Shown here: positions 1-64,000 of the stretch, one piece after another
Numbering within the stretch: position 1 is the first letter of the stretch
Layout: each line of letters opens with the position of its first letter
Assembly (NCBI RefSeq): GCF_019145375.1
Contig: NZ_JAHSTX010000001.1
Coordinates: forward strand, 781,001-845,000
DNA: 64,000 nucleotides
Reading direction: 5' to 3'
From: Pseudomonas triticicola
GTDB lineage: Bacteria; Pseudomonadota; Gammaproteobacteria; Pseudomonadales; Pseudomonadaceae
Position numbers and translations under genes: made by a program
The notes under the pieces: generated by a model
What the model was told of the DNA's origin: nothing
The model's input: the letters and a program-made list of their open reading frames with translations, nothing else
Database searches by the model: none

Positions 1-291
1 CAGGAGAACGCCGTCGATGGCCGGATCGTCGTTGAGGCGATCGATCAGATCGGTCAGGGCGTCCTGAGTGGTGTCAGAGGGCAGGTCGTAGGCTTGAGAG
101 AGGAAGCCAACCTCTTCACAGTCTTTACGCTTGTGCGAGACATAAACCTGAGAGGCAGGATCGCTGCCGACCAGGATCACCGCGAGGCCGGGGGTGCGCA
201 GGCCTTGCTGGCGACGCTCGGCAACTCGTTGGGCGATCTGCTGGCGCAGGCTGGCGGCGATCGATTTGCCGTCGATTAGTTGTGCAGTCAT
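1..291 (-). CDS. folD: FolD, methylenetetrahydrofolate dehydrogenase/cyclohydrolase (5' part only)
   Basis: The first 97 codons of a cytosolic bifunctional enzyme of one-carbon metabolism that interconverts 5,10-methylene- and 10-formyl-tetrahydrofolate. The translation begins [20 protein letters not shown] and carries the family block [19 protein letters not shown] (about residues 38-56), whose Tyr and Lys are the substrate and catalytic residues of FolD. It continues into the [11 protein letters not shown] region and runs off the left edge of the window, so the gene is cut by the window and not truncated in nature. The start is the ATG at 291. It is divergent from the tRNA cluster, the arrangement known around tig-clpP in other pseudomonads. 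Confidence 0.93.
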
Positions 292-422
292 TGCGCGTGA
301 TTAACCATCGAGAGGGGAAAAAATGAGAACGCATTCTCGCATGTCGAGCGGTGAGGGCAAAGGCGCTTGGTCAGCAAATTCCTCTAACTCCTTTAATTAA
401 ATGAATTTTTTTCAAAAAGGAT

Positions 423-451
423 TTGACGACCTTTGGAGCCCTCTATACTAT
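423..451 (+). promoter_or_regulatory. Probable sigma-70 promoter of the tRNA cluster
   Basis: TTGACG at 423-428 is followed after 17 bp by TACTAT (446-451); an overlapping reading is TATACT (444-449) with a 15-bp spacer. It lies about 115 bp before tRNA-Arg, in an AT-rich stretch of an otherwise empty 275-bp gap (292-566), and faces the tRNAs. Assignment is by motif only. Confidence 0.5.
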
Positions 452-566
452 TCGTCGCACTTGTCGGGCACAGCCTAGCACTGGTTAAGAAGGTGGAGCG
501 GAATCAAGGTTCTGCGACGCTGGAAAGCACTTAGTTTGTAGTCCTTTAAGAGTACAGATTAACAAG

Positions 567-643
567 GCGCCCGTAGCTCAGCTGGATAGAGCATCCGCCT
601 TCTAAGCGGATGGTCGCAGGTTCGAGTCCTGCCGGGTGCGCCA
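567..643 (+). tRNA. tRNA-Arg (anticodon TCT)
   Basis: A 77-nt cloverleaf with acceptor GCGCCCG pairing CGGGTGC, a D arm (AGCTCAGCTGGATAGAGC), an anticodon stem CCGCC/GGCGG-type around TCT at 601-603, the T-loop TTCGAGT, and an encoded CCA at 641-643. It reads AGA codons. It is the first gene of an Arg-His-Leu-His cluster. Confidence 0.96.
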
Positions 644-675
644 TTAGGCAGCTTTGGCACAAGTAACGCGATATG

Positions 676-751
676 GTGGGCGTAGCTCAGTTGGTAGAGC
701 ACGGGATTGTGACTCCCGTTGTCGTGGGTTCGATCCCCATCGTCCACCCCA
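676..751 (+). tRNA. tRNA-His (anticodon GTG), copy 1
   Basis: A cloverleaf with acceptor GTGGGCG/CGTCCAC, anticodon GTG inside CGGGATTGTGACTCCCG, T-loop TTCGATC and an encoded CCA at 749-751. The extra G at 675 would supply the G-1 identity base of tRNA-His opposite discriminator C. An identical copy lies at 971-1046. Confidence 0.96.
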
Positions 752-761
752 TATTTCGAAA

Positions 762-790
762 GGCGCCAGATTTAACGGTCTGGCGCCTTT
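762..790 (+). terminator. Intrinsic terminator-like hairpin after tRNA-His copy 1
   Basis: GGCGCCAGA and TCTGGCGCC form a 9-bp stem with an 8-nt loop, followed by a short T-run (TTTGCTTT). It is repeated almost exactly after the second tRNA-His. Confidence 0.7.
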
Positions 791-808
791 GCTTTAAAAG
801 CTTCATCC

Positions 809-893
809 GCGGATGTGGTGGAATTGGTAGACACACTGGATTTAGGTTCCAGCGCCGCGAGGCGTAAGAGTTCGAGTCTCTTCATCCGCACCA
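809..893 (+). tRNA. tRNA-Leu (anticodon TAG)
   Basis: An 85-nt class II tRNA: acceptor GCGGATG/CATCCGC, anticodon stem CTGGA/TCCAG with loop TTTAGGT (anticodon TAG), a long variable arm (GCCGCGAGGCGT region), T-loop TTCGAGT, and an encoded CCA at 891-893. Confidence 0.96.
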
Positions 894-970
894 AATAAAG
901 CTTCATCTGTGCCTCCGGCCTGATGAAGTTTCAACAAAGAAGTTGTTTGGCTTTTTTGTTACGCAATATG

Positions 971-1046
971 GTGGGCGTAGCTCAGTTGGTAGAGCACGGG
1001 ATTGTGACTCCCGTTGTCGTGGGTTCGATCCCCATCGTCCACCCCA
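971..1046 (+). tRNA. tRNA-His (anticodon GTG), copy 2
   Basis: Identical in sequence to the tRNA at 676-751, again with G at position -1 (970) and an encoded CCA at 1044-1046. The identity extends into both flanks, including the terminator hairpin, so it looks like a duplication of the whole transcription cassette. Confidence 0.96.
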
Positions 1047-1056
1047 TATTTCGAAA

Positions 1057-1090
1057 GGCGCCAGATTTAACAGTCTGGCGCCTTTTTTGT
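1057..1090 (+). terminator. Intrinsic terminator ending the tRNA cluster
   Basis: A 9-bp stem GGCGCCAGA/TCTGGCGCC with an 8-nt loop, followed by six T residues. It differs from the upstream copy by one loop base and a better T-tract. Confidence 0.85.
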
Positions 1091-1357
1091 TTTAGCGGTT
1101 TCGAAATCCGGCCATGGCCGATTTCGAAACGCAGGGCAGGGCACTTCATCGCTTTTAAAGGATCGGATGACGCTGAACTGCTCGTCGTTCCGGTTTTGCC
1201 GGAGCGTCTGTCGGGGCGGATTTGATAGTTGCTTCTATATATAGAAGCGTTGCTGCAGAGCCCTGACGTGATCGCTTGTATTCGCCAGTGGAGTGCACGG
1301 CATTTGTGCGGCGCTCCCTATAAATTGCCTGCTGTTTTTTTACCCGTTTCCAGTAGG
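1091..1357. other. Non-coding gap before tig
   Basis: No credible gene. The one clear structure is an 18-bp perfect palindrome, GCTTCTATATATAGAAGC, at 1231-1248. It has no T-tract and no recognised function. Confidence 0.5.
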
Positions 1358-1386
1358 GTGACTTCTTGAGTTTGACCCACTAGAAT
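1358..1386 (+). promoter_or_regulatory. Candidate tig promoter
   Basis: GTGACT (1358-1363), a 17-bp spacer, then TAGAAT (1381-1386). It would give a leader of about 55 nt before the tig start. Motif-based only. Confidence 0.35.
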
Positions 1387-1447
1387 GCATGCCCTTGATT
1401 CTGGGGTCGGAAACGGCCGGCTAACGTCTGTGCAACGAGGAATATCC

Positions 1448-2758
1448 ATGCAAGTTTCTGTTGAAAATACTACTGCTCTCGAGCGCCGCATGAGCGTCAC
1501 CGTGCCGGCAGAGCGCATCGAGACTCAGGTCAACAAGCGTCTGCAGCAGACTGCCCAAAAGGCCAAAATTGCTGGCTTCCGTCCAGGCAAAGTGCCAATG
1601 AGCGAAATCAAGCGCCGTTTCGGTGCTGATGCGCGTCAGGAAGCGGTAGGCGACGTCATCCAGTCTTCCTTCTACGAAGCTGTGGTCGAGCAGAAGCTCA
1701 ACCCTGCCGGTTCGCCTTCGATCGAGCCAAAGTCGCTCGAAGCGGGCAAGGATCTGGAATACGTTGCTGTATTCGAAGTCTTCCCTGAGTTCACCGTTGC
1801 TGGCTTCGAAGGCATCACCGTTGAGCGTCTGAGCGCTGAAGTGGCTGACGCTGACCTGGACAAGATGCTCGACATCCTGCGCAAGCAGAACACCCGTTTC
1901 GAAGTGGCAGACCGTGCTGCCCAGAACGAAGATCAGTTGAACATCGATTTCGTTGGCAAGGTTGACGGCGAAGTGTTCGCTGGCGGCTCCGCCAAGGGCA
2001 CTCAGCTGGTACTGGGTTCCGGCCGCATGATCCCGGGCTTCGAAGAAGGCCTGGTTGGCGCTAAGGCTGGCGAAGAGCGCGTTCTGAACCTGACCTTCCC
2101 TGAGGACTATCAGAACCTGGACCTGGCTGGCAAAACCGCCGAGTTCACCGTGACCGTCAACACTGTGTCCGAGCCTAAGCTGCCTGAGCTGAACGAAGAG
2201 TTCTTCGCTCAATTCGGCATCAAGGAAAGCGGCATCGACGGTTTCCGCACCGAAGTTCGCAAGAACATGGAGCGTGAACTGCGTCAGGCGATCAAATCCA
2301 AGGTCAAGAATCAGGTCATGGACGGTCTGCTGGCCACCAACCCGATCGAAGTGCCAAAGGCTCTGCTGTCCAACGAAGTTGACCGTCTGCGCGTGCAGGC
2401 TGTTCAGCAGTTCGGCGGCAACATCAAGCCAGACCAACTGCCGGCCGAGCTGTTCGAAGAGCAAGCCAAGCGCCGCGTCGTGCTGGGTCTGATCGTTGCT
2501 GAAGTGGTCAAGCAGTTCGACCTCAAGCCTGACGAAGCTCGCGTTCGCGAAATGATTCAGGAAATGGCTTCCGCTTACCAGGAGCCTGAGCAGGTCGTGT
2601 CGTGGTACTACAAAAACGAGCAGCAACTGAACGAAGTGCGTTCGGTTGTGCTGGAAGAACAAGTTGTGGATACTGTTCTGCAGAAAGCTAGTGTGACCGA
2701 CAAATCGGTCTCCTACGAAGAAGCAGTCAAGCCGGTAGAAGCTCCAGCAGCCGACTGA
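1448..2758 (+). CDS. tig: Trigger factor, ribosome-associated chaperone and prolyl isomerase
   Basis: A 436-residue cytosolic chaperone that binds the ribosomal exit tunnel and shields nascent chains. Domain order is standard. The N-terminal ribosome-binding domain carries the signature [16 protein letters not shown] (about residues 44-59, including the exit-site loop). An FKBP-type PPIase domain follows around residues 160-245 ([28 protein letters not shown]), then the long helical substrate-binding C-terminus. Length matches the family. The start at 1448 is chosen because GAGGAA lies 7-12 nt before it and the protein begins [14 protein letters not shown]; an in-frame ATG at 1385 lacks family support. 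It is first in the tig-clpP-clpX-lon quality-control block. Confidence 0.97.
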
Positions 2759-2783
2759 TTGATTTTGCGTTAGAAGTGCACAC

Positions 2784-2811
2784 CATAAGCCAGCTCTCGA
2801 GCTGGCTTATG
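2784..2811. other. Long stem-loop between tig and clpP
   Basis: CATAAGCCAGCTC and GAGCTGGCTTATG form a 12-13 bp stem with a 2-4 nt loop, 25 bp after tig. No T-tract follows, so it is more likely an mRNA processing or stability element, or an attenuator, than a full terminator. Confidence 0.5.
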
Positions 2812-2850
2812 CGTATTCAAGACATAACTATTTGGGAGCGCCTGCAGAGC

Positions 2851-3486
2851 ATGTTCCGTAATTCTTATATTCAGCAGAACTCTGATATCCAGGCCGCTGG
2901 CGGCCTGGTCCCGATGGTTGTCGAGCAGTCCGCTCGTGGCGAACGCGCCTACGACATCTACTCGCGCCTGCTCAAGGAGCGAGTGATCTTTCTGGTGGGC
3001 CCGGTAGAGGACTACATGGCCAACCTGATCTGTGCGCAACTGCTGTTCCTTGAAGCGGAAAACCCGGACAAGGACATCCATCTGTACATCAACTCGCCGG
3101 GCGGTTCGGTGACTGCCGGCATGTCGATCTACGACACCATGCAGTTCATCAAGCCGAACGTGTCGACCACCTGCATCGGTCAGGCCTGCAGCATGGGCGC
3201 ATTCCTGCTCACCGCAGGTGCACCGGGCAAGCGTTTCTGCCTGCCGAACTCGCGCGTGATGATTCACCAGCCACTGGGTGGGTTCCAGGGCCAGGCGTCG
3301 GACATCGAAATCCACGCCAAGGAAATCCTCTTCATCCGCGAGCGTCTGAACATGCTGATGGCCAAGCACAGCGGCCGTACTCTGGAAGAAATCGAGCGCG
3401 ACACCAATCGCGACAACTTCATGAGTGCCGAAGCTGCGAAGGAATACGGCCTGATCGACGAAGTGATCAACCAGCGTCCAGCTTAA
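2851..3486 (+). CDS. clpP: ClpP, ATP-dependent Clp protease proteolytic subunit
   Basis: A 211-residue serine protease that forms the tetradecameric barrel fed by ClpX or ClpA. Catalytic residues are visible: Ser114 in GQACSMGA, His139 in [12 protein letters not shown] and an Asp near residue 188 in [11 protein letters not shown]. The short N-terminal stretch [18 protein letters not shown] fits a cleaved propeptide. I chose the ATG at 2851 by family alignment; upstream in-frame ATGs at 2776 and 2809 fall in the palindromic leader. It is followed 112 bp later by clpX, its unfoldase partner. Length and spacing are those of other pseudomonads. Confidence 0.97.
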
Positions 3487-3535
3487 TATAAGCAGCGCAA
3501 AACAGGCCTGATCGGCATGTCCGATCAGCGGCGGG

Positions 3536-3565
3536 CTTGAAAAAGCCCGCAATAGCCTTCATCTT
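3536..3565 (+). promoter_or_regulatory. Candidate sigma-32 (heat-shock) promoter of clpX
   Basis: CTTGAAA at 3536-3542, a 15-bp spacer, then CTTCATCT at 3558-3565, against the sigma-32 consensus CTTGAAA-N11-16-CCCCATnT. The -35 lies in the loop of a hairpin (GCGGGCTT/AAGCCCGC, 3531-3550) in the clpP-clpX gap. Confidence 0.45.
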
Positions 3566-3598
3566 GTGTTGCAAGCCTATCGGATTTGGATCGAACGA

Positions 3599-4882
3599 AT
3601 GACTGACACCCGCAACGGCGAGGACAACGGCAAGCTGCTCTATTGCTCCTTCTGTGGCAAAAGCCAGCATGAAGTGCGCAAATTGATTGCCGGCCCCTCG
3701 GTCTTTATCTGCGACGAGTGCGTCGACCTGTGCAATGACATCATCCGCGAGGAGGTGCAGGAAGCACAGGCCGAAAGCAGCGCGCATAAATTGCCTTCGC
3801 CTAAAGAAATCAGCGGCATCCTTGACCAGTACGTCATTGGTCAGGAGCGTGCGAAAAAGGTTTTGGCCGTAGCGGTGTACAACCACTACAAGCGCCTGAA
3901 CCAGCGTGACAAAAAGGCTGACGACGTCGAACTCGGCAAGAGCAACATCCTGCTGATCGGCCCGACAGGCTCCGGTAAAACCCTGCTGGCCGAAACACTG
4001 GCCCGCTTGCTGAACGTTCCGTTCACCATCGCTGACGCAACTACCCTCACCGAGGCAGGTTACGTGGGTGAAGATGTCGAGAACATCATTCAGAAGCTGC
4101 TGCAGAAGTGCGATTACGACGTAGAGAAAGCCCAGATGGGCATTGTCTACATCGACGAAATCGACAAGATTTCCCGCAAGTCCGACAACCCGTCGATCAC
4201 CCGTGATGTTTCCGGTGAAGGCGTGCAGCAGGCCTTGCTCAAGTTGATCGAAGGCACGGTCGCTTCGGTACCGCCGCAAGGTGGCCGCAAGCATCCGCAG
4301 CAGGAGTTCCTGCAGGTCGACACCCGTAACATCCTGTTCATCTGCGGTGGTGCGTTCTCCGGCCTGGAAAAGGTCATTCAGAACCGTTCCACCAAAGGCG
4401 GCATCGGCTTCAACGCCGAAGTGCGCAGCAAGGAAGAGGGCAAGAAGGTTGGTGAATCCCTGCGTGAAGTCGAGCCTGACGATCTGGTCAAGTTCGGTCT
4501 GATCCCGGAATTCGTCGGTCGTCTGCCGGTCCTGGCGACACTGGACGAGCTCGACGAGGCTGCGCTGATGCAAATCCTCACCGAGCCGAAAAATGCTCTG
4601 ACCAAACAGTATGCCAAGCTGTTCGAGATGGAAGGCGTGGATCTGGAATTCCGTTCCGACGCGCTGAAATCGGTCGCCAAGCGTGCCCTGGAACGTAAAA
4701 CCGGTGCCCGTGGCCTGCGTTCGATTCTCGAAGGTGTGCTGCTCGACACGATGTATGAGATCCCCTCGCAGTCCGAGGTGAGCAAAGTCGTGATCGATGA
4801 AAGCGTGATCGAAGGCAAGTCCAAGCCACTGTATATCTACGAAAACAGTGAGCCGACGGCCAAGGCAGCGCCGGACGCGTAA
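3599..4882 (+). CDS. clpX: ClpX, ATP-dependent unfoldase of the ClpXP protease
   Basis: A 427-residue AAA+ ATPase that recognises tagged substrates, unfolds them and threads them into ClpP. The N-terminal Cys4 zinc-binding domain is complete (CSFCGK at about residue 18, CDECVDLC at about residue 38). Walker A is GPTGSGKT (about residue 122), Walker B is VYIDEID, and the C-terminal small domain contains the arginine block [13 protein letters not shown]. The ClpP-binding loop region is present between them. The start at 3599 (MTDTRNGED) follows family length; an upstream ATG at 3566 would add 11 unconserved residues. Confidence 0.97.
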
Positions 4883-4906
4883 GCGTTCACAGCGCCGCAA
4901 CAAAGA

Positions 4907-4932
4907 AGGGGCCTTCGGGCCTCTTTTTTTTT
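4907..4932 (+). terminator. Intrinsic terminator after clpX
   Basis: A 7-bp stem AGGGGCC/GGCCTCT closed by a TTCG tetraloop and followed by eight or more T residues. It separates clpX from lon. Confidence 0.9.
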
Positions 4933-4958
4933 AAGTCGTTTTTTACCTCCGCTTTGCG

Positions 4959-4987
4959 CTTGTTTTTTTTCGAGGCAGCCCCCATCT
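4959..4987 (+). promoter_or_regulatory. Candidate sigma-32 promoter of lon
   Basis: CTTGTTT (4959-4965), a 14-bp spacer, then CCCCATCT (4980-4987), which is a full match to the sigma-32 -10 consensus. It lies 58 bp before the lon start codon. Confidence 0.55.
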
Positions 4988-5045
4988 TGGTTTCAAGCTT
5001 AATTCCATCTGATTACGGCCATACGGCCGCCGTAGAGGCGAAATC

Positions 5046-7442
5046 ATGAAGACAACCATCGAATTGCCTCTCCTGCCATTGCGTGATGTCGTGGTTTATC
5101 CGCACATGGTTATCCCGCTGTTCGTGGGGCGCGAGAAATCCATCGAAGCCCTCGAGGCCGCGATGACGGGTGACAAGCAGATTCTGCTGCTGGCCCAGAG
5201 AAACCCGGCTGACGATGATCCCGGTGAAGACGCTCTCTATCGCGTAGGTACGATTGCCACGGTTCTGCAACTGCTGAAGCTGCCTGACGGCACCGTCAAG
5301 GTTCTGGTCGAAGGCGAGCAGCGTGGCACTGTCGAGCGCTTCAGCGAAGTCGATGGCCATTGCCGCGCCGAAGTGTCTCTGATCGAAGAAGTCGACGCCG
5401 CCGAGCGTGAGTCGGAAGTCTTCGTGCGCACACTGCTTTCGCAGTTCGAACAATACGTTCAGCTGGGCAAGAAGGTTCCGGCTGAAGTCCTGTCGTCGCT
5501 CAACAGCATCGATGAGCCCGGTCGTCTGGTCGACACCATGGCCGCGCATATGGCGCTGAAAATCGAGCAGAAGCAGGAAATCCTCGAGATCATCGATCTG
5601 TCGGCCCGTGTCGAGCACGTGCTGGCACTGCTGGATGCCGAAATCGATCTGCTGCAGGTTGAAAAACGCATTCGCGGTCGCGTCAAAAAGCAAATGGAGC
5701 GCAGCCAGCGCGAGTACTACCTGAATGAGCAGATGAAGGCCATTCAGAAAGAACTCGGCGACGGCGATGAAGGCCACAACGAAATCGAGGAGCTGAAAAA
5801 GCGCATCGATGCTGCCGGCCTGCCGAAAGATGCGCTGGCCAAAGCCACTGCCGAGCTGAACAAGCTCAAGCAGATGTCGCCGATGTCGGCTGAGGCAACC
5901 GTGGTGCGCTCCTACATCGACTGGCTGGTGCAGGTACCGTGGAAGGCGCAAAGCAAAGTACGTCTCGACCTGGCTCGTGCAGAAGACATTCTCGACGCCG
6001 ATCACTACGGTCTCGAAGAGGTCAAGGAGCGCATCCTTGAATACCTCGCCGTGCAGAAGCGCGTGAAGAAAATCCGTGGCCCGGTGTTGTGCCTGGTCGG
6101 TCCTCCAGGTGTGGGTAAAACCTCGCTGGCGGAATCGATTGCTCACGCAACCAACCGTAAATTCGTACGTATGGCCTTGGGCGGCGTGCGTGACGAAGCG
6201 GAAATTCGTGGTCACCGCCGGACCTACATCGGTTCGATGCCGGGAAGATTGATTCAAAAGATGACAAAAGTGGGCGTACGCAACCCGCTGTTCCTGCTCG
6301 ATGAAATCGACAAGATGGGCAGCGACATGCGTGGGGATCCTGCGTCGGCGTTGCTGGAAGTGCTTGATCCCGAGCAAAACCACAACTTCAACGATCACTA
6401 TCTGGAAGTCGATTACGACCTGTCCGATGTGATGTTCCTGTGCACCTCGAACTCGATGAACATCCCGCCAGCGCTGCTGGACCGGATGGAAGTCATCCGT
6501 CTGCCGGGTTACACCGAAGACGAGAAGATCAACATCGCCGTTAAATACCTCTCGCCGAAACAGATCGCCGCTAACGGTCTGAAGAAGGGCGAGCTGGAAT
6601 TCGATGAGGAAGCGATCCGCGACATCATCCGTTATTACACCCGTGAAGCGGGCGTGCGGGGCCTCGAGCGACAGATCGCCAAGGTCTGCCGCAAGGCAGT
6701 GAAAGAGCATGCGCTGGAAAAACGCTTCTCGGTAAAAGTGACAGCTGACTTGCTCGAGCATTTCCTTGGTGTGCGCAAGTTCCGCTACGGCCTGGCCGAG
6801 CAGCAGGATCAGGTGGGGCAGGTGACTGGCCTAGCGTGGACACAGGTGGGCGGCGAATTGCTGACCATCGAAGCCGCAGTGATTCCGGGTAAAGGGCAGC
6901 TGATCAAGACCGGTTCGCTCGGTGATGTGATGGTCGAATCGATCACTGCCGCACAGACCGTTGTGCGCAGCCGCGCCAAGAGCCTGGGCATCCCGCTGGA
7001 CTTCCACGAGAAGCGCGACACGCACATTCACATGCCGGAAGGTGCTACGCCGAAAGACGGCCCTAGCGCTGGCGTGGGCATGTGCACCGCACTGGTCTCG
7101 GCTTTGACCGGTATTCCGGTGCGCGCCGACGTCGCCATGACCGGTGAGATCACTCTGCGTGGGCAAGTGCTGGCAATTGGCGGTTTGAAAGAAAAACTGC
7201 TGGCGGCACATCGCGGCGGTATCAAGATTGTGATTATTCCGGAAGAAAACGTCCGCGATCTGAAGGAGATTCCTGACAATATCAAGCAGGATCTGCAGAT
7301 CAAACCGGTTAAATGGATTGACGAGGTCCTGCAAATTGCGCTGCAATACGCGCCGGAGCCCTTGCCGGATGTGGCTCCGGAGATAGTTGCCAAGGACGAA
7401 AAACGCGAGTCTGATGCCAAGGAAAGAATTAGCACGCATTAA
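5046..7442 (+). CDS. lon: Lon protease
   Basis: A 798-residue ATP-dependent serine protease that degrades misfolded and short-lived regulatory proteins in the cytosol. The N-terminal LON substrate-binding domain starts at ELPLLPLRDVVVYPHMVIPL. A long helical linker follows, then the AAA+ domain with Walker A GPPGVGKT (about residue 355) and Walker B FLLDEIDKM. The C-terminal protease domain has catalytic Ser674 in DGPSAGVG and the Lys of GGLKEKLLAAHRGG (about residue 717). Length is typical. A purine-rich GAGGCGAAATC precedes the ATG. It has its own terminator-bounded unit and a heat-shock-like promoter. Confidence 0.98.
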   Translation: MKTTIELPLLPLRDVVVYPHMVIPLFVGREKSIEALEAAMTGDKQILLLAQRNPADDDPGEDALYRVGTIATVLQLLKLPDGTVKVLVEGEQRGTVERFSEVDGHCRAEVSLIEEVDAAERESEVFVRTLLSQFEQYVQLGKKVPAEVLSSLNSIDEPGRLVDTMAAHMALKIEQKQEILEIIDLSARVEHVLALLDAEIDLLQVEKRIRGRVKKQMERSQREYYLNEQMKAIQKELGDGDEGHNEIEELKKRIDAAGLPKDALAKATAELNKLKQMSPMSAEATVVRSYIDWLVQVPWKAQSKVRLDLARAEDILDADHYGLEEVKERILEYLAVQKRVKKIRGPVLCLVGPPGVGKTSLAESIAHATNRKFVRMALGGVRDEAEIRGHRRTYIGSMPGRLIQKMTKVGVRNPLFLLDEIDKMGSDMRGDPASALLEVLDPEQNHNFNDHYLEVDYDLSDVMFLCTSNSMNIPPALLDRMEVIRLPGYTEDEKINIAVKYLSPKQIAANGLKKGELEFDEEAIRDIIRYYTREAGVRGLERQIAKVCRKAVKEHALEKRFSVKVTADLLEHFLGVRKFRYGLAEQQDQVGQVTGLAWTQVGGELLTIEAAVIPGKGQLIKTGSLGDVMVESITAAQTVVRSRAKSLGIPLDFHEKRDTHIHMPEGATPKDGPSAGVGMCTALVSALTGIPVRADVAMTGEITLRGQVLAIGGLKEKLLAAHRGGIKIVIIPEENVRDLKEIPDNIKQDLQIKPVKWIDEVLQIALQYAPEPLPDVAPEIVAKDEKRESDAKERISTH

Positions 7443-7467
7443 TACGTTTTAGCCTGGGGGGCTTTCC

Positions 7468-7496
7468 TTGACAGCATTTTAGAGCCCTTGTTATAA
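7468..7496 (+). promoter_or_regulatory. Sigma-70 promoter of hupB
   Basis: A near-perfect TTGACA (7468-7473), 17-bp spacer and TTATAA (7491-7496), about 95 bp before the hupB start. This fits strong expression of a nucleoid protein. Confidence 0.75.
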
Positions 7497-7591
7497 AGCG
7501 GCTCTTAAGTGTCTGTAGGCCATTCAGCACTCGTTTTTGCTTTCACCAAAAAACTTAGAAACATCTCAAAATAGATATAAGGGGACTTAGA

Positions 7592-7864
7592 GTGAACAAG
7601 TCGGAACTGATTGATGCTATCGCTGCATCCGCTGATATCCCGAAAGCTGCTGCTGGCCGTGCGCTGGACGCTGTAATCGAATCCGTCACTGGCGCTCTGA
7701 AGGCTGGCGACTCCGTTGTTCTGGTTGGTTTCGGTACTTTCTCCGTGACTGACCGTCCGGCTCGTACCGGTCGTAACCCGCAAACCGGCAAGTCTCTGGA
7801 AATCCCGGCTGCCAAGAAGCCAGGTTTCAAAGCCGGTAAAGCGCTGAAAGAAGCTGTTAACTGA
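7592..7864 (+). CDS. hupB: HU-beta nucleoid-associated DNA-binding protein
   Basis: A 90-residue histone-like protein that bends and compacts DNA as a dimer. The family signature [21 protein letters not shown] (residues about 46-66) forms the DNA-binding arm, followed by the conserved [20 protein letters not shown] end. The start codon is GTG at 7592, preceded by AAGGGGA at good distance. The position between lon and ppiD is the conserved gamma-proteobacterial arrangement. HupB and HupN types in Pseudomonas are very alike, so the exact paralogue name is the only uncertainty. Confidence 0.96.
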
Positions 7865-7914
7865 GTTTCCAGGTTTTTACCCATCCGGGTCGGGGTCAAG
7901 CCTGACTTGGCAGC

Positions 7915-7990
7915 GGAGCGGTAGAGCAGGTGGCTGAAAGAGCCACCTGTAACGCCGGGATCGAGGGTTCGAGCCCTGTCCGCTCCGCCA
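7915..7990 (+). ncRNA. tRNA-like element with encoded CCA (degenerate tRNA-Asp relative or tRNA-like small RNA)
   Basis: Exactly 76 nt. A perfect 7-bp acceptor stem, GGAGCGG (7915-7921) with CCGCTCC (7980-7986), is followed by discriminator G and CCA (7988-7990). The ends and the T-arm (GTTCGAG) closely resemble bacterial tRNA-Asp as I remember it. The middle does not fold as a tRNA: CAGGTGGCT and AGCCACCTG (7927-7949) make one 9-bp hairpin with loop GAAAG, which destroys the D and anticodon arms, and no usable anticodon loop forms. A terminator follows 9 bp later. It could be a decayed tRNA, a tRNA-like RNA processed by RNase P/Z, or a structured leader. Function unknown. Confidence 0.5.
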
Positions 7991-7998
7991 GTTACGAG

Positions 7999-8027
7999 AA
8001 GGCGCATCCTCGGATGCGCCTTTCTTC
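7999..8027 (+). terminator. Intrinsic terminator after the tRNA-like element
   Basis: AGGCGCAT and ATGCGCCT form an 8-bp stem with loop CCTCGG, followed by TTTCTT. It closes the hupB/tRNA-like transcript before ppiD. Confidence 0.8.
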
Positions 8028-8091
8028 TATCCGGATTCTACCCACGCTCCACGGTTGCCTAAATTGAAGTTCAACCGTTTCTGGGGGACGC

Positions 8092-9963
8092 ATGCTGCAG
8101 AATATCAGGGACAATTCACAAGGCTGGATTGCCAAGACCATTATCGGGGTCATCGTTGCACTGATGGCCCTGACCGGTTTCGATGCCATTTTCCAGGCCA
8201 CGACTCACAAGAACGAGGCGGCCAAGGTCAACGGTGACGAAATCAGCCAGAACGAGCTGAGCCAGGCCGTTGATATGCAACGCCGTCAGCTGATGCAACA
8301 GCTGGGCAAGGACTTCGATGCTTCCTTGCTCGACGAAAAAATGCTGCGCGAATCGGCGCTCAAAGGCCTGATCGACCGCAAGTTGCTGCTGCAAGGCGCC
8401 GAACAGGCGAAGTTCTCGTTCTCCGAAGCCGCGCTGGATCAAGTGATCCTGCAGACGCCTGAATTCCAGGTCGATGGCAAGTTCAGCTCCGAGCGTTTCG
8501 ACCAGGTGATCCGTCAGTTGGGCTACAGCCGCATGCAGTTCCGCCAGATGCTGGCTCAGGAAATGCTCATTGGCCAATTGCGCGCTGGCGTTGCCGGCAG
8601 CGGTTTCGTCACCGACGCCGAAGTGCTGGCATTCGCCCGTCTGGAAAAACAGACCCGTGATTTCGCCACTCTGAACGTCAAGGCCGACCCGGCTGCGGTC
8701 AAGCTGACCGATGACGAGGTCAAGGCTTACTACGACGAACACGCCAAGGAATTCATGACGCCGGATCAGGTGATCATCGATTACGTCGAGCTGAAGAAGT
8801 CGTCGTTCTTTGATCAGGTTGCGGTCAAGGAAGAAGACCTTGAGGCGGCGTATCAGAAAGAGATCGCCAACCTGTCGGAGCAGCGTCGTGCCGCGCACAT
8901 CCTTATCGAAGTGAACGACAAGACCACCGAAGCGCAGGCCAAGGCGAAGATTGACGAAGTCCAGGCGCGTCTGGCCAAGGGCGAGAAGTTCGAAGCGCTG
9001 GCCAAGGAGTTCTCGCAGGATCCGGGTTCCGCCAACAATGGCGGTGACCTCGGTTACGCCGGTCCTGGCGTTTACGACCCGGCCTTCGAAAAGGCTCTGT
9101 ACTCGCTGTCGAAAGACCAGGTGTCCGAGCCGATTCGTACCGACTTCGGTTATCACCTGATCAAGCTGTTGGGCGTGGAAGCGCCTGAAGTGCCGACCCT
9201 GGCCAGCCTGAAAGACAAGCTGACCCGCGAGCTGAAAGCCGCGCAGGTCGAGCAGCGTTTTGTTGAGGCGACCAAGCAACTGGAAGACTCGGCGTTCGAA
9301 GCCTCTGACTTGGCGCAGCCAGCAGCGGATCTGAAACTGACCGTGCACACTTCCAAGCCGTTCGGCCGTGAAGGTGGCGAAGGTGTTGCCGCCAACCGTG
9401 CCGTGGTCACTGCTGCGTTCAGCCCGGAAGTGATTGATGAAGGTGCCAACAGCACCGCCATCGAACTGGATCCGGAAACCGTGATCGTGCTGCGCGCCAA
9501 GGAGCACCTCAAGCCTGCGCAATTGCCAATGGAAAGCGTGAGCGCGGCGATCCGCACTCAGCTGACCAAGGAGCACGCCAGTGCCGAGGCCAAGACCCGT
9601 GCCGAGAAGCTGATCGCTGATCTGCGCGATGGCAAGGCGCCGCTGGACAAGGCCATTGACGGTCAGAACTGGAAGATCACCGAAGCGGCCACCCGTGGTC
9701 AGGAAGGGGTTGATCCGGCTGTGCTGCAGGCACTGTTCCGTATGCCGAAGCCGGCTGCCAAGGACAAGCCGACGTTCTCCAGCGTTACGTTGCCGGATGG
9801 CAGTCTGATGGTTGTGCGACTCAACGGTGTTAACGAAGCTGCCGCGCCTACTGATGAAGAGAAGGCGCAATATCGTCGCTTCCTGGCTTCCCGTGAAGGG
9901 CAGCAGGACTTTGCGGCGTATCGCAAGCAGTTGGAAGCTGAGGCGGAGATCGAGCGGTTCTGA
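8092..9963 (+). CDS. ppiD: PpiD-like periplasmic folding chaperone (SurA N-terminal/parvulin)
   Basis: A 623-residue inner-membrane-anchored periplasmic chaperone that meets proteins leaving the Sec translocon. The short cytosolic N-terminus MLQNIRDNSQGWIAK precedes one membrane helix (about residues 16-36). A SurA_N-type chaperone domain (NELSQAVDMQRRQLMQQLGKD) follows. The parvulin domain lies near residues 265-360 (RRAAHILIEVN, FSQDPGSANNGGDLGYAGPG). The C-terminal half is another SurA-like segment. GGGGGA lies 3 nt before the ATG at 8092. The position after hupB is conserved. PpiD parvulin domains are often weakly active or inactive; this cannot be judged here. Confidence 0.94.
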   Translation: MLQNIRDNSQGWIAKTIIGVIVALMALTGFDAIFQATTHKNEAAKVNGDEISQNELSQAVDMQRRQLMQQLGKDFDASLLDEKMLRESALKGLIDRKLLLQGAEQAKFSFSEAALDQVILQTPEFQVDGKFSSERFDQVIRQLGYSRMQFRQMLAQEMLIGQLRAGVAGSGFVTDAEVLAFARLEKQTRDFATLNVKADPAAVKLTDDEVKAYYDEHAKEFMTPDQVIIDYVELKKSSFFDQVAVKEEDLEAAYQKEIANLSEQRRAAHILIEVNDKTTEAQAKAKIDEVQARLAKGEKFEALAKEFSQDPGSANNGGDLGYAGPGVYDPAFEKALYSLSKDQVSEPIRTDFGYHLIKLLGVEAPEVPTLASLKDKLTRELKAAQVEQRFVEATKQLEDSAFEASDLAQPAADLKLTVHTSKPFGREGGEGVAANRAVVTAAFSPEVIDEGANSTAIELDPETVIVLRAKEHLKPAQLPMESVSAAIRTQLTKEHASAEAKTRAEKLIADLRDGKAPLDKAIDGQNWKITEAATRGQEGVDPAVLQALFRMPKPAAKDKPTFSSVTLPDGSLMVVRLNGVNEAAAPTDEEKAQYRRFLASREGQQDFAAYRKQLEAEAEIERF

Positions 9964-9985
9964 TCTTTTGACTGACGTTTGAAGG

Positions 9986-10015
9986 AGCCCCGGCCTGGTT
10001 GGTCGGGGCTTTTTT
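9986..10015 (+). terminator. Intrinsic terminator after ppiD
   Basis: AGCCCCG and CGGGGCT flank an intervening loop and are followed by TTTTTT. It lies 25 bp after the ppiD stop codon. Confidence 0.88.
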
Positions 10016-10074
10016 GTTTTTTGGGCGTGGCGGCCTTTGGGCCGGCCATGCTGTTGGGTTTTGGGTGAATATCC

Positions 10075-10350
10075 GTTTTTTGCGGTGTTGCGGCTGGCGG
10101 TTTCGCCCTTACGGCGACTCACTTTTTTTACAAACGCCTAAAAAAAGTAAGCAAAAAAACGCTTGCTCCTACGTTCGGCCCTCGCAGGCTCGGGTCCCTT
10201 CGCTCCGGGATCGATCCGGGCGCAGCGGCTACGGTTTGCTTCGCTGCACCTCCTTCCGCTGTGTCTGGCTGCGCCAGACGGTCGCTACGCTCCCACACCC
10301 GGATCAATCCCTCCGCTCAGCCTTCCGACGTCGCCGGTGGATCAAGATCA
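10075..10350. repeat. Mosaic intergenic repeat of the kind scattered in Pseudomonas genomes
   Basis: The 9964-10707 gap has no convincing gene. From about 10075 it contains blocks I recognise as recurring between Pseudomonas genes: TTTCGCCCTTACGGCGACTC, CTTTTTTTACAAACGCCTAAA, then short inverted pairs such as CGGGTCCC/GGGATCGATCCGGG, TGGCTGCGCCAGAC and GCGGCTGCGCCGC. Reading frames over it have no family resemblance and atypical composition. Family membership is from memory, not computed. Confidence 0.5.
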
Positions 10351-10422
10351 AGAGCACTCGAGCTTGCGCTCATTGTTGAGTGGGGCGGCTGCGCCGCGGG
10401 CAGCTGCGCTGCTTTGCTTTTC

Positions 10423-10450
10423 TGTGGGAGCGAGCCTGCTCGCGAAGGCG
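10423..10450 (+). repeat. REP singlet
   Basis: GTGGGAGCGAGCCTGCTCGC plus GAAGGCG, an imperfect palindrome of the REP family that recurs at many places in this window. No inverted partner lies within 150 bp. Confidence 0.75.
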
Positions 10451-10707
10451 GCCTGACAGCCGACCTGATTCTTGGATGTACACTGTCCCTTGGCGTTTAG
10501 AACACGACGGGCTGTTAGGGTGTTGTGGCCATTGAGCCGACAAGCCACGGCGAAATTGCGCGCGTTGATCGATCATTTGTCCACGCGGCTTTTTCCTGGC
10601 GGTCATGATCGGTAAAGTTGTAACCGATTCTTGACACTATTCCATGCGCCATGGGGCGGCGATCTGTTGCACAATACGCCCCGGACTGTTTTCCCTCAGG
10701 ATGTTCA

Positions 10708-11562
10708 ATGTTGATTTCCACTCCCATGCGTGTTGTCGGGCTGGCGCTTTTGTTGACTGCGGTGGCCGGTTGTTCGAAGGACAAGCCGATCTATGAGCAT
10801 GAGAACTTCGATGACTCCGGCACCTTTTCGCGCAATTATCCGGTAACCGACACCGCCAGTTGCGAAGCGGCCCGGCGCGCGTTGCTCAGTCAGGGCTACA
10901 TCATTACCAGCAGTGATCCGAAGCTGGTCAGCGGTCACAAGAGCTTCCAGCAGACCGGCGAGACCCATCTCGAGATCAGCTTCAACGTGGTCTGCGCCGA
11001 AGATGGCAGCGCCGGGCATCATGCGACGGTGTTCGCCAACGCCCTGCAGGATCGTTATGCGTTGAAGAAGACCAACAACTCGGCCAGCCTCGGGGTTGGT
11101 GTGTTGGGCTCGGTGTCGATGCCGATCGGCTCCTCGGATGATTCGATGGTCAAGGTCGCCAGCGAGACGGTCACGGCGCAGAAGTTCTACGAGCGCTTCT
11201 TCACTCTGGTGGAGCAGTTCCTGCCCGCCGATGCGAAGAAAGCGGCGCATATCGAAGAAAAACCGAAAACCGACCTCGGCGTGCCAGAACCAAAAGCCGC
11301 GCCTGCACCTGCTCCTCTGGCGCCTGCAGCGGAACCGGCAGCAACGCCAGCGCCGGCTGCAGAACCTGCACCAGCCCCGGCTGAAACCGCACCAGTGAGT
11401 TCCGAGCCGGTGGTACCGCCAGCGGAATCGACGCCGATTACGCCTGCCCCAGCGCCCGTGGAAGAGCCCACGCCCGCCAGCGAAACCATCACGCCACCGA
11501 CCAACCCGGATATTCCGCCACCGTCGGAGCCGATTCCGGCGATGCCTGCGTCGGGCCAATAA
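10708..11562 (+). CDS. DUF2242-type lipoprotein with Pro/Ala-rich tail
   Basis: A 284-residue predicted lipoprotein of unknown function. The signal peptide ends in the lipobox AVAGC (Cys22); the next residues SKDKP favour outer-membrane sorting. The core (residues about 28-185) matches my memory of the DUF2242 family: FDDSGTFSRNYPVTDTASCEAARRALLSQGY, then ETHLEISFNVVC and HHATVFANALQDRYALKK. From residue 190 the protein becomes low-complexity (Ala, Pro, Glu and Thr repeats), suggesting a flexible linker through the periplasm or peptidoglycan. The start at 10708 gives the best signal peptide; 10729 is an alternative inside it. It stands alone between repeat elements. Confidence 0.75.
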   Translation: MLISTPMRVVGLALLLTAVAGCSKDKPIYEHENFDDSGTFSRNYPVTDTASCEAARRALLSQGYIITSSDPKLVSGHKSFQQTGETHLEISFNVVCAEDGSAGHHATVFANALQDRYALKKTNNSASLGVGVLGSVSMPIGSSDDSMVKVASETVTAQKFYERFFTLVEQFLPADAKKAAHIEEKPKTDLGVPEPKAAPAPAPLAPAAEPAATPAPAAEPAPAPAETAPVSSEPVVPPAESTPITPAPAPVEEPTPASETITPPTNPDIPPPSEPIPAMPASGQ

Positions 11563-11580
11563 GAAACCAAGCGAGACCCA

Positions 11581-11669
11581 GTGGGAGCGAGCCTGCTCGC
11601 GAATGCGTAGTGTCAGTCGACAGATGATCAGACTGACACACCGCCTTCGCGAGCAGGCTCGCTCCCACA
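11581..11669. repeat. REPIN (inverted REP doublet)
   Basis: A forward REP (GTGGGAGCGAGCCTGCTCGC) and an inverted REP (GCGAGCAGGCTCGCTCCCAC) flank a 45-bp spacer with its own inverted repeat (TGTCAGTC/GACTGACA). Such doublets fold into one long hairpin. Confidence 0.85.
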
Positions 11670-11861
11670 GTAGTTTTCGGGTTGGCTTAAAGTCTGGTTA
11701 CATACCTGCGACACCATCGCCGCGATAAATCCCCAGCCACCTGCTACGTTTTATTCATGAAGGCCGCGTTTCACTTTTCCTTCACACGGGCACTTTATGC
11801 TCGGGGCACAGGTCGATTGATCAGGCCATTTACACAGCGAGCGGTTTGGGGGATTTATACG

Positions 11862-11948
11862 ATGGATGAGTATCAGGAAGAACTGCTCGAATACCAGGCC
11901 TTTGAACTGGATCAACCGGAACCGGCTGACGACGCGACGGAGCTCTGA
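11862..11948 (+). CDS. Possible 28-residue acidic small protein
   Basis: An ATG at 11862 with GGGGGAT nine bases upstream opens MDEYQEELLEYQAFELDQPE followed by PADDATEL and TGA. Twelve of 28 residues are Asp or Glu; there is no membrane segment. It ends 3 bp before the convergent AraC-type gene. An in-frame upstream ATG at 11757 gives a basic, unlike N-terminus and is less likely. I do not recognise a function. Support is the ribosome-binding site and composition only. Confidence 0.45.
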   Translation: MDEYQEELLEYQAFELDQPEPADDATEL

Positions 11949-11951
11949 GCT

Positions 11952-12992
11952 TCAGGCTCCCGAGCGGTAATTTCGTCGGGATTCGCCGGGCGTCTGCCCG
12001 CTCCAGCGTTTGAATGCGCGCTGGAAGGCTTCGGCTGAGGCGAAGCCAAGCAGGTAGGCGATTTCGCCGAACGCCAGTTCGGTGTCGCGGATGTAGGTCA
12101 TCGCCAAATCGCGGCGTGTGTCATTGAGGATCGCGCGAAACTGCGTGCCTTCCTCGGCGAGTTTGCGGCGTAAGGTCCAGGTTGGCAGTTTCAGGCGTGC
12201 CGCGACTTCCTCGAGATCCGGCTCGCGGCCGCCGTTCAGCAGCGGGCCTAACAGTTGCGTGATGCGCTCGCGCAAACTGCGGGTGCGGGTCAGTTGTTCC
12301 AGCTCCCGCTCGCACAATTGCAGCAGATGTCGCCAGGTGCTCGGGCAATGTTCGGGATTGCGCAGGGCAAGGCTGTTCAAACTCAGGCGCAGCTGATTGC
12401 GTTCGGCGCTGAACTGGATCGGGCAGTCACCGAGCATTGTGTAGGCGTCGCGGTAATCCGGCGCTTCGAATTCGATTTCGATCCGCTCGGCGCGCAACGT
12501 TTCGCCGCACAGGCTCGACAACTGATGCAGCCAGCCGGCGAGGATCGAGTCGACCACGAAGCGGTTATAGGCGTTGTAAGGGCTGATCGAGTAGAAGCGC
12601 AGCCACGCACCGTTGGCATCTTCGTGAAAACTGGACTGCCCGCGATAGTTGGAGCCGTAGAGCGGTTCGAAGCGCGTCAGGCAGCGGGCCGCTTCGCGCA
12701 CGGTGGGGGCTTGCGCGGCGGTGATGCCGGCCAGCCCAGCCTGATTCAAGCGGATCATCCGGCCCATGCGCAGGCCCAGGGCCGGATCGCCGGTCAGTTG
12801 AATCGCCGCATGGCCCAAGCGCATGTAACGCGGGATCGACAAGCGTGCCCCGGCCTCGGCCAGTCGCGCGGCATCGAGGCCGTATTGCTCGAGCAGAGGC
12901 AGCGGGTCGGTGCCGTGGCTGCGCACGGCGTCGGCCAGACTATGGACGAAGCCCACCGACAGATCCCCGAGGCGCATCGGCTGCGGCTTCAT
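11952..12992 (-). CDS. AraC-family transcriptional regulator
   Basis: A 346-residue regulator. The N-terminal two thirds (about residues 20-205) match the arabinose-binding-like domain found in OruR/ArgR-type Pseudomonas AraC proteins (GDPALGLRMGRMIRLNQAGLAG, ISPYNAYNRFVVDSILAGW). The C-terminal double helix-turn-helix spans about residues 245-340 (PDLEEVAARLKLPTWTLRRK and IAYLLGFASAEAFQRAFKRW). It starts 3 bp after the upstream nitrilase-like gene on the same strand, so the two probably form one transcript, divergent from fadH. By synteny with the P. aeruginosa fadH1 locus, as I remember it, it may control fatty-acid or fadH expression; this is inference. Confidence 0.87.
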   Translation of the reverse strand: MKPQPMRLGDLSVGFVHSLADAVRSHGTDPLPLLEQYGLDAARLAEAGARLSIPRYMRLGHAAIQLTGDPALGLRMGRMIRLNQAGLAGITAAQAPTVREAARCLTRFEPLYGSNYRGQSSFHEDANGAWLRFYSISPYNAYNRFVVDSILAGWLHQLSSLCGETLRAERIEIEFEAPDYRDAYTMLGDCPIQFSAERNQLRLSLNSLALRNPEHCPSTWRHLLQLCERELEQLTRTRSLRERITQLLGPLLNGGREPDLEEVAARLKLPTWTLRRKLAEEGTQFRAILNDTRRDLAMTYIRDTELAFGEIAYLLGFASAEAFQRAFKRWSGQTPGESRRNYRSGA

Positions 12993-12995
12993 GGT

Positions 12996-14126
12996 TTACA
13001 GCCAGACGTTCAGCAAACGCGCACCACGGGCCTCGCCATCGGCGAACTGCTGGCCGTTGCTGCTGAGGAAGCTTCTGCCGGTACTCGGCTTGTCCCAGAA
13101 CTGCCCGCGCATGAACACACTGACGCCGGCAATAGCGCGACTGCTTGGCGGTTGCGCGGTGAGAGTCAGTCGATGCCAGGCCTGACCTTCGCTGAGGTCG
13201 CCGGGCTTGAGGCTGACCGACCCCGGCGTGCTCGAACCTTTGTAGCCGCGCCATGGTTTGTCCCAGGCGCCCTGGCCGATGACTTGCGCCGGCACGGCCA
13301 CCAGTTGCGCGCCTTGTTCATCGAGGGTGCGGTAGTTGCCGGGATACCAGCTGTCACTGCCGATCAGGATGCCCAAGCGTCCGGCCGGTGTGTCGACGAC
13401 CTGGATGGCGTGTTTGTCTTCGGCCTGAATCACACCTTGCTGATCGAAGATCGGATGCATCTGCCGCTGCGGCTGACCCAACGGTACGCCATCGCGACCA
13501 AACACCACGCTGCTGTTGAACAGGGCGCCGCTGCCGGGCTTGAGCCGGCCGTCGCGGATGCTTGGCTCCGGCAGCACGATGGAGCCGGCGACCAGAGTGA
13601 CCTGGAACTCCTTGGCCAGACCGCCGAACAGCGCCTGGTAATCCTTGGCCATGGCCTTGGCTTTCATCCGCAGATAAGCGTCATCCAGGCGTTGCTCGCC
13701 CTTGGCCCGCAGCCATGCTCGGGCAAACAACAGCGGATTGCTCGCCGCCAGCCAGTTCATCGCCTCCGCCAGGGTCGGCGCCTGATAAAGCTCGTCTTTC
13801 TCGCCGCTGATCATCAGCCAGGTGCCGACGTGCTCGGGCAATACCACCACGGTTTTTTCGTTGAGCAAGCCTTGATCGCGGGCCTGCTGAAGGTACGCCG
13901 CAAGCTTGCGGTGCAGGCGTGCGGAGCTTTGGTAATCGGTGGGGAACAGTTCGGGCTGGATGCCGAGCAGATTGCCACGGTCGCCGGGCGTGCCCTGATT
14001 GACGGCGAGCTTGATGCGCAGGTCCGACAGGTAATGTCCCGCCGGCCGGTCTGCCGCCCACATGGCGTAGGTGGTCAGGGCGGCAACGAGGGCCATGGAG
14101 AAAAACAGATACAGAAGTTTGCGCAT
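12996..14126 (-). CDS. Membrane-anchored carbon-nitrogen hydrolase-like protein, catalytic residues apparently lost
   Basis: A 376-residue protein with an N-terminal signal anchor (MRKLLYLFFSMALVAALTTY) and a nitrilase-superfamily fold. The Glu motif VVVLPEHVGTW and late motif LGILIGSDSWYPGNYR are recognisable. In active nitrilases the second motif reads like ICYD-x-x-FP; here the Cys position is Gly (IGSDSWYP). The Lys motif is also not clear (the segment PQRQMHP). It is therefore probably a non-catalytic relative acting in the periplasm or at the membrane. The start at 14126 is chosen for the signal sequence. It is followed 3 bp later by the AraC-type gene. Substrate or ligand unknown. Confidence 0.72.
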   Translation of the reverse strand: MRKLLYLFFSMALVAALTTYAMWAADRPAGHYLSDLRIKLAVNQGTPGDRGNLLGIQPELFPTDYQSSARLHRKLAAYLQQARDQGLLNEKTVVVLPEHVGTWLMISGEKDELYQAPTLAEAMNWLAASNPLLFARAWLRAKGEQRLDDAYLRMKAKAMAKDYQALFGGLAKEFQVTLVAGSIVLPEPSIRDGRLKPGSGALFNSSVVFGRDGVPLGQPQRQMHPIFDQQGVIQAEDKHAIQVVDTPAGRLGILIGSDSWYPGNYRTLDEQGAQLVAVPAQVIGQGAWDKPWRGYKGSSTPGSVSLKPGDLSEGQAWHRLTLTAQPPSSRAIAGVSVFMRGQFWDKPSTGRSFLSSNGQQFADGEARGARLLNVWL

Positions 14127-14313
14127 GAAAACCAACAACAGCCGGGTACAGGATGTGCCGACTAGGGTAGGGCCCATGGCCCGGGTTGCCAAGGGGCGCT
14201 GTGCATTTGGATCAATAACTTGTCAGTTACGGTCATTGAGTGACAGCGGTGCGACTCTTAGTCTGTCGAACATGACTGACGGGGGACGTAGAGCTCCCGC
14301 AACTTTTCCGTGA

Positions 14314-16374
<2,061 letters not shown>

Positions 16375-16390
16375 ACACACCGCATCACCT

Positions 16391-16475
16391 GTGGGAGCGA
16401 GCCTGCTCGCGAAAGCGGAGCGTCAGCTACGAAGATTTCGCCTGACACGACGCCTTCGCGAGCAGGTTCGCTTGC
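16391..16475. repeat. REPIN (inverted REP doublet, one arm diverged)
   Basis: The forward arm GTGGGAGCGAGCCTGCTCGC is intact. The inverted arm GCGAGCAGGTTCGCTTGC has changes at its end. The spacer carries CGTCAG/CTGACA. Confidence 0.8.
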
Positions 16476-16536
16476 AAACAGCAGGTTTTTTGCGACTGCT
16501 GTTAAGATGCTGGCTCTGCAAACAGAGCCGGCATTT

Positions 16537-17460
16537 ATGCTTTTGCCTCCCCCCAACTGGCAACCCCAGGCCCCCCTCGAACCGCTCCGTCTGGACTGGC
16601 TGACAAGCGCGGGCATCGAAGTCGCGATCCTGCGCCTCGATCGCATCGACCCGCTGATCAGCGGCAACAAGTGGTTCAAACTCGTTGAACATCTCAAAGC
16701 CGCCGAGCGTGCCGGCGCCGAGGGCATCATCAGCCTCGGCGGTGCGCATTCCAATCATCTGCATGCGCTGGCGGCGGCGGGCGAGCGGCTGGGCTTCAAG
16801 ACCGTGGGACTGCTGCGCGGGCACCCGCAGGAAACGCCGACAGTGCGGGATCTGCAAGCGTTCGGCATGCAGTTGCATTGGCTCGGTTACGCCGGCTATC
16901 GCGCGCGGCACGAAGCGGGATTCTGGGTGCCATGGCAAGCGCAATATCCGACGCTGCATGCGGTGCCCGAGGGCGGTGGTGGACTGGCCGGCGCCTTGGG
17001 TTGCGCAGCGATCAGGCAGCAGGCCGAAGAGCAATTGGCCAAGCTCGGCTGGGATGATTTCGACGCCTGGTGGCTGGCCTGTGGCACCGGCACGACACTG
17101 GCCGGACTGGCGCTCGCCGAGCAAGGCAAGCGCGCGGTGTACGGTGCTCTGGCAGTGCCGGATGATCACGGCGTAGCGCCGAACATTGAGTCGATCCTCG
17201 CGCACGCCACCCAGCCTGCGGCGGATTATCAACTGATCGATGCCAGCCGCGGCGGTTTCGCCAAAGTTGACGAGGCGTTGCTGACCTTCATCGATCAGAC
17301 CGAGCAAACCAGCGGCATCCCTTTGGAACCGCTGTACACCGGCAAGGCCTTGCTGGCGCTCAAGCAGCATGTCGAGTCAGGCGAATTCGCGGTCGGCACG
17401 CGTCTGGTCTTTGCCCACACGGGTGGCCTGCAGGGACGACGCGGATTTGCAGCGAAGTAG
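16537..17460 (+). CDS. PLP-dependent ACC deaminase / D-cysteine desulfhydrase family protein
   Basis: A 307-residue fold-type II PLP enzyme. The PLP lysine is in ISGNKWFKL (about residue 43), followed by the substrate-binding motif GGAHSNHLHALAAAG and a phosphate-binding loop ACGTGTTLAGLAL. Members either deaminate 1-aminocyclopropane-1-carboxylate or desulfurate D-cysteine. The short length and the absence of longer ACC-deaminase signatures lean towards a D-cysteine desulfhydrase-like or uncharacterised branch. The start at 16537 (MLLPPPNWQ) is chosen by family alignment; an ATG ten codons upstream is possible. It follows fadH but a REPIN separates them, so joint transcription is uncertain. 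Confidence 0.82.
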   Translation: MLLPPPNWQPQAPLEPLRLDWLTSAGIEVAILRLDRIDPLISGNKWFKLVEHLKAAERAGAEGIISLGGAHSNHLHALAAAGERLGFKTVGLLRGHPQETPTVRDLQAFGMQLHWLGYAGYRARHEAGFWVPWQAQYPTLHAVPEGGGGLAGALGCAAIRQQAEEQLAKLGWDDFDAWWLACGTGTTLAGLALAEQGKRAVYGALAVPDDHGVAPNIESILAHATQPAADYQLIDASRGGFAKVDEALLTFIDQTEQTSGIPLEPLYTGKALLALKQHVESGEFAVGTRLVFAHTGGLQGRRGFAAK

Positions 17461-17716
17461 CCGATGGTCGCGATCAATACATGCCAACCTGCGGCGTGAT
17501 GATATTTGCAATCAATCGAAGTTCGAGTTTTACGGTTTATGACTTCTGTTTATTGAAAGTTATTGTTGTGCTTTGGTCTGTGCAGCGTAACTCTATGTTG
17601 TTTATATCTTGTGGTTTCTTTTGGTTTGAATAGTTTGTTGTGCGTGATTATTGTCGGATCGGCTCTTTAGTTTGTTATTAAAGATCAAAACTATATTTAT
17701 CAAATTGAGTGTGAAT

Positions 17717-18427
17717 ATGAAAAGTCCGATCTCCAAGCCTCGCCCTACTACCACGACGTCAAAGCCGGTAGCACCGACAAAGCCAGTAATTCCAACCAAA
17801 CCAGTGGCGCCGACCAAGCCGGTAGCGCCAACCAAGCCAGTGGCGCCGACCAAGCCAGTAGCGCCAACCAAGCCAGTGGCGCCGACCAAGCCAGTAGCGC
17901 CAACCAAGCCAGTGGCGCCGACCAAGCCGGTAGCGCCGACCAAGCCAGTAGCGCCAACCAAGCCAGTGGCGCCGACCAAGCCAGTGACGCCAACCAAGCC
18001 AGTAGCGCCGACCAAGCCAGTAGCGCCAACCAAACCAGTGGCGCCGACCAAACCTGTGGCCCCGGTTGACACCAAGCGTCCGCCAATGCCATGGCCGACC
18101 CTTAACATCAACATCGATCCTGTGGCCTTGATAACGCTGATTCAAACAATTGGTGCGAAAGTCAATGTCGATGGCTCCACCACACTGCCTGACGGCAGCG
18201 TAGTCGCTGTAGATAAAACTTCGATCAAGCGTCCCGACGGCATCATTCAATATGAAGACGGCCGGGTAGAGTATCCGGACGGGCGAATCGTCTGGCCGGA
18301 TAATACCGTTGAATATCCGGACGGCCGTATTGTCTGGGAAGATGGAACTGAACAATTGCCGGACGGAAGTGTTAAACATCCCGATGGTCTTGCGTACGAT
18401 GCGCAAGGTAACCTTATTTCCGAATAA
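17717..18427 (+). CDS. Low-complexity protein: APTKPV tandem repeats plus PDG-repeat C-terminus
   Basis: A 236-residue protein with two very different halves and no recognised family. Residues about 15-115 are some 16 copies of a six-residue unit, APTKPV, with rare variants ([12 protein letters not shown]), giving an extended, basic, proline-rich rod. Residues about 130-236 start with [15 protein letters not shown] and then a run of short beta-like units ending in [53 protein letters not shown]. This resembles the single-sheet repeats of the Tcp10/CPAP C-terminal domain in periodicity. No signal peptide or membrane helix is seen. The upstream 250 bp are AT-rich and unlike the neighbours. The start ATG at 17717 is the last before the repeats. 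Confidence 0.68.
17762..18064 (+). repeat. 18-bp tandem repeat array
   Basis: About 16 head-to-tail copies of an 18-bp unit of the form GCGCCGACCAAGCCAGTA, with mostly synonymous changes at third positions (GCGCCAACC, AAGCCGGTA). It encodes the APTKPV rod and should vary in copy number between strains. Confidence 0.9.
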
Positions 18428-18469
18428 GTCATAACCAAGCGATGTCTTCATTCAAGGCAGTGCAAAAAA

Positions 18470-18502
18470 AACACCGCTGATTACCATCAGCGGTGTTTTA
18501 GT
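18470..18502. terminator. Bidirectional terminator between the repeat-protein gene and phnX
   Basis: ACACCGCTGA and TCAGCGGTGT form a 10-bp stem with loop TTACCA, flanked by A8 on the left and a T-rich tail on the right. It serves two convergent genes. Confidence 0.88.
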
Positions 18503-18511
18503 TTTTCAGCC

Positions 18512-19339
18512 TCAGGCGTTTTGCGGCATCTCACCGTTGGCCAGACGCTTGTTGATGTCGGCGATGACTTCCGGCAGATCGCTGATAGTGTCGATCATGT
18601 AATGCGGGCGCGAGCTTTCAAACAGCGCGTGGATGCGCTGGCGTTCGCTGGCGAGTTCATCGCTGCCGAGCGCGCGGAAACCCTCGTAGTCCAGACCCAG
18701 CGCGTTGCCCGAGCAAATCAGCGCAACCGTCCACATGCCGGCCCGGCGACCTTCGAGAATGCCCGGCACGGTGTCGTCGATCTTCACGCACGCTGCAACA
18801 TCGTCGATGCCCAGAGCGATCACGTTGGCCAACGCTTGCGCCGGCCATGGACGACCGTTTGGCACTTCGTCGGTGGCGACCACGTGGTCGGCGACGTAGC
18901 CGTTGCTGGCGGCGAGTTCGACGACTTTGTCCATGACCGCTTTCGGGTAACCGGAGCAGGAACCGATCTTGATGCCTTGTGCGCGCAGTTGGGCGATGGC
19001 GTCCAGCGCGCCGGGAATCAGTGCCGAGTGCTCGGCGATTTTCTCGATCTGCAACGGCATGAAGCGGTTGTAGATAGCGGTGACGTCATCGTCGGTCGGC
19101 GTGCGGCCGAACACCTTGCGATAACGCTCGGCCACTTGCGGCTGATCACAGAGGGTGCGGATGTGGTCCCACTTGCCCATGCCCATCGGCCCACGGGCTT
19201 CTTCAATCGACACCTGGACATCGAATTCGGCGAAGGCTTCGACGAAGATTTGCGTCGGCGCGAACGAGCCGAAATCGACTACGGTACCGGCCCAGTCGAG
19301 GATCGCGGCTTGCAGCTTGCTTGGATGGGTGTAGTTCAT
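18512..19339 (-). CDS. phnX: PhnX, phosphonoacetaldehyde hydrolase (phosphonatase)
   Basis: A 275-residue HAD-superfamily enzyme that cleaves the C-P bond of phosphonoacetaldehyde to acetaldehyde and phosphate. The nucleophile motif is [13 protein letters not shown] (about residue 13). The cap domain carries the Schiff-base Lys region [15 protein letters not shown] motif II is [11 protein letters not shown], and motif III/IV is [19 protein letters not shown]. The start at 19339 ([10 protein letters not shown]) matches the family; an upstream in-frame ATG at 19372 is less likely. It lies 54 bp after phnW on the same strand and completes the two-step 2-aminoethylphosphonate pathway. Confidence 0.95.
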
Positions 19340-19393
19340 GGCAATCAATTCCTGATTTGAAAATGAGATCAAAATGTGGGAGCGAGGTGAGGC

Positions 19394-20503
19394 TCAGATA
19401 TCGAGCACTTCCATCTCGCGCAGCACTTCACCCACTGCTGCTACGGCCTGGCGTATTTCGTCCGGGGTGACGTGGCCGATGCAGCCGACGCGGAAGGTTT
19501 CGACCTGGGTCAGTTTGCCGGGGTAGAGGATGTAACCCTTGGCCTTGACCCGCTCATAGAAGTCCTTGAACTGGTAACGCGGATCCTGCGGCGCATGGAA
19601 CGTGGCGATGATCGGCGCCTGAATTGCCGCCGGCAGGAAGCTGCGCAAGCCGAGCTTGGTCATCTCTTCCATCAGCGCCTTACAGTTGGCCGCATACCGC
19701 GCATGCCGCGCCGGCAGGCCGCCTTCTTCGCTGTATTGCAGCAGTGCTTGGTGCAGCGCCGCGACCACATGGGTGGGCGGGGTGAAGCGCCATTGCCCGG
19801 TTTTCATCATGTAGGCGTGCTGGTCGTACAGGTCCATCGCCAGCGAGTGCGAGTTGCCAGCCGCAGCGGCCAGCGATTCCTTGCGGGCGAAGACAAAACC
19901 CATCCCCGGTACGCCTTCCAGGCATTTGCCGGAAGCGGCAATCAGCGCGTCGAACGGTACTTTCTGCGCATCCACTGGCAATGCGCCGAATGAGCTCATG
20001 GCGTCGATGATCAGGCGTTTGCCATGTTGCGCAACGACCTCGGCGATCTCGGCCAGCGGATTGAGAATGCCGGTGCTGGTTTCGCAGTGGATCAGCGCCA
20101 CGTGGGTGATGTCAGCGTCGGCGCGCAGCAAGCGGTCGACGTCGGCGGCGGTGGTCGGTTCGTCTTCGGCGGTTTCGAAGGTGCTGAACGAGCGGCCGAG
20201 CACTTCGCAGATCTTCGCCAGACGCTTGCCGTACGCGCCGTTGATCAGCACGAGGATTTTGCCGTCGCGCGGTACCAGCGTGCCGATCGCCGCTTCGACG
20301 GCGAAGGTGCCGCTGCCCTGTAACGGTACGCAATGGTGGCTGGCGGCGCCGTTGAGGATGGCCAGCAATTGCTCGCACAGGCTGGCGGTCAGCTGGTTGA
20401 AGCGGTCATCCCACGAACCCCAATCGACCATCATGGCCTGGCGGGTGCGGGCCGAAGTGGTCAACGGGCCGGGAGTGAGCAGAATCGGTGCGGCGGTACT
20501 CAT
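19394..20503 (-). CDS. phnW: PhnW, 2-aminoethylphosphonate:pyruvate aminotransferase
   Basis: A 369-residue PLP enzyme that transfers the amino group of 2-aminoethylphosphonate to pyruvate, giving phosphonoacetaldehyde and alanine. Family blocks include [18 protein letters not shown] (about residue 7), [28 protein letters not shown], and the PLP Lys region [17 protein letters not shown] (about residue 193). The start at 20503 ([12 protein letters not shown]) is chosen over an in-frame upstream ATG by alignment. It forms an operon with phnX and is divergent from a LysR-type gene that probably controls it. No phosphonate transporter gene is adjacent. Confidence 0.95.
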
Positions 20504-20616
20504 TCGTTTGTCCTCGCGAAAACGCTGTGGGATGAAGCTACGGGGCCTACGTTGCAATTCGCCGTTGCATCAATCAAATTGTTTGTTGTTATGCCAGCCA
20601 TCAGTGAGGGTTATCC

Positions 20617-21477
20617 ATGAATCTGTTTCAGCTGCGCGCCTTCGATGCCGTGGCCCGCGAAGGCAGCTTCACCCGCGCGGCTGCGAGGTTGTTCATCAGC
20701 CAGCCGGCAGTCACCGGACACATCAAGGCACTGGAAGAGCATTACCAGATCACCTTGCTGCGGCGCACCGCGCGACGGGTGGAACTGACCGAGGAGGGCA
20801 CCAAACTGGCGGCGATCACTCGCGCCATGTTCGGCCTGGCGGAAGAAGCGCAGACGCTGCTCGAGGCCAATCGGCAGTTACTGACCGGGCGTCTGGAGGT
20901 GGCGGCGGACGGGCCGCACATGGTCATGCCGATGCTGGCAAGCCTGCGCGCACGCTATCCGGGGATCACCGTGAACCTGCGTCTGGGCAACGCGCAGGAA
21001 ACTTTGGCGGCGCTGTTGTCGGAACACGCCGATGTCGCGGTGCTGACCGAGGTCGAGCCGCGCAAGGGCCTGCATCTGCAAGCGCTGAGCGAATCGCGGA
21101 TCTGCGCGCTGGTGCCGGCGGGGCATCGCTGGGCGAATCGCTCCGGGGAAATGAAACTCAAGGAGCTGGACCAAGTGATCATGGTCCTGCGCGAGCCGAC
21201 TTCGATCACCCGGCGCACGTTTGACCAGGCGTGTGCGCAGGCCTCGATTCAGCCGCGGGTGTTGCTGGAGCTGGACAGTCGCGAGGCGGTGACCGAAGCG
21301 GTCGCGGCCGAGTTGGGGGTCGGTGTGGTGTCATCGGTGGAGGTCAGTCATGACCCGCGCGTGGTGGCGATCCCGATTGCCGGGGAAGGGCTGGTGAACC
21401 GGCACATGATTGGCTGTATGGAGCGCCGGCGCGAGTTGCGCTTGATTCAGGCGTTTTTTGATCTGGCGCCAGACTGA
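20617..21477 (+). CDS. LysR-type regulator of the phnWX operon
   Basis: A 286-residue LysR regulator. The N-terminal helix-turn-helix is classic: FDAVAREGSFTRAAARLFISQPAVTGHIKALEE (residues about 8-40). The C-terminal effector domain starts near residue 90 (GRLEVAADGPHMVMPMLASL). It is divergent from phnW with a 113-bp gap holding the direct repeat GTTGCAATTCGCCGTTGCAT (20550-20569), a plausible operator. Divergent placement implies control of 2-aminoethylphosphonate degradation; the effector is inferred to be a phosphonate pathway compound. Confidence 0.9.
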   Translation: MNLFQLRAFDAVAREGSFTRAAARLFISQPAVTGHIKALEEHYQITLLRRTARRVELTEEGTKLAAITRAMFGLAEEAQTLLEANRQLLTGRLEVAADGPHMVMPMLASLRARYPGITVNLRLGNAQETLAALLSEHADVAVLTEVEPRKGLHLQALSESRICALVPAGHRWANRSGEMKLKELDQVIMVLREPTSITRRTFDQACAQASIQPRVLLELDSREAVTEAVAAELGVGVVSSVEVSHDPRVVAIPIAGEGLVNRHMIGCMERRRELRLIQAFFDLAPD

Positions 21478-21490
21478 AAACCGAGGCGAC

Positions 21491-21563
21491 TCCTTCGCGA
21501 GCAGGCTCGCTCCCACACTACAGAGCGCGGTCCCATGTGGGAGCGAGCCTGCTCGCGAAGGGG
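21491..21563. repeat. REP pair, outward orientation
   Basis: An inverted REP (GCGAGCAGGCTCGCTCCCAC) followed after about 24 bp by a forward REP (GTGGGAGCGAGCCTGCTCGC). It sits between the LysR stop and the convergent vgrG stop. Confidence 0.85.
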
Positions 21564-21634
21564 CGCGGCCGCCTATACGACACTTTTTCGCACTCGGTGC
21601 ACAACGGTATCGGCAGGCCGGGCTGAGCCTGGGA

Positions 21635-23023
21635 CTACTGCTCGGCGCGGTGGCTCAGCCAGTCGAGCAACAGGCTGTCGCGCGCGGGTTCTGATTCGCG
21701 CTCCGGCGGCTGGCGTGCGTGGCTGAGGCACAGGATCGGTCGGTCCGGATCACTGTCGAGGAAACTCACCCACACTTCACTGCCGGCACGCGGTAATTGA
21801 TCGACGGCGACGGGGCCGCTGAGCCGGCTCATGGCGATCGGCAGCCACAGGGCATCGCTGGCGGATTTATCCGCAGACGGCCACAGGCTTACAGCGAGGC
21901 AGCCGTTTTCGTCCACTTGCGCAGGTTGCCCAGGCGCACCCGCGACTTTCGCCAAGTGATAACCGGCAATATTCGGGCGAGCTTGTTTGAGTGGCGGACG
22001 GAAGTCGGTCGACCAGGGCTGCGCAGTGAAGTCGTTGTGATAACGCTGAACGCTTGGCGCCGGATCAAGGATCGAAGGGTGCTGCCCTTGGTGGCGCACG
22101 GCGCATATGAGCCATTGTTCGTTGAAATGATGGATCGGGTGGTCGGCCACAAGCAGCAGTCGGCCACTGAGCAAATCGCTGCAATCACTGCGCCCGTGAA
22201 TGGAACGCAATTGGCAGCGCTGGCGTTGCAGATGACGGCGGCTGCGCTGTTCGGCGTGCAGACGTTCCGGCGATCGCGCGGGCATCGGCAACTCGGTGGA
22301 GACTTCGTTGGCGGCTTCGGCGTTGCCGGTTGGCTGACCGCGATTGCGCACTGCATGCAGCATCGGCACGGGCGCCGCGCGATGCTGTTGATAGAGTGCG
22401 CTAACGCAGGGCGATGGTGGTTGCTCATCAGCATTGAAAGGGATTTCGACCGGTTGCTGGGGCAGGCTCAGGCTGTCGTCGGCGAACACCACGACGTGTC
22501 CGTCCGGCCCATGTTCGAAGTGATAGTGGATGCCTTCTTCTTCGCATAGCCGCTGCAGCAATGCCAGATCGCTTTCTTCGTACTGAATGCAAAACGCCCT
22601 TGCCGGGTAGTGACCGACGCTCATTTCAATGCGGTAGCTGTGCGCTGGCAGGGCATGTTCCTCGAGCAGTTGCTGGATGATCTGCGGCGTACTCAGGTGA
22701 GTAAACACGCGGCGTTTGTGCGTTTGCGCCAGTTGTTGCAGATGCGGCACCAGAATCAGTCGATAGCCGACCCGATGCGTCCCGCGATGTTCGCAACTGG
22801 CGCTGGAAATGACGCCGTGCAACCCGTGCTGCTCACTGAGCCGCAGAAAGGCTGGCCGGTGCAGGAAGGATCCCGGGACGATGGCCGGGGCCAGGCCGAG
22901 CAGTTCGATGTCGAAACGGTAAGGCTGGTTCAGCGCTTCCTCGCCGCGAAAACGCACCACCGGCAGGCGCAATCCGCTGTCGGTCAGCGTAAGGGTGAAG
23001 GGACTTTCCTTGTCATTGAGCAT
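21635..23023 (-). CDS. Short VgrG/Pvc8-family spike protein (orphan)
   Basis: A 462-residue protein of the type VI secretion spike family. The gp27-like beta-barrel region is clear (VVRFRGEEALNQPYRFDIELL at residue 22, FLHRPAFLRLSEQHGLHGVISS, EMSVGHYPARAFCIQYEESDLALLQRLCEEEGIHYHFEH). The gp5/OB region follows near residue 355 (GYHLAKVAGAPGQPAQVDENGCLAVSLWP, LPRAGSEVWVSFLDSDPDRPI). It stops there, with no long beta-helix repeat and no effector domain, and is shorter than usual VgrGs. No other T6SS gene, adaptor, effector or immunity gene is nearby. It may be a spike borrowed by a T6SS encoded elsewhere, or a decaying copy. Confidence 0.82.
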   Translation of the reverse strand: MLNDKESPFTLTLTDSGLRLPVVRFRGEEALNQPYRFDIELLGLAPAIVPGSFLHRPAFLRLSEQHGLHGVISSASCEHRGTHRVGYRLILVPHLQQLAQTHKRRVFTHLSTPQIIQQLLEEHALPAHSYRIEMSVGHYPARAFCIQYEESDLALLQRLCEEEGIHYHFEHGPDGHVVVFADDSLSLPQQPVEIPFNADEQPPSPCVSALYQQHRAAPVPMLHAVRNRGQPTGNAEAANEVSTELPMPARSPERLHAEQRSRRHLQRQRCQLRSIHGRSDCSDLLSGRLLLVADHPIHHFNEQWLICAVRHQGQHPSILDPAPSVQRYHNDFTAQPWSTDFRPPLKQARPNIAGYHLAKVAGAPGQPAQVDENGCLAVSLWPSADKSASDALWLPIAMSRLSGPVAVDQLPRAGSEVWVSFLDSDPDRPILCLSHARQPPERESEPARDSLLLDWLSHRAEQ

Positions 23024-23244
23024 TCGAGCAGGCCCTGTCAGGCGATACGGGGTTTCAAGGGTACGAAACCGTCGGCCTGAATGGTCATGTCAAAGGCGCT
23101 TTTCAGAATCCCCCTACATGCTTTGGTGAAGATGTCGATTCCGTCGGCTGTTTTTTTGGTCGATTGCCGACTTTAGGCCGTATAAACTTGCCGCCACGCG
23201 TCGGCCAATAGATGTCTCGGCGCCACAGATCAAGAGAGTGAGTA

Positions 23245-23949
23245 ATGGGCGCACAGTGGAAGGTTAAACACAAAGAAGCGGCAGCCAACGCCAAAGGGAA
23301 GATCTTCGGCAAACTGGTGAAGGAAATCACCATTGCTGCACGCAACGGTGCCGATACCGCCACCAACGCACACCTGCGTCTGGTGGTCGAACAGGCGAAG
23401 AAAGCCTCGATGCCAAAAGAAACCCTCGATCGCGCGATCAAGAAAGGCGCCGGTCTGCTGGGTGAAACCGTGCAATACCATCGCGTGACCTACGAAGGCT
23501 TCGCGCCGCATCAGGTGCCGCTGATCGTTGAATGCGTCACCGACAACATCAACCGCACCGTTGCGGAAATCCGCGTGGCATTCCGCAAGGGCCAGTTGGG
23601 CGCTTCCGGTTCGGTGGCGTGGATGTTCAACCACGTCGGCATGATCGAAGCCTCGCCGGACAGCCCGGATGCCGATCCGGAAATGGCTGCGATCGAAGCC
23701 GGTGCCCAGGATTTCGAGCCGGGTGAAGAGGGCGCGACGCTGTTCCTCACCGACCCGACCGACCTCGACGCCGTGCAGAAAGCCCTGCCGGAACAAGGCT
23801 TCACCGTGCTCTCGGCCAAGCTCGGCTACCAGCCGAAGAACCCGGTCAGCGGCCTGAGCGACGAGCAGATGGCTGAAGTCGAAGCGTTCCTCGAAGGCCT
23901 CGACAACCATGATGACGTGCAGGACATGTTTGTTGGTCTGGCTGGCTGA
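23245..23949 (+). CDS. YebC/PmpR-family protein, YeeN-like branch
   Basis: A 234-residue member of the YebC family. It has the conserved core ([49 protein letters not shown], residues about 21-70; [46 protein letters not shown]). It begins [19 protein letters not shown] and not the MAGHSKW of the main YebC, so it is the YeeN-like paralogue. The family includes DNA-binding regulators, and recent work links YebC proteins to translation of proline-rich stretches; which applies here is unknown. GAGAGTGAGTA precedes the ATG. Confidence 0.88.
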
Positions 23950-23970
23950 TCTGTCGCGCCAGTAATGATC

Positions 23971-24037
23971 TCTTCGCGAGCAGGCTCGCTCCCACACTGG
24001 AATGTATTTCAACTGTGGGAGTGAGCCTGCTGGCGAT
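23971..24037. repeat. REP pair, outward orientation
   Basis: GCGAGCAGGCTCGCTCCCAC, 24 bp, then GTGGGAGTGAGCCTGCTGGC (two changes). It lies between convergent genes. Confidence 0.8.
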
Positions 24038-24051
24038 TGACCGTGCAGCGG

Positions 24052-25365
24052 TCACAGGTTCTCCAGCACCTCGATCACTTCACTGAACCCCGGCCGCCCC
24101 AGCACATCGGCCTGACAGCAACGTCGCTCCAGCGCCTGCATTTGCGCGCGCCGCTCCGTACTCAATCCTGAGTCGACACGCTCCAGCAATTCCCCCAACA
24201 ACACACCGAACGCACGGACTTCCAGGCGCTGCAATGCGCGCGTCTGCACATCATCGCCGGTGGCATGAAACGACGCCGCGCCGAAATCCCCCAGCAGACA
24301 ATCGCCACGATCGTTCAACAGAATGTTGTGGCCATACAGATCGCCGTGGGTGATGCCTTTGCGGTGCAGGTGCTGCGCTGCTGAGGCGATGCCTTTGGCG
24401 ATGCGCAGGGCAACGTCGGCGGAGAACCGGCGATCTTCGGCATAAACATCCCGCGAGCAGGAGTCCAGGCTGGGCAAACCGGCGAGATTGCCGAAGCTCG
24501 GATCAATCAATTGCATCACCAGCCCCTGCTGTTGATCGGGATGGCCGCAGATGCGCCCTTCGACGCGGATCAGGTTCGGGTGCAGGCCGGCGGTGATGCA
24601 GGCGTTCATCTCATGCAACGGCGAGCCGTCGCTGGTCATCTCGCCTTTGTACAGCTTCACCGCAACCGCTTGCGCCGTGCCATCGTCACGCTGCCAGACC
24701 GCCCGGGAAATCACCCCGGAAGCGCCTTCGCCCAATTGCTGTTCAAGGCGCAGCACCGACCAGTCGATCAGCGGCGTGGCCTCAAGGGCAGCGGCATCGG
24801 CTTCGGTCTCCAGCGGATTGCCGGCGTAGGCCAGCCAGGTCAGGCTCGGCAAGGTCAGCAACCACTGCGGCAGTTCGCTGAGTTGGTTGGCAGCGATGCG
24901 GAGCAATTCCAGCCGATGGCAGTGGCGCAGGGAGTCTGGCAGCGATTGCAGGCGATTGCCGGCGAGCATGAGCTTCCGCAGAGCGGGGCGTTCACCGAGT
25001 TCGCTGGGCAGGCTTTCGATGCGGTTATCGGTGAGGATCAGCCAGCGCAGCTGCGGCGGCAGGGCGGCACCGGGCACATTGACGATGCGGTTGGCCTTGA
25101 AGCCGACCATGGTCAGCGCGGTGCACTGGCCGAGGCACGCCGGCAGTTCGGTGAAATGGTTGTCGGAGCAGAACAGCACGCGCAGGCGGGTCAGGCGATG
25201 CAGGTCAGCGGGCAGGCTGCTCAGCGCGTTGCCGCTGAGGTTGAGCACTTCCAGCGTGTCGGCCAGTTGGAAAATTTCGTTGGGGAATTCGGTCAGCCCG
25301 CAGGACAGGTCGAGGCGGGTGATGCCCGACAGCTCGCCGGCGCGCAGTTGAGCAAGGGTGTGCAT
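24052..25365 (-). CDS. Leucine-rich-repeat protein kinase
   Basis: A 437-residue cytosolic fusion. Residues 1-200 hold about eight leucine-rich repeats of the bacterial LxxLP type (LEVLNLSGNALSSLPADL, LRKLMLAGNRLQSLPDSL). Residues about 215-437 form a Ser/Thr kinase domain: glycine loop GEGASGVISRAV, ATP-binding Lys in AVAVKLYKG, catalytic loop HGDLYGHNILL (non-RD type, with Asp and Asn present) and DFG in LLGDFGAASF. Essential residues are intact, so it may be active. The kinase resembles Tyr/Ser kinases of the LRR-kinase family found across Pseudomonas. The start at 25365 (MHTLAQLRAG) is chosen over an upstream extension that reads through a repeat. Substrate unknown. Confidence 0.86.
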   Translation of the reverse strand: MHTLAQLRAGELSGITRLDLSCGLTEFPNEIFQLADTLEVLNLSGNALSSLPADLHRLTRLRVLFCSDNHFTELPACLGQCTALTMVGFKANRIVNVPGAALPPQLRWLILTDNRIESLPSELGERPALRKLMLAGNRLQSLPDSLRHCHRLELLRIAANQLSELPQWLLTLPSLTWLAYAGNPLETEADAAALEATPLIDWSVLRLEQQLGEGASGVISRAVWQRDDGTAQAVAVKLYKGEMTSDGSPLHEMNACITAGLHPNLIRVEGRICGHPDQQQGLVMQLIDPSFGNLAGLPSLDSCSRDVYAEDRRFSADVALRIAKGIASAAQHLHRKGITHGDLYGHNILLNDRGDCLLGDFGAASFHATGDDVQTRALQRLEVRAFGVLLGELLERVDSGLSTERRAQMQALERRCCQADVLGRPGFSEVIEVLENL

Positions 25366-25474
25366 GTTTGATTTCGCTATTGATCGGTGGAGCGACGCGG
25401 GGGCGCTGGAATGGGCGACATGATAGCGGTAAAGCAATCTCTGGTTTATCTGGTATTGAAGTTGGCCCGGGACC

Positions 25475-25565
25475 TTGTGGGAGCGAGGCTGCTCGCGAAA
25501 GCGGTGTATCAGTAAATGAATTCTGACTGACATACCGCTTTCGCGAGCAGGCTCGCTCTCACAGG
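25475..25565. repeat. REPIN (inverted REP doublet)
   Basis: GTGGGAGCGAGGCTGCTCGCG and CGCGAGCAGGCTCGCTCTCAC around a 48-bp spacer. It overlaps the approach to the ATPase stop codon at 25574. Confidence 0.85.
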
Positions 25566-25573
25566 GTAGGGTG

Positions 25574-26674
25574 TCAGTTGGGTTCGTGGATTTCCTGCAA
25601 CTGCCCCAACCGGCTGCGCGTGCGCGCCAGGTCGATGGCGTGACCTTCAAGGCTCTGGCCCAGCGGCAACTGGCCGAGCAGGGTCAGGTGTTTGTCCTGA
25701 TCGTAGAGCACGTCGATCAGATTGATGAAGCGCTGTTGCACGGCGATCGGACATTCGCCGAGCTGCGGCAGGTCATCGATGATCCACTGGTCGAAACGCT
25801 GGCACAGTTGCAGATAATCCATCACTGCCGTTGGCTGTTCACACAGATCGTTGAAGGTGAACGCGACTCGCCGGCCTTGGCAAAAACGGGCCTGAAGCTG
25901 GCGCTTGCCAACCTCGAGGGCCAGGGCAGGCGCGTCGGCTGGTGGCAGGTCCAGAGTCTGACGTTGAGCTGCCGTCGCCGGCCAAACGTAATGTCCTTGG
26001 GTAAACACTTGATGCGTGTGTTGGCGGTTGAGTGCGCGGTAGTCGTGGGCGCCGCCGACTTCCATCACTTGCATGCGCGTGTTGATCAGCTCGATCACCG
26101 GTTTGAAGCGCGCGTGATACAGCGGATTGGGCAGCAGGCCCTCGGGTGCATAGTTGGAGGTCACCAGCAGCATGATCTGCCGTTTGAACAGGGCCTTGAA
26201 CAGCCGCGTGATCAGCATCGCGTCGCCGATGTCATGCACGTGAAACTCGTCGAAACACAGCACCTGGCAATCTTCCAGCAACTCATCCAAGGTGATTTCC
26301 AGCGCGTCTTCCTCCTGGCGATGACGGAACATGCCGTCGTGCAACCGAGCGAAGAACTGATGGAAATGCAGGCGGCGTTTGCGCGTGATGGGCAGTGCCT
26401 GGAAAAATCCGTCGAGCAACCAGCTCTTGCCGCGCCCGACGGCGCCGTACAGATACAGACTCGGCGGGGTGTGGCCGCTGTCGCCGAGCAGCACGCTGGC
26501 TTGCTGCGCCATGCAGTCGATGACTTGCTGCTGACTGCGGCTGAGGGTGTAGCCCTGGCTTTTGGCCTTGTCACGGAAATAATCGCGGATGGTCGCGGCA
26601 TGAGCGTCGTGCCCGGCGCCGGCGGGCAGGCCTTTGCCGAACAGGCGGCGCAGCAACGGCCAGCGTTGGCTCAT
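25574..26674 (-). CDS. zapE: AFG1/ZapE-family ATPase
   Basis: A 366-residue AAA-like ATPase. Walker A is GAVGRGKSWLLDGF (about residue 75) and Walker B is VLCFDEFHVHDIGDAM. The family block TSNYAPEGLLPNPLYHARFKP is intact, as is the late segment RVAFTFNDLCEQPTAVMDY. E. coli ZapE binds the FtsZ ring under stress; mitochondrial AFG1 assists turnover of respiratory subunits. Pseudomonads often carry more than one copy, so this may be a paralogue and not the main ZapE. The start is ATG 26674 (MSQRWPLLRR); a GTG at 26740 would add 22 basic residues. It stands alone between repeats. Confidence 0.87.
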   Translation of the reverse strand: MSQRWPLLRRLFGKGLPAGAGHDAHAATIRDYFRDKAKSQGYTLSRSQQQVIDCMAQQASVLLGDSGHTPPSLYLYGAVGRGKSWLLDGFFQALPITRKRRLHFHQFFARLHDGMFRHRQEEDALEITLDELLEDCQVLCFDEFHVHDIGDAMLITRLFKALFKRQIMLLVTSNYAPEGLLPNPLYHARFKPVIELINTRMQVMEVGGAHDYRALNRQHTHQVFTQGHYVWPATAAQRQTLDLPPADAPALALEVGKRQLQARFCQGRRVAFTFNDLCEQPTAVMDYLQLCQRFDQWIIDDLPQLGECPIAVQQRFINLIDVLYDQDKHLTLLGQLPLGQSLEGHAIDLARTRSRLGQLQEIHEPN

Positions 26675-26808
26675 TCGTGATCGTTTCGGCGTTCGGGCGG
26701 GCACGCGGGTCAGGCTCCTGGTTGATTGGGCCGACTCCACCGGAGCTCGGCGCTAAAGTTTAACCAGACCTCGGACATAGGCTCCATGAAATATGCATGA
26801 TTCCCCTG

Positions 26809-26898
26809 TAGGAGCTGACGAGTGCAACGAGGCTGCGACTTTTGATCCTGGGTTGCCGCGAACAGATCGCAGCCTCGTTGCACTCGCCAGCTCCTACC
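26809..26898. repeat. Palindromic repeat, second family
   Basis: GTAGGAGCTG and CAGCTCCTAC enclose CGAGTGCAACGAGGCTGCGA and its inverse, giving a long hairpin of about 90 nt. It is related to the element at 46755-46840 but distinct from the common REP here. It separates zapE from the anti-sigma gene. Confidence 0.8.
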
Positions 26899-26909
26899 AG
26901 AGGCGGATT

Positions 26910-27665
26910 TCAGAACGGTGGCGATTGCTTGAGCAACTGCGCTGCCGGCGAGTCGGTCGGCCTGACCACCGCATAGTTGTAGCCCGGCCCTGACCAGTAA
27001 TCGGCCTGCAGATCGCCATCGCTGCGCGAGCCACGCGGCAGCAGGGTGTTTTTCGGCCCCGGTGGACGCAGGTAGAAACTGACCTTGTGGCCGCTGCCAT
27101 CCTCATACATCACCATCGCCGCCGCGCCTTCATCGGTGCTGAGCAAGCGCCCGCTGACCGGCTCGAATCCGGCAGCTTTCAAGTCCGGCAAGCGCCCGGC
27201 ACCGCTGAAGTAGCGGTCGAGCCAACGCTGCATGTCGCCGTCGCTGTCGACCTTGTAATCGGCGGGCAGTACGCCTTGCTGGGCGATCAGGCGATAGGCT
27301 TGCAACGCGTCAGTCATCGGCAATTGCGCAGGGCGCGCCAGGGTCATTTCCCGCGCCTGCCAGCCACTGAAACCGCCGACGCTGACGGCGATCAGCAACA
27401 CCGCCGCGCTGGCCAGATGCCGACGAGACTGCTGGCGGCGGCGCTGGCGAATCATCATCGGGTCGAGCGCCGGATTGGCCGGTTGCTGCAACGCGCCACT
27501 CAGCGCTGCGCGCAACTGTTGGGCATCGCGTTGCCAGGCGCGCACCTGCGCCGCTTCTTCGGGGTGGCTGGCCAGCCAGGTCTCGAGCACGCGCCGATCG
27601 GCGTCGCAGAGCTGGTGGTCGACGTAGGCGTGCAAATCACGTTCGCTGGGAGGCAGGCTGATCAT
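26910..27665 (-). CDS. Anti-sigma factor, single-pass membrane protein
   Basis: A 251-residue membrane anti-sigma factor. The N-terminal zinc-less anti-sigma domain (DLHAYVDHQLCDADRRVLETWL, residues about 10-32; pairs with its sigma factor in the cytosol) is followed by a basic stretch RQRRRQQSRRH and one membrane helix at about residues 83-102. The periplasmic part (about 145 residues) resembles the sensor domains of RsiW/RseA-like anti-sigmas. Its ATG overlaps the end of the ECF sigma gene by 4 bp, so the two are translationally coupled. It should hold the sigma factor inactive until a periplasmic or membrane signal, probably oxidative given the target genes, arrives. Confidence 0.88.
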   Translation of the reverse strand: MISLPPSERDLHAYVDHQLCDADRRVLETWLASHPEEAAQVRAWQRDAQQLRAALSGALQQPANPALDPMMIRQRRRQQSRRHLASAAVLLIAVSVGGFSGWQAREMTLARPAQLPMTDALQAYRLIAQQGVLPADYKVDSDGDMQRWLDRYFSGAGRLPDLKAAGFEPVSGRLLSTDEGAAAMVMYEDGSGHKVSFYLRPPGPKNTLLPRGSRSDGDLQADYWSGPGYNYAVVRPTDSPAAQLLKQSPPF

Positions 27666-28168
27666 TTGAGTATCCGCAAGGAAGGGCTGCTGATTTCGCC
27701 GTCGCTGAGTTGGCGCAAGGCCTGGCGGGCGCGGGACAGGCGCGACATCACGGTGCCGATCGGGGCGCCGAGGATCTCGGCGACCTCTTTATAGGACAGG
27801 CCTTCCACCGAGACCATCAGCAGCAAAGCGCGCTGTTCGGTGGGCAGGCGTTCGAAGGCTTGCAGGGTCGACTGGGCGATTACCGTGCGTTCCACTGAGG
27901 GTTCGGCGTCGTCACGGCCGGTGAAAAATTCCAGCATCCGTGCATAGCGCCGCGAGCGACGGTGCGCATCGAGAAATTGCCGATAGAGAATTGCGAACAG
28001 CCAGGCGCGCAAGTCGCCCTCGGCGCGTTTCTCGCCCCAGGCCGACAGCGCCCGCTCGAGGCTGGCCTGGACCAGATCGTCAGCGCTGCTGCTGTTGCGC
28101 GTCAACGACACGGCGAAGCGGCGCAATCTGGGAATGATTTCTCTCAACTGTTCGTCGAATTCGCTCAT
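27662..28168 (-). CDS. ECF RNA polymerase sigma factor
   Basis: A 168-residue extracytoplasmic-function sigma factor. Region 2 is LRRFAVSLTRNSSSADDLVQASLERAL (residues about 15-41) with AWLFAILYRQFLDAHR. Region 4 is LPTEQRALLLMVSVEGLSYKEVAEILGAPIGTVMSRLSRAR (residues about 108-148). The start at 28168 (MSEFDEQLREI) gives typical length; a long upstream extension in the same frame crosses the divergent gene and is not real. An ECF-like promoter 34 bp upstream suggests autoregulation. It is co-transcribed with its anti-sigma and divergent from the catalase/cytochrome b561 genes. Confidence 0.94.
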   Translation of the reverse strand: MSEFDEQLREIIPRLRRFAVSLTRNSSSADDLVQASLERALSAWGEKRAEGDLRAWLFAILYRQFLDAHRRSRRYARMLEFFTGRDDAEPSVERTVIAQSTLQAFERLPTEQRALLLMVSVEGLSYKEVAEILGAPIGTVMSRLSRARQALRQLSDGEISSPSLRILK

Positions 28169-28201
28169 GAATTTCTGCTGGTCGCTACGCTGTGGACTAG
28201 G

Positions 28202-28228
28202 AAGACGCCCGTCAGCGCAGGTTATTCC
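28202..28228 (-). promoter_or_regulatory. ECF-type promoter reading into the sigma/anti-sigma genes
   Basis: On the minus strand GGAATAA (28228-28222), a 14-bp spacer, then CGTCTT (28207-28202), 34 bp before the sigma start codon. Spacing and both boxes equal those of the opposite promoter. Confidence 0.7.
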
Positions 28229-28256
28229 CCGTGCGCAAAAATAAATACCGCGCCGT

Positions 28257-28283
28257 GGAATAAACCCGGATGGGGTGCGTCTT
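28257..28283 (+). promoter_or_regulatory. ECF-type promoter reading into the catalase gene
   Basis: GGAATAA (28257-28263), a 14-bp spacer, then CGTCTT (28278-28283), 42 bp before the catalase start. The AAC-like -35 and CGTC -10 are typical of ECF promoters. Confidence 0.7.
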
Positions 28284-28324
28284 GCTGACTCTTTCCACTT
28301 GTGGCCGATGGCCTGGAGATATTC

Positions 28325-29431
28325 ATGGTTGATCGCTCGTCCCCCAACGCTGCACCGCCCGGCAGGCCGCCGCGCCAGCCACTGAGCGCCGCGAGCCTGG
28401 TCTTTCGCCTGGGCGGCATTGCCGTGATTGTCGCCGCCGTGGCCGGGGCGTTTGCCTACGTGCATGGCAACCTTGACCCACAACGATTGACGCCAAAAGC
28501 GTTGGTCGATGTGCTGGAAAAGAACAACGGCGTGCATCCCGGTTTCCGCCGCAATCACGCCAAGGGCGTGTGCGTGATCGGCCATTTCGAAAGCAGCGCC
28601 GAGGCGCGCGCGTTTTCCACCGCGCAAGTGTTCAATCTGCCGCAGACGCCGGTGGTGGGGCGTTTCGCCTTGCCGGCGGGCAATCCCTATGCGCCGGACA
28701 GCGCCGTACCGATCCGCAGCCTGGCGCTGCGCTTCACCCAGGCGAACGGTCAGCAATGGCGCACCGGCATGAACAGCATGCCGGTGTTTCCGGTGGGCAC
28801 GCCTGAAGCGTTCTACCAATTGCAGCAGGCGCAGTCGCCGGATCCAGCCACTGGCAAACCCGACCCGACGAAGGTGCCGGCGTTCTTCGCTGCACACCCG
28901 GAAGCCGTGCCGTTCTTGACGTGGGTGAAGACCGCCAAGCCTTCGGCCAGCTACGCCACCGAAACCTATAACAGCATCAATGCGTTCTATCTGGTCGATG
29001 GCAACGGTAAAAAGCAGGCCGTGCGCTGGAGCATGACCCCGTTGGCGCAGGACGCGGCAGGTGCCACGGCCCCTGAAGGCGCAGACTTTCTCGAGAAGGA
29101 CTTGGTGCAACGTCTGGCCGCCGCACCCTTGCGCTTCCAGTTGAACATCACCCTGGCCAACGCCGACGACCCGGTCAACGATGCCAGCAAGACCTGGCCC
29201 GCAAATCGCAAAGTGCTGAACGCCGGGACTTTGGTGCTGGAGAAAACCCAGCCGCAGCTCAGCGGTGAATGCCGCGACATCAACTACGACCCGCTGGTGC
29301 TGCCGGCCGGGATTCAAGGCTCGGCAGATCCACTGCTGGCCGCGCGTTCTGCCGGCTACGCCGATTCCTACCTGCGTCGCACCAGCGAAGTCAGCCAGTT
29401 GCCCGCCGCCAAACAGGAGGCTCGTCCATGA
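28325..29431 (+). CDS. SrpA-like small catalase / catalase-related peroxidase
   Basis: A 368-residue heme catalase-fold protein, shorter than true catalases. An N-terminal membrane helix or signal anchor (about residues 24-45) places the domain in the periplasm. The distal His region is GVHPGFRRNHAKGVCVIGHF. The C-terminal heme block NYDPLVLPAGIQGSADPLLAARSAGYADSYLRR contains the proximal Tyr. SrpA-type proteins decompose peroxides with weak catalase activity. The ATG at 28325 has GGAGAT before it; an ATG eight codons earlier lacks a site. Its stop overlaps the ATG of the cytochrome b561 gene, which suggests that b561 delivers electrons to it as a membrane peroxidase. Confidence 0.9.
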   Translation: MVDRSSPNAAPPGRPPRQPLSAASLVFRLGGIAVIVAAVAGAFAYVHGNLDPQRLTPKALVDVLEKNNGVHPGFRRNHAKGVCVIGHFESSAEARAFSTAQVFNLPQTPVVGRFALPAGNPYAPDSAVPIRSLALRFTQANGQQWRTGMNSMPVFPVGTPEAFYQLQQAQSPDPATGKPDPTKVPAFFAAHPEAVPFLTWVKTAKPSASYATETYNSINAFYLVDGNGKKQAVRWSMTPLAQDAAGATAPEGADFLEKDLVQRLAAAPLRFQLNITLANADDPVNDASKTWPANRKVLNAGTLVLEKTQPQLSGECRDINYDPLVLPAGIQGSADPLLAARSAGYADSYLRRTSEVSQLPAAKQEARP

Positions 29432-29973
29432 ACAAGCAACCGACGCATTTCGTTTTGCTGGCGCGCCTGCTGCACTGGCTGATGGCGCTGATGATCATCG
29501 CCATGCTGTTTATCGGCGCGGGCATGGTCACTTCGGTGTCGTCTCGCCATGAATGGCTGATTCATTTGCACAAGCCGCTGGGCATCGCGATTCTGGCGCT
29601 GGTGATCGTGCGCCTGCTGGTGCGCTTCACCACCCGCCAACCGCCGCTGCCGGATGATCTGCCGGGCTGGCAGGTGTTGGCAGCCAAGGCTTCCCACGTC
29701 TTGTTGTATGCGTTGATGCTGGTGTTGCCGCTGCTCGGCTGGGCGATGATCAGTGCCTCGGGCGAGCCGGTGATGCTCACGGCGTCGCTGCATCTGCCGT
29801 CGATTGTGCCGGCTGACGCGCAACTGTTTGCGGTGCTGCGCAAGTCCCATGGCTATCTGGCGTATCTGCTGTTTCTGACGGTGCTGCTGCACCTGGCGGC
29901 GGCGCTGTTTCATGGCTGGGTACGTCGTGACGAAGTGCTCGACAGCATGTTGCGCGGGCGCGATCGCGGCTGA
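29428..29973 (+). CDS. Cytochrome b561 (diheme membrane electron carrier)
   Basis: A 181-residue four-helix membrane protein of the prokaryotic b561 family. Helices lie near residues 8-32, 42-62, 88-108 and 140-162. Heme-ligand histidines are visible in LLHWLMAL (residue 16), HLHKPLG (residue 48) and HGYLAYLLFLTVLLHL near the end. Family members pass electrons from the quinone pool to periplasmic partners or act as superoxide:ubiquinone oxidoreductases. Its start overlaps the catalase stop by 4 bp, so the pair is co-translated under the ECF-type promoter. Confidence 0.92.
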   Translation: MNKQPTHFVLLARLLHWLMALMIIAMLFIGAGMVTSVSSRHEWLIHLHKPLGIAILALVIVRLLVRFTTRQPPLPDDLPGWQVLAAKASHVLLYALMLVLPLLGWAMISASGEPVMLTASLHLPSIVPADAQLFAVLRKSHGYLAYLLFLTVLLHLAAALFHGWVRRDEVLDSMLRGRDRG

Positions 29974-29983
29974 CCGCTTAAAG

Positions 29984-30014
29984 CAAAAGATCGCAGGCCG
30001 GCTGCGATCTTTTG
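29984..30014. terminator. Bidirectional terminator between cytochrome b561 and the carboxypeptidase gene
   Basis: CAAAAGATCGCA and TGCGATCTTTTG form a 12-bp stem with a 7-nt loop. The AAAA/TTTT ends supply U-tracts in both directions for the two convergent genes. Confidence 0.85.
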
Positions 30015-30032
30015 TCGTTACAGAGGAGGGAA

Positions 30033-31184
30033 TCAGCGCAGGGTGTCGACCATGTCGGCGAGGGTGGTCAACACATCCTTGCCCAATTGCTTCGAACGTT
30101 TGCCCGACCAGCCGGTGATCTTGTCCGGGTGGTCGTCGTGGTCCTTGAACGGCATCTCCAGGGTCAGCGACAGGCAATCGTATTTCTGCCCGACGCTGTT
30201 GCAGGCCAGGGTCATGTTGGCCTGTCCCGGTTCGTCGCGGGTGTAGCCGTAGGTGGTCTGGAAGTCTTTGGTGGTGTGCTTCAGATGGCTGCGGAAATGC
30301 TCTTCAAGCTTTTCGATGCGCGGTGTAAAGCCAGGATTGCCTTCACAGCCGGCGGTAAAGACGTGGGGGATTTCCTCGTCGCCGTGCACGTCGATAAACG
30401 CATCGACGCCATATTTTTCCATCTGCTGCTGGACGAAAAGCACTTCCGGACTGATGTCCTGGCTGGCGTTCTGCCAGGCCCGGTTCAAGTCCTGACCCAT
30501 GGCATTGGTGCGCAGATGGCCGTGGAAGGCGCCGTCCGGGTTCATGTTCGGCACCAGATACAGATCGGCGATGGCCAACAGTTTGTTCAATACCGGATCA
30601 TCCTGGCGCTCCAGACGCTCGATCACACCTTCCATGAACCATTCCGCCATGTGCTCGCCCGGATGCTGCTGGGCAATGATCCAGATCTTGCGCTGGCCTT
30701 CGGCACCGGTGCCTTTGCGCAGCAGCTGAATGTCCCGGCCCTCGACACTTTTACCGGTCGCCAGCAATTCGGTGCCAGCCTTGCTCAGCGCCTGTTCGAT
30801 CAACCAGTCGTGGCGGCCGCGGCTGTAGGGCTCGAAGTAGGCGAACCAGGCGTGGGTCTGTTCGGCTTCGAGGCAAAAGCGCAGGCTGTCGCCTTCGAAG
30901 CTGGTGGGGATGCGGAACCAGTTGACGTGGTCGTAGGAAGCGACTGCCTGATAGCCGGTCCAGGCCTTGTTATAGGAGGACTGGCTGGCGTTGACCAGAC
31001 GAAACCAGTGTTCCTGATGCACATGCAGGCCGCTGGCCTTGAAGTGGAACCACTGAAAATGAGCGCTGCGGGTGTCCGGGCGGATGGCCAGAACCGGATT
31101 GAGCGGGTTGCTGATGTCGATGACTTGGATATTGCCGCTGTCGAAATTGGCGCTGATGTCGAACGAAGATTTGGCCACGGTCAT
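30033..31184 (-). CDS. M14-family zinc carboxypeptidase (cytosolic carboxypeptidase type)
   Basis: A 383-residue metallopeptidase. An N-terminal beta-sandwich domain (residues about 1-130; FDSGNIQVIDISNP, HFQWFHFKASGLH) is typical of the CCP/Nna1 branch. The catalytic domain has the zinc motif QQHPGEHMAEWFMEG (His and Glu near residues 173-176), the substrate Arg/Asn region NMNPDGAFHGHLRTNAMGQDLNRAW and the third ligand in FIDVHGDEE. The base Glu lies in LTLEMPFKDHD. No signal peptide. Eukaryotic relatives remove C-terminal glutamates from tubulin; bacterial substrates are not known. The start is ATG 31184. Confidence 0.88.
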   Translation of the reverse strand: MTVAKSSFDISANFDSGNIQVIDISNPLNPVLAIRPDTRSAHFQWFHFKASGLHVHQEHWFRLVNASQSSYNKAWTGYQAVASYDHVNWFRIPTSFEGDSLRFCLEAEQTHAWFAYFEPYSRGRHDWLIEQALSKAGTELLATGKSVEGRDIQLLRKGTGAEGQRKIWIIAQQHPGEHMAEWFMEGVIERLERQDDPVLNKLLAIADLYLVPNMNPDGAFHGHLRTNAMGQDLNRAWQNASQDISPEVLFVQQQMEKYGVDAFIDVHGDEEIPHVFTAGCEGNPGFTPRIEKLEEHFRSHLKHTTKDFQTTYGYTRDEPGQANMTLACNSVGQKYDCLSLTLEMPFKDHDDHPDKITGWSGKRSKQLGKDVLTTLADMVDTLR

Positions 31185-31459
31185 AATCGCTTCCAGAGCA
31201 GGATTTTTATGACCGGTACTTTACACGCAGGCAGGGCTGAAACCGAGGGGAATTGCGGGCGTAGCGGGGGGCGTCTTCCGTGACGCGCCAGCAGCTTAGA
31301 GGCTATGCGATTGATTCTCAAGTGCTGATTGCCATTAGTTTTGCCCAATGTGGCCGGGCTCGGCTTGCCAATCAATATTCTTTTGATATTATCCGCGCCA
31401 TCGAATTTGCAGCACCCCAAGACTTCATTAGCCTGAAGACACAAGCCCGAAAAACGGGC

Positions 31460-31571
31460 AAAAAAAGACCCGGCAAAAAGCCGGGTCAAAAACCGTGATT
31501 AGCCTGATGAGGAGATAGTCCAGAAGACCGACCTAAGGTCTCTGGTCCATCGACTGATCTCGCGACCAGCT
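31460..31571 (-). ncRNA. prrF: PrrF iron-responsive small RNA
   Basis: About 112 nt on the minus strand. The 5' part contains GCTGGTCGCGAGATCAG, close to the P. aeruginosa PrrF start as I remember it. The centre has CTCCTCATCAGGCTAATCACG, the conserved antisense core that pairs with mRNAs of non-essential iron proteins. The 3' end is the terminator GACCCGGC/GCCGGGTC followed by T7 (31466-31460). It is preceded by a Fur-box/promoter overlap, as expected of a Fur-repressed RNA made in iron starvation. Ends are predicted. Which of the two PrrF copies of the genome this is cannot be told here. Confidence 0.88.
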
Positions 31572-31577
31572 GCTTGC

Positions 31578-31606
31578 AATAATAATCATTATCATTTGCA
31601 AGTCAA
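31578..31606 (-). promoter_or_regulatory. prrF promoter overlapped by a Fur box
   Basis: On the minus strand TTGACT (31606-31601), 16 bp, TATTAT (31584-31579). The Fur-box-like AATGATAATGATTATTATT (31596-31578) covers the spacer and -10, against consensus GATAATGATAATCATTATC. The -35 overlaps the stop codon of the upstream gene. Confidence 0.8.
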
Positions 31607-32004
31607 ATGTTTTTATCTGCGCGATGGGAAAATTCTTTCCTGTCCGCCCGTACCTTGTCCGCCGTGACTTCGTCGTTATCGATCGAATGGTCGACCATCG
31701 CCCGCGCCATATCCACCATGTGCACCACCGAAAAGGCCAGATCGCGACTGGTGCCTTGCAGGTTTTCTGCGGCCTTGAACGCGGTGGCGGCTGCACATCG
31801 CAACAGATCCGAGGCATGCACCAGCGCTTCCTCGCCGCTGAGATGGCCTTTGACATTGAAAAAACGTTCGTCCGTCTCGGGTTCTGAAACAGCCGGTTTC
31901 AAGTAGTAATCCAGCGCGCGCTGTGCGGCGGCATTGCCTTGAGGGGAGGTGAAGCTGGTGTCGATTTGCAGATCGGGCAGGTCTTTGCTGCTGATGTTCA
32001 TCAT
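31603..32004 (-). CDS. DUF3077-type small Pseudomonas protein
   Basis: A 133-residue protein of unknown function from a family that I know almost only from Pseudomonas. The signature is AAQRALDYYLKP (about residue 26), LSGEEALVHASDLLRCAAATAFKAAENLQGTSRDLAFSVVHMVDMARAMVDHS (residues about 55-107). It is mostly helical with no signal peptide or membrane segment. The start could be either ATG of a tandem pair (32004 or 32001); GAGTG lies upstream. Its stop codon is inside the prrF -35 box, so the genes are adjacent on one strand, and read-through into prrF is possible. It is divergent from a PrtR-like repressor. Confidence 0.75.
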   Translation of the reverse strand: MMNISSKDLPDLQIDTSFTSPQGNAAAQRALDYYLKPAVSEPETDERFFNVKGHLSGEEALVHASDLLRCAAATAFKAAENLQGTSRDLAFSVVHMVDMARAMVDHSIDNDEVTADKVRADRKEFSHRADKNI

Positions 32005-32131
32005 GAAACGTCACTCCATGTTCGATTGAAAGTCCGTTTCCTTAGGATAGTACCGCCTGTATTTGTGACGAGAATTTAAATACTACAATATGTGTTTTGC
32101 CGGTCGAAGACGTCCGCGTAAGGTGCGGCAC

Positions 32132-32791
32132 ATGGATAAATGGATTGAGTTGGTCAAGGCCAAGATGAGTGAACTCAAAGTCACTCAAACAGAGCTCGGA
32201 GAGCGCGTCGGCATGTCCCAGGGCGGGATCGGTCATTGGCTGAACAAGCGTCGCGAACCCGGTGTCACCGAAATGAACCGCGTGCTCAAGGCGCTGGGAA
32301 TGGACTTCCTGGAAGTCGTTCTGGTGATCCGCGAACCGCAGTCGACGCCGGAAGACGAAATGCCGCTGGCACAGAAGTACAACCCGTACTTCCGTTACCC
32401 GGTTTACGACTGGCGAGCGCCATGTGAGGTGCGTGACGCGGCGGCGAGCTATCCCGGAGCATCAGCGAAGCAGCGCTTCGAACTGACGGATTACCACGCT
32501 CGCGGCGGTGCGGCGTTCTGGCTGACGGTGACGGGGGATTCGATGACCGCGCCGAGCGGCCAGAGCATTGCCGAGGGCATGCTGATTCTGGTTGACCCAG
32601 AGTTGGAGGCAGTGCCTGGCAAACTGGTGATCGCCCAGTGGCCGGACAGCGAAGAAGCGATTTTCCGCAAACTCGACGAACAGGCCGGCCAGCGCTACCT
32701 GGTGCCGCTCAACCCGACCTGGCCGAAAACCCTGCTCACCGATGAATGCCGGATCATCGGCGTGGTGGTTCAGGCAACGGCGCGTTACTGA
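32132..32791 (+). CDS. PrtR/LexA-like repressor: XRE DNA-binding domain plus S24 autoprotease
   Basis: A 219-residue repressor that resembles PrtR of P. aeruginosa and phage CI. The N-terminal XRE helix-turn-helix is VTQTELGERVGMSQGGIGHWLNKRREPG (residues about 15-42). The C-terminal S24 peptidase has catalytic Ser in TGDSMTAP (about residue 135) and Lys in VPGKLVIAQW (about residue 168), so RecA-stimulated self-cleavage is expected. AAGGTG lies 8 nt before ATG 32132. Unlike classic PrtR genes it is not next to a pyocin, tailocin or prtN gene; its target may be remote, or the divergent DUF3077-type gene 127 bp away. Confidence 0.87.
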   Translation: MDKWIELVKAKMSELKVTQTELGERVGMSQGGIGHWLNKRREPGVTEMNRVLKALGMDFLEVVLVIREPQSTPEDEMPLAQKYNPYFRYPVYDWRAPCEVRDAAASYPGASAKQRFELTDYHARGGAAFWLTVTGDSMTAPSGQSIAEGMLILVDPELEAVPGKLVIAQWPDSEEAIFRKLDEQAGQRYLVPLNPTWPKTLLTDECRIIGVVVQATARY

Positions 32792-32793
32792 AC

Positions 32794-32830
32794 GGATCGA
32801 TCCTCGCGCAAGGCCAGGATCGATCCTTTT
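32794..32830 (+). terminator. Terminator after the PrtR-like gene
   Basis: Two copies of GGATCGATCC, each self-palindromic, form a 10-bp stem around a 13-nt loop, followed by TTTT. It also abuts the convergent liuD stop. Confidence 0.8.
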
Positions 32831-32833
32831 ATT

Positions 32834-34783
32834 TCATCCGTCTTCCAGTTCAACCAGAGCGCTGCCTTCGCTGACCATATCGCCTTCCTGGCAATACAGC
32901 GCTTTGATCACACCGGCGTGCGGCGCGCGGATGCTGTGTTCCATCTTCATGGCTTCAAGCACCACCAGTTGCGCCCCGGCCTCAACCGACTGTCCCGTTT
33001 CGACCAGCACGCGCACGATGCTGCCGTTCATTGGCGCGGTCAGACCGCCCTGATGGCTGTGGCTGGCTTCGACGGCACTGATCGGATCGAACGCTTCGAT
33101 GCGCCGCAACTCGCCGTCCCATTGCAGATACAACGCGCCACCCTGACGAATCGCCCGTAATGTGCGGCGCACGCCGTCATGCTCGACGGTCAGCGCTTCG
33201 CCCTGCAGTTTTGCATGGGCCGCAGTTCTCAAGGTCAACGCGCGATCCTGTCCCTCGCAACTCAGATGCAAGGTGATTTCCGCCGGCAAGCCTGCGCGCA
33301 AACCACTGCTGCAAGACCAGGGAGAGGCGGCATCATCCGCCCGCGCACGCTTCGGCAAACTCTGCGCAAACGCTTGCGCCGCCGCTTGCCAGAACTCATC
33401 GCTCAACGCGCCCGGCGCTGGCAGCAATTGCTCCTGATAGCGCGGAATAAACCCGGTATCCAGCTCTGCCGCCGCAAACGCCGGATGCGCGATGATCCGG
33501 CGCAGGAAATTGATGTTGGTCTTCAGCCCGCCAATCGCAAACTCGTCGAGCATGCTCAACAGACGCAAGCGCGCCTGTTCGCGATCTTCACCCCAGGCAA
33601 TCAGCTTGCCGAGCATCGGGTCGTAGAAGGGCGATATCGCGTCACCTTCCTCGACCCCGCTGTCCACCCGCCGCCCCGCGCCCTGTGCCGATTCGCGGTA
33701 CAAGTCCAGACGCCCGGTGGCCGGCAGGAAATCATTCGCCGGATCTTCGGCATACAAACGCACTTCGATCGCGTGACCATTGAGTGGCACCTGCGCCTGA
33801 GTGATCGGCAGCGTTTCCCCACGAGCGACGCGAATCTGCCAGGCGACCAGATCCAGCCCGGTGATTGCTTCGGTCACCGGGTGCTCGACTTGCAGCCGCG
33901 TGTTCATCTCCATGAAGAAAAACTCGCCGCGCGCATCCAGCAAAAACTCCACGGTGCCGGCGCCGACATAACCGATCGCCTGCGCCGAACGCACAGCCGC
34001 TTCGCCCATTGCCCGGCGCAACTCGGGCGTCAGACCCGGCGCCGGGGCTTCTTCGACGACTTTCTGGTGCCGACGCTGAATCGAGCAGTCGCGCTCGTTG
34101 AGGTACAGGCAGTTGCCGTGCTGATCGGCGAACACCTGAATCTCCACATGACGCGGCTTGAGCAAATACTTTTCCACCAACATCCGCGAGTCGCCAAATG
34201 ACGATTGCGCTTCGCGCTGCGCCGAGGCGAGGGCTTCAGAAAGTTGGCTGACATCTTCGACAACTTTCATGCCTTTGCCGCCACCACCCGCAGTGGCCTT
34301 GAGCAGCACCGGATAACCGATGCGCTCGCAGGCTTCGCGGAAGGTGTCGAGGTCCTGCGCTTCGCCGTGGTAGCCCGGCACCAGTGGCACGCCGGCCTTT
34401 TCCATCAGCGCCTTGGCGGCGGATTTGCTGCCCATCGCATCGATGGCCGAGGCGGGCGGGCCGAGGAAGATCAGTCCGGCGGCTTCGATGGCGCGGGCGA
34501 ATCCAGCGTTTTCCGAGAGAAAACCGTAGCCGGGATGAATCGCCTGGGCACCGCTGGCCTTGGCGGCGGCGATCAATTTATCGATTTGCAGATAACTCTC
34601 GGCAGCCTTGCTGCCGCCCAGATCAACACGAATATCGGCTTCACGGCTGTGCCGCGCATCGCGGTCAGTGGCGCTGTGCACGGCGACGGTGGTCAGGCCC
34701 AGAGCCTTGGCGGTGCGCATCACGCGGCAGGCGATTTCGCCGCGGTTGGCCACCAGCAGGGTAGTAATCACAGGTGCGCTCAT
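32834..34783 (-). CDS. liuD: LiuD, methylcrotonyl-CoA carboxylase biotin-containing alpha subunit
   Basis: A 649-residue subunit that carboxylates biotin for conversion of 3-methylcrotonyl-CoA to 3-methylglutaconyl-CoA in leucine catabolism. The biotin carboxylase half starts LLVANRGEIACRVMRTAKALG (residue about 9) and has the ATP-grasp glycine loop KATAGGGGKGMKVV and MEMNTRLQVEHPVTE. The biotinyl domain near the C-terminus has EAMKMEHS (Lys about residue 616). The ATG at 34783 overlaps the liuC stop, so translation is coupled. Very similar geranyl-CoA carboxylase subunits exist; the liu context decides the call. Confidence 0.94.
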   Translation of the reverse strand: MSAPVITTLLVANRGEIACRVMRTAKALGLTTVAVHSATDRDARHSREADIRVDLGGSKAAESYLQIDKLIAAAKASGAQAIHPGYGFLSENAGFARAIEAAGLIFLGPPASAIDAMGSKSAAKALMEKAGVPLVPGYHGEAQDLDTFREACERIGYPVLLKATAGGGGKGMKVVEDVSQLSEALASAQREAQSSFGDSRMLVEKYLLKPRHVEIQVFADQHGNCLYLNERDCSIQRRHQKVVEEAPAPGLTPELRRAMGEAAVRSAQAIGYVGAGTVEFLLDARGEFFFMEMNTRLQVEHPVTEAITGLDLVAWQIRVARGETLPITQAQVPLNGHAIEVRLYAEDPANDFLPATGRLDLYRESAQGAGRRVDSGVEEGDAISPFYDPMLGKLIAWGEDREQARLRLLSMLDEFAIGGLKTNINFLRRIIAHPAFAAAELDTGFIPRYQEQLLPAPGALSDEFWQAAAQAFAQSLPKRARADDAASPWSCSSGLRAGLPAEITLHLSCEGQDRALTLRTAAHAKLQGEALTVEHDGVRRTLRAIRQGGALYLQWDGELRRIEAFDPISAVEASHSHQGGLTAPMNGSIVRVLVETGQSVEAGAQLVVLEAMKMEHSIRAPHAGVIKALYCQEGDMVSEGSALVELEDG

Positions 34784-35595
34784 CAACGCGACTCCTTGGT
34801 GGATGCGGCTTGCCAGTTCGGTGGGCGTTTTTGCAGGAAGGCACGCAAGCCTTCCTGGCCTTCAGGGCTGACGCGAATCCGCGCGATGGCATTTTCGGTG
34901 TAGCGGCGCAGGGCCGGGGTCAGCGCGCCGTTGCCGACTTCGCGCAGCAAGTCCTTGCTGGCGCGCATGGCGGCGGGGCTGTTGAGCAAAAGGTTGTCGA
35001 TCCACTGTTCGACCTGTTGCTCCAGTTCAACGGCCGGATAGCTTTCGGATAACAAGCCGATCTCCCGCGCCCGCTGCCCGCCGAAGCGCTCGGCCGTCAG
35101 CGCATAACGCCGCGCCGCCCGCTCACCGATCGCCTGCACCACGAACGGGCTGATCACGGCCGGTGCCAGGCCGATGCGCACTTCCGACAGGCAGAACTGC
35201 GCGTCATCGGCGCCGATCGCCATGTCACAGCAACTGATCAAGCCCAGCGCGCCACCGAACGCCGCGCCCTGAACCACAGCCAGAGTGGGGATTTTCAGCT
35301 TGGCGAGGTTGTACATCAGCTCGGCCAGCTCGCGCGCGTCGTCGAGGTTGGTGTGGTAATCGAGTTCCGCTGATTGCTGCATCCACGCCAGGTCGGCACC
35401 GGCACTGAAATGCCTGCCGCGCCCGCGCAGCAGCAGGAAGCGCAGGCTCGAATCGCTGGCGACCTTGTCGAGGGCGAGGATCAGTTCGCGGATCATCTCG
35501 GCGTTGAATGCGTTGTTTTTCTCCGCGCGATTGAGCCACAGCGTCGCGAAACCGCGTGGGTCGTTTTGCAGTTCGAGGGTATTGAAGTCGCTCAT
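34783..35595 (-). CDS. liuC: LiuC, methylglutaconyl-CoA hydratase (enoyl-CoA hydratase family)
   Basis: A 270-residue crotonase-fold enzyme that hydrates 3-methylglutaconyl-CoA to HMG-CoA. The CoA/oxyanion motifs are RGRHFSAGADLAWM (about residue 59) and VQGAAFGGALGLISCCDMAIG (about residue 108), with LSEVRIGLAPAVISPFV following. The start is ATG 35595 (MSDFNTLELQ); an ATG two codons upstream (35601) shares the same GGAG. It ends in a 1-bp TGATG overlap with liuD. A REPIN separates it from liuB. Confidence 0.93.
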   Translation of the reverse strand: MSDFNTLELQNDPRGFATLWLNRAEKNNAFNAEMIRELILALDKVASDSSLRFLLLRGRGRHFSAGADLAWMQQSAELDYHTNLDDARELAELMYNLAKLKIPTLAVVQGAAFGGALGLISCCDMAIGADDAQFCLSEVRIGLAPAVISPFVVQAIGERAARRYALTAERFGGQRAREIGLLSESYPAVELEQQVEQWIDNLLLNSPAAMRASKDLLREVGNGALTPALRRYTENAIARIRVSPEGQEGLRAFLQKRPPNWQAASTKESR

Positions 35596-35617
35596 ATTCA
35601 TCCGTCTCCACGGTTCT

Positions 35618-35707
35618 TGTGGGAGCGAGTCTGCTCGCGAAAGCGGGGTATCAGTCGATCTATCCGCCGCCTGACAAAGCGCATTCGCGAGCAGGCTCGC
35701 TCCCACA
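35618..35707. repeat. REPIN inside the liu operon (liuB-liuC gap)
   Basis: GTGGGAGCGAGTCTGCTCGCG and CGCGAGCAGGCTCGCTCCCAC around a 46-bp spacer. It lies 8 bp after the liuB stop and before liuC on the same strand, so it is transcribed within the operon. Confidence 0.88.
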
Positions 35708-35715
35708 AAAAAACA

Positions 35716-37320
35716 TCACATCCGGAACACGCCGAAGCGGCTCGGTTCGATTGGCGCGTTCAGCGACGCGGACAAGGCCAGGGCCAGTACGTCGCGGGTC
35801 TGCGCCGGGTCGATGACGCCGTCGTCCCACAGCCGCGCGCTGGAGTAGTAGGGGTGACCCTGTTCTTCGTACTGATCGAGAATCGGCTGCTTGATCTCGG
35901 TCTCCTGCTCGGCGCTGAACGCCTGACCGCTGCGTTCGGCCTGTTCGCGCTTGACCTGCACCAGCACACCGGCTGCCTGTTCGGCGCCCATCACGCCGAT
36001 CCGCGCGTTCGGCCACATCCACAAGAAACGCGGATCGTAAGCGCGCCCGCACATGCCGTAGTTGCCGGCACCAAAGCTGCCGCCGATGATCACGGTGAAT
36101 TTCGGCACTTTGGCGCAGGCCACCGCGGTCACCAGTTTCGCGCCGTGCTTGGCGATGCCGCCGGCCTCGTATTTCTGGCCGACCATGAAACCGGTGATGT
36201 TCTGCAGAAACAGCAGCGGGATGCCGCGCTGGCAGGCCAGTTCGATGAAGTGCGCGCCTTTCTGCGCGGCTTCGGCGAAGAGGATGCCGTTGTTCGCCAG
36301 AATCGCGATCGGGTAGCCATGCAGGTGAGCGAAACCGCAGACCAGCGTAGTGCCGAACAGCGCTTTGAATTCATCGAACACCGAACCGTCGACCAGCCGC
36401 GCGATCACTTCGCGCACATCGAATGGCTGCTTGGCGTCAGCCGGAACCACGCCGTACAACTCGTCGCTGGCGTACAGCGGCGCAATCGGCGTGCGTTGCT
36501 GCACCTCGCCGAGCTTGCGCCAGTTGAGGTTGGCGACGCTGCGGCGGGCGAGGGCGAGGGCGTGTTCGTCGTTCTCGGCGTAATGGTCGGCCACGCCGGA
36601 GGTCTTGCAGTGCACATCGGCGCCGCCCAGATCTTCGGCGCTGACCACTTCACCGGTCGCAGCTTTCACCAGCGGCGGGCCGGCGAGAAAAATCGTCGCC
36701 TGGTTGCGCACCATGATCGCTTCGTCCGCCATCGCCGGCACATACGCGCCGCCTGCGGTGCACGAGCCCATGACCACGGCGATCTGCGGGATGCCCATGG
36801 CGCTCATGTTGGCCTGATTGAAAAAGATCCGCCCAAAGTGCTCGCGGTCTGGAAACACTTCGTCCTGACGAGGCAGGTTGGCACCACCGGAATCCACCAG
36901 ATAAATGCACGGCAGGCGATTCTGCTGGGCGATGGTCTGCGCACGCAGGTGCTTCTTCACGGTGAGCGGGTAATACGAGCCACCTTTCACCGTCGCATCG
37001 TTGGCGACGATCATGCACTCCACGCCTTCGACGCGGCCGATGCCGGCGATCACCCCGGCAGCCGGGACGTCTTCGCCATACACGGCGTGAGCCGCCAGTT
37101 GGCTGATTTCGAGAAACGGCGAGCCCGGATCGAGCAAGCGATTGATGCGCTCGCGCGGCAGCAATTTACCCCGCGAGGTGTGGCGTTCCTGCGCTTTGAC
37201 ACCGCCACCCTGCGCAACTTGAGCGAGCAGGGTGTGCAGCGCGTCGACCTGTTTGAGCATCGCCGCGCTGTTGGCGGCGAACTCCGCTGAACGCGGGTTG
37301 AGCTGAGTGTGCAGAATCAT
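35716..37320 (-). CDS. liuB: LiuB, methylcrotonyl-CoA carboxylase beta (carboxyltransferase) subunit
   Basis: A 534-residue carboxyltransferase that moves the carboxyl group from biotin on LiuD to 3-methylcrotonyl-CoA. Diagnostic segments are [30 protein letters not shown] (residues about 41-70), [48 protein letters not shown] and [28 protein letters not shown], which form the acyl-CoA and carboxybiotin pockets. Length fits the family. The start ATG 37320 ([11 protein letters not shown]) is unambiguous. It is second in the liuABCD operon. Confidence 0.96.
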
Positions 37321-37339
37321 GGGGCTTACTCCGTAAGCA

Positions 37340-37422
37340 GCTTCTAGCTACAAGCGGCAAGCTGCAAGTCGGGGCAAGAGCGTGGATCTCTTGCAGCTTG
37401 TAGCTTGCGGCTTGCAGCTGAC
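37340..37422. repeat. Palindromic repeat inside the liu operon (liuA-liuB gap)
   Basis: AGCTACAAGCGGCAAGCTGCAAG and, inverted, CTTGCAGCTTGTAGCTTGCG with CTTGCAGCT form a long imperfect hairpin. The AGCTACAAGC/GCTTGTAGCT pattern is a Pseudomonas intergenic repeat unlike the REP family elsewhere here. Confidence 0.75.
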
Positions 37423-37427
37423 GAAAT

Positions 37428-38591
37428 TCATTTCGTCTCGTTGAACAGTTCGCGGCCGATCAGCATGCGGCGGATCTCGCTGGTGCCGGCGCCGATTTCG
37501 TAGAGCTTGGCGTCGCGCAGCAGGCGGCCGGCGGGGAATTCGTTGATGTAGCCGTTGCCGCCGAGAATCTGGATCGCATCGAGGGCCATTTGCGTGGCGC
37601 GTTCGGCGGTGTAGAGGATCACCCCGGCCGCGTCCTTGCGCGTGGTTTCGCCGCGCTCGCAGGCCTGGGCCACCGCGTAGAGATAGGCGCGGCTGGCGTT
37701 GAGCTGGGTATACATGTCGGCGACTTTGCCCTGGATCAGCTGGAATTCGCCGATGCTCTGGCCGAACTGCTTGCGGTCGTGGATGTACGGCACGATCAGG
37801 TCCATGCACGACTGCATGATTCCGGTCGGGCCGCCCGAGAGCACCACGCGCTCGTAATCGAGGCCGCTCATCAGCACTTTCACGCCACCGTTGAGCACGC
37901 CGAGAATGTTCTCTTCCGGTACTTCGACGTCATCGAAAAACAGCTCGCAGGTGTTGGAGCCGCGCATGCCGAGCTTGTCGAACTTGTTGCTGCGGCTGAA
38001 GCCTTTCCAGTCACGCTCGACGATGAACGCGGTGATGCCGTGCGGGCCTTTTTCCAGGTCGGTCTTGGCGTAGATCACGTAGGTGTTGGCGTCCGGACCG
38101 TTGGTGATCCAGGTTTTGCTGCCGTTGAGGACGAAGCGGTCGCCGCGTTTGTCGGCGCGCAGTTTCATCGAGACCACGTCGGAACCGGCGTTGGGCTCGC
38201 TCATCGCCAGGGCGCCGACGTGCTCGCCGCTGATCAGCTTCGGCAGGTATTTGCTTTTCTGTTGGTGATTGCCGTTGCGGTTGATCTGGTTGACGCAGAG
38301 GTTGGAGTGCGCGCCATAGGACAACGCCACCGACGCCGAGCCACGGCTGATTTCTTCCATCGCCACTACGTGCGCCAGATAACCCAGACCCGCGCCGCCG
38401 TACTCTTCCGGCACGGTGATCCCGAGCAGGCCCATGTCACCGAATTTGCGCCACATGTCGGCGGGGAACAGGTTGTCGTGATCGATCTGCGCGGCACGCG
38501 GGGCGATCTGATCGGCGACGAAGGACTGCACCTGATCGCGCAGCATGTCGATGGTTTCACCGAGGGCGAAATTCAGGGATGGATAGCTCAT
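37428..38591 (-). CDS. liuA: LiuA, isovaleryl-CoA dehydrogenase
   Basis: A 387-residue FAD-dependent acyl-CoA dehydrogenase that oxidises isovaleryl-CoA to 3-methylcrotonyl-CoA, the first committed liu step. Family blocks are [21 protein letters not shown] (about residue 57), [65 protein letters not shown] and the end block [35 protein letters not shown]. The C-terminal [10 protein letters not shown] matches the isovaleryl subfamily. The start at 38591 ([12 protein letters not shown]) follows GGTGCCTC. Two LiuR-type operators lie 50-115 bp upstream. Confidence 0.96.
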
Positions 38592-38643
38592 GAGGCACCT
38601 TTTGGCTTTTTTATCGGGTGGAGCGCACGACGAATCGGCGTTC

Positions 38644-38665
38644 AGCTTTACGTTAACGTAAAGCT
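38644..38665 (-). promoter_or_regulatory. LiuR operator 1 of liuA
   Basis: A 22-bp perfect palindrome with core CTTTACGTTAACGTAAAG (38646-38663). It matches the TTTACGTnnACGTAAA pattern of the MerR-type LiuR, 53 bp before liuA. Confidence 0.75.
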
Positions 38666-38688
38666 TCCACAGTTCGGCTGTCAATCGG

Positions 38689-38706
38689 CTTTACGTAAGC
38701 GTCAAC
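38689..38706 (-). promoter_or_regulatory. LiuR operator 2 / liuA promoter region
   Basis: On the minus strand TTGACGCTTACGTAAAG (38705-38689): half a LiuR palindrome kept intact and the other half shaped as a TTGACG -35 box. MerR-family operators typically overlap a promoter in this way. Confidence 0.65.
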
Positions 38707-38753
38707 TTGGGCGAGAGTAAGGGCAGTTCAGGATCAGATATCGGTTTGTTTCT

Positions 38754-38843
38754 GGTGGGAGCGAGCCTGCTCGCGAAAGCGCTGTATCAGTCGCCCTCAA
38801 GGCTGAATGACGCAGCGTATTCGCGAGCAGGCTCGCTCCCACA
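38754..38843. repeat. REPIN (inverted REP doublet)
   Basis: GTGGGAGCGAGCCTGCTCGCG and TCGCGAGCAGGCTCGCTCCCA around a 47-bp spacer. It sits between the divergent liuA promoter and the acyl-CoA synthetase gene. Confidence 0.88.
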
Positions 38844-38891
38844 GGGATTCAAAACCGGGAAAACCCACTAATAAAGACAATAGGGGTCGTC

Positions 38892-40589
38892 ATGGATCAA
38901 CCCAGTGCAAACCCGCAGCGCAGCTACACCCGTGGCTCTCAGGACCAAGCCCTGCTGGCGATGACCATCGGTCAGCGCTTCGATCAGACTGTCGCGCAAT
39001 ACCCTGACGGCGAGGCTTTAGTGGTGCGCCATCAGCAGTTGCGTTACTCCTGGCGGCAACTGGCCGAAGCGGTGGATGAGCAGGCCAGAGCCTTGCTCGC
39101 ACTGGGTGTGCAGACCGGCGATCGCCTCGGCATCTGGGCGCCGAATTGCGCGCAGTGGTGCATTACCCAGTTCGCCACGGCGAAGATCGGCGTGATCCTG
39201 GTCAACATCAATCCCGCCTACCGCAGCTCCGAACTCGAGTACGTGCTCAAGCAATCCGGCTGCCAGTGGCTGGTTTGTGCCGGAGCGTTTAAAACCTCGA
39301 ATTACCATGAAATGCTCCAGAGCCTGGCGCCAGAATTGGCCGAGTACGCCATCGGTAAGCTGCGTAGCGAACGCCTGCCGGAGTTGCGCGGCGTGATCAG
39401 CCTCGATGCCAATCCGCCGCCCGGTTTTCTGCCGTGGTCACAACTGAGCAAACTGGCCGCCAGCGTCTCGCCCGATCAATTGCGCGAACGCAGCGCCAGT
39501 CTGCATTTCGATCAACCAGTGAACATCCAGTACACCTCCGGCACTACCGGTTTCCCCAAGGGCGCGACCCTCAGTCACTACAACATTCTCAACAACGGCT
39601 ACATGGTCGGCGAAAGCCTCGGCCTGACGGCTGCCGATCGTCTAGTGATACCGGTGCCGCTGTATCACTGCTTCGGCATGGTCATGGGCAACCTCGGTTG
39701 CGTCACCCATGGCAGCACGATGATTTACCCCAACGACGCTTTCGATCCGGCGCTGACCCTGCAAGCGGTGGCCGAAGAAAAAGCCACGGCGCTATACGGT
39801 GTGCCGACCATGTTCATCGCCATGCTCGATCAGCCGCAGCGGCAGAGCTTCGACCTGTCGAGCCTGCGCACCGGAATCATGGCCGGCGCCACCTGTCCGA
39901 TCGAGGTCATGCGCCGTGTGATCAATGAAATGCACATGAGCGAAGTGCAGATCGCCTACGGCATGACCGAAACCAGCCCGGTGTCGCTGCAGACCGGGCC
40001 AGCGGATGAGCTGGAGCTGCGCGTCACCACGGTCGGGCGCACCCAGCCGCAACTGGAAAGCAAGATCATCGACTCTGCTGGCCACCTCGTGCCGCGCGGC
40101 ACCATCGGCGAATTGTGCACGCGCGGTTACAGCGTGATGCTCGGTTACTGGAACAATCCGCAGGCCACCGCCGAAGCCATCGACGAGGCGGGATGGATGC
40201 ACACCGGCGATCTGGCGAGCATGAACGAGGAGGGTTACGTCAACATCGCCGGGCGTAACAAGGACATGATCATTCGTGGCGGCGAGAACGTTTATCCGCG
40301 TGAGCTGGAGGAGTTTTTCTTCACTCATCCGGCGGTGGCGGACGTGCAGGTGGTCGGCATTCCGTGCTCGCGCTACGGTGAGGAAATCGTCGCCTGGATC
40401 AAATTCCACCCCGGCCACAGCGCCTCGGAGCTGGAGCTGCAAGCGTGGTGCAAGGAACGCATCGCCCATTTCAAGACACCGCGTTACTTCAAATTCGTCG
40501 ACGCGTTTCCGATGACGGTGACGGGCAAGATCCAGAAATTCAGGATGCGCGAGATCAGTATCGAGGAGCTGAAAACAATCGAGGGATAA
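38892..40589 (+). CDS. AMP-forming acyl-CoA synthetase
   Basis: A 565-residue ANL-superfamily ligase that activates a carboxylic acid with ATP and CoA. The AMP-binding loop is [18 protein letters not shown] (about residue 214). Further motifs are [10 protein letters not shown] (about residue 356), the hinge [23 protein letters not shown] (about residue 453), and the catalytic Lys in [14 protein letters not shown] (about residue 544). The position next to liu and the family resemblance to medium/branched-chain synthetases suggest isovalerate or a similar short acid as substrate; this is inference. It is divergent from liuA. No clear promoter was identified in the gap, which holds a REPIN. Confidence 0.87.
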
Positions 40590-40601
40590 TCAAAAACCTT
40601 C

Positions 40602-40691
40602 TGTGGGAGCGAGCCTGCTCGCGAATGCGGTGTGTCATTGAGCGCAAATGTGTCTGGCACACCGTTTTCGCGAGCAGGCTCGCTCCCACAG
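40602..40691. repeat. REPIN (inverted REP doublet)
   Basis: GTGGGAGCGAGCCTGCTCGCG and CGCGAGCAGGCTCGCTCCCAC enclose a 48-bp spacer, 13 bp after the acyl-CoA synthetase stop. Confidence 0.88.
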
Positions 40692-40727
40692 GGATGCAGT
40701 GATAGAGAGACGAATTGCAGAAAGCAC

Positions 40728-41096
40728 AAAGGGGAGCCGAAGCTCCCCTTTAATTTGTCGTTGCGTGCTCTTTTTATTATTGAGGGTCGGTCTGTTGTTG
40801 TTTTTGGCAACCGTGGCCCTGTACAGCTTTTTGGCGACCCCCATCCGGGGTCAAGAGCAAACGTATTTTTTTGAGCGCTGATCTGCTTTCTCGTTTAACG
40901 ATCCAACCGATTCGGGAGCTACCTGAAGGTAGTTTTATTGTTCTCTGCCCGGTTGCGGGTCACTCCTGAGAGCACCCTGAAAAGCATACCTTCTCCAAAA
41001 AAATCTGTTAGCTGCGTCTCTGCCGTGTTGTTCTTGTTATGTCAGAGTCGTTACGTCTTGTTTTTATTGGTTTGCGGCTTTTTATTCTTGTTATGC
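40728..41096 (-). ncRNA. crcY: CrcY, catabolite-repression small RNA (Hfq/Crc sponge)
   Basis: About 370 nt on the minus strand, from the sigma-54 promoter to the hairpin AAAGGGGAGC/GCTCCCCTTT with a TTCG loop (40728-40751). It contains at least six A-rich Hfq-binding motifs of the AAnAAnAA type, for example ACAAGAATAAAAA, CAATAAAAACAAG, ATAACAAGAACAACA and CAACAACA. CrcZ/CrcY-class RNAs use these to titrate Hfq-Crc and lift carbon catabolite repression. Length and the position beside the HMG-CoA lyase gene fit CrcY of P. putida as I recall it; CrcZ lies elsewhere (cbrB-pcnB). No protein-coding frame is credible here. Transcript ends are predicted. Confidence 0.85.
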
Positions 41097-41105
41097 GATA
41101 GAGAT

Positions 41106-41121
41106 AGCAGGTGTCGTGCCA
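41106..41121 (-). promoter_or_regulatory. Sigma-54 promoter of crcY
   Basis: On the minus strand TGGCACGACACCTGCT (41121-41106), against consensus TGGCACG-N4-TTGCW: GG and GC are correctly spaced. Start of transcription is predicted near 41096. The CbrAB system drives such promoters; the region upstream (41140-41180) has repeated TAGGGTTTT blocks. Confidence 0.8.
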
Positions 41122-41246
41122 ACTTTTAAAAAGCTTTATAAATCAGTCGGTTAGGGTTTTAGGGTTTTTTCAGCTCCGGGCAAAGCCAGACAATTTGTTT
41201 CCGTGTTACTCGCTTTTGCCCACATCGCTGACGCAGCGGTAACACC

Positions 41247-42146
41247 TCACTGCGCGCTGCGCGCCTTGGCCACCCGCGAACCGCTCGGACGGCCGAGCAC
41301 TGCGCTGATCTGCTGGCCCGCGGCAATCAAGGCGTCCAGGTCGATACCGGTCTCGATGCCCAGGCCGTTGAGCAGGTACACCACGTCTTCGGTGGCAACG
41401 TTACCGCTCGCGCCTTTGGCGTACGGGCAGCCGCCGAGGCCGGCGATAGAGCTGTCGAACACCGCAATGCCTTCGAGCAGGCTGGCGTAGATGTTGGCCA
41501 TGGCCTGGCCATAGGTGTCGTGGAAATGCCCGGCGAGTCTGTCCCGTGGCACCTGCGCCGAAACCACCTCGAACAGGCGCCGGGTCGCGCCCGCCGTGCC
41601 GATGCCGATGGTGTCGCCCAGCGACACTTCATAGCAGCCCATCGCATACAGTTCACGCGCGACCATCGACACTTGCTCCGGCGCAACGGTGCCTTCATAC
41701 GGGCAGCCCAACACACAGGAAACGTAACCGCGCACGGTAACGCCGTGTTGTTTCGCCGCCTCCATGATCGGCGCAAACCGCGCCAGGCTTTCGCTGATCG
41801 AGCAATTGATGTTGCGCTGCGAGAACGCCTCGGAGGCCGCAGCGAACACCGCGACTTCCTTGACCCCGGCGGCGAGCGCGTCTTCAAAGCCGCGCAGGTT
41901 CGGCGCCAGTGCGCCGTAGGTCACTCCGGGTTTGCGCTGGATCTGCGCAAACACTTCGGCGGATCCGGCCATCTGCGGCACCCACTTGGGCGAAACGAAA
42001 CTGCCGACTTCGATGTAGCCAAGCCCGGCGGCGCTCAGGGCATCGACCAGTTGCACTTTGTCGGCGACGCTGATCGGCTGGGCTTCGTTCTGCAGGCCAT
42101 CGCGCGGGCCGACTTCGATCAGGCGTACTTGGGAGGGGAGGGACAT
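41247..42146 (-). CDS. liuE: LiuE, hydroxymethylglutaryl-CoA lyase
   Basis: A 299-residue TIM-barrel lyase that splits HMG-CoA into acetoacetate and acetyl-CoA, the last liu step. Motifs: EVGPRDGLQNE (about residue 10, metal and catalytic Arg/Asp), GSFVSPKWVPQMAG, NINCSISESL and YVSCVLGCPYEG. The metal ligands are in HFHDTYGQA, and the C-terminal GLGGCPYAKGASGNVATEDVVYLL has the active-site Cys. The start at 42146 (MSLPSQVRLIEVG) is preceded by GGGAGG-type purines. It lies downstream of liuR on the same strand with a REPIN between them. Confidence 0.95.
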   Translation of the reverse strand: MSLPSQVRLIEVGPRDGLQNEAQPISVADKVQLVDALSAAGLGYIEVGSFVSPKWVPQMAGSAEVFAQIQRKPGVTYGALAPNLRGFEDALAAGVKEVAVFAAASEAFSQRNINCSISESLARFAPIMEAAKQHGVTVRGYVSCVLGCPYEGTVAPEQVSMVARELYAMGCYEVSLGDTIGIGTAGATRRLFEVVSAQVPRDRLAGHFHDTYGQAMANIYASLLEGIAVFDSSIAGLGGCPYAKGASGNVATEDVVYLLNGLGIETGIDLDALIAAGQQISAVLGRPSGSRVAKARSAQ

Positions 42147-42186
42147 GGGTGGGACCTGCCTGTTTTTTGAGTTCACGAAGAACCCT

Positions 42187-42277
42187 GTGGGAGAGAGCCT
42201 GCTCGCGAAAGCGGTGGATCAGTCACCGTTAATGCTGGATGACAGAATGCATTCGCGAGCAGGCTCGCTCCCACAGG
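42187..42277. repeat. REPIN in the liuR-liuE gap
   Basis: GTGGGAGAGAGCCTGCTCGCG and CGCGAGCAGGCTCGCTCCCAC around a 48-bp spacer, on the path of transcription from liuR to liuE. Confidence 0.86.
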
Positions 42278-42291
42278 GGCGCCAGTGTTGG

Positions 42292-42690
42292 CTAGACCGC
42301 CTGCTGGCTCTTGAGCGTCTGCTCCAACGCCTGCACGCAGCGCTCTTCGGCTGTGTCCAGCTCGAGCTTCATCTGTTCGATATCCAGCAACTGCTGTTCG
42401 AGCTGTTCGCGACGTTCGCTGATTTTCGCCAGCATGCTGTTGAGCTGTTTGGTGTTACCGCCGGACGGGTCGTAGAGTTCGATCAGCTCGCGGCATTCGG
42501 CCAGGGAAAAACCGATGCGCTTGCCGCGCAGGATCAGTTTCAGGGTGACCTTGTCGCGCGGCGAATAGATACGTTCCTGGCCACGACGCTCGGGGCTGAG
42601 CAGGCCTTGCTCTTCATAAAAGCGGATCGCCCGGGTGGTGATGTCCAGCTCGCGGGCGAGGTCGGAAATGCTGTAGGTCTGACTGCTCAT
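42292..42690 (-). CDS. liuR: LiuR, MerR-family regulator of the liu genes
   Basis: A 132-residue MerR-family regulator. The N-terminal winged helix is YSISDLARELDITTRAIRFYEEQGLLSPERRGQERIYSPRD (residues about 6-46), followed by the wing segment KVTLKLILRGKRIGFSLAECRELIELYD and a C-terminal coiled coil (residues about 78-125) for dimerisation. There are no metal-binding cysteine pattern residues; LiuR proteins respond to branched-chain acyl-CoA. A LiuR-type operator with MerR-like promoter spacing lies 41-60 bp upstream, so autoregulation is likely. Its operators also precede liuA. Confidence 0.92.
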   Translation of the reverse strand: MSSQTYSISDLARELDITTRAIRFYEEQGLLSPERRGQERIYSPRDKVTLKLILRGKRIGFSLAECRELIELYDPSGGNTKQLNSMLAKISERREQLEQQLLDIEQMKLELDTAEERCVQALEQTLKSQQAV

Positions 42691-42730
42691 GAAAGCGCTC
42701 GGAAAAGGGGCATGGCGCTAAGCTAATCGG

Positions 42731-42749
42731 TGGTTTACGTTTACGTCAA
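42731..42749 (-). promoter_or_regulatory. LiuR operator and promoter of liuR
   Basis: On the minus strand TTGACGTAAACGTAAACCA (42749-42731). TTGACG can serve as the -35, with TAGCTT about 18 bp further on as the -10, the long spacing typical of MerR-controlled promoters. Confidence 0.65.
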
Positions 42750-42780
42750 GCGGGATGGTTTTGGGGTGTCTGTACAGGCC

Positions 42781-42867
42781 TCTTCGCGAGCAGGCTCGCT
42801 CCCACATTCGACCGCGTTCCTTCAGATGAAATGCAATTCATTGTGGGAGCGAGCCTGCTCGCGAAGA
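42781..42867. repeat. REP pair, outward orientation
   Basis: GCGAGCAGGCTCGCTCCCAC at 42787-42806, then after 36 bp GTGGGAGCGAGCCTGCTCGC at 42843-42862. It fills most of the gap between the liuR promoter and the convergent end of the LysR gene. Confidence 0.85.
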
Positions 42868-42889
42868 ACGATAACGCGGTAAAAAAGCC

Positions 42890-43819
42890 CTACACCTTCT
42901 CCAGCTTCTTCTCCTGCGCCGTCACCTGTTGGCACAACTCGATCATCTGCTCGCGCATCCAGCGATTCGCCGGATCCTGGTCGGTGCTTTCGTGCCAGTA
43001 CAAATGCGTTTCCACCGACGGCACATCATTCACCGGCAAATTGAACGACTGCAAATCATGGCGGCGGGCGAAGCGTTCCGGCACGGTCATGACCATGTCG
43101 GTCTGCTGCATCACTTGCGAAGCCATCAGATAGTGCTGCGAGCGCAGGGCGATCTTGCGCTGGATGCCCATTTTGCCCAGCGCCAGATCGACATAACCCA
43201 GACCGCTGCGGCGGCTGGAAATATGGATGTGAGTCAGCGACAGGTAGTCATCGAGGCTGAGTTTTTCCTTGCCCGCCAGTGGGTGGCCCTTGCGCATGGC
43301 GCAGACGTAACGGTCGTCCATCAGCTTGACGTGGCGCACCTGCGGGTCGGTGTTGAGCGGCGCATCCACGGCGAAATCCAGACGCCCGGCCGCGAGTTCC
43401 TTGGTGGTTTCCCGGCGCTTGGACAGAAAGCTTTCGATGATCACCGTTGGCGCGAGGCGGCGCAGGCGCTGGAACAGTGGCGGCAGAATGATTGCTTCCG
43501 TCAGGTCGGTCATGCTGATGCGGTAGGTCTTGACCGCCTGCGCCGGGTTGAAGATGCGACTTTCCTGCACCGATACGCGCAGCAGCGACAGGGCGTTGCG
43601 CACCGGGCCGATGATGTTCTGCGCCATCGGCGTGGGCACCATGCCCTGAGCGGTACGCACGAAGAGCGGGTCGTTGAAGGTTTCGCGTAACCGCGCCAGC
43701 GCGTTGGACACCGCCGGCTGGGTGATGCCGACAATCTGCCCGGCGCGAGTCAGGTTGGCTTCGGTGTAGATCGCGTCGAAGACGATGAAAAGGTTCAGGT
43801 CGACCTTGCTCAGATTCAT
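42890..43819 (-). CDS. LysR-type regulator divergent from an acyl-CoA dehydrogenase gene
   Basis: A 309-residue LysR regulator with helix-turn-helix FDAIYTEANLTRAGQIVGITQPAVSNALARLRE (residues about 13-45) and an effector domain from about residue 90. The subtype with NDPLFVRTAQGMVPTPMAQ is the NodD/NahR-like branch. The start at 43819 (MNLSKVDLNLF) is set by alignment; a further 28 codons upstream are open but unconserved. It is divergent from the acyl-CoA dehydrogenase at 43991 across 171 bp and probably controls it, the same arrangement I recall from P. aeruginosa PA2551/PA2550. Confidence 0.9.
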   Translation of the reverse strand: MNLSKVDLNLFIVFDAIYTEANLTRAGQIVGITQPAVSNALARLRETFNDPLFVRTAQGMVPTPMAQNIIGPVRNALSLLRVSVQESRIFNPAQAVKTYRISMTDLTEAIILPPLFQRLRRLAPTVIIESFLSKRRETTKELAAGRLDFAVDAPLNTDPQVRHVKLMDDRYVCAMRKGHPLAGKEKLSLDDYLSLTHIHISSRRSGLGYVDLALGKMGIQRKIALRSQHYLMASQVMQQTDMVMTVPERFARRHDLQSFNLPVNDVPSVETHLYWHESTDQDPANRWMREQMIELCQQVTAQEKKLEKV

Positions 43820-43990
43820 AACGCGGCTTCTCTTGTTATTAAGTGCAAGTGTTTTGGGGCTGACGATCAGCGGATCATATATTGGTGATGAATGTTTATA
43901 CACGCCGAGAATAGGCTAGGTAAATGATCAGCGCTGTTCTAGCATCGATTGCATGACTTGAACAACCTCTGCCCGAGAAGGTAACTACCC

Positions 43991-45220
43991 ATGGATTTCG
44001 CTTATTCGCCCAAGGTTCAGGAACTGCGTGAGCGCGTGACTGCGTTCATGGACACTTACGTTTACCCGGCCGAAGCGGTGTTCGAACGCCAGGTCGCCGA
44101 GGGCGATCGCTGGCAGCCGACCGCGATCATGGAAGAGCTCAAGGCCAAGGCCAAGGCTGAAGGGCTGTGGAATTTGTTTCTGCCTGAGTCCGAGCTGGGC
44201 GCCGGCCTGAGCAACCTCGAATATGCGCCATTGGCGGAAATCATGGGCCGTTCCCTGCTGGGGCCGGAGCCGTTCAACTGCTCGGCGCCGGACACCGGCA
44301 ACATGGAAGTGTTGGTGCGCTACGCCAATGAAGAACAGAAACAGCGCTGGCTCGAGCCGCTGCTGCGCGGCGAAATCCGTTCGGCGTTCGCCATGACCGA
44401 GCCTGATGTGGCATCTTCCGACGCAACCAACATGGCCGCCCGAGCCGTGCGCGATGGCGATCAGTGGGTAATCAACGGTAAGAAGTGGTGGACCTCCGGC
44501 GCCTGCGATCCGCGCTGCAAGATTCTGATCTTCATGGGCCTGAGCAACCCCGACGCGCCGCGTCACGCCCAGCACTCGATGATCCTCGTGCCGGTCGATA
44601 CCCCCGGGGTGAAGATCGTCCGGCCGCTGCCGGTGTTCGGCTACGACGATGCACCGCACGGTCACGCCGAAGTGTTGTTCGACAACGTTCGAGTGCCGTA
44701 CGAAAACGTCCTGCTCGGTGAAGGACGCGGCTTCGAAATCGCTCAGGGTCGCCTTGGCCCAGGGCGGATTCACCACTGCATGCGTTCGATCGGCATGGCC
44801 GAACGTGCGCTGGAACTGATGTGCAAACGCTCGGTGAGCCGCACCGCATTCGGCAAACCGCTGGCCCGTCTGGGCGGCAACATCGACAAGATCGCCGACT
44901 CGCGGATGGAAATCGACATGGCGCGTCTGCTGACGTTGAAAGCGGCGTACATGATGGACACCGTCGGCAACAAAGTGGCGAAAAGCGAGATTGCGCAGAT
45001 CAAAGTCGTCGCACCGAACGTGGCCCTGCGGGTGATCGACCGGGCGATCCAGATGCACGGTGGGGCAGGGGTGTCGAACGATTTCCCGCTGGCCTATATG
45101 TATGCCATGCAGCGCACCCTGCGTCTGGCCGACGGCCCCGACGAAGTGCACCGCGCGGCGATTGGCAAGTTCGAGATCGGCAAGTATGTGCCGAAGGAGA
45201 TGCTGCGCAGCGGCCAGTAA
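43991..45220 (+). CDS. Acyl-CoA dehydrogenase (ACAD10/11-like)
   Basis: A 409-residue FAD flavoenzyme. Blocks seen: [23 protein letters not shown] (about residue 132), [45 protein letters not shown] and the C-terminal [36 protein letters not shown], which places it in the ACAD10/11-like branch and not in the short-, medium- or isovaleryl-CoA groups. The ATG at 43991 follows AGAAGG. The substrate is not known; a long- or branched-chain acyl-CoA is likely from the branch. It is presumably regulated by the divergent LysR protein. Confidence 0.92.
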
Positions 45221-45234
45221 CACCGCGTCGCCTC

Positions 45235-45310
45235 ATTCGCGAGCAGGCTCGCTCCCACAAGATTTGTGCACGCCACAGATCCAATGTGGGAGCGAGCCTG
45301 CTCGCGAAAG
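45235..45310. repeat. REP pair, outward orientation
   Basis: CGCGAGCAGGCTCGCTCCCAC, about 26 bp, then GTGGGAGCGAGCCTGCTCGCG, between convergent genes. Confidence 0.85.
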
Positions 45311-45341
45311 GGCCTGCACATTCAGCACATCGACATCAGGA

Positions 45342-46676
45342 TCAATACACCCAAACCTCAACCCGCCGATTCTTGATCCGCCCTTCATCCGCGCTGTTGG
45401 TCGCCACCGGCATCAGCGCGCCAAAGCCACGCACCTCGCGCATGACCACACCGTTTTTGACCAGCTCGCGCCGCACCGCCATCGCTCGCAGCTTCGACAG
45501 CAGATCAGCCCGCGCCGGGTCATCCTTCAAATCACCAAACCCCACCAGCGTCACCGCCCGCTCGGTCTTGCCATTGCGCTTTATATAGTCGAGCACCCGC
45601 GCCAGATCCTGCCGCGCCTTGTTGTCCAGACTGGCGCTGCCCTCGGCAAAACGGAAATTCACTGTCAGACGCTGGGCATGCCGGCTGAGAGATTGATAAC
45701 CCTCGGGCATCAGCGCATTCGGCGTCACGCTCATGGCTTGTACGGTCTGGCTTACAAAGCCGCTAGTCGCGACGATCGCCTGACCGCCTTGGCTCTGGGC
45801 AAAGCGGGCCAAGGCCTGCGCCCACGGATTCTGGCTGCCCGGCGGCAGATAAAAGAACAAGCGCCGCGACAGCGGATAATCTTCGGTGGCGATCAGACTG
45901 TTCAGCGGCAGCATCGCTTGCGAGGCGCCGTCGGCAATCGCCACGGCTTTGGCCTGACGCACGTAAGGCAAGCCGATGAAGCCGATACCTTGCGGATCGG
46001 CGCTGACCGCGTCGGACAATTGCTCGCTGGATTCGAAACGTTTCGCCGCGCTGCTGAGACTTTTCCCACGCCGGCTCAGGACCAGTTCCTTGAACGTGTC
46101 GTACGTCCCGGACTGATCATCCCGCGCATACAAATGAATGGCGCCGCCACGGCTACCGAGCTCTTCCCAGGTTTTCACTTCGCCGGCAAAAATCCGCGCC
46201 AGTTGCTCGGTGTTCAACTGCTGTAACGGATTGGCCGGGTTGAGGATGATCGCCAGGCCGTCGATGGCAATGACTTGCTCGGCTGCCGGACTTTTCAGAT
46301 CGCCGAGGGTTTGCAGGGCGAGCAGCTCGCTGTCCTTGATCTCGCGGGAAGAGGCGGCCAGATCGGCGCTGGCGTTTTTCAACGCAGCGAAACCGGTGCT
46401 GGAACCGTGAGCGGCGACTTCGATGATCACGCGTTGCCCTTGTGCGGTCTGGCCGACGATGCGTTGTTCGTTGGCGGTGTCCGGGGTCTCGCGGTGGATT
46501 TTCAGCAGGCCTTGTTCCTGCAACAGGCCTTCGACCAGCGCCGGGCCGAGTTCGGCGCCGATGGTGTTGGAGCCCTGAATGCGCAATGCCGGGCCGTTTT
46601 CGGGGATCGGCAGGGCGGCGGCGGACACCGACAGCCAGCCACTCAACAGGAAAACGCAGAGAACACGCAGGGTCAT
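45342..46676 (-). CDS. Periplasmic phosphate-binding-like (PstS/SphX type) domain fused to an OmpA peptidoglycan-binding domain
   Basis: A 444-residue exported protein. The signal peptide is MTLRVLCVFLLSGWLSVSAA. Residues about 30-290 form a PstS-like type II binding domain: IQGSNTIGAELGPALVEGLL, AHGSSTGFAAL, the hinge AIDGLAIILNPANPLQQL and YARDDQSGTYDTFKEL. Residues about 330-444 are an OmpA-like domain: LTVNFRFAEGSASLDNKARQDLARVLDYI, VTLVGFGD, and GRIKNRRVEVWVY with the Arg/Asp residues that bind peptidoglycan. The fusion would tether a phosphate- or oxyanion-binding protein to the cell wall. No ABC transporter genes are adjacent, so transport is doubtful. Ligand unproven. Confidence 0.84.
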   Translation of the reverse strand: MTLRVLCVFLLSGWLSVSAAALPIPENGPALRIQGSNTIGAELGPALVEGLLQEQGLLKIHRETPDTANEQRIVGQTAQGQRVIIEVAAHGSSTGFAALKNASADLAASSREIKDSELLALQTLGDLKSPAAEQVIAIDGLAIILNPANPLQQLNTEQLARIFAGEVKTWEELGSRGGAIHLYARDDQSGTYDTFKELVLSRRGKSLSSAAKRFESSEQLSDAVSADPQGIGFIGLPYVRQAKAVAIADGASQAMLPLNSLIATEDYPLSRRLFFYLPPGSQNPWAQALARFAQSQGGQAIVATSGFVSQTVQAMSVTPNALMPEGYQSLSRHAQRLTVNFRFAEGSASLDNKARQDLARVLDYIKRNGKTERAVTLVGFGDLKDDPARADLLSKLRAMAVRRELVKNGVVMREVRGFGALMPVATNSADEGRIKNRRVEVWVY

Positions 46677-46754
46677 GCCGGCACCGAATCAAGCCAAGGG
46701 GATTGCCGGGGAGATTAAGTCAGGCGCGTGACCGAAATATGACAGATCAAAAGA

Positions 46755-46840
46755 TCGTCCGAACGCGGCCCGAGCCTTCGGCAACTCCTACAGGGAAAAT
46801 GCATTCCAAATGTAGGAGCTGCCGAAGGCTGCGATCTTTT
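46755..46840. repeat. Palindromic repeat, second family
   Basis: GCCTTCGGCAACTCCTACAG and its inverse TGTAGGAGCTGCCGAAGGC, outer arms AAAAGATCG/CGATCTTTT. Shares the GTAGGAGCTG core with 26809-26898. The T-rich outer arms may serve as a terminator for the genes on either side. Confidence 0.75.
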
Positions 46841-46844
46841 GCTT

Positions 46845-47657
46845 TTAGCTCAATTCAAGCCAGATCGGCGCATGGTCCGAGGGTTTTTCCATGCCGCGCA
46901 GTTCGTAGTCCACGCCGGCATCCTTGACCCGTGGCAGCAGGCCATGGGACGCCAGAATCACATCGATGCGCAGGCCGCGTTTGGGTTCATCTTCAAAGCC
47001 ACGGCTGCGATAGTCGAACCAGCTGAACATGTCGCTCACGTCGGGGTTGAGGTGCCGATAGCTGTCGGTCAGGCCCCAGTTCTTCAGGCGCGCCATCCAC
47101 TCGCGTTCTTCCGGCAGGAAGCTGCATTTGCCGGTTTTCAGCCAGCGCTTCATGTTGTCCGGGCCGATGCCGATGTCGCAGTCTTCCGGGGAAATGTTCA
47201 CATCGCCCATCACCACCAGTGGCTGTTCATTGTGGAACTGGCTTTCCAGCAGCGCTTGCAGATCGCTGTAGAAACGCTCCTTGGCGGGGAATTTGGTTGG
47301 GTGGTCGCGGCTTTCACCTTGTGGGAAATAGCCGTTCATGATCGTCACCGGCACGCCGTTGGCATCGGCAAAAGTGCCCCAGATAAAGCGCCGTTGCGCG
47401 TCTTCTTCATCGGTGGCGAAGCCTTTATGGATGGCGATCGGTTCGTTGCGCGAGAGCAGGGCGACACCGTAATGGCCCTTCTGGCCATGGAAGTGCACGT
47501 GGTAGCCGAGGGCGCGGATGTCTTCGTGGGGGAACTGGTCGTCGTGGACCTTGGTTTCCTGCAGGCCGATCACGTCGGGCTGATGTTTTTCGATCAGCGC
47601 TGCCAGCTGATGCGGACGGGCACGCAGTCCGTTGATGTTGAAGGAAACAATCTTCAT
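46845..47657 (-). CDS. xthA: Exonuclease III
   Basis: A 270-residue AP endonuclease and 3'-5' exonuclease of base-excision repair. The EEP-fold catalytic residues are clear: FNINGLRAR (Asn7 region), [13 protein letters not shown] (metal Glu about residue 34), [13 protein letters not shown] (catalytic Asp/Asn about residue 151), LRIDVILAS and the final SDHAPIW (catalytic Asp-His about residues 261-262). The length matches E. coli XthA. The start at 47657 ([11 protein letters not shown]) is certain by alignment. A single-gene unit. Confidence 0.96.
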
Positions 47658-47766
47658 GGTCGGCAGTCCTGGCAAAAGGGCGATGCTAGCTGACATGGGG
47701 GAGATGGGCCAGTGTGGGACAAATCATTTTGGCCTGTGGGATTTGTGATGCCCTATGCAGCGCCTC

Positions 47767-47793
47767 TGTGGGAGCGAGCCTGCTCGCGAAGAG
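47767..47793 (+). repeat. REP singlet
   Basis: GTGGGAGCGAGCCTGCTCGC followed by GAAGAGGC with no inverted partner nearby. Confidence 0.75.
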
Positions 47794-47917
47794 GCCGGCA
47801 AGATCGATGAAGATCCCGACTTGGTCTATACCTGTCAGGGGAACCACCACATCCGCCCAAGGTTCGTACCAACAAGCGCGCCAGCCTCCGAGCGCGCCCC
47901 CGGGGAGAATCACTGCA

Positions 47918-48568
47918 ATGCCTGAAACCCAGTCCGCCGTTGCCGACATCCACATGCTCGACCGCGGCTATTCACGCGAAGCCCGCTCGTTGCTGTATCA
48001 GGCCTATCGCCACGAGCCGACCTTCGGCTACCTGTTCGAAGCCGAACGTCCCGGCTATGAACAACGCGTACGCGCCACGGTGCGCGAGTTGGTCAAACAG
48101 CATTTTCTCCAGGACCTGCCGGCGATCGGCCTGCTGGTCAACGACCGCTTGATCGGCATTGCCCTGATCGCACCGCCGCAACGCCGCCTGGGCGTTACCG
48201 AAAGCTGGGCGTGGCGCTTGCGCATGGTGCTCAGCACCGGTTTTCGCTGCACCCGGCGTTATCTGGAATACCACGATGCCGTTGCTGCATGCGTGCCGGG
48301 TGACTCGGTGCACATGCTGCCGTTGCTTGGTGTGCATCCGCAGTTTCAGGGCAAGCACTACGGCGAACAGTTGCTCACCGCCGTGCACAACTGGTGCGCG
48401 GTCGATGAAACCTCGCAAGGGGTGGTGCTCGACACCGGCAACCCCCGCTACCTGGAATTCTATAAAAGGCAGGGTTATCAGGAGATCGGCGAGGTTGCCG
48501 TCGGGCCGGTGCGCGAACACGTATTTTTCCACGCCAATCCGCAGGTGTTGCAAACAGCAACGGGATAG
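47918..48568 (+). CDS. GNAT-family N-acetyltransferase
   Basis: A 216-residue acetyltransferase-fold protein. The acetyl-CoA pyrophosphate motif is MLPLLGVHPQFQGKHYGEQLLTAVHNWC (about residue 129), with the family ending DTGNPRYLEFYKRQGYQEIGEV. The N-terminal half contains a helix-rich cap (EARSLLYQAYRHEPTFGYLF). It starts at ATG 47918 with GGGGAG 12 nt upstream. Similar genes lie immediately before tamA in pseudomonads. The substrate is unknown. Confidence 0.86.
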   Translation: MPETQSAVADIHMLDRGYSREARSLLYQAYRHEPTFGYLFEAERPGYEQRVRATVRELVKQHFLQDLPAIGLLVNDRLIGIALIAPPQRRLGVTESWAWRLRMVLSTGFRCTRRYLEYHDAVAACVPGDSVHMLPLLGVHPQFQGKHYGEQLLTAVHNWCAVDETSQGVVLDTGNPRYLEFYKRQGYQEIGEVAVGPVREHVFFHANPQVLQTATG

Positions 48569-48634
48569 CGATCGAACTTCTTCACAAATTACCTGTTCTA
48601 TCAGGCTCCCGAGCCCGTGATAGCATCCGCGCCT

Positions 48635-50362
48635 ATGAAGTTTCCACGAAGATTTACCAGCGGCGTGCTGATGCTGTTATCCAGCTGCGCGGCGCTGGCG
48701 CAAAGTGAATTGGATGTACGGATCAAGCCGTCCAACGATGAACTCAAGGCCAATATAGAAGGCTATATCGGCAGCCTCGGCGATCGCGACGAAGAAGCCT
48801 TGCTGCGTTTCAGTCGCGGTGCCGAAGAGCAGGCGCGCAAAGCGGCGCAGGCGTTGGGCTACTACCAGCCGCAGATCGACAGTGACGTCAAGGGCGGGAA
48901 AAAACCGCGTCTGGTGCTGAACATCGATCCCGGCGAGCCGATTCGCCTGCGCAACGTCACTGTGCGCGTCGACGGCCCGGCGGCCTCGCTGAAATCCTTT
49001 CGCGTACCGAAAAGCGATCTGCTCAAGTCCGGCGCCGTGCTCAACCATGGCCGTTACGAAGACGCCAAACGGGTGATCCAGAACCAGGCCTCGCGCTTCG
49101 GTTACTTCAGCGGTCATTTCACCAGCCAGAAACTCATGGTCGATCCGCGCGCGGGCGTGGCCGACATCGAATTGATCTACGACAGCGGCCCGCGTTATGC
49201 GCTGGGCAAAGTCAGTTTCGAGGGCGACACGCCGTTCGACGAAGACCTGCTGCAACGCATGGTGCCGTTCAAGGCAGGCGAGCCTTATGATTCGGAACTG
49301 ATCGCCGAACTCAACCGCGACCTGCAATCGAGCGGCTATTTCGAAGGCGTGCGCGTCGACGCGGCACCGACGGCAGCGCAGAACGATGTGATTCCGGTCG
49401 CCGTCAAACTCGACACGCGCAAGCCGCGCACCATGGGTCTAGGCCTCGGTTATTCGACCGACGTCGGGCCACGGATCAAGGCCAACTGGACGCGCCACTG
49501 GGTCAACCCGCAGGGCGACAGCTATGGCTGGGAGGCCGAACTCTCGGCGCCCCGGCAGAACGTCGGGCTGTTCTACGACATCCCGCTCGACCCACCACTG
49601 ACCGACAAACTGCGCTGGGCCGGCGGCTATCAGTTCGAAGACATCGAAGGCTCCGACACCCTCAGCAAGCTGCTGACCTTCGGCCCGGAATGGCACAGCA
49701 AGTTGCCCAGCGGCTGGCAGCGGGTGATCTCGCTGAAATGGCAACGTGAAGAATACGAACTCGGCGACGACTCCGGCCTGAGCACGTTGCTCATGCCCGG
49801 CATCAGTTATTCGTACCTCAAAAGCGACAACCGCATCGACCCGCGCAACGGCTATCGCCTGAGCTTCGAAAGCAAAGTGGCCAAGGAAGGCCTCGGTTCG
49901 GACAACAACCTTTTATATGGCACCGCGCTGGTCAAAGGCCTGACCACGGTGTTCGACAAGCATCGCTTGCTCGGCCGTGTGCAGGTCGGCGGCAGCGCCA
50001 CCAACGGCTACAACTCGATTCCGCCATCGCTGCGCTTTTTTGCCGGTGGCGATCAGAGCGTGCGCGGTTACGACTATCAGAGCCTGTCGCCGAAAAATTC
50101 CGATGGTAAACGGATTGGCGGTCGCTACATGGTGGCCGGCAGCGTCGAGTATCAATACTCGATCGCCGAAAAATGGCGGGTCGCGACGTTCGTCGACCAA
50201 GGCAACTCTTTCAACAAACTCGAACTGCCCGACCTCAAGACCGGGGTCGGTGTAGGTGTGCGCTGGGTCTCGCCGGTCGGGCCGATCCGCCTTGACCTGG
50301 CCCACGCGCTGGACGACGACGGCGGCATCCGGCTGCACTTTTCCATGGGGCCTGAGCTGTGA
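48635..50362 (+). CDS. tamA: TamA, outer-membrane component of the translocation and assembly module
   Basis: A 575-residue Omp85-family protein. A signal peptide (MKFPRRFTSGVLMLLSSCAA, cleaved near ALAQ) is followed by three POTRA domains to about residue 265 (DVRIKPSNDELKANIEGYIG, VRVDGPAASLKSFRVPKSDL, LGKVSFEGDTPFDEDLLQRMV). The C-terminal 16-strand barrel contains FRFAGGDQSVRGYDYQSLSP-like segment (FFAGGDQSVRGY), the VRGF/Y motif of loop 6. It ends SMGPEL. The start at ATG 48635 is chosen for the signal peptide. It overlaps tamB by 4 bp (GTGA), so the two are co-translated. TamA and TamB act together in outer-membrane lipid or protein transfer. Confidence 0.94.
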   Translation: MKFPRRFTSGVLMLLSSCAALAQSELDVRIKPSNDELKANIEGYIGSLGDRDEEALLRFSRGAEEQARKAAQALGYYQPQIDSDVKGGKKPRLVLNIDPGEPIRLRNVTVRVDGPAASLKSFRVPKSDLLKSGAVLNHGRYEDAKRVIQNQASRFGYFSGHFTSQKLMVDPRAGVADIELIYDSGPRYALGKVSFEGDTPFDEDLLQRMVPFKAGEPYDSELIAELNRDLQSSGYFEGVRVDAAPTAAQNDVIPVAVKLDTRKPRTMGLGLGYSTDVGPRIKANWTRHWVNPQGDSYGWEAELSAPRQNVGLFYDIPLDPPLTDKLRWAGGYQFEDIEGSDTLSKLLTFGPEWHSKLPSGWQRVISLKWQREEYELGDDSGLSTLLMPGISYSYLKSDNRIDPRNGYRLSFESKVAKEGLGSDNNLLYGTALVKGLTTVFDKHRLLGRVQVGGSATNGYNSIPPSLRFFAGGDQSVRGYDYQSLSPKNSDGKRIGGRYMVAGSVEYQYSIAEKWRVATFVDQGNSFNKLELPDLKTGVGVGVRWVSPVGPIRLDLAHALDDDGGIRLHFSMGPEL

Positions 50363-53300
50363 AGCGTGGTGTGAAAATTACGGCGCTGACGCTGTTGGCG
50401 CTGGTCGTGTTGATTGTCTTGAGCCTGGCCGCACTGCTTGGCACGCAGGCCGGCAGTCGTTGGGCGCTGGGCCTGGTGCCGGGCCTGAGCGTGGAGAATT
50501 TCCACGGTCGCCTCGCTGGCCAATGGAGTGCCGATCACCTGGTTTGGCAGCAAGACACCAGCCGCGTCGAGCTGAACAAGGCGATCTTTGCCTGGTCGCC
50601 GCTGTGCCTGACGCGCATGACCTTGTGCATCGATCAGCTCAAGGCCGAGCAGGTGATCCTGCAATTCCCGCCGAGCGAAGAAACCACCGAGAGCGGCCCG
50701 ATCAAACTCCCCGATCTGCAATTGCCGTTGGCCATTGAACTGGGCGATGTCGAGGTGGGCAGCCTGTTGTTCAACGGCAGCGAACAGCTCAAGGGCTTGC
50801 AACTGGCGGCGCACTGGACCGCTCAGGGTTTGCAGATCGACAGCGTGAAGTTGCAGCGCGACGAACTCAGTCTGAACCTGTCCGGCCTGCTGCAACCGAG
50901 CGGTAATTGGCCGCTGACTATTCAGGGTGATCTGACCTTGCCTGCACCCGGAAGTGAGCCGTGGGCGCTGGCGCTGAAAGTTGAAGGCGATCTGCTGAAA
51001 ACCCTCAACCTGCACGCCGACAGCCGTGGCTACCTCGACGGCCAGCTGAGCGGCGAGTTGCAAGCGCTGGCGGAAAACCTGCCGGCCAAGCTGCGCATCA
51101 CCAGCGACGCGTTCAAGCCGAGCGCCGATCTGCCGGACACTCTGCAATTCAACCAGTTGGTATTGACCGGCGAAGGCGACCTGAAAAACGGTTACCAGTT
51201 GCTCGGCAATGCCATGCTGCCCGCGGAAAAATCGCCAGTGGCGCTGCTGCTCAAAGGCAAGGTCGACGCCAACGGCGCGCAGATCGCCGGCCTCGATCTC
51301 AACGCCAATGACACGCAAACCTTCAAGCTCACTGGCAGTGTCGACTGGAGCAAGGGCGTCAGCGCTCAGGCCAATATCAACTGGCAAGACTTCCCGTGGC
51401 ATCGGCTCTATCCGGAAATCGACGAACCGCAAGTCACGCTACGTACCTTCACTGGCGAAGTGTCCTACACCGACGGCCAGTACCTCGGCAACTTCGACGC
51501 TGCGCTGGATGGCCCGGCGGGGGCGTTCACTTTAAGCAGCCCGTTCAGCGGCAGCCTCGAACAGATCGCCTTGCCGCAACTGGTCATGCAGGCCGGGCAG
51601 GGCAAGGCCGAAGGGCACGTCAATGTGCGCTTCGCCGACGGCATCGCCTGGGATACCGCGCTGGACCTGTCGGCGCTCAACCCGGCGTACTGGGTCGCCG
51701 AACTGCCGGGCACCCTGGCCGGGCCGTTGCAGAGCAAAGGCGAGATGAAGAATGATCAGCTCAGCCTCAGCGCCGACCTCGACCTCAAAGGCAAACTGCG
51801 CGGCCAACCGGCAATCCTGCAAGCCAAGGCTGACGGCGCGGGCGAGCGGTGGAACCTCAATGCCCTGCAAATCCGCCTCGGCGATAACAGCATCAGCGGC
51901 AAGGGCAGCCTGCAGGACAAACTCGGCGGGCAGATCGACATCAAGCTGCCGCGTCTCGCGCAGTTGTGGCCGCAGTTGCGCGGGCAGGTCAACGGTCAGG
52001 TCAACGTCGCCGGTACGCTGAAGGCGCCGCAGGGCAAGCTCGATCTGCAAGGTTCGCAACTGGCCTTTCAGGACAATCGCCTGCAAAGCCTCAACCTCGA
52101 CGCCACCCTCGACAGCGCGCAACGAGCGAAGATCAATCTCAAAGGCAGCGGCATTCAGACCGGCGACACCTCGTTGGGCACCCTGACCGCCAGTGCTCAG
52201 GGCGATATCAAAAGCCAGAAACTCAACCTTGACCTGATCGGACCGAAGCTGAAACTGGCGCTGGGTCTGGACGGCAATCTCGACAAGGGCAACTGGCGCG
52301 GACGCTTGGCCAGTGGTGACATTCAGGCCGGTGGCCAGGACTGGAAGCTGCAAAGCCCGGCCAAGCTGGAACGCCTTGCGGACGGCCAGATCAATTTCGG
52401 CGCGCATTGCTGGCTGTCCGGCAATGCCAGCCTGTGTGGCGAAGACCAGCGCCTGATGCCCGAGCCGAAGCTGCGTTATCACCTCAAGCAATTCCCGATC
52501 GAAAGCCTTGCGCAGTGGCTGCCCAAGGACTTCGCCTGGCAGGGCCGACTCAACGCCGATCTGCAACTGGACCTGCCGGCGAGCGGCCCCAACGGCGTGG
52601 TCAGTGTCGATGCCAGCGGCGGCACCCTGCGCGTGCGCGACAAGGATCAGTGGCTGGATTTCCCCTACCAGACCCTCAAACTCAGCAGCAAGCTCACGCC
52701 CAAGCGCGTCGACACCGAGCTCAATTTTGTCGGCGGCAAACTCGGCGAATTGCTGGTCCAGGCGCAGCTCAATCCGCTACCGAAAAACAAACCGCTGAGC
52801 GGTTCGTTCCGCCTTTCCGGCCTCGATCTGTCGGTGGCGCGGCCGTTCGTGCCGATGGTGGAAAAACTCACTGGCCGGCTCAACGGCAGCGGCACTATTT
52901 CCGGTGGCCTGCTCGCGCCATTGGTCAACGGCACTGTGCAGCTCAGCGATGGCGAAGTGTCCGGCGCCGAACTGCCGCTGGAGCTGCAGAACCTGCAACT
53001 GACGGCGGCGATCGCCGGCGAATCGGTGCGCCTGGACGGTGGCTGGGACAGCGGCAAGACTGGCAAGGGCAGCCTCAACGGCAACGTAGCCTGGGGTCAG
53101 GCACTGGTGGTCGATCTGGCGCTCAAGGGCACGCAATTGCCAGTCAGCGTCGAGCCCTACGCCAAACTGGAAATGGCTCCGGATCTGAAAATTTCCATGG
53201 CCGGCGATGAGCTGAAAGTTGCTGGCAGGGTACTCGTGCCGAAAGGCGAAATCACCGTGCGCGAACTGCCGCCTTCGACGGTGAAAGTTTCCGACGACAC

Positions 53301-54033
53301 GATCATCGTTGGCGCGCAGACCGAGGAGGGCAAACCACCGATCGCGATGAAAATGGACATCGACGTGATCGTCGGCCAGGACAAGCTGAGCTTCGCCGGT
53401 TTTGGCCTGACCGCCAACCTGCAGGGTCAGGTGCACATCGGCGACAACATGGACACCCGTGGTGAACTGTGGCTCAACGACGGCCGCTATCGCGCCTACG
53501 GCCAGCGCCTGACGGTGCGTCGCGCGCGTCTGTTGTTCGCCGGTCCCATCGACCAGCCGTATCTGGACATCGAAGCGATCCGCCAGACCGACGACGTCAT
53601 CGCCGGTATTCGCCTGAGCGGCAGCGCCGAACAACCGACCACGCAGATCTTCTCCGAACCGGCCATGAGTCAGGAGCAGGCGCTGTCGTACCTGGTACTG
53701 GGCCGTCCGTTGAGCACCAGTGGCGAAGACAACAACATGCTCGCGCAAGCGGCATTGGGTCTGGGTCTGATGGGCAGCGCCGGGATCACCAGCGGCCTGG
53801 CCAAGGATCTGGGTATTCAGGACTTCCAACTCGACACCCAAGGCAGCGGCAACGACACCAGCGTCGTCGCCAGCGGCAACATCTCGGAAAAACTCAGCCT
53901 GCGCTACGGCGTCGGCGTCTTCGAACCGGCCAGCACCATCGCCTTGCGCTACAAGCTGAGCAAGAAGGTCTACGTCGAAGCGGCGAGCGGCGTGGCGAGC
54001 TCGCTGGATATCTTCTACAAGCGGGATTTCTAG
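50359..54033 (+). CDS. tamB: TamB, inner-membrane-anchored periplasm-spanning AsmA-like protein
   Basis: A 1224-residue protein with an N-terminal membrane helix (about residues 7-27) and a very long periplasmic region of repeated amphipathic beta-strands, the taco-shaped groove typical of TamB/AsmA-like lipid-transfer proteins. The DUF490 C-terminal domain is intact: FAGPIDQPYLDIEAIRQTDDVIAGIRLSGSAEQPTTQIFSEPAMSQEQALSYLVLGRP, ending RYKLSKKVYVEAASGVASSLDIFYKRDF. The start codon is GTG at 50359, overlapping the tamA stop. It partners with TamA at the outer membrane; current evidence for the family points to phospholipid transport. Confidence 0.95.
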   Translation: MKRGVKITALTLLALVVLIVLSLAALLGTQAGSRWALGLVPGLSVENFHGRLAGQWSADHLVWQQDTSRVELNKAIFAWSPLCLTRMTLCIDQLKAEQVILQFPPSEETTESGPIKLPDLQLPLAIELGDVEVGSLLFNGSEQLKGLQLAAHWTAQGLQIDSVKLQRDELSLNLSGLLQPSGNWPLTIQGDLTLPAPGSEPWALALKVEGDLLKTLNLHADSRGYLDGQLSGELQALAENLPAKLRITSDAFKPSADLPDTLQFNQLVLTGEGDLKNGYQLLGNAMLPAEKSPVALLLKGKVDANGAQIAGLDLNANDTQTFKLTGSVDWSKGVSAQANINWQDFPWHRLYPEIDEPQVTLRTFTGEVSYTDGQYLGNFDAALDGPAGAFTLSSPFSGSLEQIALPQLVMQAGQGKAEGHVNVRFADGIAWDTALDLSALNPAYWVAELPGTLAGPLQSKGEMKNDQLSLSADLDLKGKLRGQPAILQAKADGAGERWNLNALQIRLGDNSISGKGSLQDKLGGQIDIKLPRLAQLWPQLRGQVNGQVNVAGTLKAPQGKLDLQGSQLAFQDNRLQSLNLDATLDSAQRAKINLKGSGIQTGDTSLGTLTASAQGDIKSQKLNLDLIGPKLKLALGLDGNLDKGNWRGRLASGDIQAGGQDWKLQSPAKLERLADGQINFGAHCWLSGNASLCGEDQRLMPEPKLRYHLKQFPIESLAQWLPKDFAWQGRLNADLQLDLPASGPNGVVSVDASGGTLRVRDKDQWLDFPYQTLKLSSKLTPKRVDTELNFVGGKLGELLVQAQLNPLPKNKPLSGSFRLSGLDLSVARPFVPMVEKLTGRLNGSGTISGGLLAPLVNGTVQLSDGEVSGAELPLELQNLQLTAAIAGESVRLDGGWDSGKTGKGSLNGNVAWGQALVVDLALKGTQLPVSVEPYAKLEMAPDLKISMAGDELKVAGRVLVPKGEITVRELPPSTVKVSDDTIIVGAQTEEGKPPIAMKMDIDVIVGQDKLSFAGFGLTANLQGQVHIGDNMDTRGELWLNDGRYRAYGQRLTVRRARLLFAGPIDQPYLDIEAIRQTDDVIAGIRLSGSAEQPTTQIFSEPAMSQEQALSYLVLGRPLSTSGEDNNMLAQAALGLGLMGSAGITSGLAKDLGIQDFQLDTQGSGNDTSVVASGNISEKLSLRYGVGVFEPASTIALRYKLSKKVYVEAASGVASSLDIFYKRDF

Positions 54034-54049
54034 CTCTCGCTCCCTTCAA

Positions 54050-54163
54050 TGATCGTTCCCACGCTCTGCGTGGGAATGCCTCAAGGGACGCTCTGCGTCC
54101 CCGCTCTCAAAAATGGACGCAGAGCGTCCCCGGCTGCATTCCTACGCGGAGCGTGGGAACGAT
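54050..54163. repeat. Large palindromic repeat, third family
   Basis: ATCGTTCCCACGCTCTGCGT at the left and its inverse GCGTGGGAACGAT at the right, with inner GACGCTCTGCGTCC / GGACGCAGAGCGTCC. The whole 114 bp can fold into one cruciform. A known kind of Pseudomonas intergenic palindrome. Confidence 0.85.
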
Positions 54164-54211
54164 TCAGCGTGACCGGTCAGTGACTAATTACAAAGCCCCC
54201 TAACTATTGCG

Positions 54212-54267
54212 TTGACATTCGCTGCCTAAGCAGTAACATCTCGACATACATTCACTGCCTAGGCAGT
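54212..54267 (+). promoter_or_regulatory. Promoter with two MarR-type operators before the efflux operon
   Basis: TTGACA (54212-54217), 16 bp, TAACAT (54234-54239). The spacer holds CTGCCTAAGCAG (54222-54233). A second palindrome, ACTGCCTAGGCAGT (54254-54267), lies between the -10 and the marR start. Binding at either would block transcription. Confidence 0.78.
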
Positions 54268-54281
54268 TATCAGGTCGACCC

Positions 54282-54764
54282 ATGAAGCATTTCACCCCGG
54301 AAGAATTCAAACATTGCCACCTCGGCCTGTTGCTCGGCCGTGCCGCGTTGCTCAAGGACCGGATCATCGACACCCACATGGAACCCCACGGCATCACCGC
54401 CGCGCAGTTCAAGGTGTTGATCATCATGGCCCAGTTCGGCGTCGATACCCCGGCCGAGCTGTGCCGCCATCTGTCGCTGGACAGCGGGTCGATGACGCGC
54501 ATGCTCGATCGTCTGGAGCAGAAGGGCTTCCTGATCCGCCAACGCAGCGAAGATGACCGCCGTCAGGTGCAGTTGAAGCTGACCGAACAGGGTCAGCAGT
54601 TGACCGATCGCCTGCCGCAGATCGGTGCTGATGCGATGAATGAGCTGGCCGGCGCGATCTCCCGCGAAGAGCTGAAAACCCTGGAATACATCCTCAAGAA
54701 AATCCTGCTGGCCGCCGGTGACCCGATCACCGTCCAGCGTTTGGGTGAACACAATGAACGCTGA
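54282..54764 (+). CDS. MarR-family repressor of the efflux operon
   Basis: A 160-residue winged-helix regulator. The DNA-binding region is DTPAELCRHLSLDSGSMTRMLDRLEQKGFLIRQRSEDDRRQVQLKLTEQG (residues about 52-101), with the MarR wing RSEDDRRQ. Its start follows two near-identical palindromes that overlap the promoter, which indicates autorepression. It overlaps the downstream outer-membrane-factor gene by 11 bp. By analogy with EmrR it should be released from DNA by small hydrophobic compounds that the pump exports. Confidence 0.92.
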   Translation: MKHFTPEEFKHCHLGLLLGRAALLKDRIIDTHMEPHGITAAQFKVLIIMAQFGVDTPAELCRHLSLDSGSMTRMLDRLEQKGFLIRQRSEDDRRQVQLKLTEQGQQLTDRLPQIGADAMNELAGAISREELKTLEYILKKILLAAGDPITVQRLGEHNER

Positions 54765-56223
54765 AATCATGCGCAGCAGCATGACGCTGTTGCTGTCGGC
54801 GATGATCCTCGCCGGTTGCGCCAATTACAGCGGCCTCGACACCGAAGGCCAGCGCCTCGACGCCGCGCAATTGAAGACAGCGCAGTCTCTGCAAGGCGTC
54901 ACCCTGTCGCCAGCGGCGTGGCCGAAAAGCGATTGGTGGAGCAGCCTCGGCGATCCGCAGCTCGACGGCCTAATCCGTGAAGCCCTGCACGACAGCCCGG
55001 ACATGCAGATCGCCGAAGCCCGCGCCCACCAGGCCAGTGCGGCAGCGTATGCCGCCGATGCCGAGCGCTATCCGACCCTCGACGCCAGCGCCGGCATCAG
55101 CCGTTCGCGTCTGGCCCGTGATCAGGATCCGTTGGGGCAGGGCGGGGCTTATGCGACGGTGCGCAATGTCAGCGCCGGTTTCAATTACAACTTCGATTTG
55201 TGGGGCGGTCAGCGCGATGCCTGGGAAGCCGCGCTCGGCGAGGCCCGCGCTGCTGAAGTCGACCGTCAGGCCGCGCAGCTGACACTTGCCGCTGACGTCG
55301 CCCGTGCGTATAGCGATCTCGGTCAGGCGCACATCGTTTACGACCTTGCCAGCGAGGACCTCAAGCGCACCCGGCAAATGCTCGACCTCAGCCAGCGCCG
55401 CTTGAGCTCGGGAATCGACAGCCAGTATCAGTTTCAGCAAACCCAGAGTCTGGAAGCCAGTTCTCAGGCCAGCCTGATCGACGCGGAAAAACGCCTGAAC
55501 AGCGCGAAAATCGCCTTGGCGGTATTGCTCGGCAAAGGCCCGGATCGTGGCAACGAAATCGCTCGACCGAAAGTTCTGCAAGCCAGCGCCGTGGCGGTGC
55601 CGTCGGTGTTGCCGGCGGAACTGCTCGGCCGCCGCCCGGATCTGGTCGCGGCGCGCTGGCGTGTCGAGGCGGCGAGCAAAGACATCGATGCGGCGAAAAC
55701 CCGTTTCTATCCCAACCTCAATCTATCGGCCTCGGCCGGCGCCGAGTCGTTGCTGGGTGATGCGATGTTCGGTTCGGCCAGCCGCTTCTTCAACATCGCG
55801 CCGACCGTGTCGCTGCCGATTTTCGATGGCGGACGCTTGCGCGCCAACCTCGATGCCCGCGACGCCGATTACGATCTGGCGGTGGCGCAGTACAACAAGA
55901 GCCTGGTCAAAGCCCTGGGTGATGTCGGCGATACCATCAACCAGCTGCGCGATATCGGCCGGCAGATCGGCGCGCAGCAACATGCCACCGACATCGCTCA
56001 GGATTCTTACAACACCGTCGTCCAGCGTTACGGTTCCGGTATCGGCAACTACCTGGACGTGCTCAGCATCGAGCAGCAATTGCTCCAGGCCCAGCGTCAA
56101 CTGGCGACCCTCAATGCCGAGCAGATCGACCTGTCGATTCAACTGATGCAAGCGCTGGGCGGCGGCTTTCAGGGTGAAAACCTGAACGCAGCCAACGCCA
56201 GCCCCGCCTCGTCGCACCATTAA
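54754..56223 (+). CDS. NodT/OprM-type outer-membrane factor lipoprotein
   Basis: A 489-residue TolC-family outer-membrane channel. The signal peptide ends in lipobox ILAGC (Cys22), so it is lipid-anchored. Two outer-membrane efflux repeats are visible: QIAEARAHQASAAAYAADAERYPTLDASAGISRSR (from about residue 82) and DLVAARWRVEAASKDIDAAKTRFYPNLNLSASAG (from about residue 305), the duplicated pattern of the family, with long coiled-coil helices between. It is second in the MarR-EmrA-EmrB-like operon, so it is the exit duct of the tripartite pump. The start is ATG 54754; an earlier in-frame ATG inside marR is rejected. Confidence 0.93.
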   Translation: MNAEIMRSSMTLLLSAMILAGCANYSGLDTEGQRLDAAQLKTAQSLQGVTLSPAAWPKSDWWSSLGDPQLDGLIREALHDSPDMQIAEARAHQASAAAYAADAERYPTLDASAGISRSRLARDQDPLGQGGAYATVRNVSAGFNYNFDLWGGQRDAWEAALGEARAAEVDRQAAQLTLAADVARAYSDLGQAHIVYDLASEDLKRTRQMLDLSQRRLSSGIDSQYQFQQTQSLEASSQASLIDAEKRLNSAKIALAVLLGKGPDRGNEIARPKVLQASAVAVPSVLPAELLGRRPDLVAARWRVEAASKDIDAAKTRFYPNLNLSASAGAESLLGDAMFGSASRFFNIAPTVSLPIFDGGRLRANLDARDADYDLAVAQYNKSLVKALGDVGDTINQLRDIGRQIGAQQHATDIAQDSYNTVVQRYGSGIGNYLDVLSIEQQLLQAQRQLATLNAEQIDLSIQLMQALGGGFQGENLNAANASPASSHH

Positions 56224-56238
56224 TTCAAGGTATTTGTC

Positions 56239-57441
56239 ATGGCCACTGCCGAAAACACCCAAGCTCAAGACAACACCCCGGACACCGGCAACCCGCGCAA
56301 ACGCAAGGTGATGCTGCTGGCCCTCGCCGTGGTCGTCCTGCTCGCCATTGCCGGCGTCTGGGCCTATCACGAGTTCATCGGGCGCTTTAACGAAAGCACC
56401 GACGATGCCTACGTCAACGGCAACGTGGTAGAGATCACACCGCTGGTCACCGGCACCGTGGTCAGCATCGGCGCCGATGACGGGGATCTGGTCCAGGAAG
56501 GCCAGGTGCTGGTCAACTTCGACCCCAACGATGCCGAAGTCGGCCTGCAAAGTGCCAAGGCCAAACTGGCGCGCACTGTGCGTCAGGTGCGCGGCCTGTA
56601 TAGCAACGTCGACGGCATGAAAGCCCAGGTCAACGCGCAGCAGGCCGAAGTGCAGAAGGCCCAGGACAACTACAACCGGCGGAAAAATCTCGCCCAGGGC
56701 GGGGCGATTTCCCAGGAAGAGCTGTCCCACGCCCGCGACGACCTGACCTCGGCGCAGAACGCCTTGGCTAACGCCAAACAGCAACTGAAAACCACCAGCG
56801 CACTGGTCGACGACACCGTGGTCTCGTCGCATCCGGACGTAATGTCGGCGGCTGCCGATCTGCGTCAGGCCTACCTGACCAATGCCCGCAGCACCTTGAT
56901 CGCGCCGGTCACCGGTTACGTTGCCAAGCGCACTGTGCAACTCGGTCAGCGCGTGCAGCCGGGCACCGCGTTGATGGCGGTGATTCCGCTGGATCAGCTG
57001 TGGATCGACGCCAACTTCAAGGAAACCCAACTGCGTGACATGCGCATCGGCCAGCCAGTGGATATCGAGGCCGATATTTACGGCAGCGATGTGAAATACA
57101 GCGGCACCGTCGACAGCCTCGGCGCCGGTACCGGCAGCGCATTTGCCTTGCTGCCGGCACAGAACGCCACCGGTAACTGGATCAAGATTGTTCAGCGTGT
57201 GCCGGTGCGTATCCACATCAATGCCGAAGAGCTGGCCAGGCACCCGCTGCGTGTCGGTCTGTCGACCAATGTCGAGGTCAATCTGCACGACCAGAGCGGC
57301 CCGGTACTGGCCCAGCAACCGCCGCAAAAGGCCTCGTTCAGCACCAACGTCTACGAACGCCAACTGGCCGAGGCGGAGGCGATGATTGCCCAGTTGATTC
57401 ACGACAACAGCGCAGCAGCAGGCAAGACCGCACAGCGCTGA
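56239..57441 (+). CDS. emrA: EmrA-like membrane-fusion (adaptor) protein
   Basis: A 400-residue HlyD/EmrA-type adaptor. One inner-membrane helix at about residues 26-44 follows a basic segment (NPRKRKV). The lipoyl/barrel-sandwich domain starts STDDAYVNGNVVEITPLVTGTVV (about residue 54) and continues VGDDGDLV-like (IGADDGDLVQEGQVLVNFD). A long alpha-hairpin spans about residues 105-200. The second half-lipoyl motif is LIAPVTGYVAKRTVQLGQRVQPGTALMAVIPLDQLWIDANFKETQL. It begins 15 bp after the outer-membrane factor and should join it to the EmrB-like pump. Confidence 0.93.
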   Translation: MATAENTQAQDNTPDTGNPRKRKVMLLALAVVVLLAIAGVWAYHEFIGRFNESTDDAYVNGNVVEITPLVTGTVVSIGADDGDLVQEGQVLVNFDPNDAEVGLQSAKAKLARTVRQVRGLYSNVDGMKAQVNAQQAEVQKAQDNYNRRKNLAQGGAISQEELSHARDDLTSAQNALANAKQQLKTTSALVDDTVVSSHPDVMSAAADLRQAYLTNARSTLIAPVTGYVAKRTVQLGQRVQPGTALMAVIPLDQLWIDANFKETQLRDMRIGQPVDIEADIYGSDVKYSGTVDSLGAGTGSAFALLPAQNATGNWIKIVQRVPVRIHINAEELARHPLRVGLSTNVEVNLHDQSGPVLAQQPPQKASFSTNVYERQLAEAEAMIAQLIHDNSAAAGKTAQR

Positions 57442-57483
57442 GAGCACACCGGATCAGAAGCAGGCTCTGTGGTGAGGAGTTAT

Positions 57484-57612
57484 CTGTGGCGAGGGGATTT
57501 ATCCCCGCTGGACTGCGCAGCAGGCCCGTTTTTCCTGAGCCAAAAGAGGGGGCCGCTTCGCGACCCAGCGGGGATAAATCCCCTCGCCACAGATAAATCC
57601 CCTCGCCACAAG
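57484..57612. repeat. REP-like element inside the efflux operon (emrA-emrB gap)
   Basis: CTGTGGCGAGGGGATTTATC and the inverse GGGATAAATCCCCTCGCCAC, the latter repeated once more (GATAAATCCCCTCGCCAC). A different REP class from the GTGGGAGCGAGCC family. It occupies most of the 239-bp emrA-emrB gap. Confidence 0.85.
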
Positions 57613-57680
57613 GGCCTGCTACCACAGGGCCGGCTGTGTTCATCAGGCCGCAGCGACCATCAGGTTTCATAGGATTCACA

Positions 57681-59210
57681 ATGAGCAATAACGCTTCTTT
57701 CACGCCGCCCAGCCTGTTGCTCAGCACCATCGGCCTGTCGCTGGCGACGTTCATGCAAGTGCTCGACACGACCATCGCCAACGTGGCGTTGCCGACGATT
57801 TCCGGCAACCTCGGGGTGAGTTCGGAGCAGGGCACCTGGGTCATCACCTCGTTCGCCGTGAGCAACGCAATTGCGCTGCCACTGACCGGTTGGCTAAGCC
57901 GCCGCTTCGGCGAGGTGAAGCTATTTCTGTGGGCGACGATGCTGTTCGTGCTGGCGTCGTTTCTCTGCGGTATCTCGACTTCGATGCCTGAGCTGATCGG
58001 CTTTCGCGTGCTGCAAGGCCTGGTCGCCGGGCCGCTGTACCCGATGACGCAGACCCTGCTGATCGCGGTGTATCCGCCGGCGAAACGCGGGATGGCCCTG
58101 GCGCTGCTGGCGATGGTCACGGTGGTCGCGCCCATTGCAGGGCCGATTCTCGGCGGCTGGATCACCGACAGTTACAGCTGGCCTTGGATCTTCTTTATCA
58201 ACGTGCCGATCGGCATCTTTGCGGTGATGGTGGTGCGTTCGCAACTGGCGAAACGGCCGGTGGTGACCAGTCGCCAGCCGATGGATTATGTCGGCCTGAT
58301 CACGCTGATCATTGGTGTCGGCGCGTTGCAGGTGATCCTCGACAAGGGCAATGACCTGGACTGGTTCGAGTCGAATTTCATCATCGTCGGCGCGGCGATT
58401 TCCGTGGTCGCCCTGGCGGTGTTCGTGATCTGGGAAATGACCGACCGCCATCCGGTGGTCAACCTGCGCCTGTTCGCCCATCGCAACTTCCGCATCGGCA
58501 CGCTCGTGCTGGTGCTGGGTTATGCCGGGTTCTTCGGCATCAACCTGATCCTGCCGCAGTGGTTGCAGACGCAAATGGGCTACACCGCGACCTGGGCTGG
58601 ACTTGCCGTGGCGCCGATCGGGATTCTGCCGGTGTTGCTGTCGCCATTTGTCGGCAAATACGCGCACAAGTTCGACCTGCGTCTGCTCGCCGGCATTGCG
58701 TTTCTGGCGATTGGCCTGAGCTGCTTCATGCGTGCCGAGTTCACCAACGAAGTCGACTTCCAGCACATTGCGCTGGTGCAGTTGTTCATGGGCATCGGCG
58801 TGGCGCTGTTCTTCATGCCGACCCTGAGCATTCTGATGTCGGACTTGCCGCCAAGCCAGATCGCTGACGGCGCAGGCCTGGCGACTTTCCTGCGGACACT
58901 GGGCGGCAGCTTCGCGGCCTCGCTGACCACCTGGATCTGGATTCGCCGGGCCGATCAGCATCATGCGTATATGAGCGAGAGCATCAGCACATTTGAGCCT
59001 GCCACCCGCGAGACCTTGAATCAGTTGGGTGGGGCGAGTCAGTCGGCGTATGCGCAGATGGATCAGATCCTCACCAGCCAGGCGTACATGCTCTCCACCG
59101 TGGATTACTTCACGTTGCTGGGCTGGGGATTCATGGGGTTGATTCTGATTGTGTGGCTGGCTAAGCCGCCGTTTGCCGCCAAGGCCGGGCCGGCAGCTTC
59201 GGGGCACTAG
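57681..59210 (+). CDS. emrB: EmrB-like MFS drug:proton antiporter (DHA2 family)
   Basis: A 509-residue major-facilitator transporter with 14 predicted membrane helices. DHA2 motifs: LATFMQVLDTTIANVALPTISGNLG (helix 1, motif D1), WVITSFAVSNAIALPLTGWLSRRFGEVKLF (motif A) and RVLQGLVAGPLYPMTQTLL (motif B), then VVAPIAGPILGGWITDSYSWPWIFFINVPIG (motif C, antiporter signature). The start at 57681 (MSNNASFTPPS) is chosen over an ATG 15 codons earlier in the repeat. Together with the upstream adaptor and OM channel it forms a complete tripartite pump for hydrophobic toxic compounds. Confidence 0.95.
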   Translation: MSNNASFTPPSLLLSTIGLSLATFMQVLDTTIANVALPTISGNLGVSSEQGTWVITSFAVSNAIALPLTGWLSRRFGEVKLFLWATMLFVLASFLCGISTSMPELIGFRVLQGLVAGPLYPMTQTLLIAVYPPAKRGMALALLAMVTVVAPIAGPILGGWITDSYSWPWIFFINVPIGIFAVMVVRSQLAKRPVVTSRQPMDYVGLITLIIGVGALQVILDKGNDLDWFESNFIIVGAAISVVALAVFVIWEMTDRHPVVNLRLFAHRNFRIGTLVLVLGYAGFFGINLILPQWLQTQMGYTATWAGLAVAPIGILPVLLSPFVGKYAHKFDLRLLAGIAFLAIGLSCFMRAEFTNEVDFQHIALVQLFMGIGVALFFMPTLSILMSDLPPSQIADGAGLATFLRTLGGSFAASLTTWIWIRRADQHHAYMSESISTFEPATRETLNQLGGASQSAYAQMDQILTSQAYMLSTVDYFTLLGWGFMGLILIVWLAKPPFAAKAGPAASGH

Positions 59211-59218
59211 AATCAAGA

Positions 59219-59386
59219 GCCCCTCACCCTAACCCTCTCCCGGAGGGAGAGGGGACTGACCGCGGTGGATGTTCGGTAGATATCGACCTGCCAGACATCA
59301 GTCGAACTCAGGTTTGGATAGCATGAAGATCGGCTCCCTTTCCCCCCTCGCCCCCCTGGGGGAGAGGGCTGGGGTGAGGGGGTAAA
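59219..59386. repeat. Palindromic repeat with CCCTCACCC/GGGTGAGGG arms
   Basis: CCCCTCACCCTAACCCTCTC at the left and GGGGGAGAGGGCTGGGGTGA at the right, about 165 bp apart; each arm also has its own short stem (CTCTCCCGGAGGGAGAG and CCCCCTGGGGG). A recurring intergenic element of pseudomonads and relatives. It separates convergent emrB and lpxH. Confidence 0.8.
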
Positions 59387-59390
59387 GCTT

Positions 59391-60137
59391 TTAGCCGTGC
59401 GGCAAAGCCAGTGGCGGGGCGAAATCGAATGGCGCCAGGGCATACCCGCTCTCATCCACCTGCAGCGCCCAACCCTGACGATCCCAATCCCCCAGCACAA
59501 TCCGCTTCGCCGCTTGTTCACCAAGCTGCAACTTGTGAATTGCCGGGCGGTGGGTGTGGCCGTGGATCAGAGTCTTCACGCCGAATTCGTGCATCACTCG
59601 CGGAATCTCTTCCGGGGTGACATCGACAATGTCATTGGCCTTCATCCGCGTCTGTGCGCGGCTTTCGCTGCGTAGCTTGCGCGCCAGTTTGTGGCGGCTG
59701 CTCAGCGGCAGATGACGGAGGATGAACAGGGTGATCGGGTTGCGCAGGTAGCGGCGCAGTTTCATGTAGCCAACGTCGCGGGTGCACAGGCTGTCGCCGT
59801 GCATCAGCAGCACTGGCTCGCCGTAGAACTGCACGACACTCGGATCCTTCAGCAAGGTGCAGCCGGCCTGTTTGCAGAAGGCCTTGCCGAGCATGAAATC
59901 GCGATTGCCGTGCATCAGGAATATGGCCGTGCCGCTGTCGCTCAAATTGCGCAGGGCCTGGCAGATGGAACGCTGAAAGGGCGTCATGGCGTCGTCGCCA
60001 ATCCATGCCTCGAAGAAGTCGCCGAGGATGTACAACGCACTCGCCGAGCGGGCGCGTCCGGCGAGCAAATCCAGAAACGCCCGGGTAATGTCCGGGCGCT
60101 CCTCTTCCAGATGCAAGTCTGAAATCAGCAATATCAC
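59391..60137 (-). CDS. lpxH: LpxH, UDP-2,3-diacylglucosamine hydrolase
   Basis: A 248-residue calcineurin-like phosphoesterase that hydrolyses UDP-2,3-diacylglucosamine to lipid X and UMP at the inner membrane in lipid A synthesis. The dinuclear metal ligands are in order: ISDLHLEE (Asp7, His9), [21 protein letters not shown] (Asn-Arg-Asp), MHGDSL and IHGHTHRP (final His pair). Length fits the family. Its ATG at 60137 overlaps the ppiB stop by 4 bp, so the two genes are translated together. Confidence 0.96.
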
Positions 60138-60640
60138 GCTGCGATGATCTCGGCTTTCTCGATGATCACGTCGTCTGCGGGTACGTCCTGGTGGCCGGCC
60201 TTGGAAGTGGTCGACACGCCTTTGATCTTGTCGACAACGTCGGTGCCGGCGGTGACTTTACCGAATACCGCGTAGCCCCAGCCCTGCACGTTCTTACCGC
60301 TGTGGTTGAGGAAGGTGTTGTCGGCGACGTTGATGAAGAACTGCGCCGATGCCGAATGCGGCTCCATGGTGCGGGCCATGGCGACGGTGTATTTGTCGTT
60401 GGAGAGACCGTTGTCCGCTTCGTTCTGGATGCTTGGACGCTTGTCTTTCTTCTCTTTCATGCCTGGCTCGAAACCGCCGCCCTGGATCATGAAGTTACCG
60501 ATGACGCGGTGGAATACGGTGTTGGTGTAGTGACCGGCGTTGACGTACTCGATGAAGTTGGCAACGGTGATCGGCGCCTTTTCAGCGTTCAGTTCGATGA
60601 CGATGTCGCCATGGTTGGTGGTCAGTTTGACTTGAGTCAT
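60134..60640 (-). CDS. ppiB: Cytosolic cyclophilin-type peptidyl-prolyl isomerase
   Basis: A 168-residue cyclophilin (no signal peptide, hence cytosolic PpiB type). Core motifs: [19 protein letters not shown] (catalytic Arg in FHRVI, about residue 43), [23 protein letters not shown] and [20 protein letters not shown]. The start at 60640 ([11 protein letters not shown]) has GAAGAG at good spacing; the ATG two codons earlier is too close to it. It is first of a two-gene unit with lpxH and divergent from glnS. Confidence 0.94.
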
Positions 60641-60891
60641 GGTCATTACTCTTCATAGGGAATTCGTGGTTCTGGGACATTGAGCCCCACAACCGGTTCA
60701 GCCTGCTTCGGCCAAGGTGCGCAGTTTAGCGTGACAGGCGCGAATTTCGAGGCGGTTTTTCATTTCCCGGCGATTAAATGCGTGCCTTTATAAGAGCTGC
60801 TCTGTCAGGCCCTTGACAGCATCGGCTATGATAGCGGCTTTGTTTTGTCTGGCCCCTCTTTGCGGCCGCGCACCTGTACGTCAAGGATCCT

Positions 60892-62589
<1,698 letters not shown>

Positions 62590-62607
62590 GTGAGTCAAGG
62601 AACTAAC

Positions 62608-63990
62608 GTGCTAACGATCTACAACACGCTCAGCAAGAGCAAAGAAGTCTTCAAGCCGCTGGATGGCAACAAGGTGCGCATGTACGTCTGCGGGATGACC
62701 GTGTACGACTACTGCCACCTCGGCCACGGCCGCAGCATGGTCGCGTTCGACCTGGTGACGCGCTGGCTGCGCTTCAGCGGTTACGACCTGACCTACGTGC
62801 GCAACATCACCGACATCGACGACAAGATCATCAATCGTGCCCGCGAGAACGGTGAATCGTTCGAAGCGCTGACCGAGCGCATGATCGCCGCGATGCACGA
62901 AGACGAAGCGCGCCTGAACATCCAGAAGCCGGACATGGAACCGCGCGCCACCGATCACATCGCCGGCATGCATGCGATGATCCAGACCCTGATCGACAAG
63001 GGCTACGCTTACGCTCCAGGTAATGGCGACGTGTACTACCGCGTCGCCAAGTTCATGGGCTACGGCAAGCTGTCGCGCAAGAAGATCGAAGATTTGCGCA
63101 TCGGTGCGCGTATCGAAGTCGACGAGTCGAAGCAAGACCCGCTCGACTTCGTCCTGTGGAAAGCCGCCAAGCCGGGCGAGCCGAGCTGGGAATCGCCATG
63201 GGGCGCCGGACGTCCGGGCTGGCACATCGAGTGCTCGGTGATGTCCACCTGCTGCCTCGGCGAGACCTTCGACATTCATGGCGGCGGCAGCGATCTGGAG
63301 TTCCCGCACCACGAAAACGAAATCGCCCAGAGCGAAGCGGCCACCGGCAAGACCTACGCCAACGCGTGGATGCATTGCGGGATGATTCGCATCAATGGCG
63401 AGAAGATGTCCAAGTCCTTGAACAACTTCTTCACCATCCGCGACGTGCTCGACAAGTACCACCCGGAAGTCGTGCGTTACCTGCTGGTATCGAGCCACTA
63501 CCGCAGCGCGATCAACTACTCGGAAGACAACCTCAAGGACGCCAAGGGCGCACTGGAGCGCTTCTACCATGCGCTGAAAGGCCTGCCAAGCGTGGCGCCG
63601 TCGGGTGGCGAGGCGTTCGTCGAGCGTTTCACCACGGTGATGAACGACGACTTTGGCACCCCTGAAGCCTGCGCCGTGCTGTTCGAGATGGTCCGTGAGA
63701 TCAACCGTCTGCGCGAGAGCGATCTCGATGCAGCGGCGGGGCTGGCGGCACGTCTGAAAGAACTGGCGAGCGTGCTGGGTGTGTTGCAGTTGGAAGCGGA
63801 TGACTTCCTGCAGGCGGGCGCTGAAGGGCGGGTCGATGCGGCGCAAGTGGATGCACTGATTGCGGCGCGTCTGGCGGCTCGGGCGGCGAAAGACTGGGCC
63901 GAGTCGGACCGGATTCGTGATCAGCTCACCGCGATGGGTGTGGTACTGGAAGATGGCAAGGGTGGGACGACCTGGCGGCTGGCTGACTGA
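62608..63990 (+). CDS. cysS: Cysteinyl-tRNA synthetase
   Basis: A 460-residue class I synthetase. The zinc-binding Cys is in [19 protein letters not shown] (about residue 29), with the HIGH-equivalent HLGH. Further zinc ligands are [10 protein letters not shown] and HHENEIAQ, and the class signature is [11 protein letters not shown] (about residue 267). The C-terminal helical anticodon-binding region ends DLAAR-like [23 protein letters not shown]. The start is a GTG at 62608 ([15 protein letters not shown]) with AAGGA 8 nt upstream; a GTG at 62590 would add six residues. It closes the window with glnS. Confidence 0.97.
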
Positions 63991-64000
63991 GCAAGAAGCC

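Follow-up and report, generated by a model that had tools for sequence, protein, structure and literature searches.

An ECF26-like sigma factor with twin divergent promoters and a catalase/cytochrome b561 pair that may form a membrane-tethered quinol peroxidase in Pseudomonas

Several described systems suggest how a membrane-controlled sigma factor or a b561 cytochrome may serve the bacterial envelope. According to the available text of PMC6180224, the ECF26 sigma factors of S. meliloti (RpoE1, RpoE3, RpoE4 and RpoE6) share a promoter with a -35 element GGAATA and a -10 element GT. Each sigma gene is followed by that of a membrane anti-sigma factor, EcfR, which consists of an N-terminal anti-sigma domain, a membrane helix and a periplasmic domain, and RpoE6 combines a protease-adjacent layout with a divergent target. 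RpoE1 and RpoE4 are induced upon sulfite generation, which rpoE3 and rpoE6 are said not to be in the accessible part of PMC3511301. In Bradyrhizobium, the class 16 pair EcfF/OsrA likewise joins an ECF sigma factor to an anti-sigma factor and drives an oxidative-stress response with periplasmic repair enzymes; OsrA is described as a DUF1109 protein with six helices, in which two cysteines are important for function (PMC3420878, available text). On the effector side, the Burkholderia b561 protein LcoA is encoded next to a periplasmic antioxidant partner, the YceI lipocalin BcnA, and fused genes are reported in alphaproteobacteria. The two proteins defend against lipid peroxyl radicals and limit lipid peroxidation, and LcoA is proposed to reduce oxidised ubiquinone bound by BcnA (PMC9113575, as far as its available text goes).

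We compared these systems with a locus in a 64,000-nucleotide stretch of Pseudomonas triticicola DNA, the whole of which is called the window here. Two operons diverge from a 156-bp gap (28169-28324). On the minus strand, the gene of an ECF sigma factor (168 aa, regions 2 and 4; 27662..28168) has as its 3' partner the gene of an anti-sigma factor (251 aa; 26910..27665). On the plus strand, the gene of an SrpA-type minimal catalase, or 'catalase family peroxidase' (368 aa; 28325..29431), precedes that of a cytochrome b561 (181 aa; 29428..29973). Both gene pairs overlap by 4 bp, as an earlier note on this DNA had read. Of 426 related loci, we compared the best 80, each titled as Pseudomonas; in these, the catalase/b561 overlap of 4 bp recurs in 78 of 80 pairs and the sigma/anti-sigma overlap in all 64 measurable pairs, 16 being unmeasurable; the former is also found in 25 of the 30 best loci of a phylum-wide sample. 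The nearest catalase relatives among the best 80 of 426 are 98-99% identical, and the host is close to P. siliginis. The ECF26 contexts and targets named in the accessible parts of PMC6180224 and PMC3511301 are a lipoprotein, a serine protease, a YceJ-family protein and sulfite oxidation, whereas the sigma factor here faces a catalase and a b561. It is the combination of the sigma switch with the catalase/b561 pair that appears to be new, and a search of the literature open without subscription found no paper on the pair.

The window catalase matches PF00199, and its distal His78, its proximal Arg341/Tyr345 and its fold place it in the SrpA-like branch of the catalase superfamily; by alignment, the heme pocket comprises His78, Asn150, Arg341 and Tyr345. 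Judged from its sequence, this minimal catalase of the SrpA type carries a membrane anchor at its N-terminus, a hydrophobic helix at residues 22-46. The N-terminus is complete in 35 b561-linked catalases, and every one of them starts with a hydrophobic segment, whose best mean over 19 residues lies between 1.4 and 3.0 and which is mostly followed by AFAY/AFAW..GW. Because no signal-peptidase site is visible by eye after this hydrophobic start, we read these proteins as anchored. Eight of the nine catalases without b561 look as if they carry a cleavable signal peptide and one (L164) looks anchored, a distinction made by reading the sequences, since the hydrophobicity values of both groups overlap. 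In addition, Cys83 and Cys316 are both present in 42 of 44 scorable sequences and both absent in the other two. This co-occurrence suggests a disulfide, in agreement with a periplasmic location. Membrane anchor, cysteine pair and b561 partner set the window protein apart from known SrpA-like minimal catalases and from the M. avium paratuberculosis structures 3e4w/3e4y.

The phylum sample comprised 398 genomes, and 45 catalase matches at E <= 1e-40 came from 39 of them, with scoring limited to five candidates per genome. A b561 gene adjoins the catalase gene in all 30 best loci and in 6 of the remaining 15, that is, in 36 of 45; nine homologues lack it, and the catalases beside other sigma factors (L124, L164) are without b561. 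No catalase-b561 fusion was seen among the 45 matches. The pair also occurs on annotated plasmids of Pantoea, Roseomonas, Variovorax, Methylobacterium and Streptomyces, and none of these plasmid copies has a sigma match less than about 4 kb away. Because of this spread, we infer that the pair is older than the sigma switch.

E. coli CybB (5oc0) is the only PDB relative of the b561 found by sequence (E <= 0.001), and cybB is its best NCBIfam match at 65 bits, under the cut-off of 170. The available text of PMC11869295 includes H151, H158, D164, R59, R63, H87, D154 and R169 in the quinone region of CybB and assigns the collection of superoxide to R30, R35, R38, R108 and K134. In our alignment of 31 b561 sequences (A4), H151, H158, D164, R59 and R63 are identical throughout and H87 in 29; H13 and H137 are likewise conserved. 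The quinone site H87, H151, H158 and D164 is shared with CybB, which also belongs to the b561 family; D154 and R169 of CybB are not conserved, D154 being Ala in 31/31 and R169 Arg in 2/31. The cationic superoxide cluster of CybB is not present as such, and a weaker one remains, so that superoxide activity may persist: R30 is Met in all 31, the position of R108 is never basic, that of K134 is Arg in 20, and the loop matching R35/R38 holds two basic residues at most, usually one. At least one Arg/Lys is found in this loop in 23 of the 31, and in 17 of those sequences it occupies position 40, next to the aligned R38. By its sequence, the quinone end of the b561 is largely intact and its periplasmic end changed.

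These findings bear on a reading in which both proteins scavenge in parallel. The b561 would act as a CybB-like superoxide oxidase, turning superoxide into O2 and passing the electron into quinone, and the catalase-like protein would separately destroy peroxide, with no electron moving between them. The kinship with CybB as sole PDB relative and top NCBIfam match, the conservation of much of the quinone site and the basic residue retained in most loops are consistent with it, but the loss of R30 and R108 and the sparsely charged loop point the other way, and the reading does not explain why the b561 is constantly paired with an anchored heme enzyme. We regard parallel scavenging as rather unlikely. 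The earlier note had proposed instead that the b561 feeds quinol electrons to the catalase-fold protein, here the periplasmic partner that CybB lacks. The pairing in 36 of 45 loci, the anchor, the largely conserved quinone site and the reduced superoxide cluster fit that proposal, and the electron flow itself we infer. LcoA/BcnA is the nearest functional parallel of such a pair, although the partner there is a lipocalin and no heme enzyme (PMC9113575, available text).

A second alternative is that the protein is an anchored true catalase or peroxidase and that the b561 has another purpose, such as the rescue of inactive oxidised heme, rather than a part in turnover. The distal Asn is generally kept across classical heme catalases. 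We do not assign the present family to this class: the window protein keeps the residue, but 10 of 30 b561-linked members and 3 of 7 others have Ile, Leu or Val in its place. Since members without b561 lose it too, the loss is not special to the pair. With its distal Asn kept, the window protein itself could have catalase activity. Arg146, near the distal Asn, is kept in 30/30 b561-linked members and in 1/7 others; these counts come from alignment A3, which comprises the window protein and 36 of the 44 other phylum catalases and omits L135-L137 and L140 as near-duplicates, as well as L163, L169, L173 and L177. The best structural match is the 33-kDa M. avium paratuberculosis protein of 3e4w/3e4y, which we take to be MAP-2744c. 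It is reportedly an organic-hydroperoxide peroxidase with negligible catalase activity, and sequence alignment gives it Gln at the position where the window protein has the distal Asn. Both this match and the absence of the Asn from a third of the b561-linked members argue against a true catalase or peroxidase with an otherwise engaged b561, which we judge unlikely.

On the regulatory side, we call the sigma factor ECF26-like. Over 151 residues it shares 42% identity with a pSymA sigma factor whose gene lies beside a serine-protease-like one (by eye), as is described for RpoE6; it also resembles RpoE6 in facing a divergent target, and the boxes GGAATAA and CGTC of the window promoters agree with the ECF26 consensus as given in the available text of PMC6180224. 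The anti-sigma factor has the layout of the ECF26 type: it is encoded downstream, its N-terminal anti-sigma domain would consist of cytoplasmic helices (1-63), a hydrophobic stretch near 84-103, read by eye and not well modelled, would be the membrane helix, and a beta domain (about 136-251) would lie in the periplasm. The predicted fold of this last domain resembles the C-terminal domain of RseB/MucB, a homology that profile comparison does not confirm. Zinc anti-sigma factors of the ChrR/ZAS kind are marked by a conserved H-x3-C-x2-C zinc motif. We do not place the window protein among them, as no cysteine is conserved in 25 sequences: 21 have none and the other four share no position (alignments A1, 25 sequences, and A5, 24). 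Pfam zf-HC2 matches these anti-sigma factors weakly, 3 of 25 at E <= 0.01 and 20 of 25 at E <= 10, and none of the matches listed for the 25 lies above the cut-off. The protein also differs in this respect from OsrA with its important cysteines, and, given the same cysteine counts, the idea that the anti-sigma factor senses a periplasmic oxidant, put forward earlier, has no support in the sequences. The signal might be sulfite or something else that is no oxidant, as for RpoE1/RpoE4, with the catalase/b561 pair detoxifying a product of that chemistry. The shared promoter consensus (PMC6180224) and the induction of RpoE1/RpoE4 when sulfite arises (PMC3511301), as far as the available texts go, lend this some weight; however, no sulfite-oxidising enzyme is found among the genes at the locus, and we consider a sulfite-type signal quite improbable.

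The promoters of the two operons are identical in boxes and spacing. GGAATAA-N14-CGTCTT occurs at 28202..28228 on the minus strand before the sigma/anti-sigma operon and at 28257..28283 on the plus strand before the catalase/b561 operon, just as the earlier note had reported for the 156-bp gap. Its placement of both boxes was also correct, and only its distances need adjusting: 33 nt separate the minus-strand CGTCTT box from the sigma start codon and 41 nt the plus-strand box from the catalase start codon, not 34 and 42. The genome search that it had proposed returned exactly two copies in 5,820,959 bases, one per strand and both in this gap. No third GGAATAA/CGTCTT copy with a spacer of 13-15 exists in the whole genome, and 100 shuffles of the window gave zero matches to the motif. 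With up to two mismatches, 73 genomic places are found against 68 for a reversed control pattern, and the relaxed search is therefore uninformative on a wider regulon. Between both -35 boxes lies the A/T tract AAAAATAAA (28237..28245, no strand), which is conserved in the genus and may act like an UP element; a similar tract is seen in L133-L142 and none in L144. Directly 5' of the ribosome-binding site of the catalase gene, the plus-strand leader carries a GGCC-N3-GGCC repeat (28303..28313) with conserved arms, a variable loop and a predicted fold no stabler than that of shuffles.

The promoters are well conserved in the 80 Pseudomonas loci. On the catalase side, 79 of 80 have GGAATAA-N14-CGTCT and one has GGATTAA-N14-CGTCT; on the sigma side, GGAATAA-N14-CGTCT is present wherever the sigma gene was found, in 66 of 66 loci, and the spacing is 14 at every site on either side. 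The sixth base of the -10 box is variable, and a raw scan found the exact 13-base motif on both sides in only 8 of the 80. In the other 14 loci, where no sigma gene was found within the 4-kb flank, the same three-gene cassette always lies, in the orientation of the catalase gene, upstream of it, encoding an AMP-binding enzyme, a membrane protein (reductase-like by eye, with no Pfam match) and an enoyl-CoA hydratase. The catalase promoter is retained in 14/14 of these split loci. Two of them, L131 and L132, were fetched whole and show the sigma operon beyond the cassette with a promoter of its own, so that both promoters are present; no ORF of at least 120 aa in L131 was recognised as the hydratase. 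The two promoters therefore need not be neighbours.

Across the phylum sample, the motif follows the sigma factor. A cognate sigma and anti-sigma gene adjoin the catalase gene in 16 loci (L133-L148), and GGAATA with a properly spaced CGTC is found in 15 of these as compared with none of the 29 others; for 14 of these, a second look took in flanks of about 5 kb per side, and for the remaining 15 the view covered about 2 kb. One of the 29, L164, adjoins a different sigma factor (37% identical). The sole exception, L143/L192, has GGAATAA and a degenerate -10 box. Fisher's test gives p = 5e-11 when relatedness is ignored; because the genomes are related, contrasts between near relatives weigh more. 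In genus g118, two loci with the sigma gene have the motif, and a b561-linked locus without the sigma gene and two distant homologues do not. In family f26, one locus has both sigma gene and motif and four have neither. Three Pseudomonadaceae genomes (L163, L167, L168) carry a second catalase/b561 copy without sigma gene and without motif. The number of promoters follows the arrangement of the operons. In each of the 13 divergent loci, the motif stands before both operons, counting CGTT on the sigma side of L145 and with the start of L140 placed at a conserved methionine (the mechanical start had hidden the motif). In the three co-directional loci of the order sigma, anti-sigma, catalase and b561, the motif precedes the sigma gene in two and the catalase gene in none. 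The link between sigma factor and catalase is not universal, because a Cupriavidus plasmid (L130) encodes related sigma and anti-sigma factors (63% and 45% identical) with no catalase within 8.5 kb of them. That the motif is a chance or structural palindrome rather than a promoter pair is scarcely credible: both copies do lie in one short intergenic gap, but the boxes are conserved, the spacing is exact, and the motif is associated with the sigma factor and persists after the cassette split. The association with the sigma gene, the operon topology and the natural split by the cassette strongly support the view, already taken in the earlier note, that one sigma factor serves both operons, and control of a two-operon regulon, its own gene plus catalase/b561, by the ECF26-like sigma factor is well supported by these comparisons.

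Among several readings of the pair, the best is a quinol-fed, membrane-tethered peroxidase. In this mechanism, the genes of the ECF26-like sigma factor and its membrane anti-sigma factor form one operon and the back-to-back promoter copies very probably drive both divergent operons, a part that the comparisons support. A signal in the envelope would inactivate the anti-sigma factor, and the freed sigma factor would amplify its own expression and make the catalase/b561 effector pair. The effector would be an SrpA-type heme peroxidase tethered at the periplasmic face of the inner membrane, and no free catalase. The b561, probably co-translated with it, would draw electrons from quinol at the quinone site on the cytoplasmic side and hand them through the membrane to the heme of the peroxidase, where H2O2 or organic/lipid hydroperoxides would be reduced. 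We lean slightly towards the whole of this, a self-contained envelope peroxide-defence switch with a two-protein quinol peroxidase. A broader version is possible and, on present evidence, somewhat doubtful: SrpA and b561 might constitute an unrecognised two-protein respiratory enzyme, a quinol:peroxide oxidoreductase on the outside of the inner membrane, spread from Proteobacteria to Streptomyces and, in several families of Proteobacteria, subject to an ECF26-like sigma factor of its own. The anti-sigma factor, with its ChrR-like N-terminus and RseB-like predicted periplasmic fold, might respond to oxidised lipid or lipoprotein of the envelope and not to peroxide itself.

Many 'catalase family peroxidase' genes carry catalase names, and our comparison suggests that their b561-linked branch is tethered to the membrane and wired to the quinone pool. 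If this is true, these bacteria spend quinol electrons on envelope peroxides by means of a catalase fold, and the ECF26-like switch offers a clean two-operon genetic handle on the process. In Pseudomonas, an ECF26-like factor would thereby gain a target set.

Directly 5' of the catalase ribosome-binding site, a GGCC-N3-GGCC repeat (window 28303-28313) is present in 79 of the 80 Pseudomonas loci, the best 80 of 426 related loci. Across these 79 the arms of the repeat are constant and the loops are of eight kinds; the predicted folding energy of the leader is ordinary. Elsewhere in the window lie the CrcZ sRNA (40697-41094, minus strand; Rfam RF01675, 368 bits), four genes for tRNAs, in the order Arg, His, Leu and again His (567-1046, plus strand), and the PrrF sRNA (31459-31606, minus strand; Rfam RF00444, 158 bits), the last about 1.5 kb past the b561 gene.

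In a set of loci (L028-L030, L034-L039, L045, L046, L051, L057, L083, L131 and L132), the sigma/anti-sigma and catalase/b561 operons are separated by a cassette that encodes an AMP-binding enzyme, a reductase-like membrane protein and, except in L131, an enoyl-CoA hydratase. In loci L124 (2275-5972) and L164, the catalase adjoins a different sigma factor and lacks b561; the Paraburkholderia order is sigma factor, two unnamed proteins and catalase, all on a single strand. Catalase homologues without b561 in the phylum sample (L169-L172, L174-L177) have signal-peptide-like N-termini, and two of them, L169 and L171, carry Gly in place of the aligned distal His.

Within the genome that contains the window, locus L004 (G000:C1:745418) holds GTAATAA-N14-CGTCTT, the promoter motif with one mismatch, ~190 bp away from a second sigma-like stretch (28% identical).
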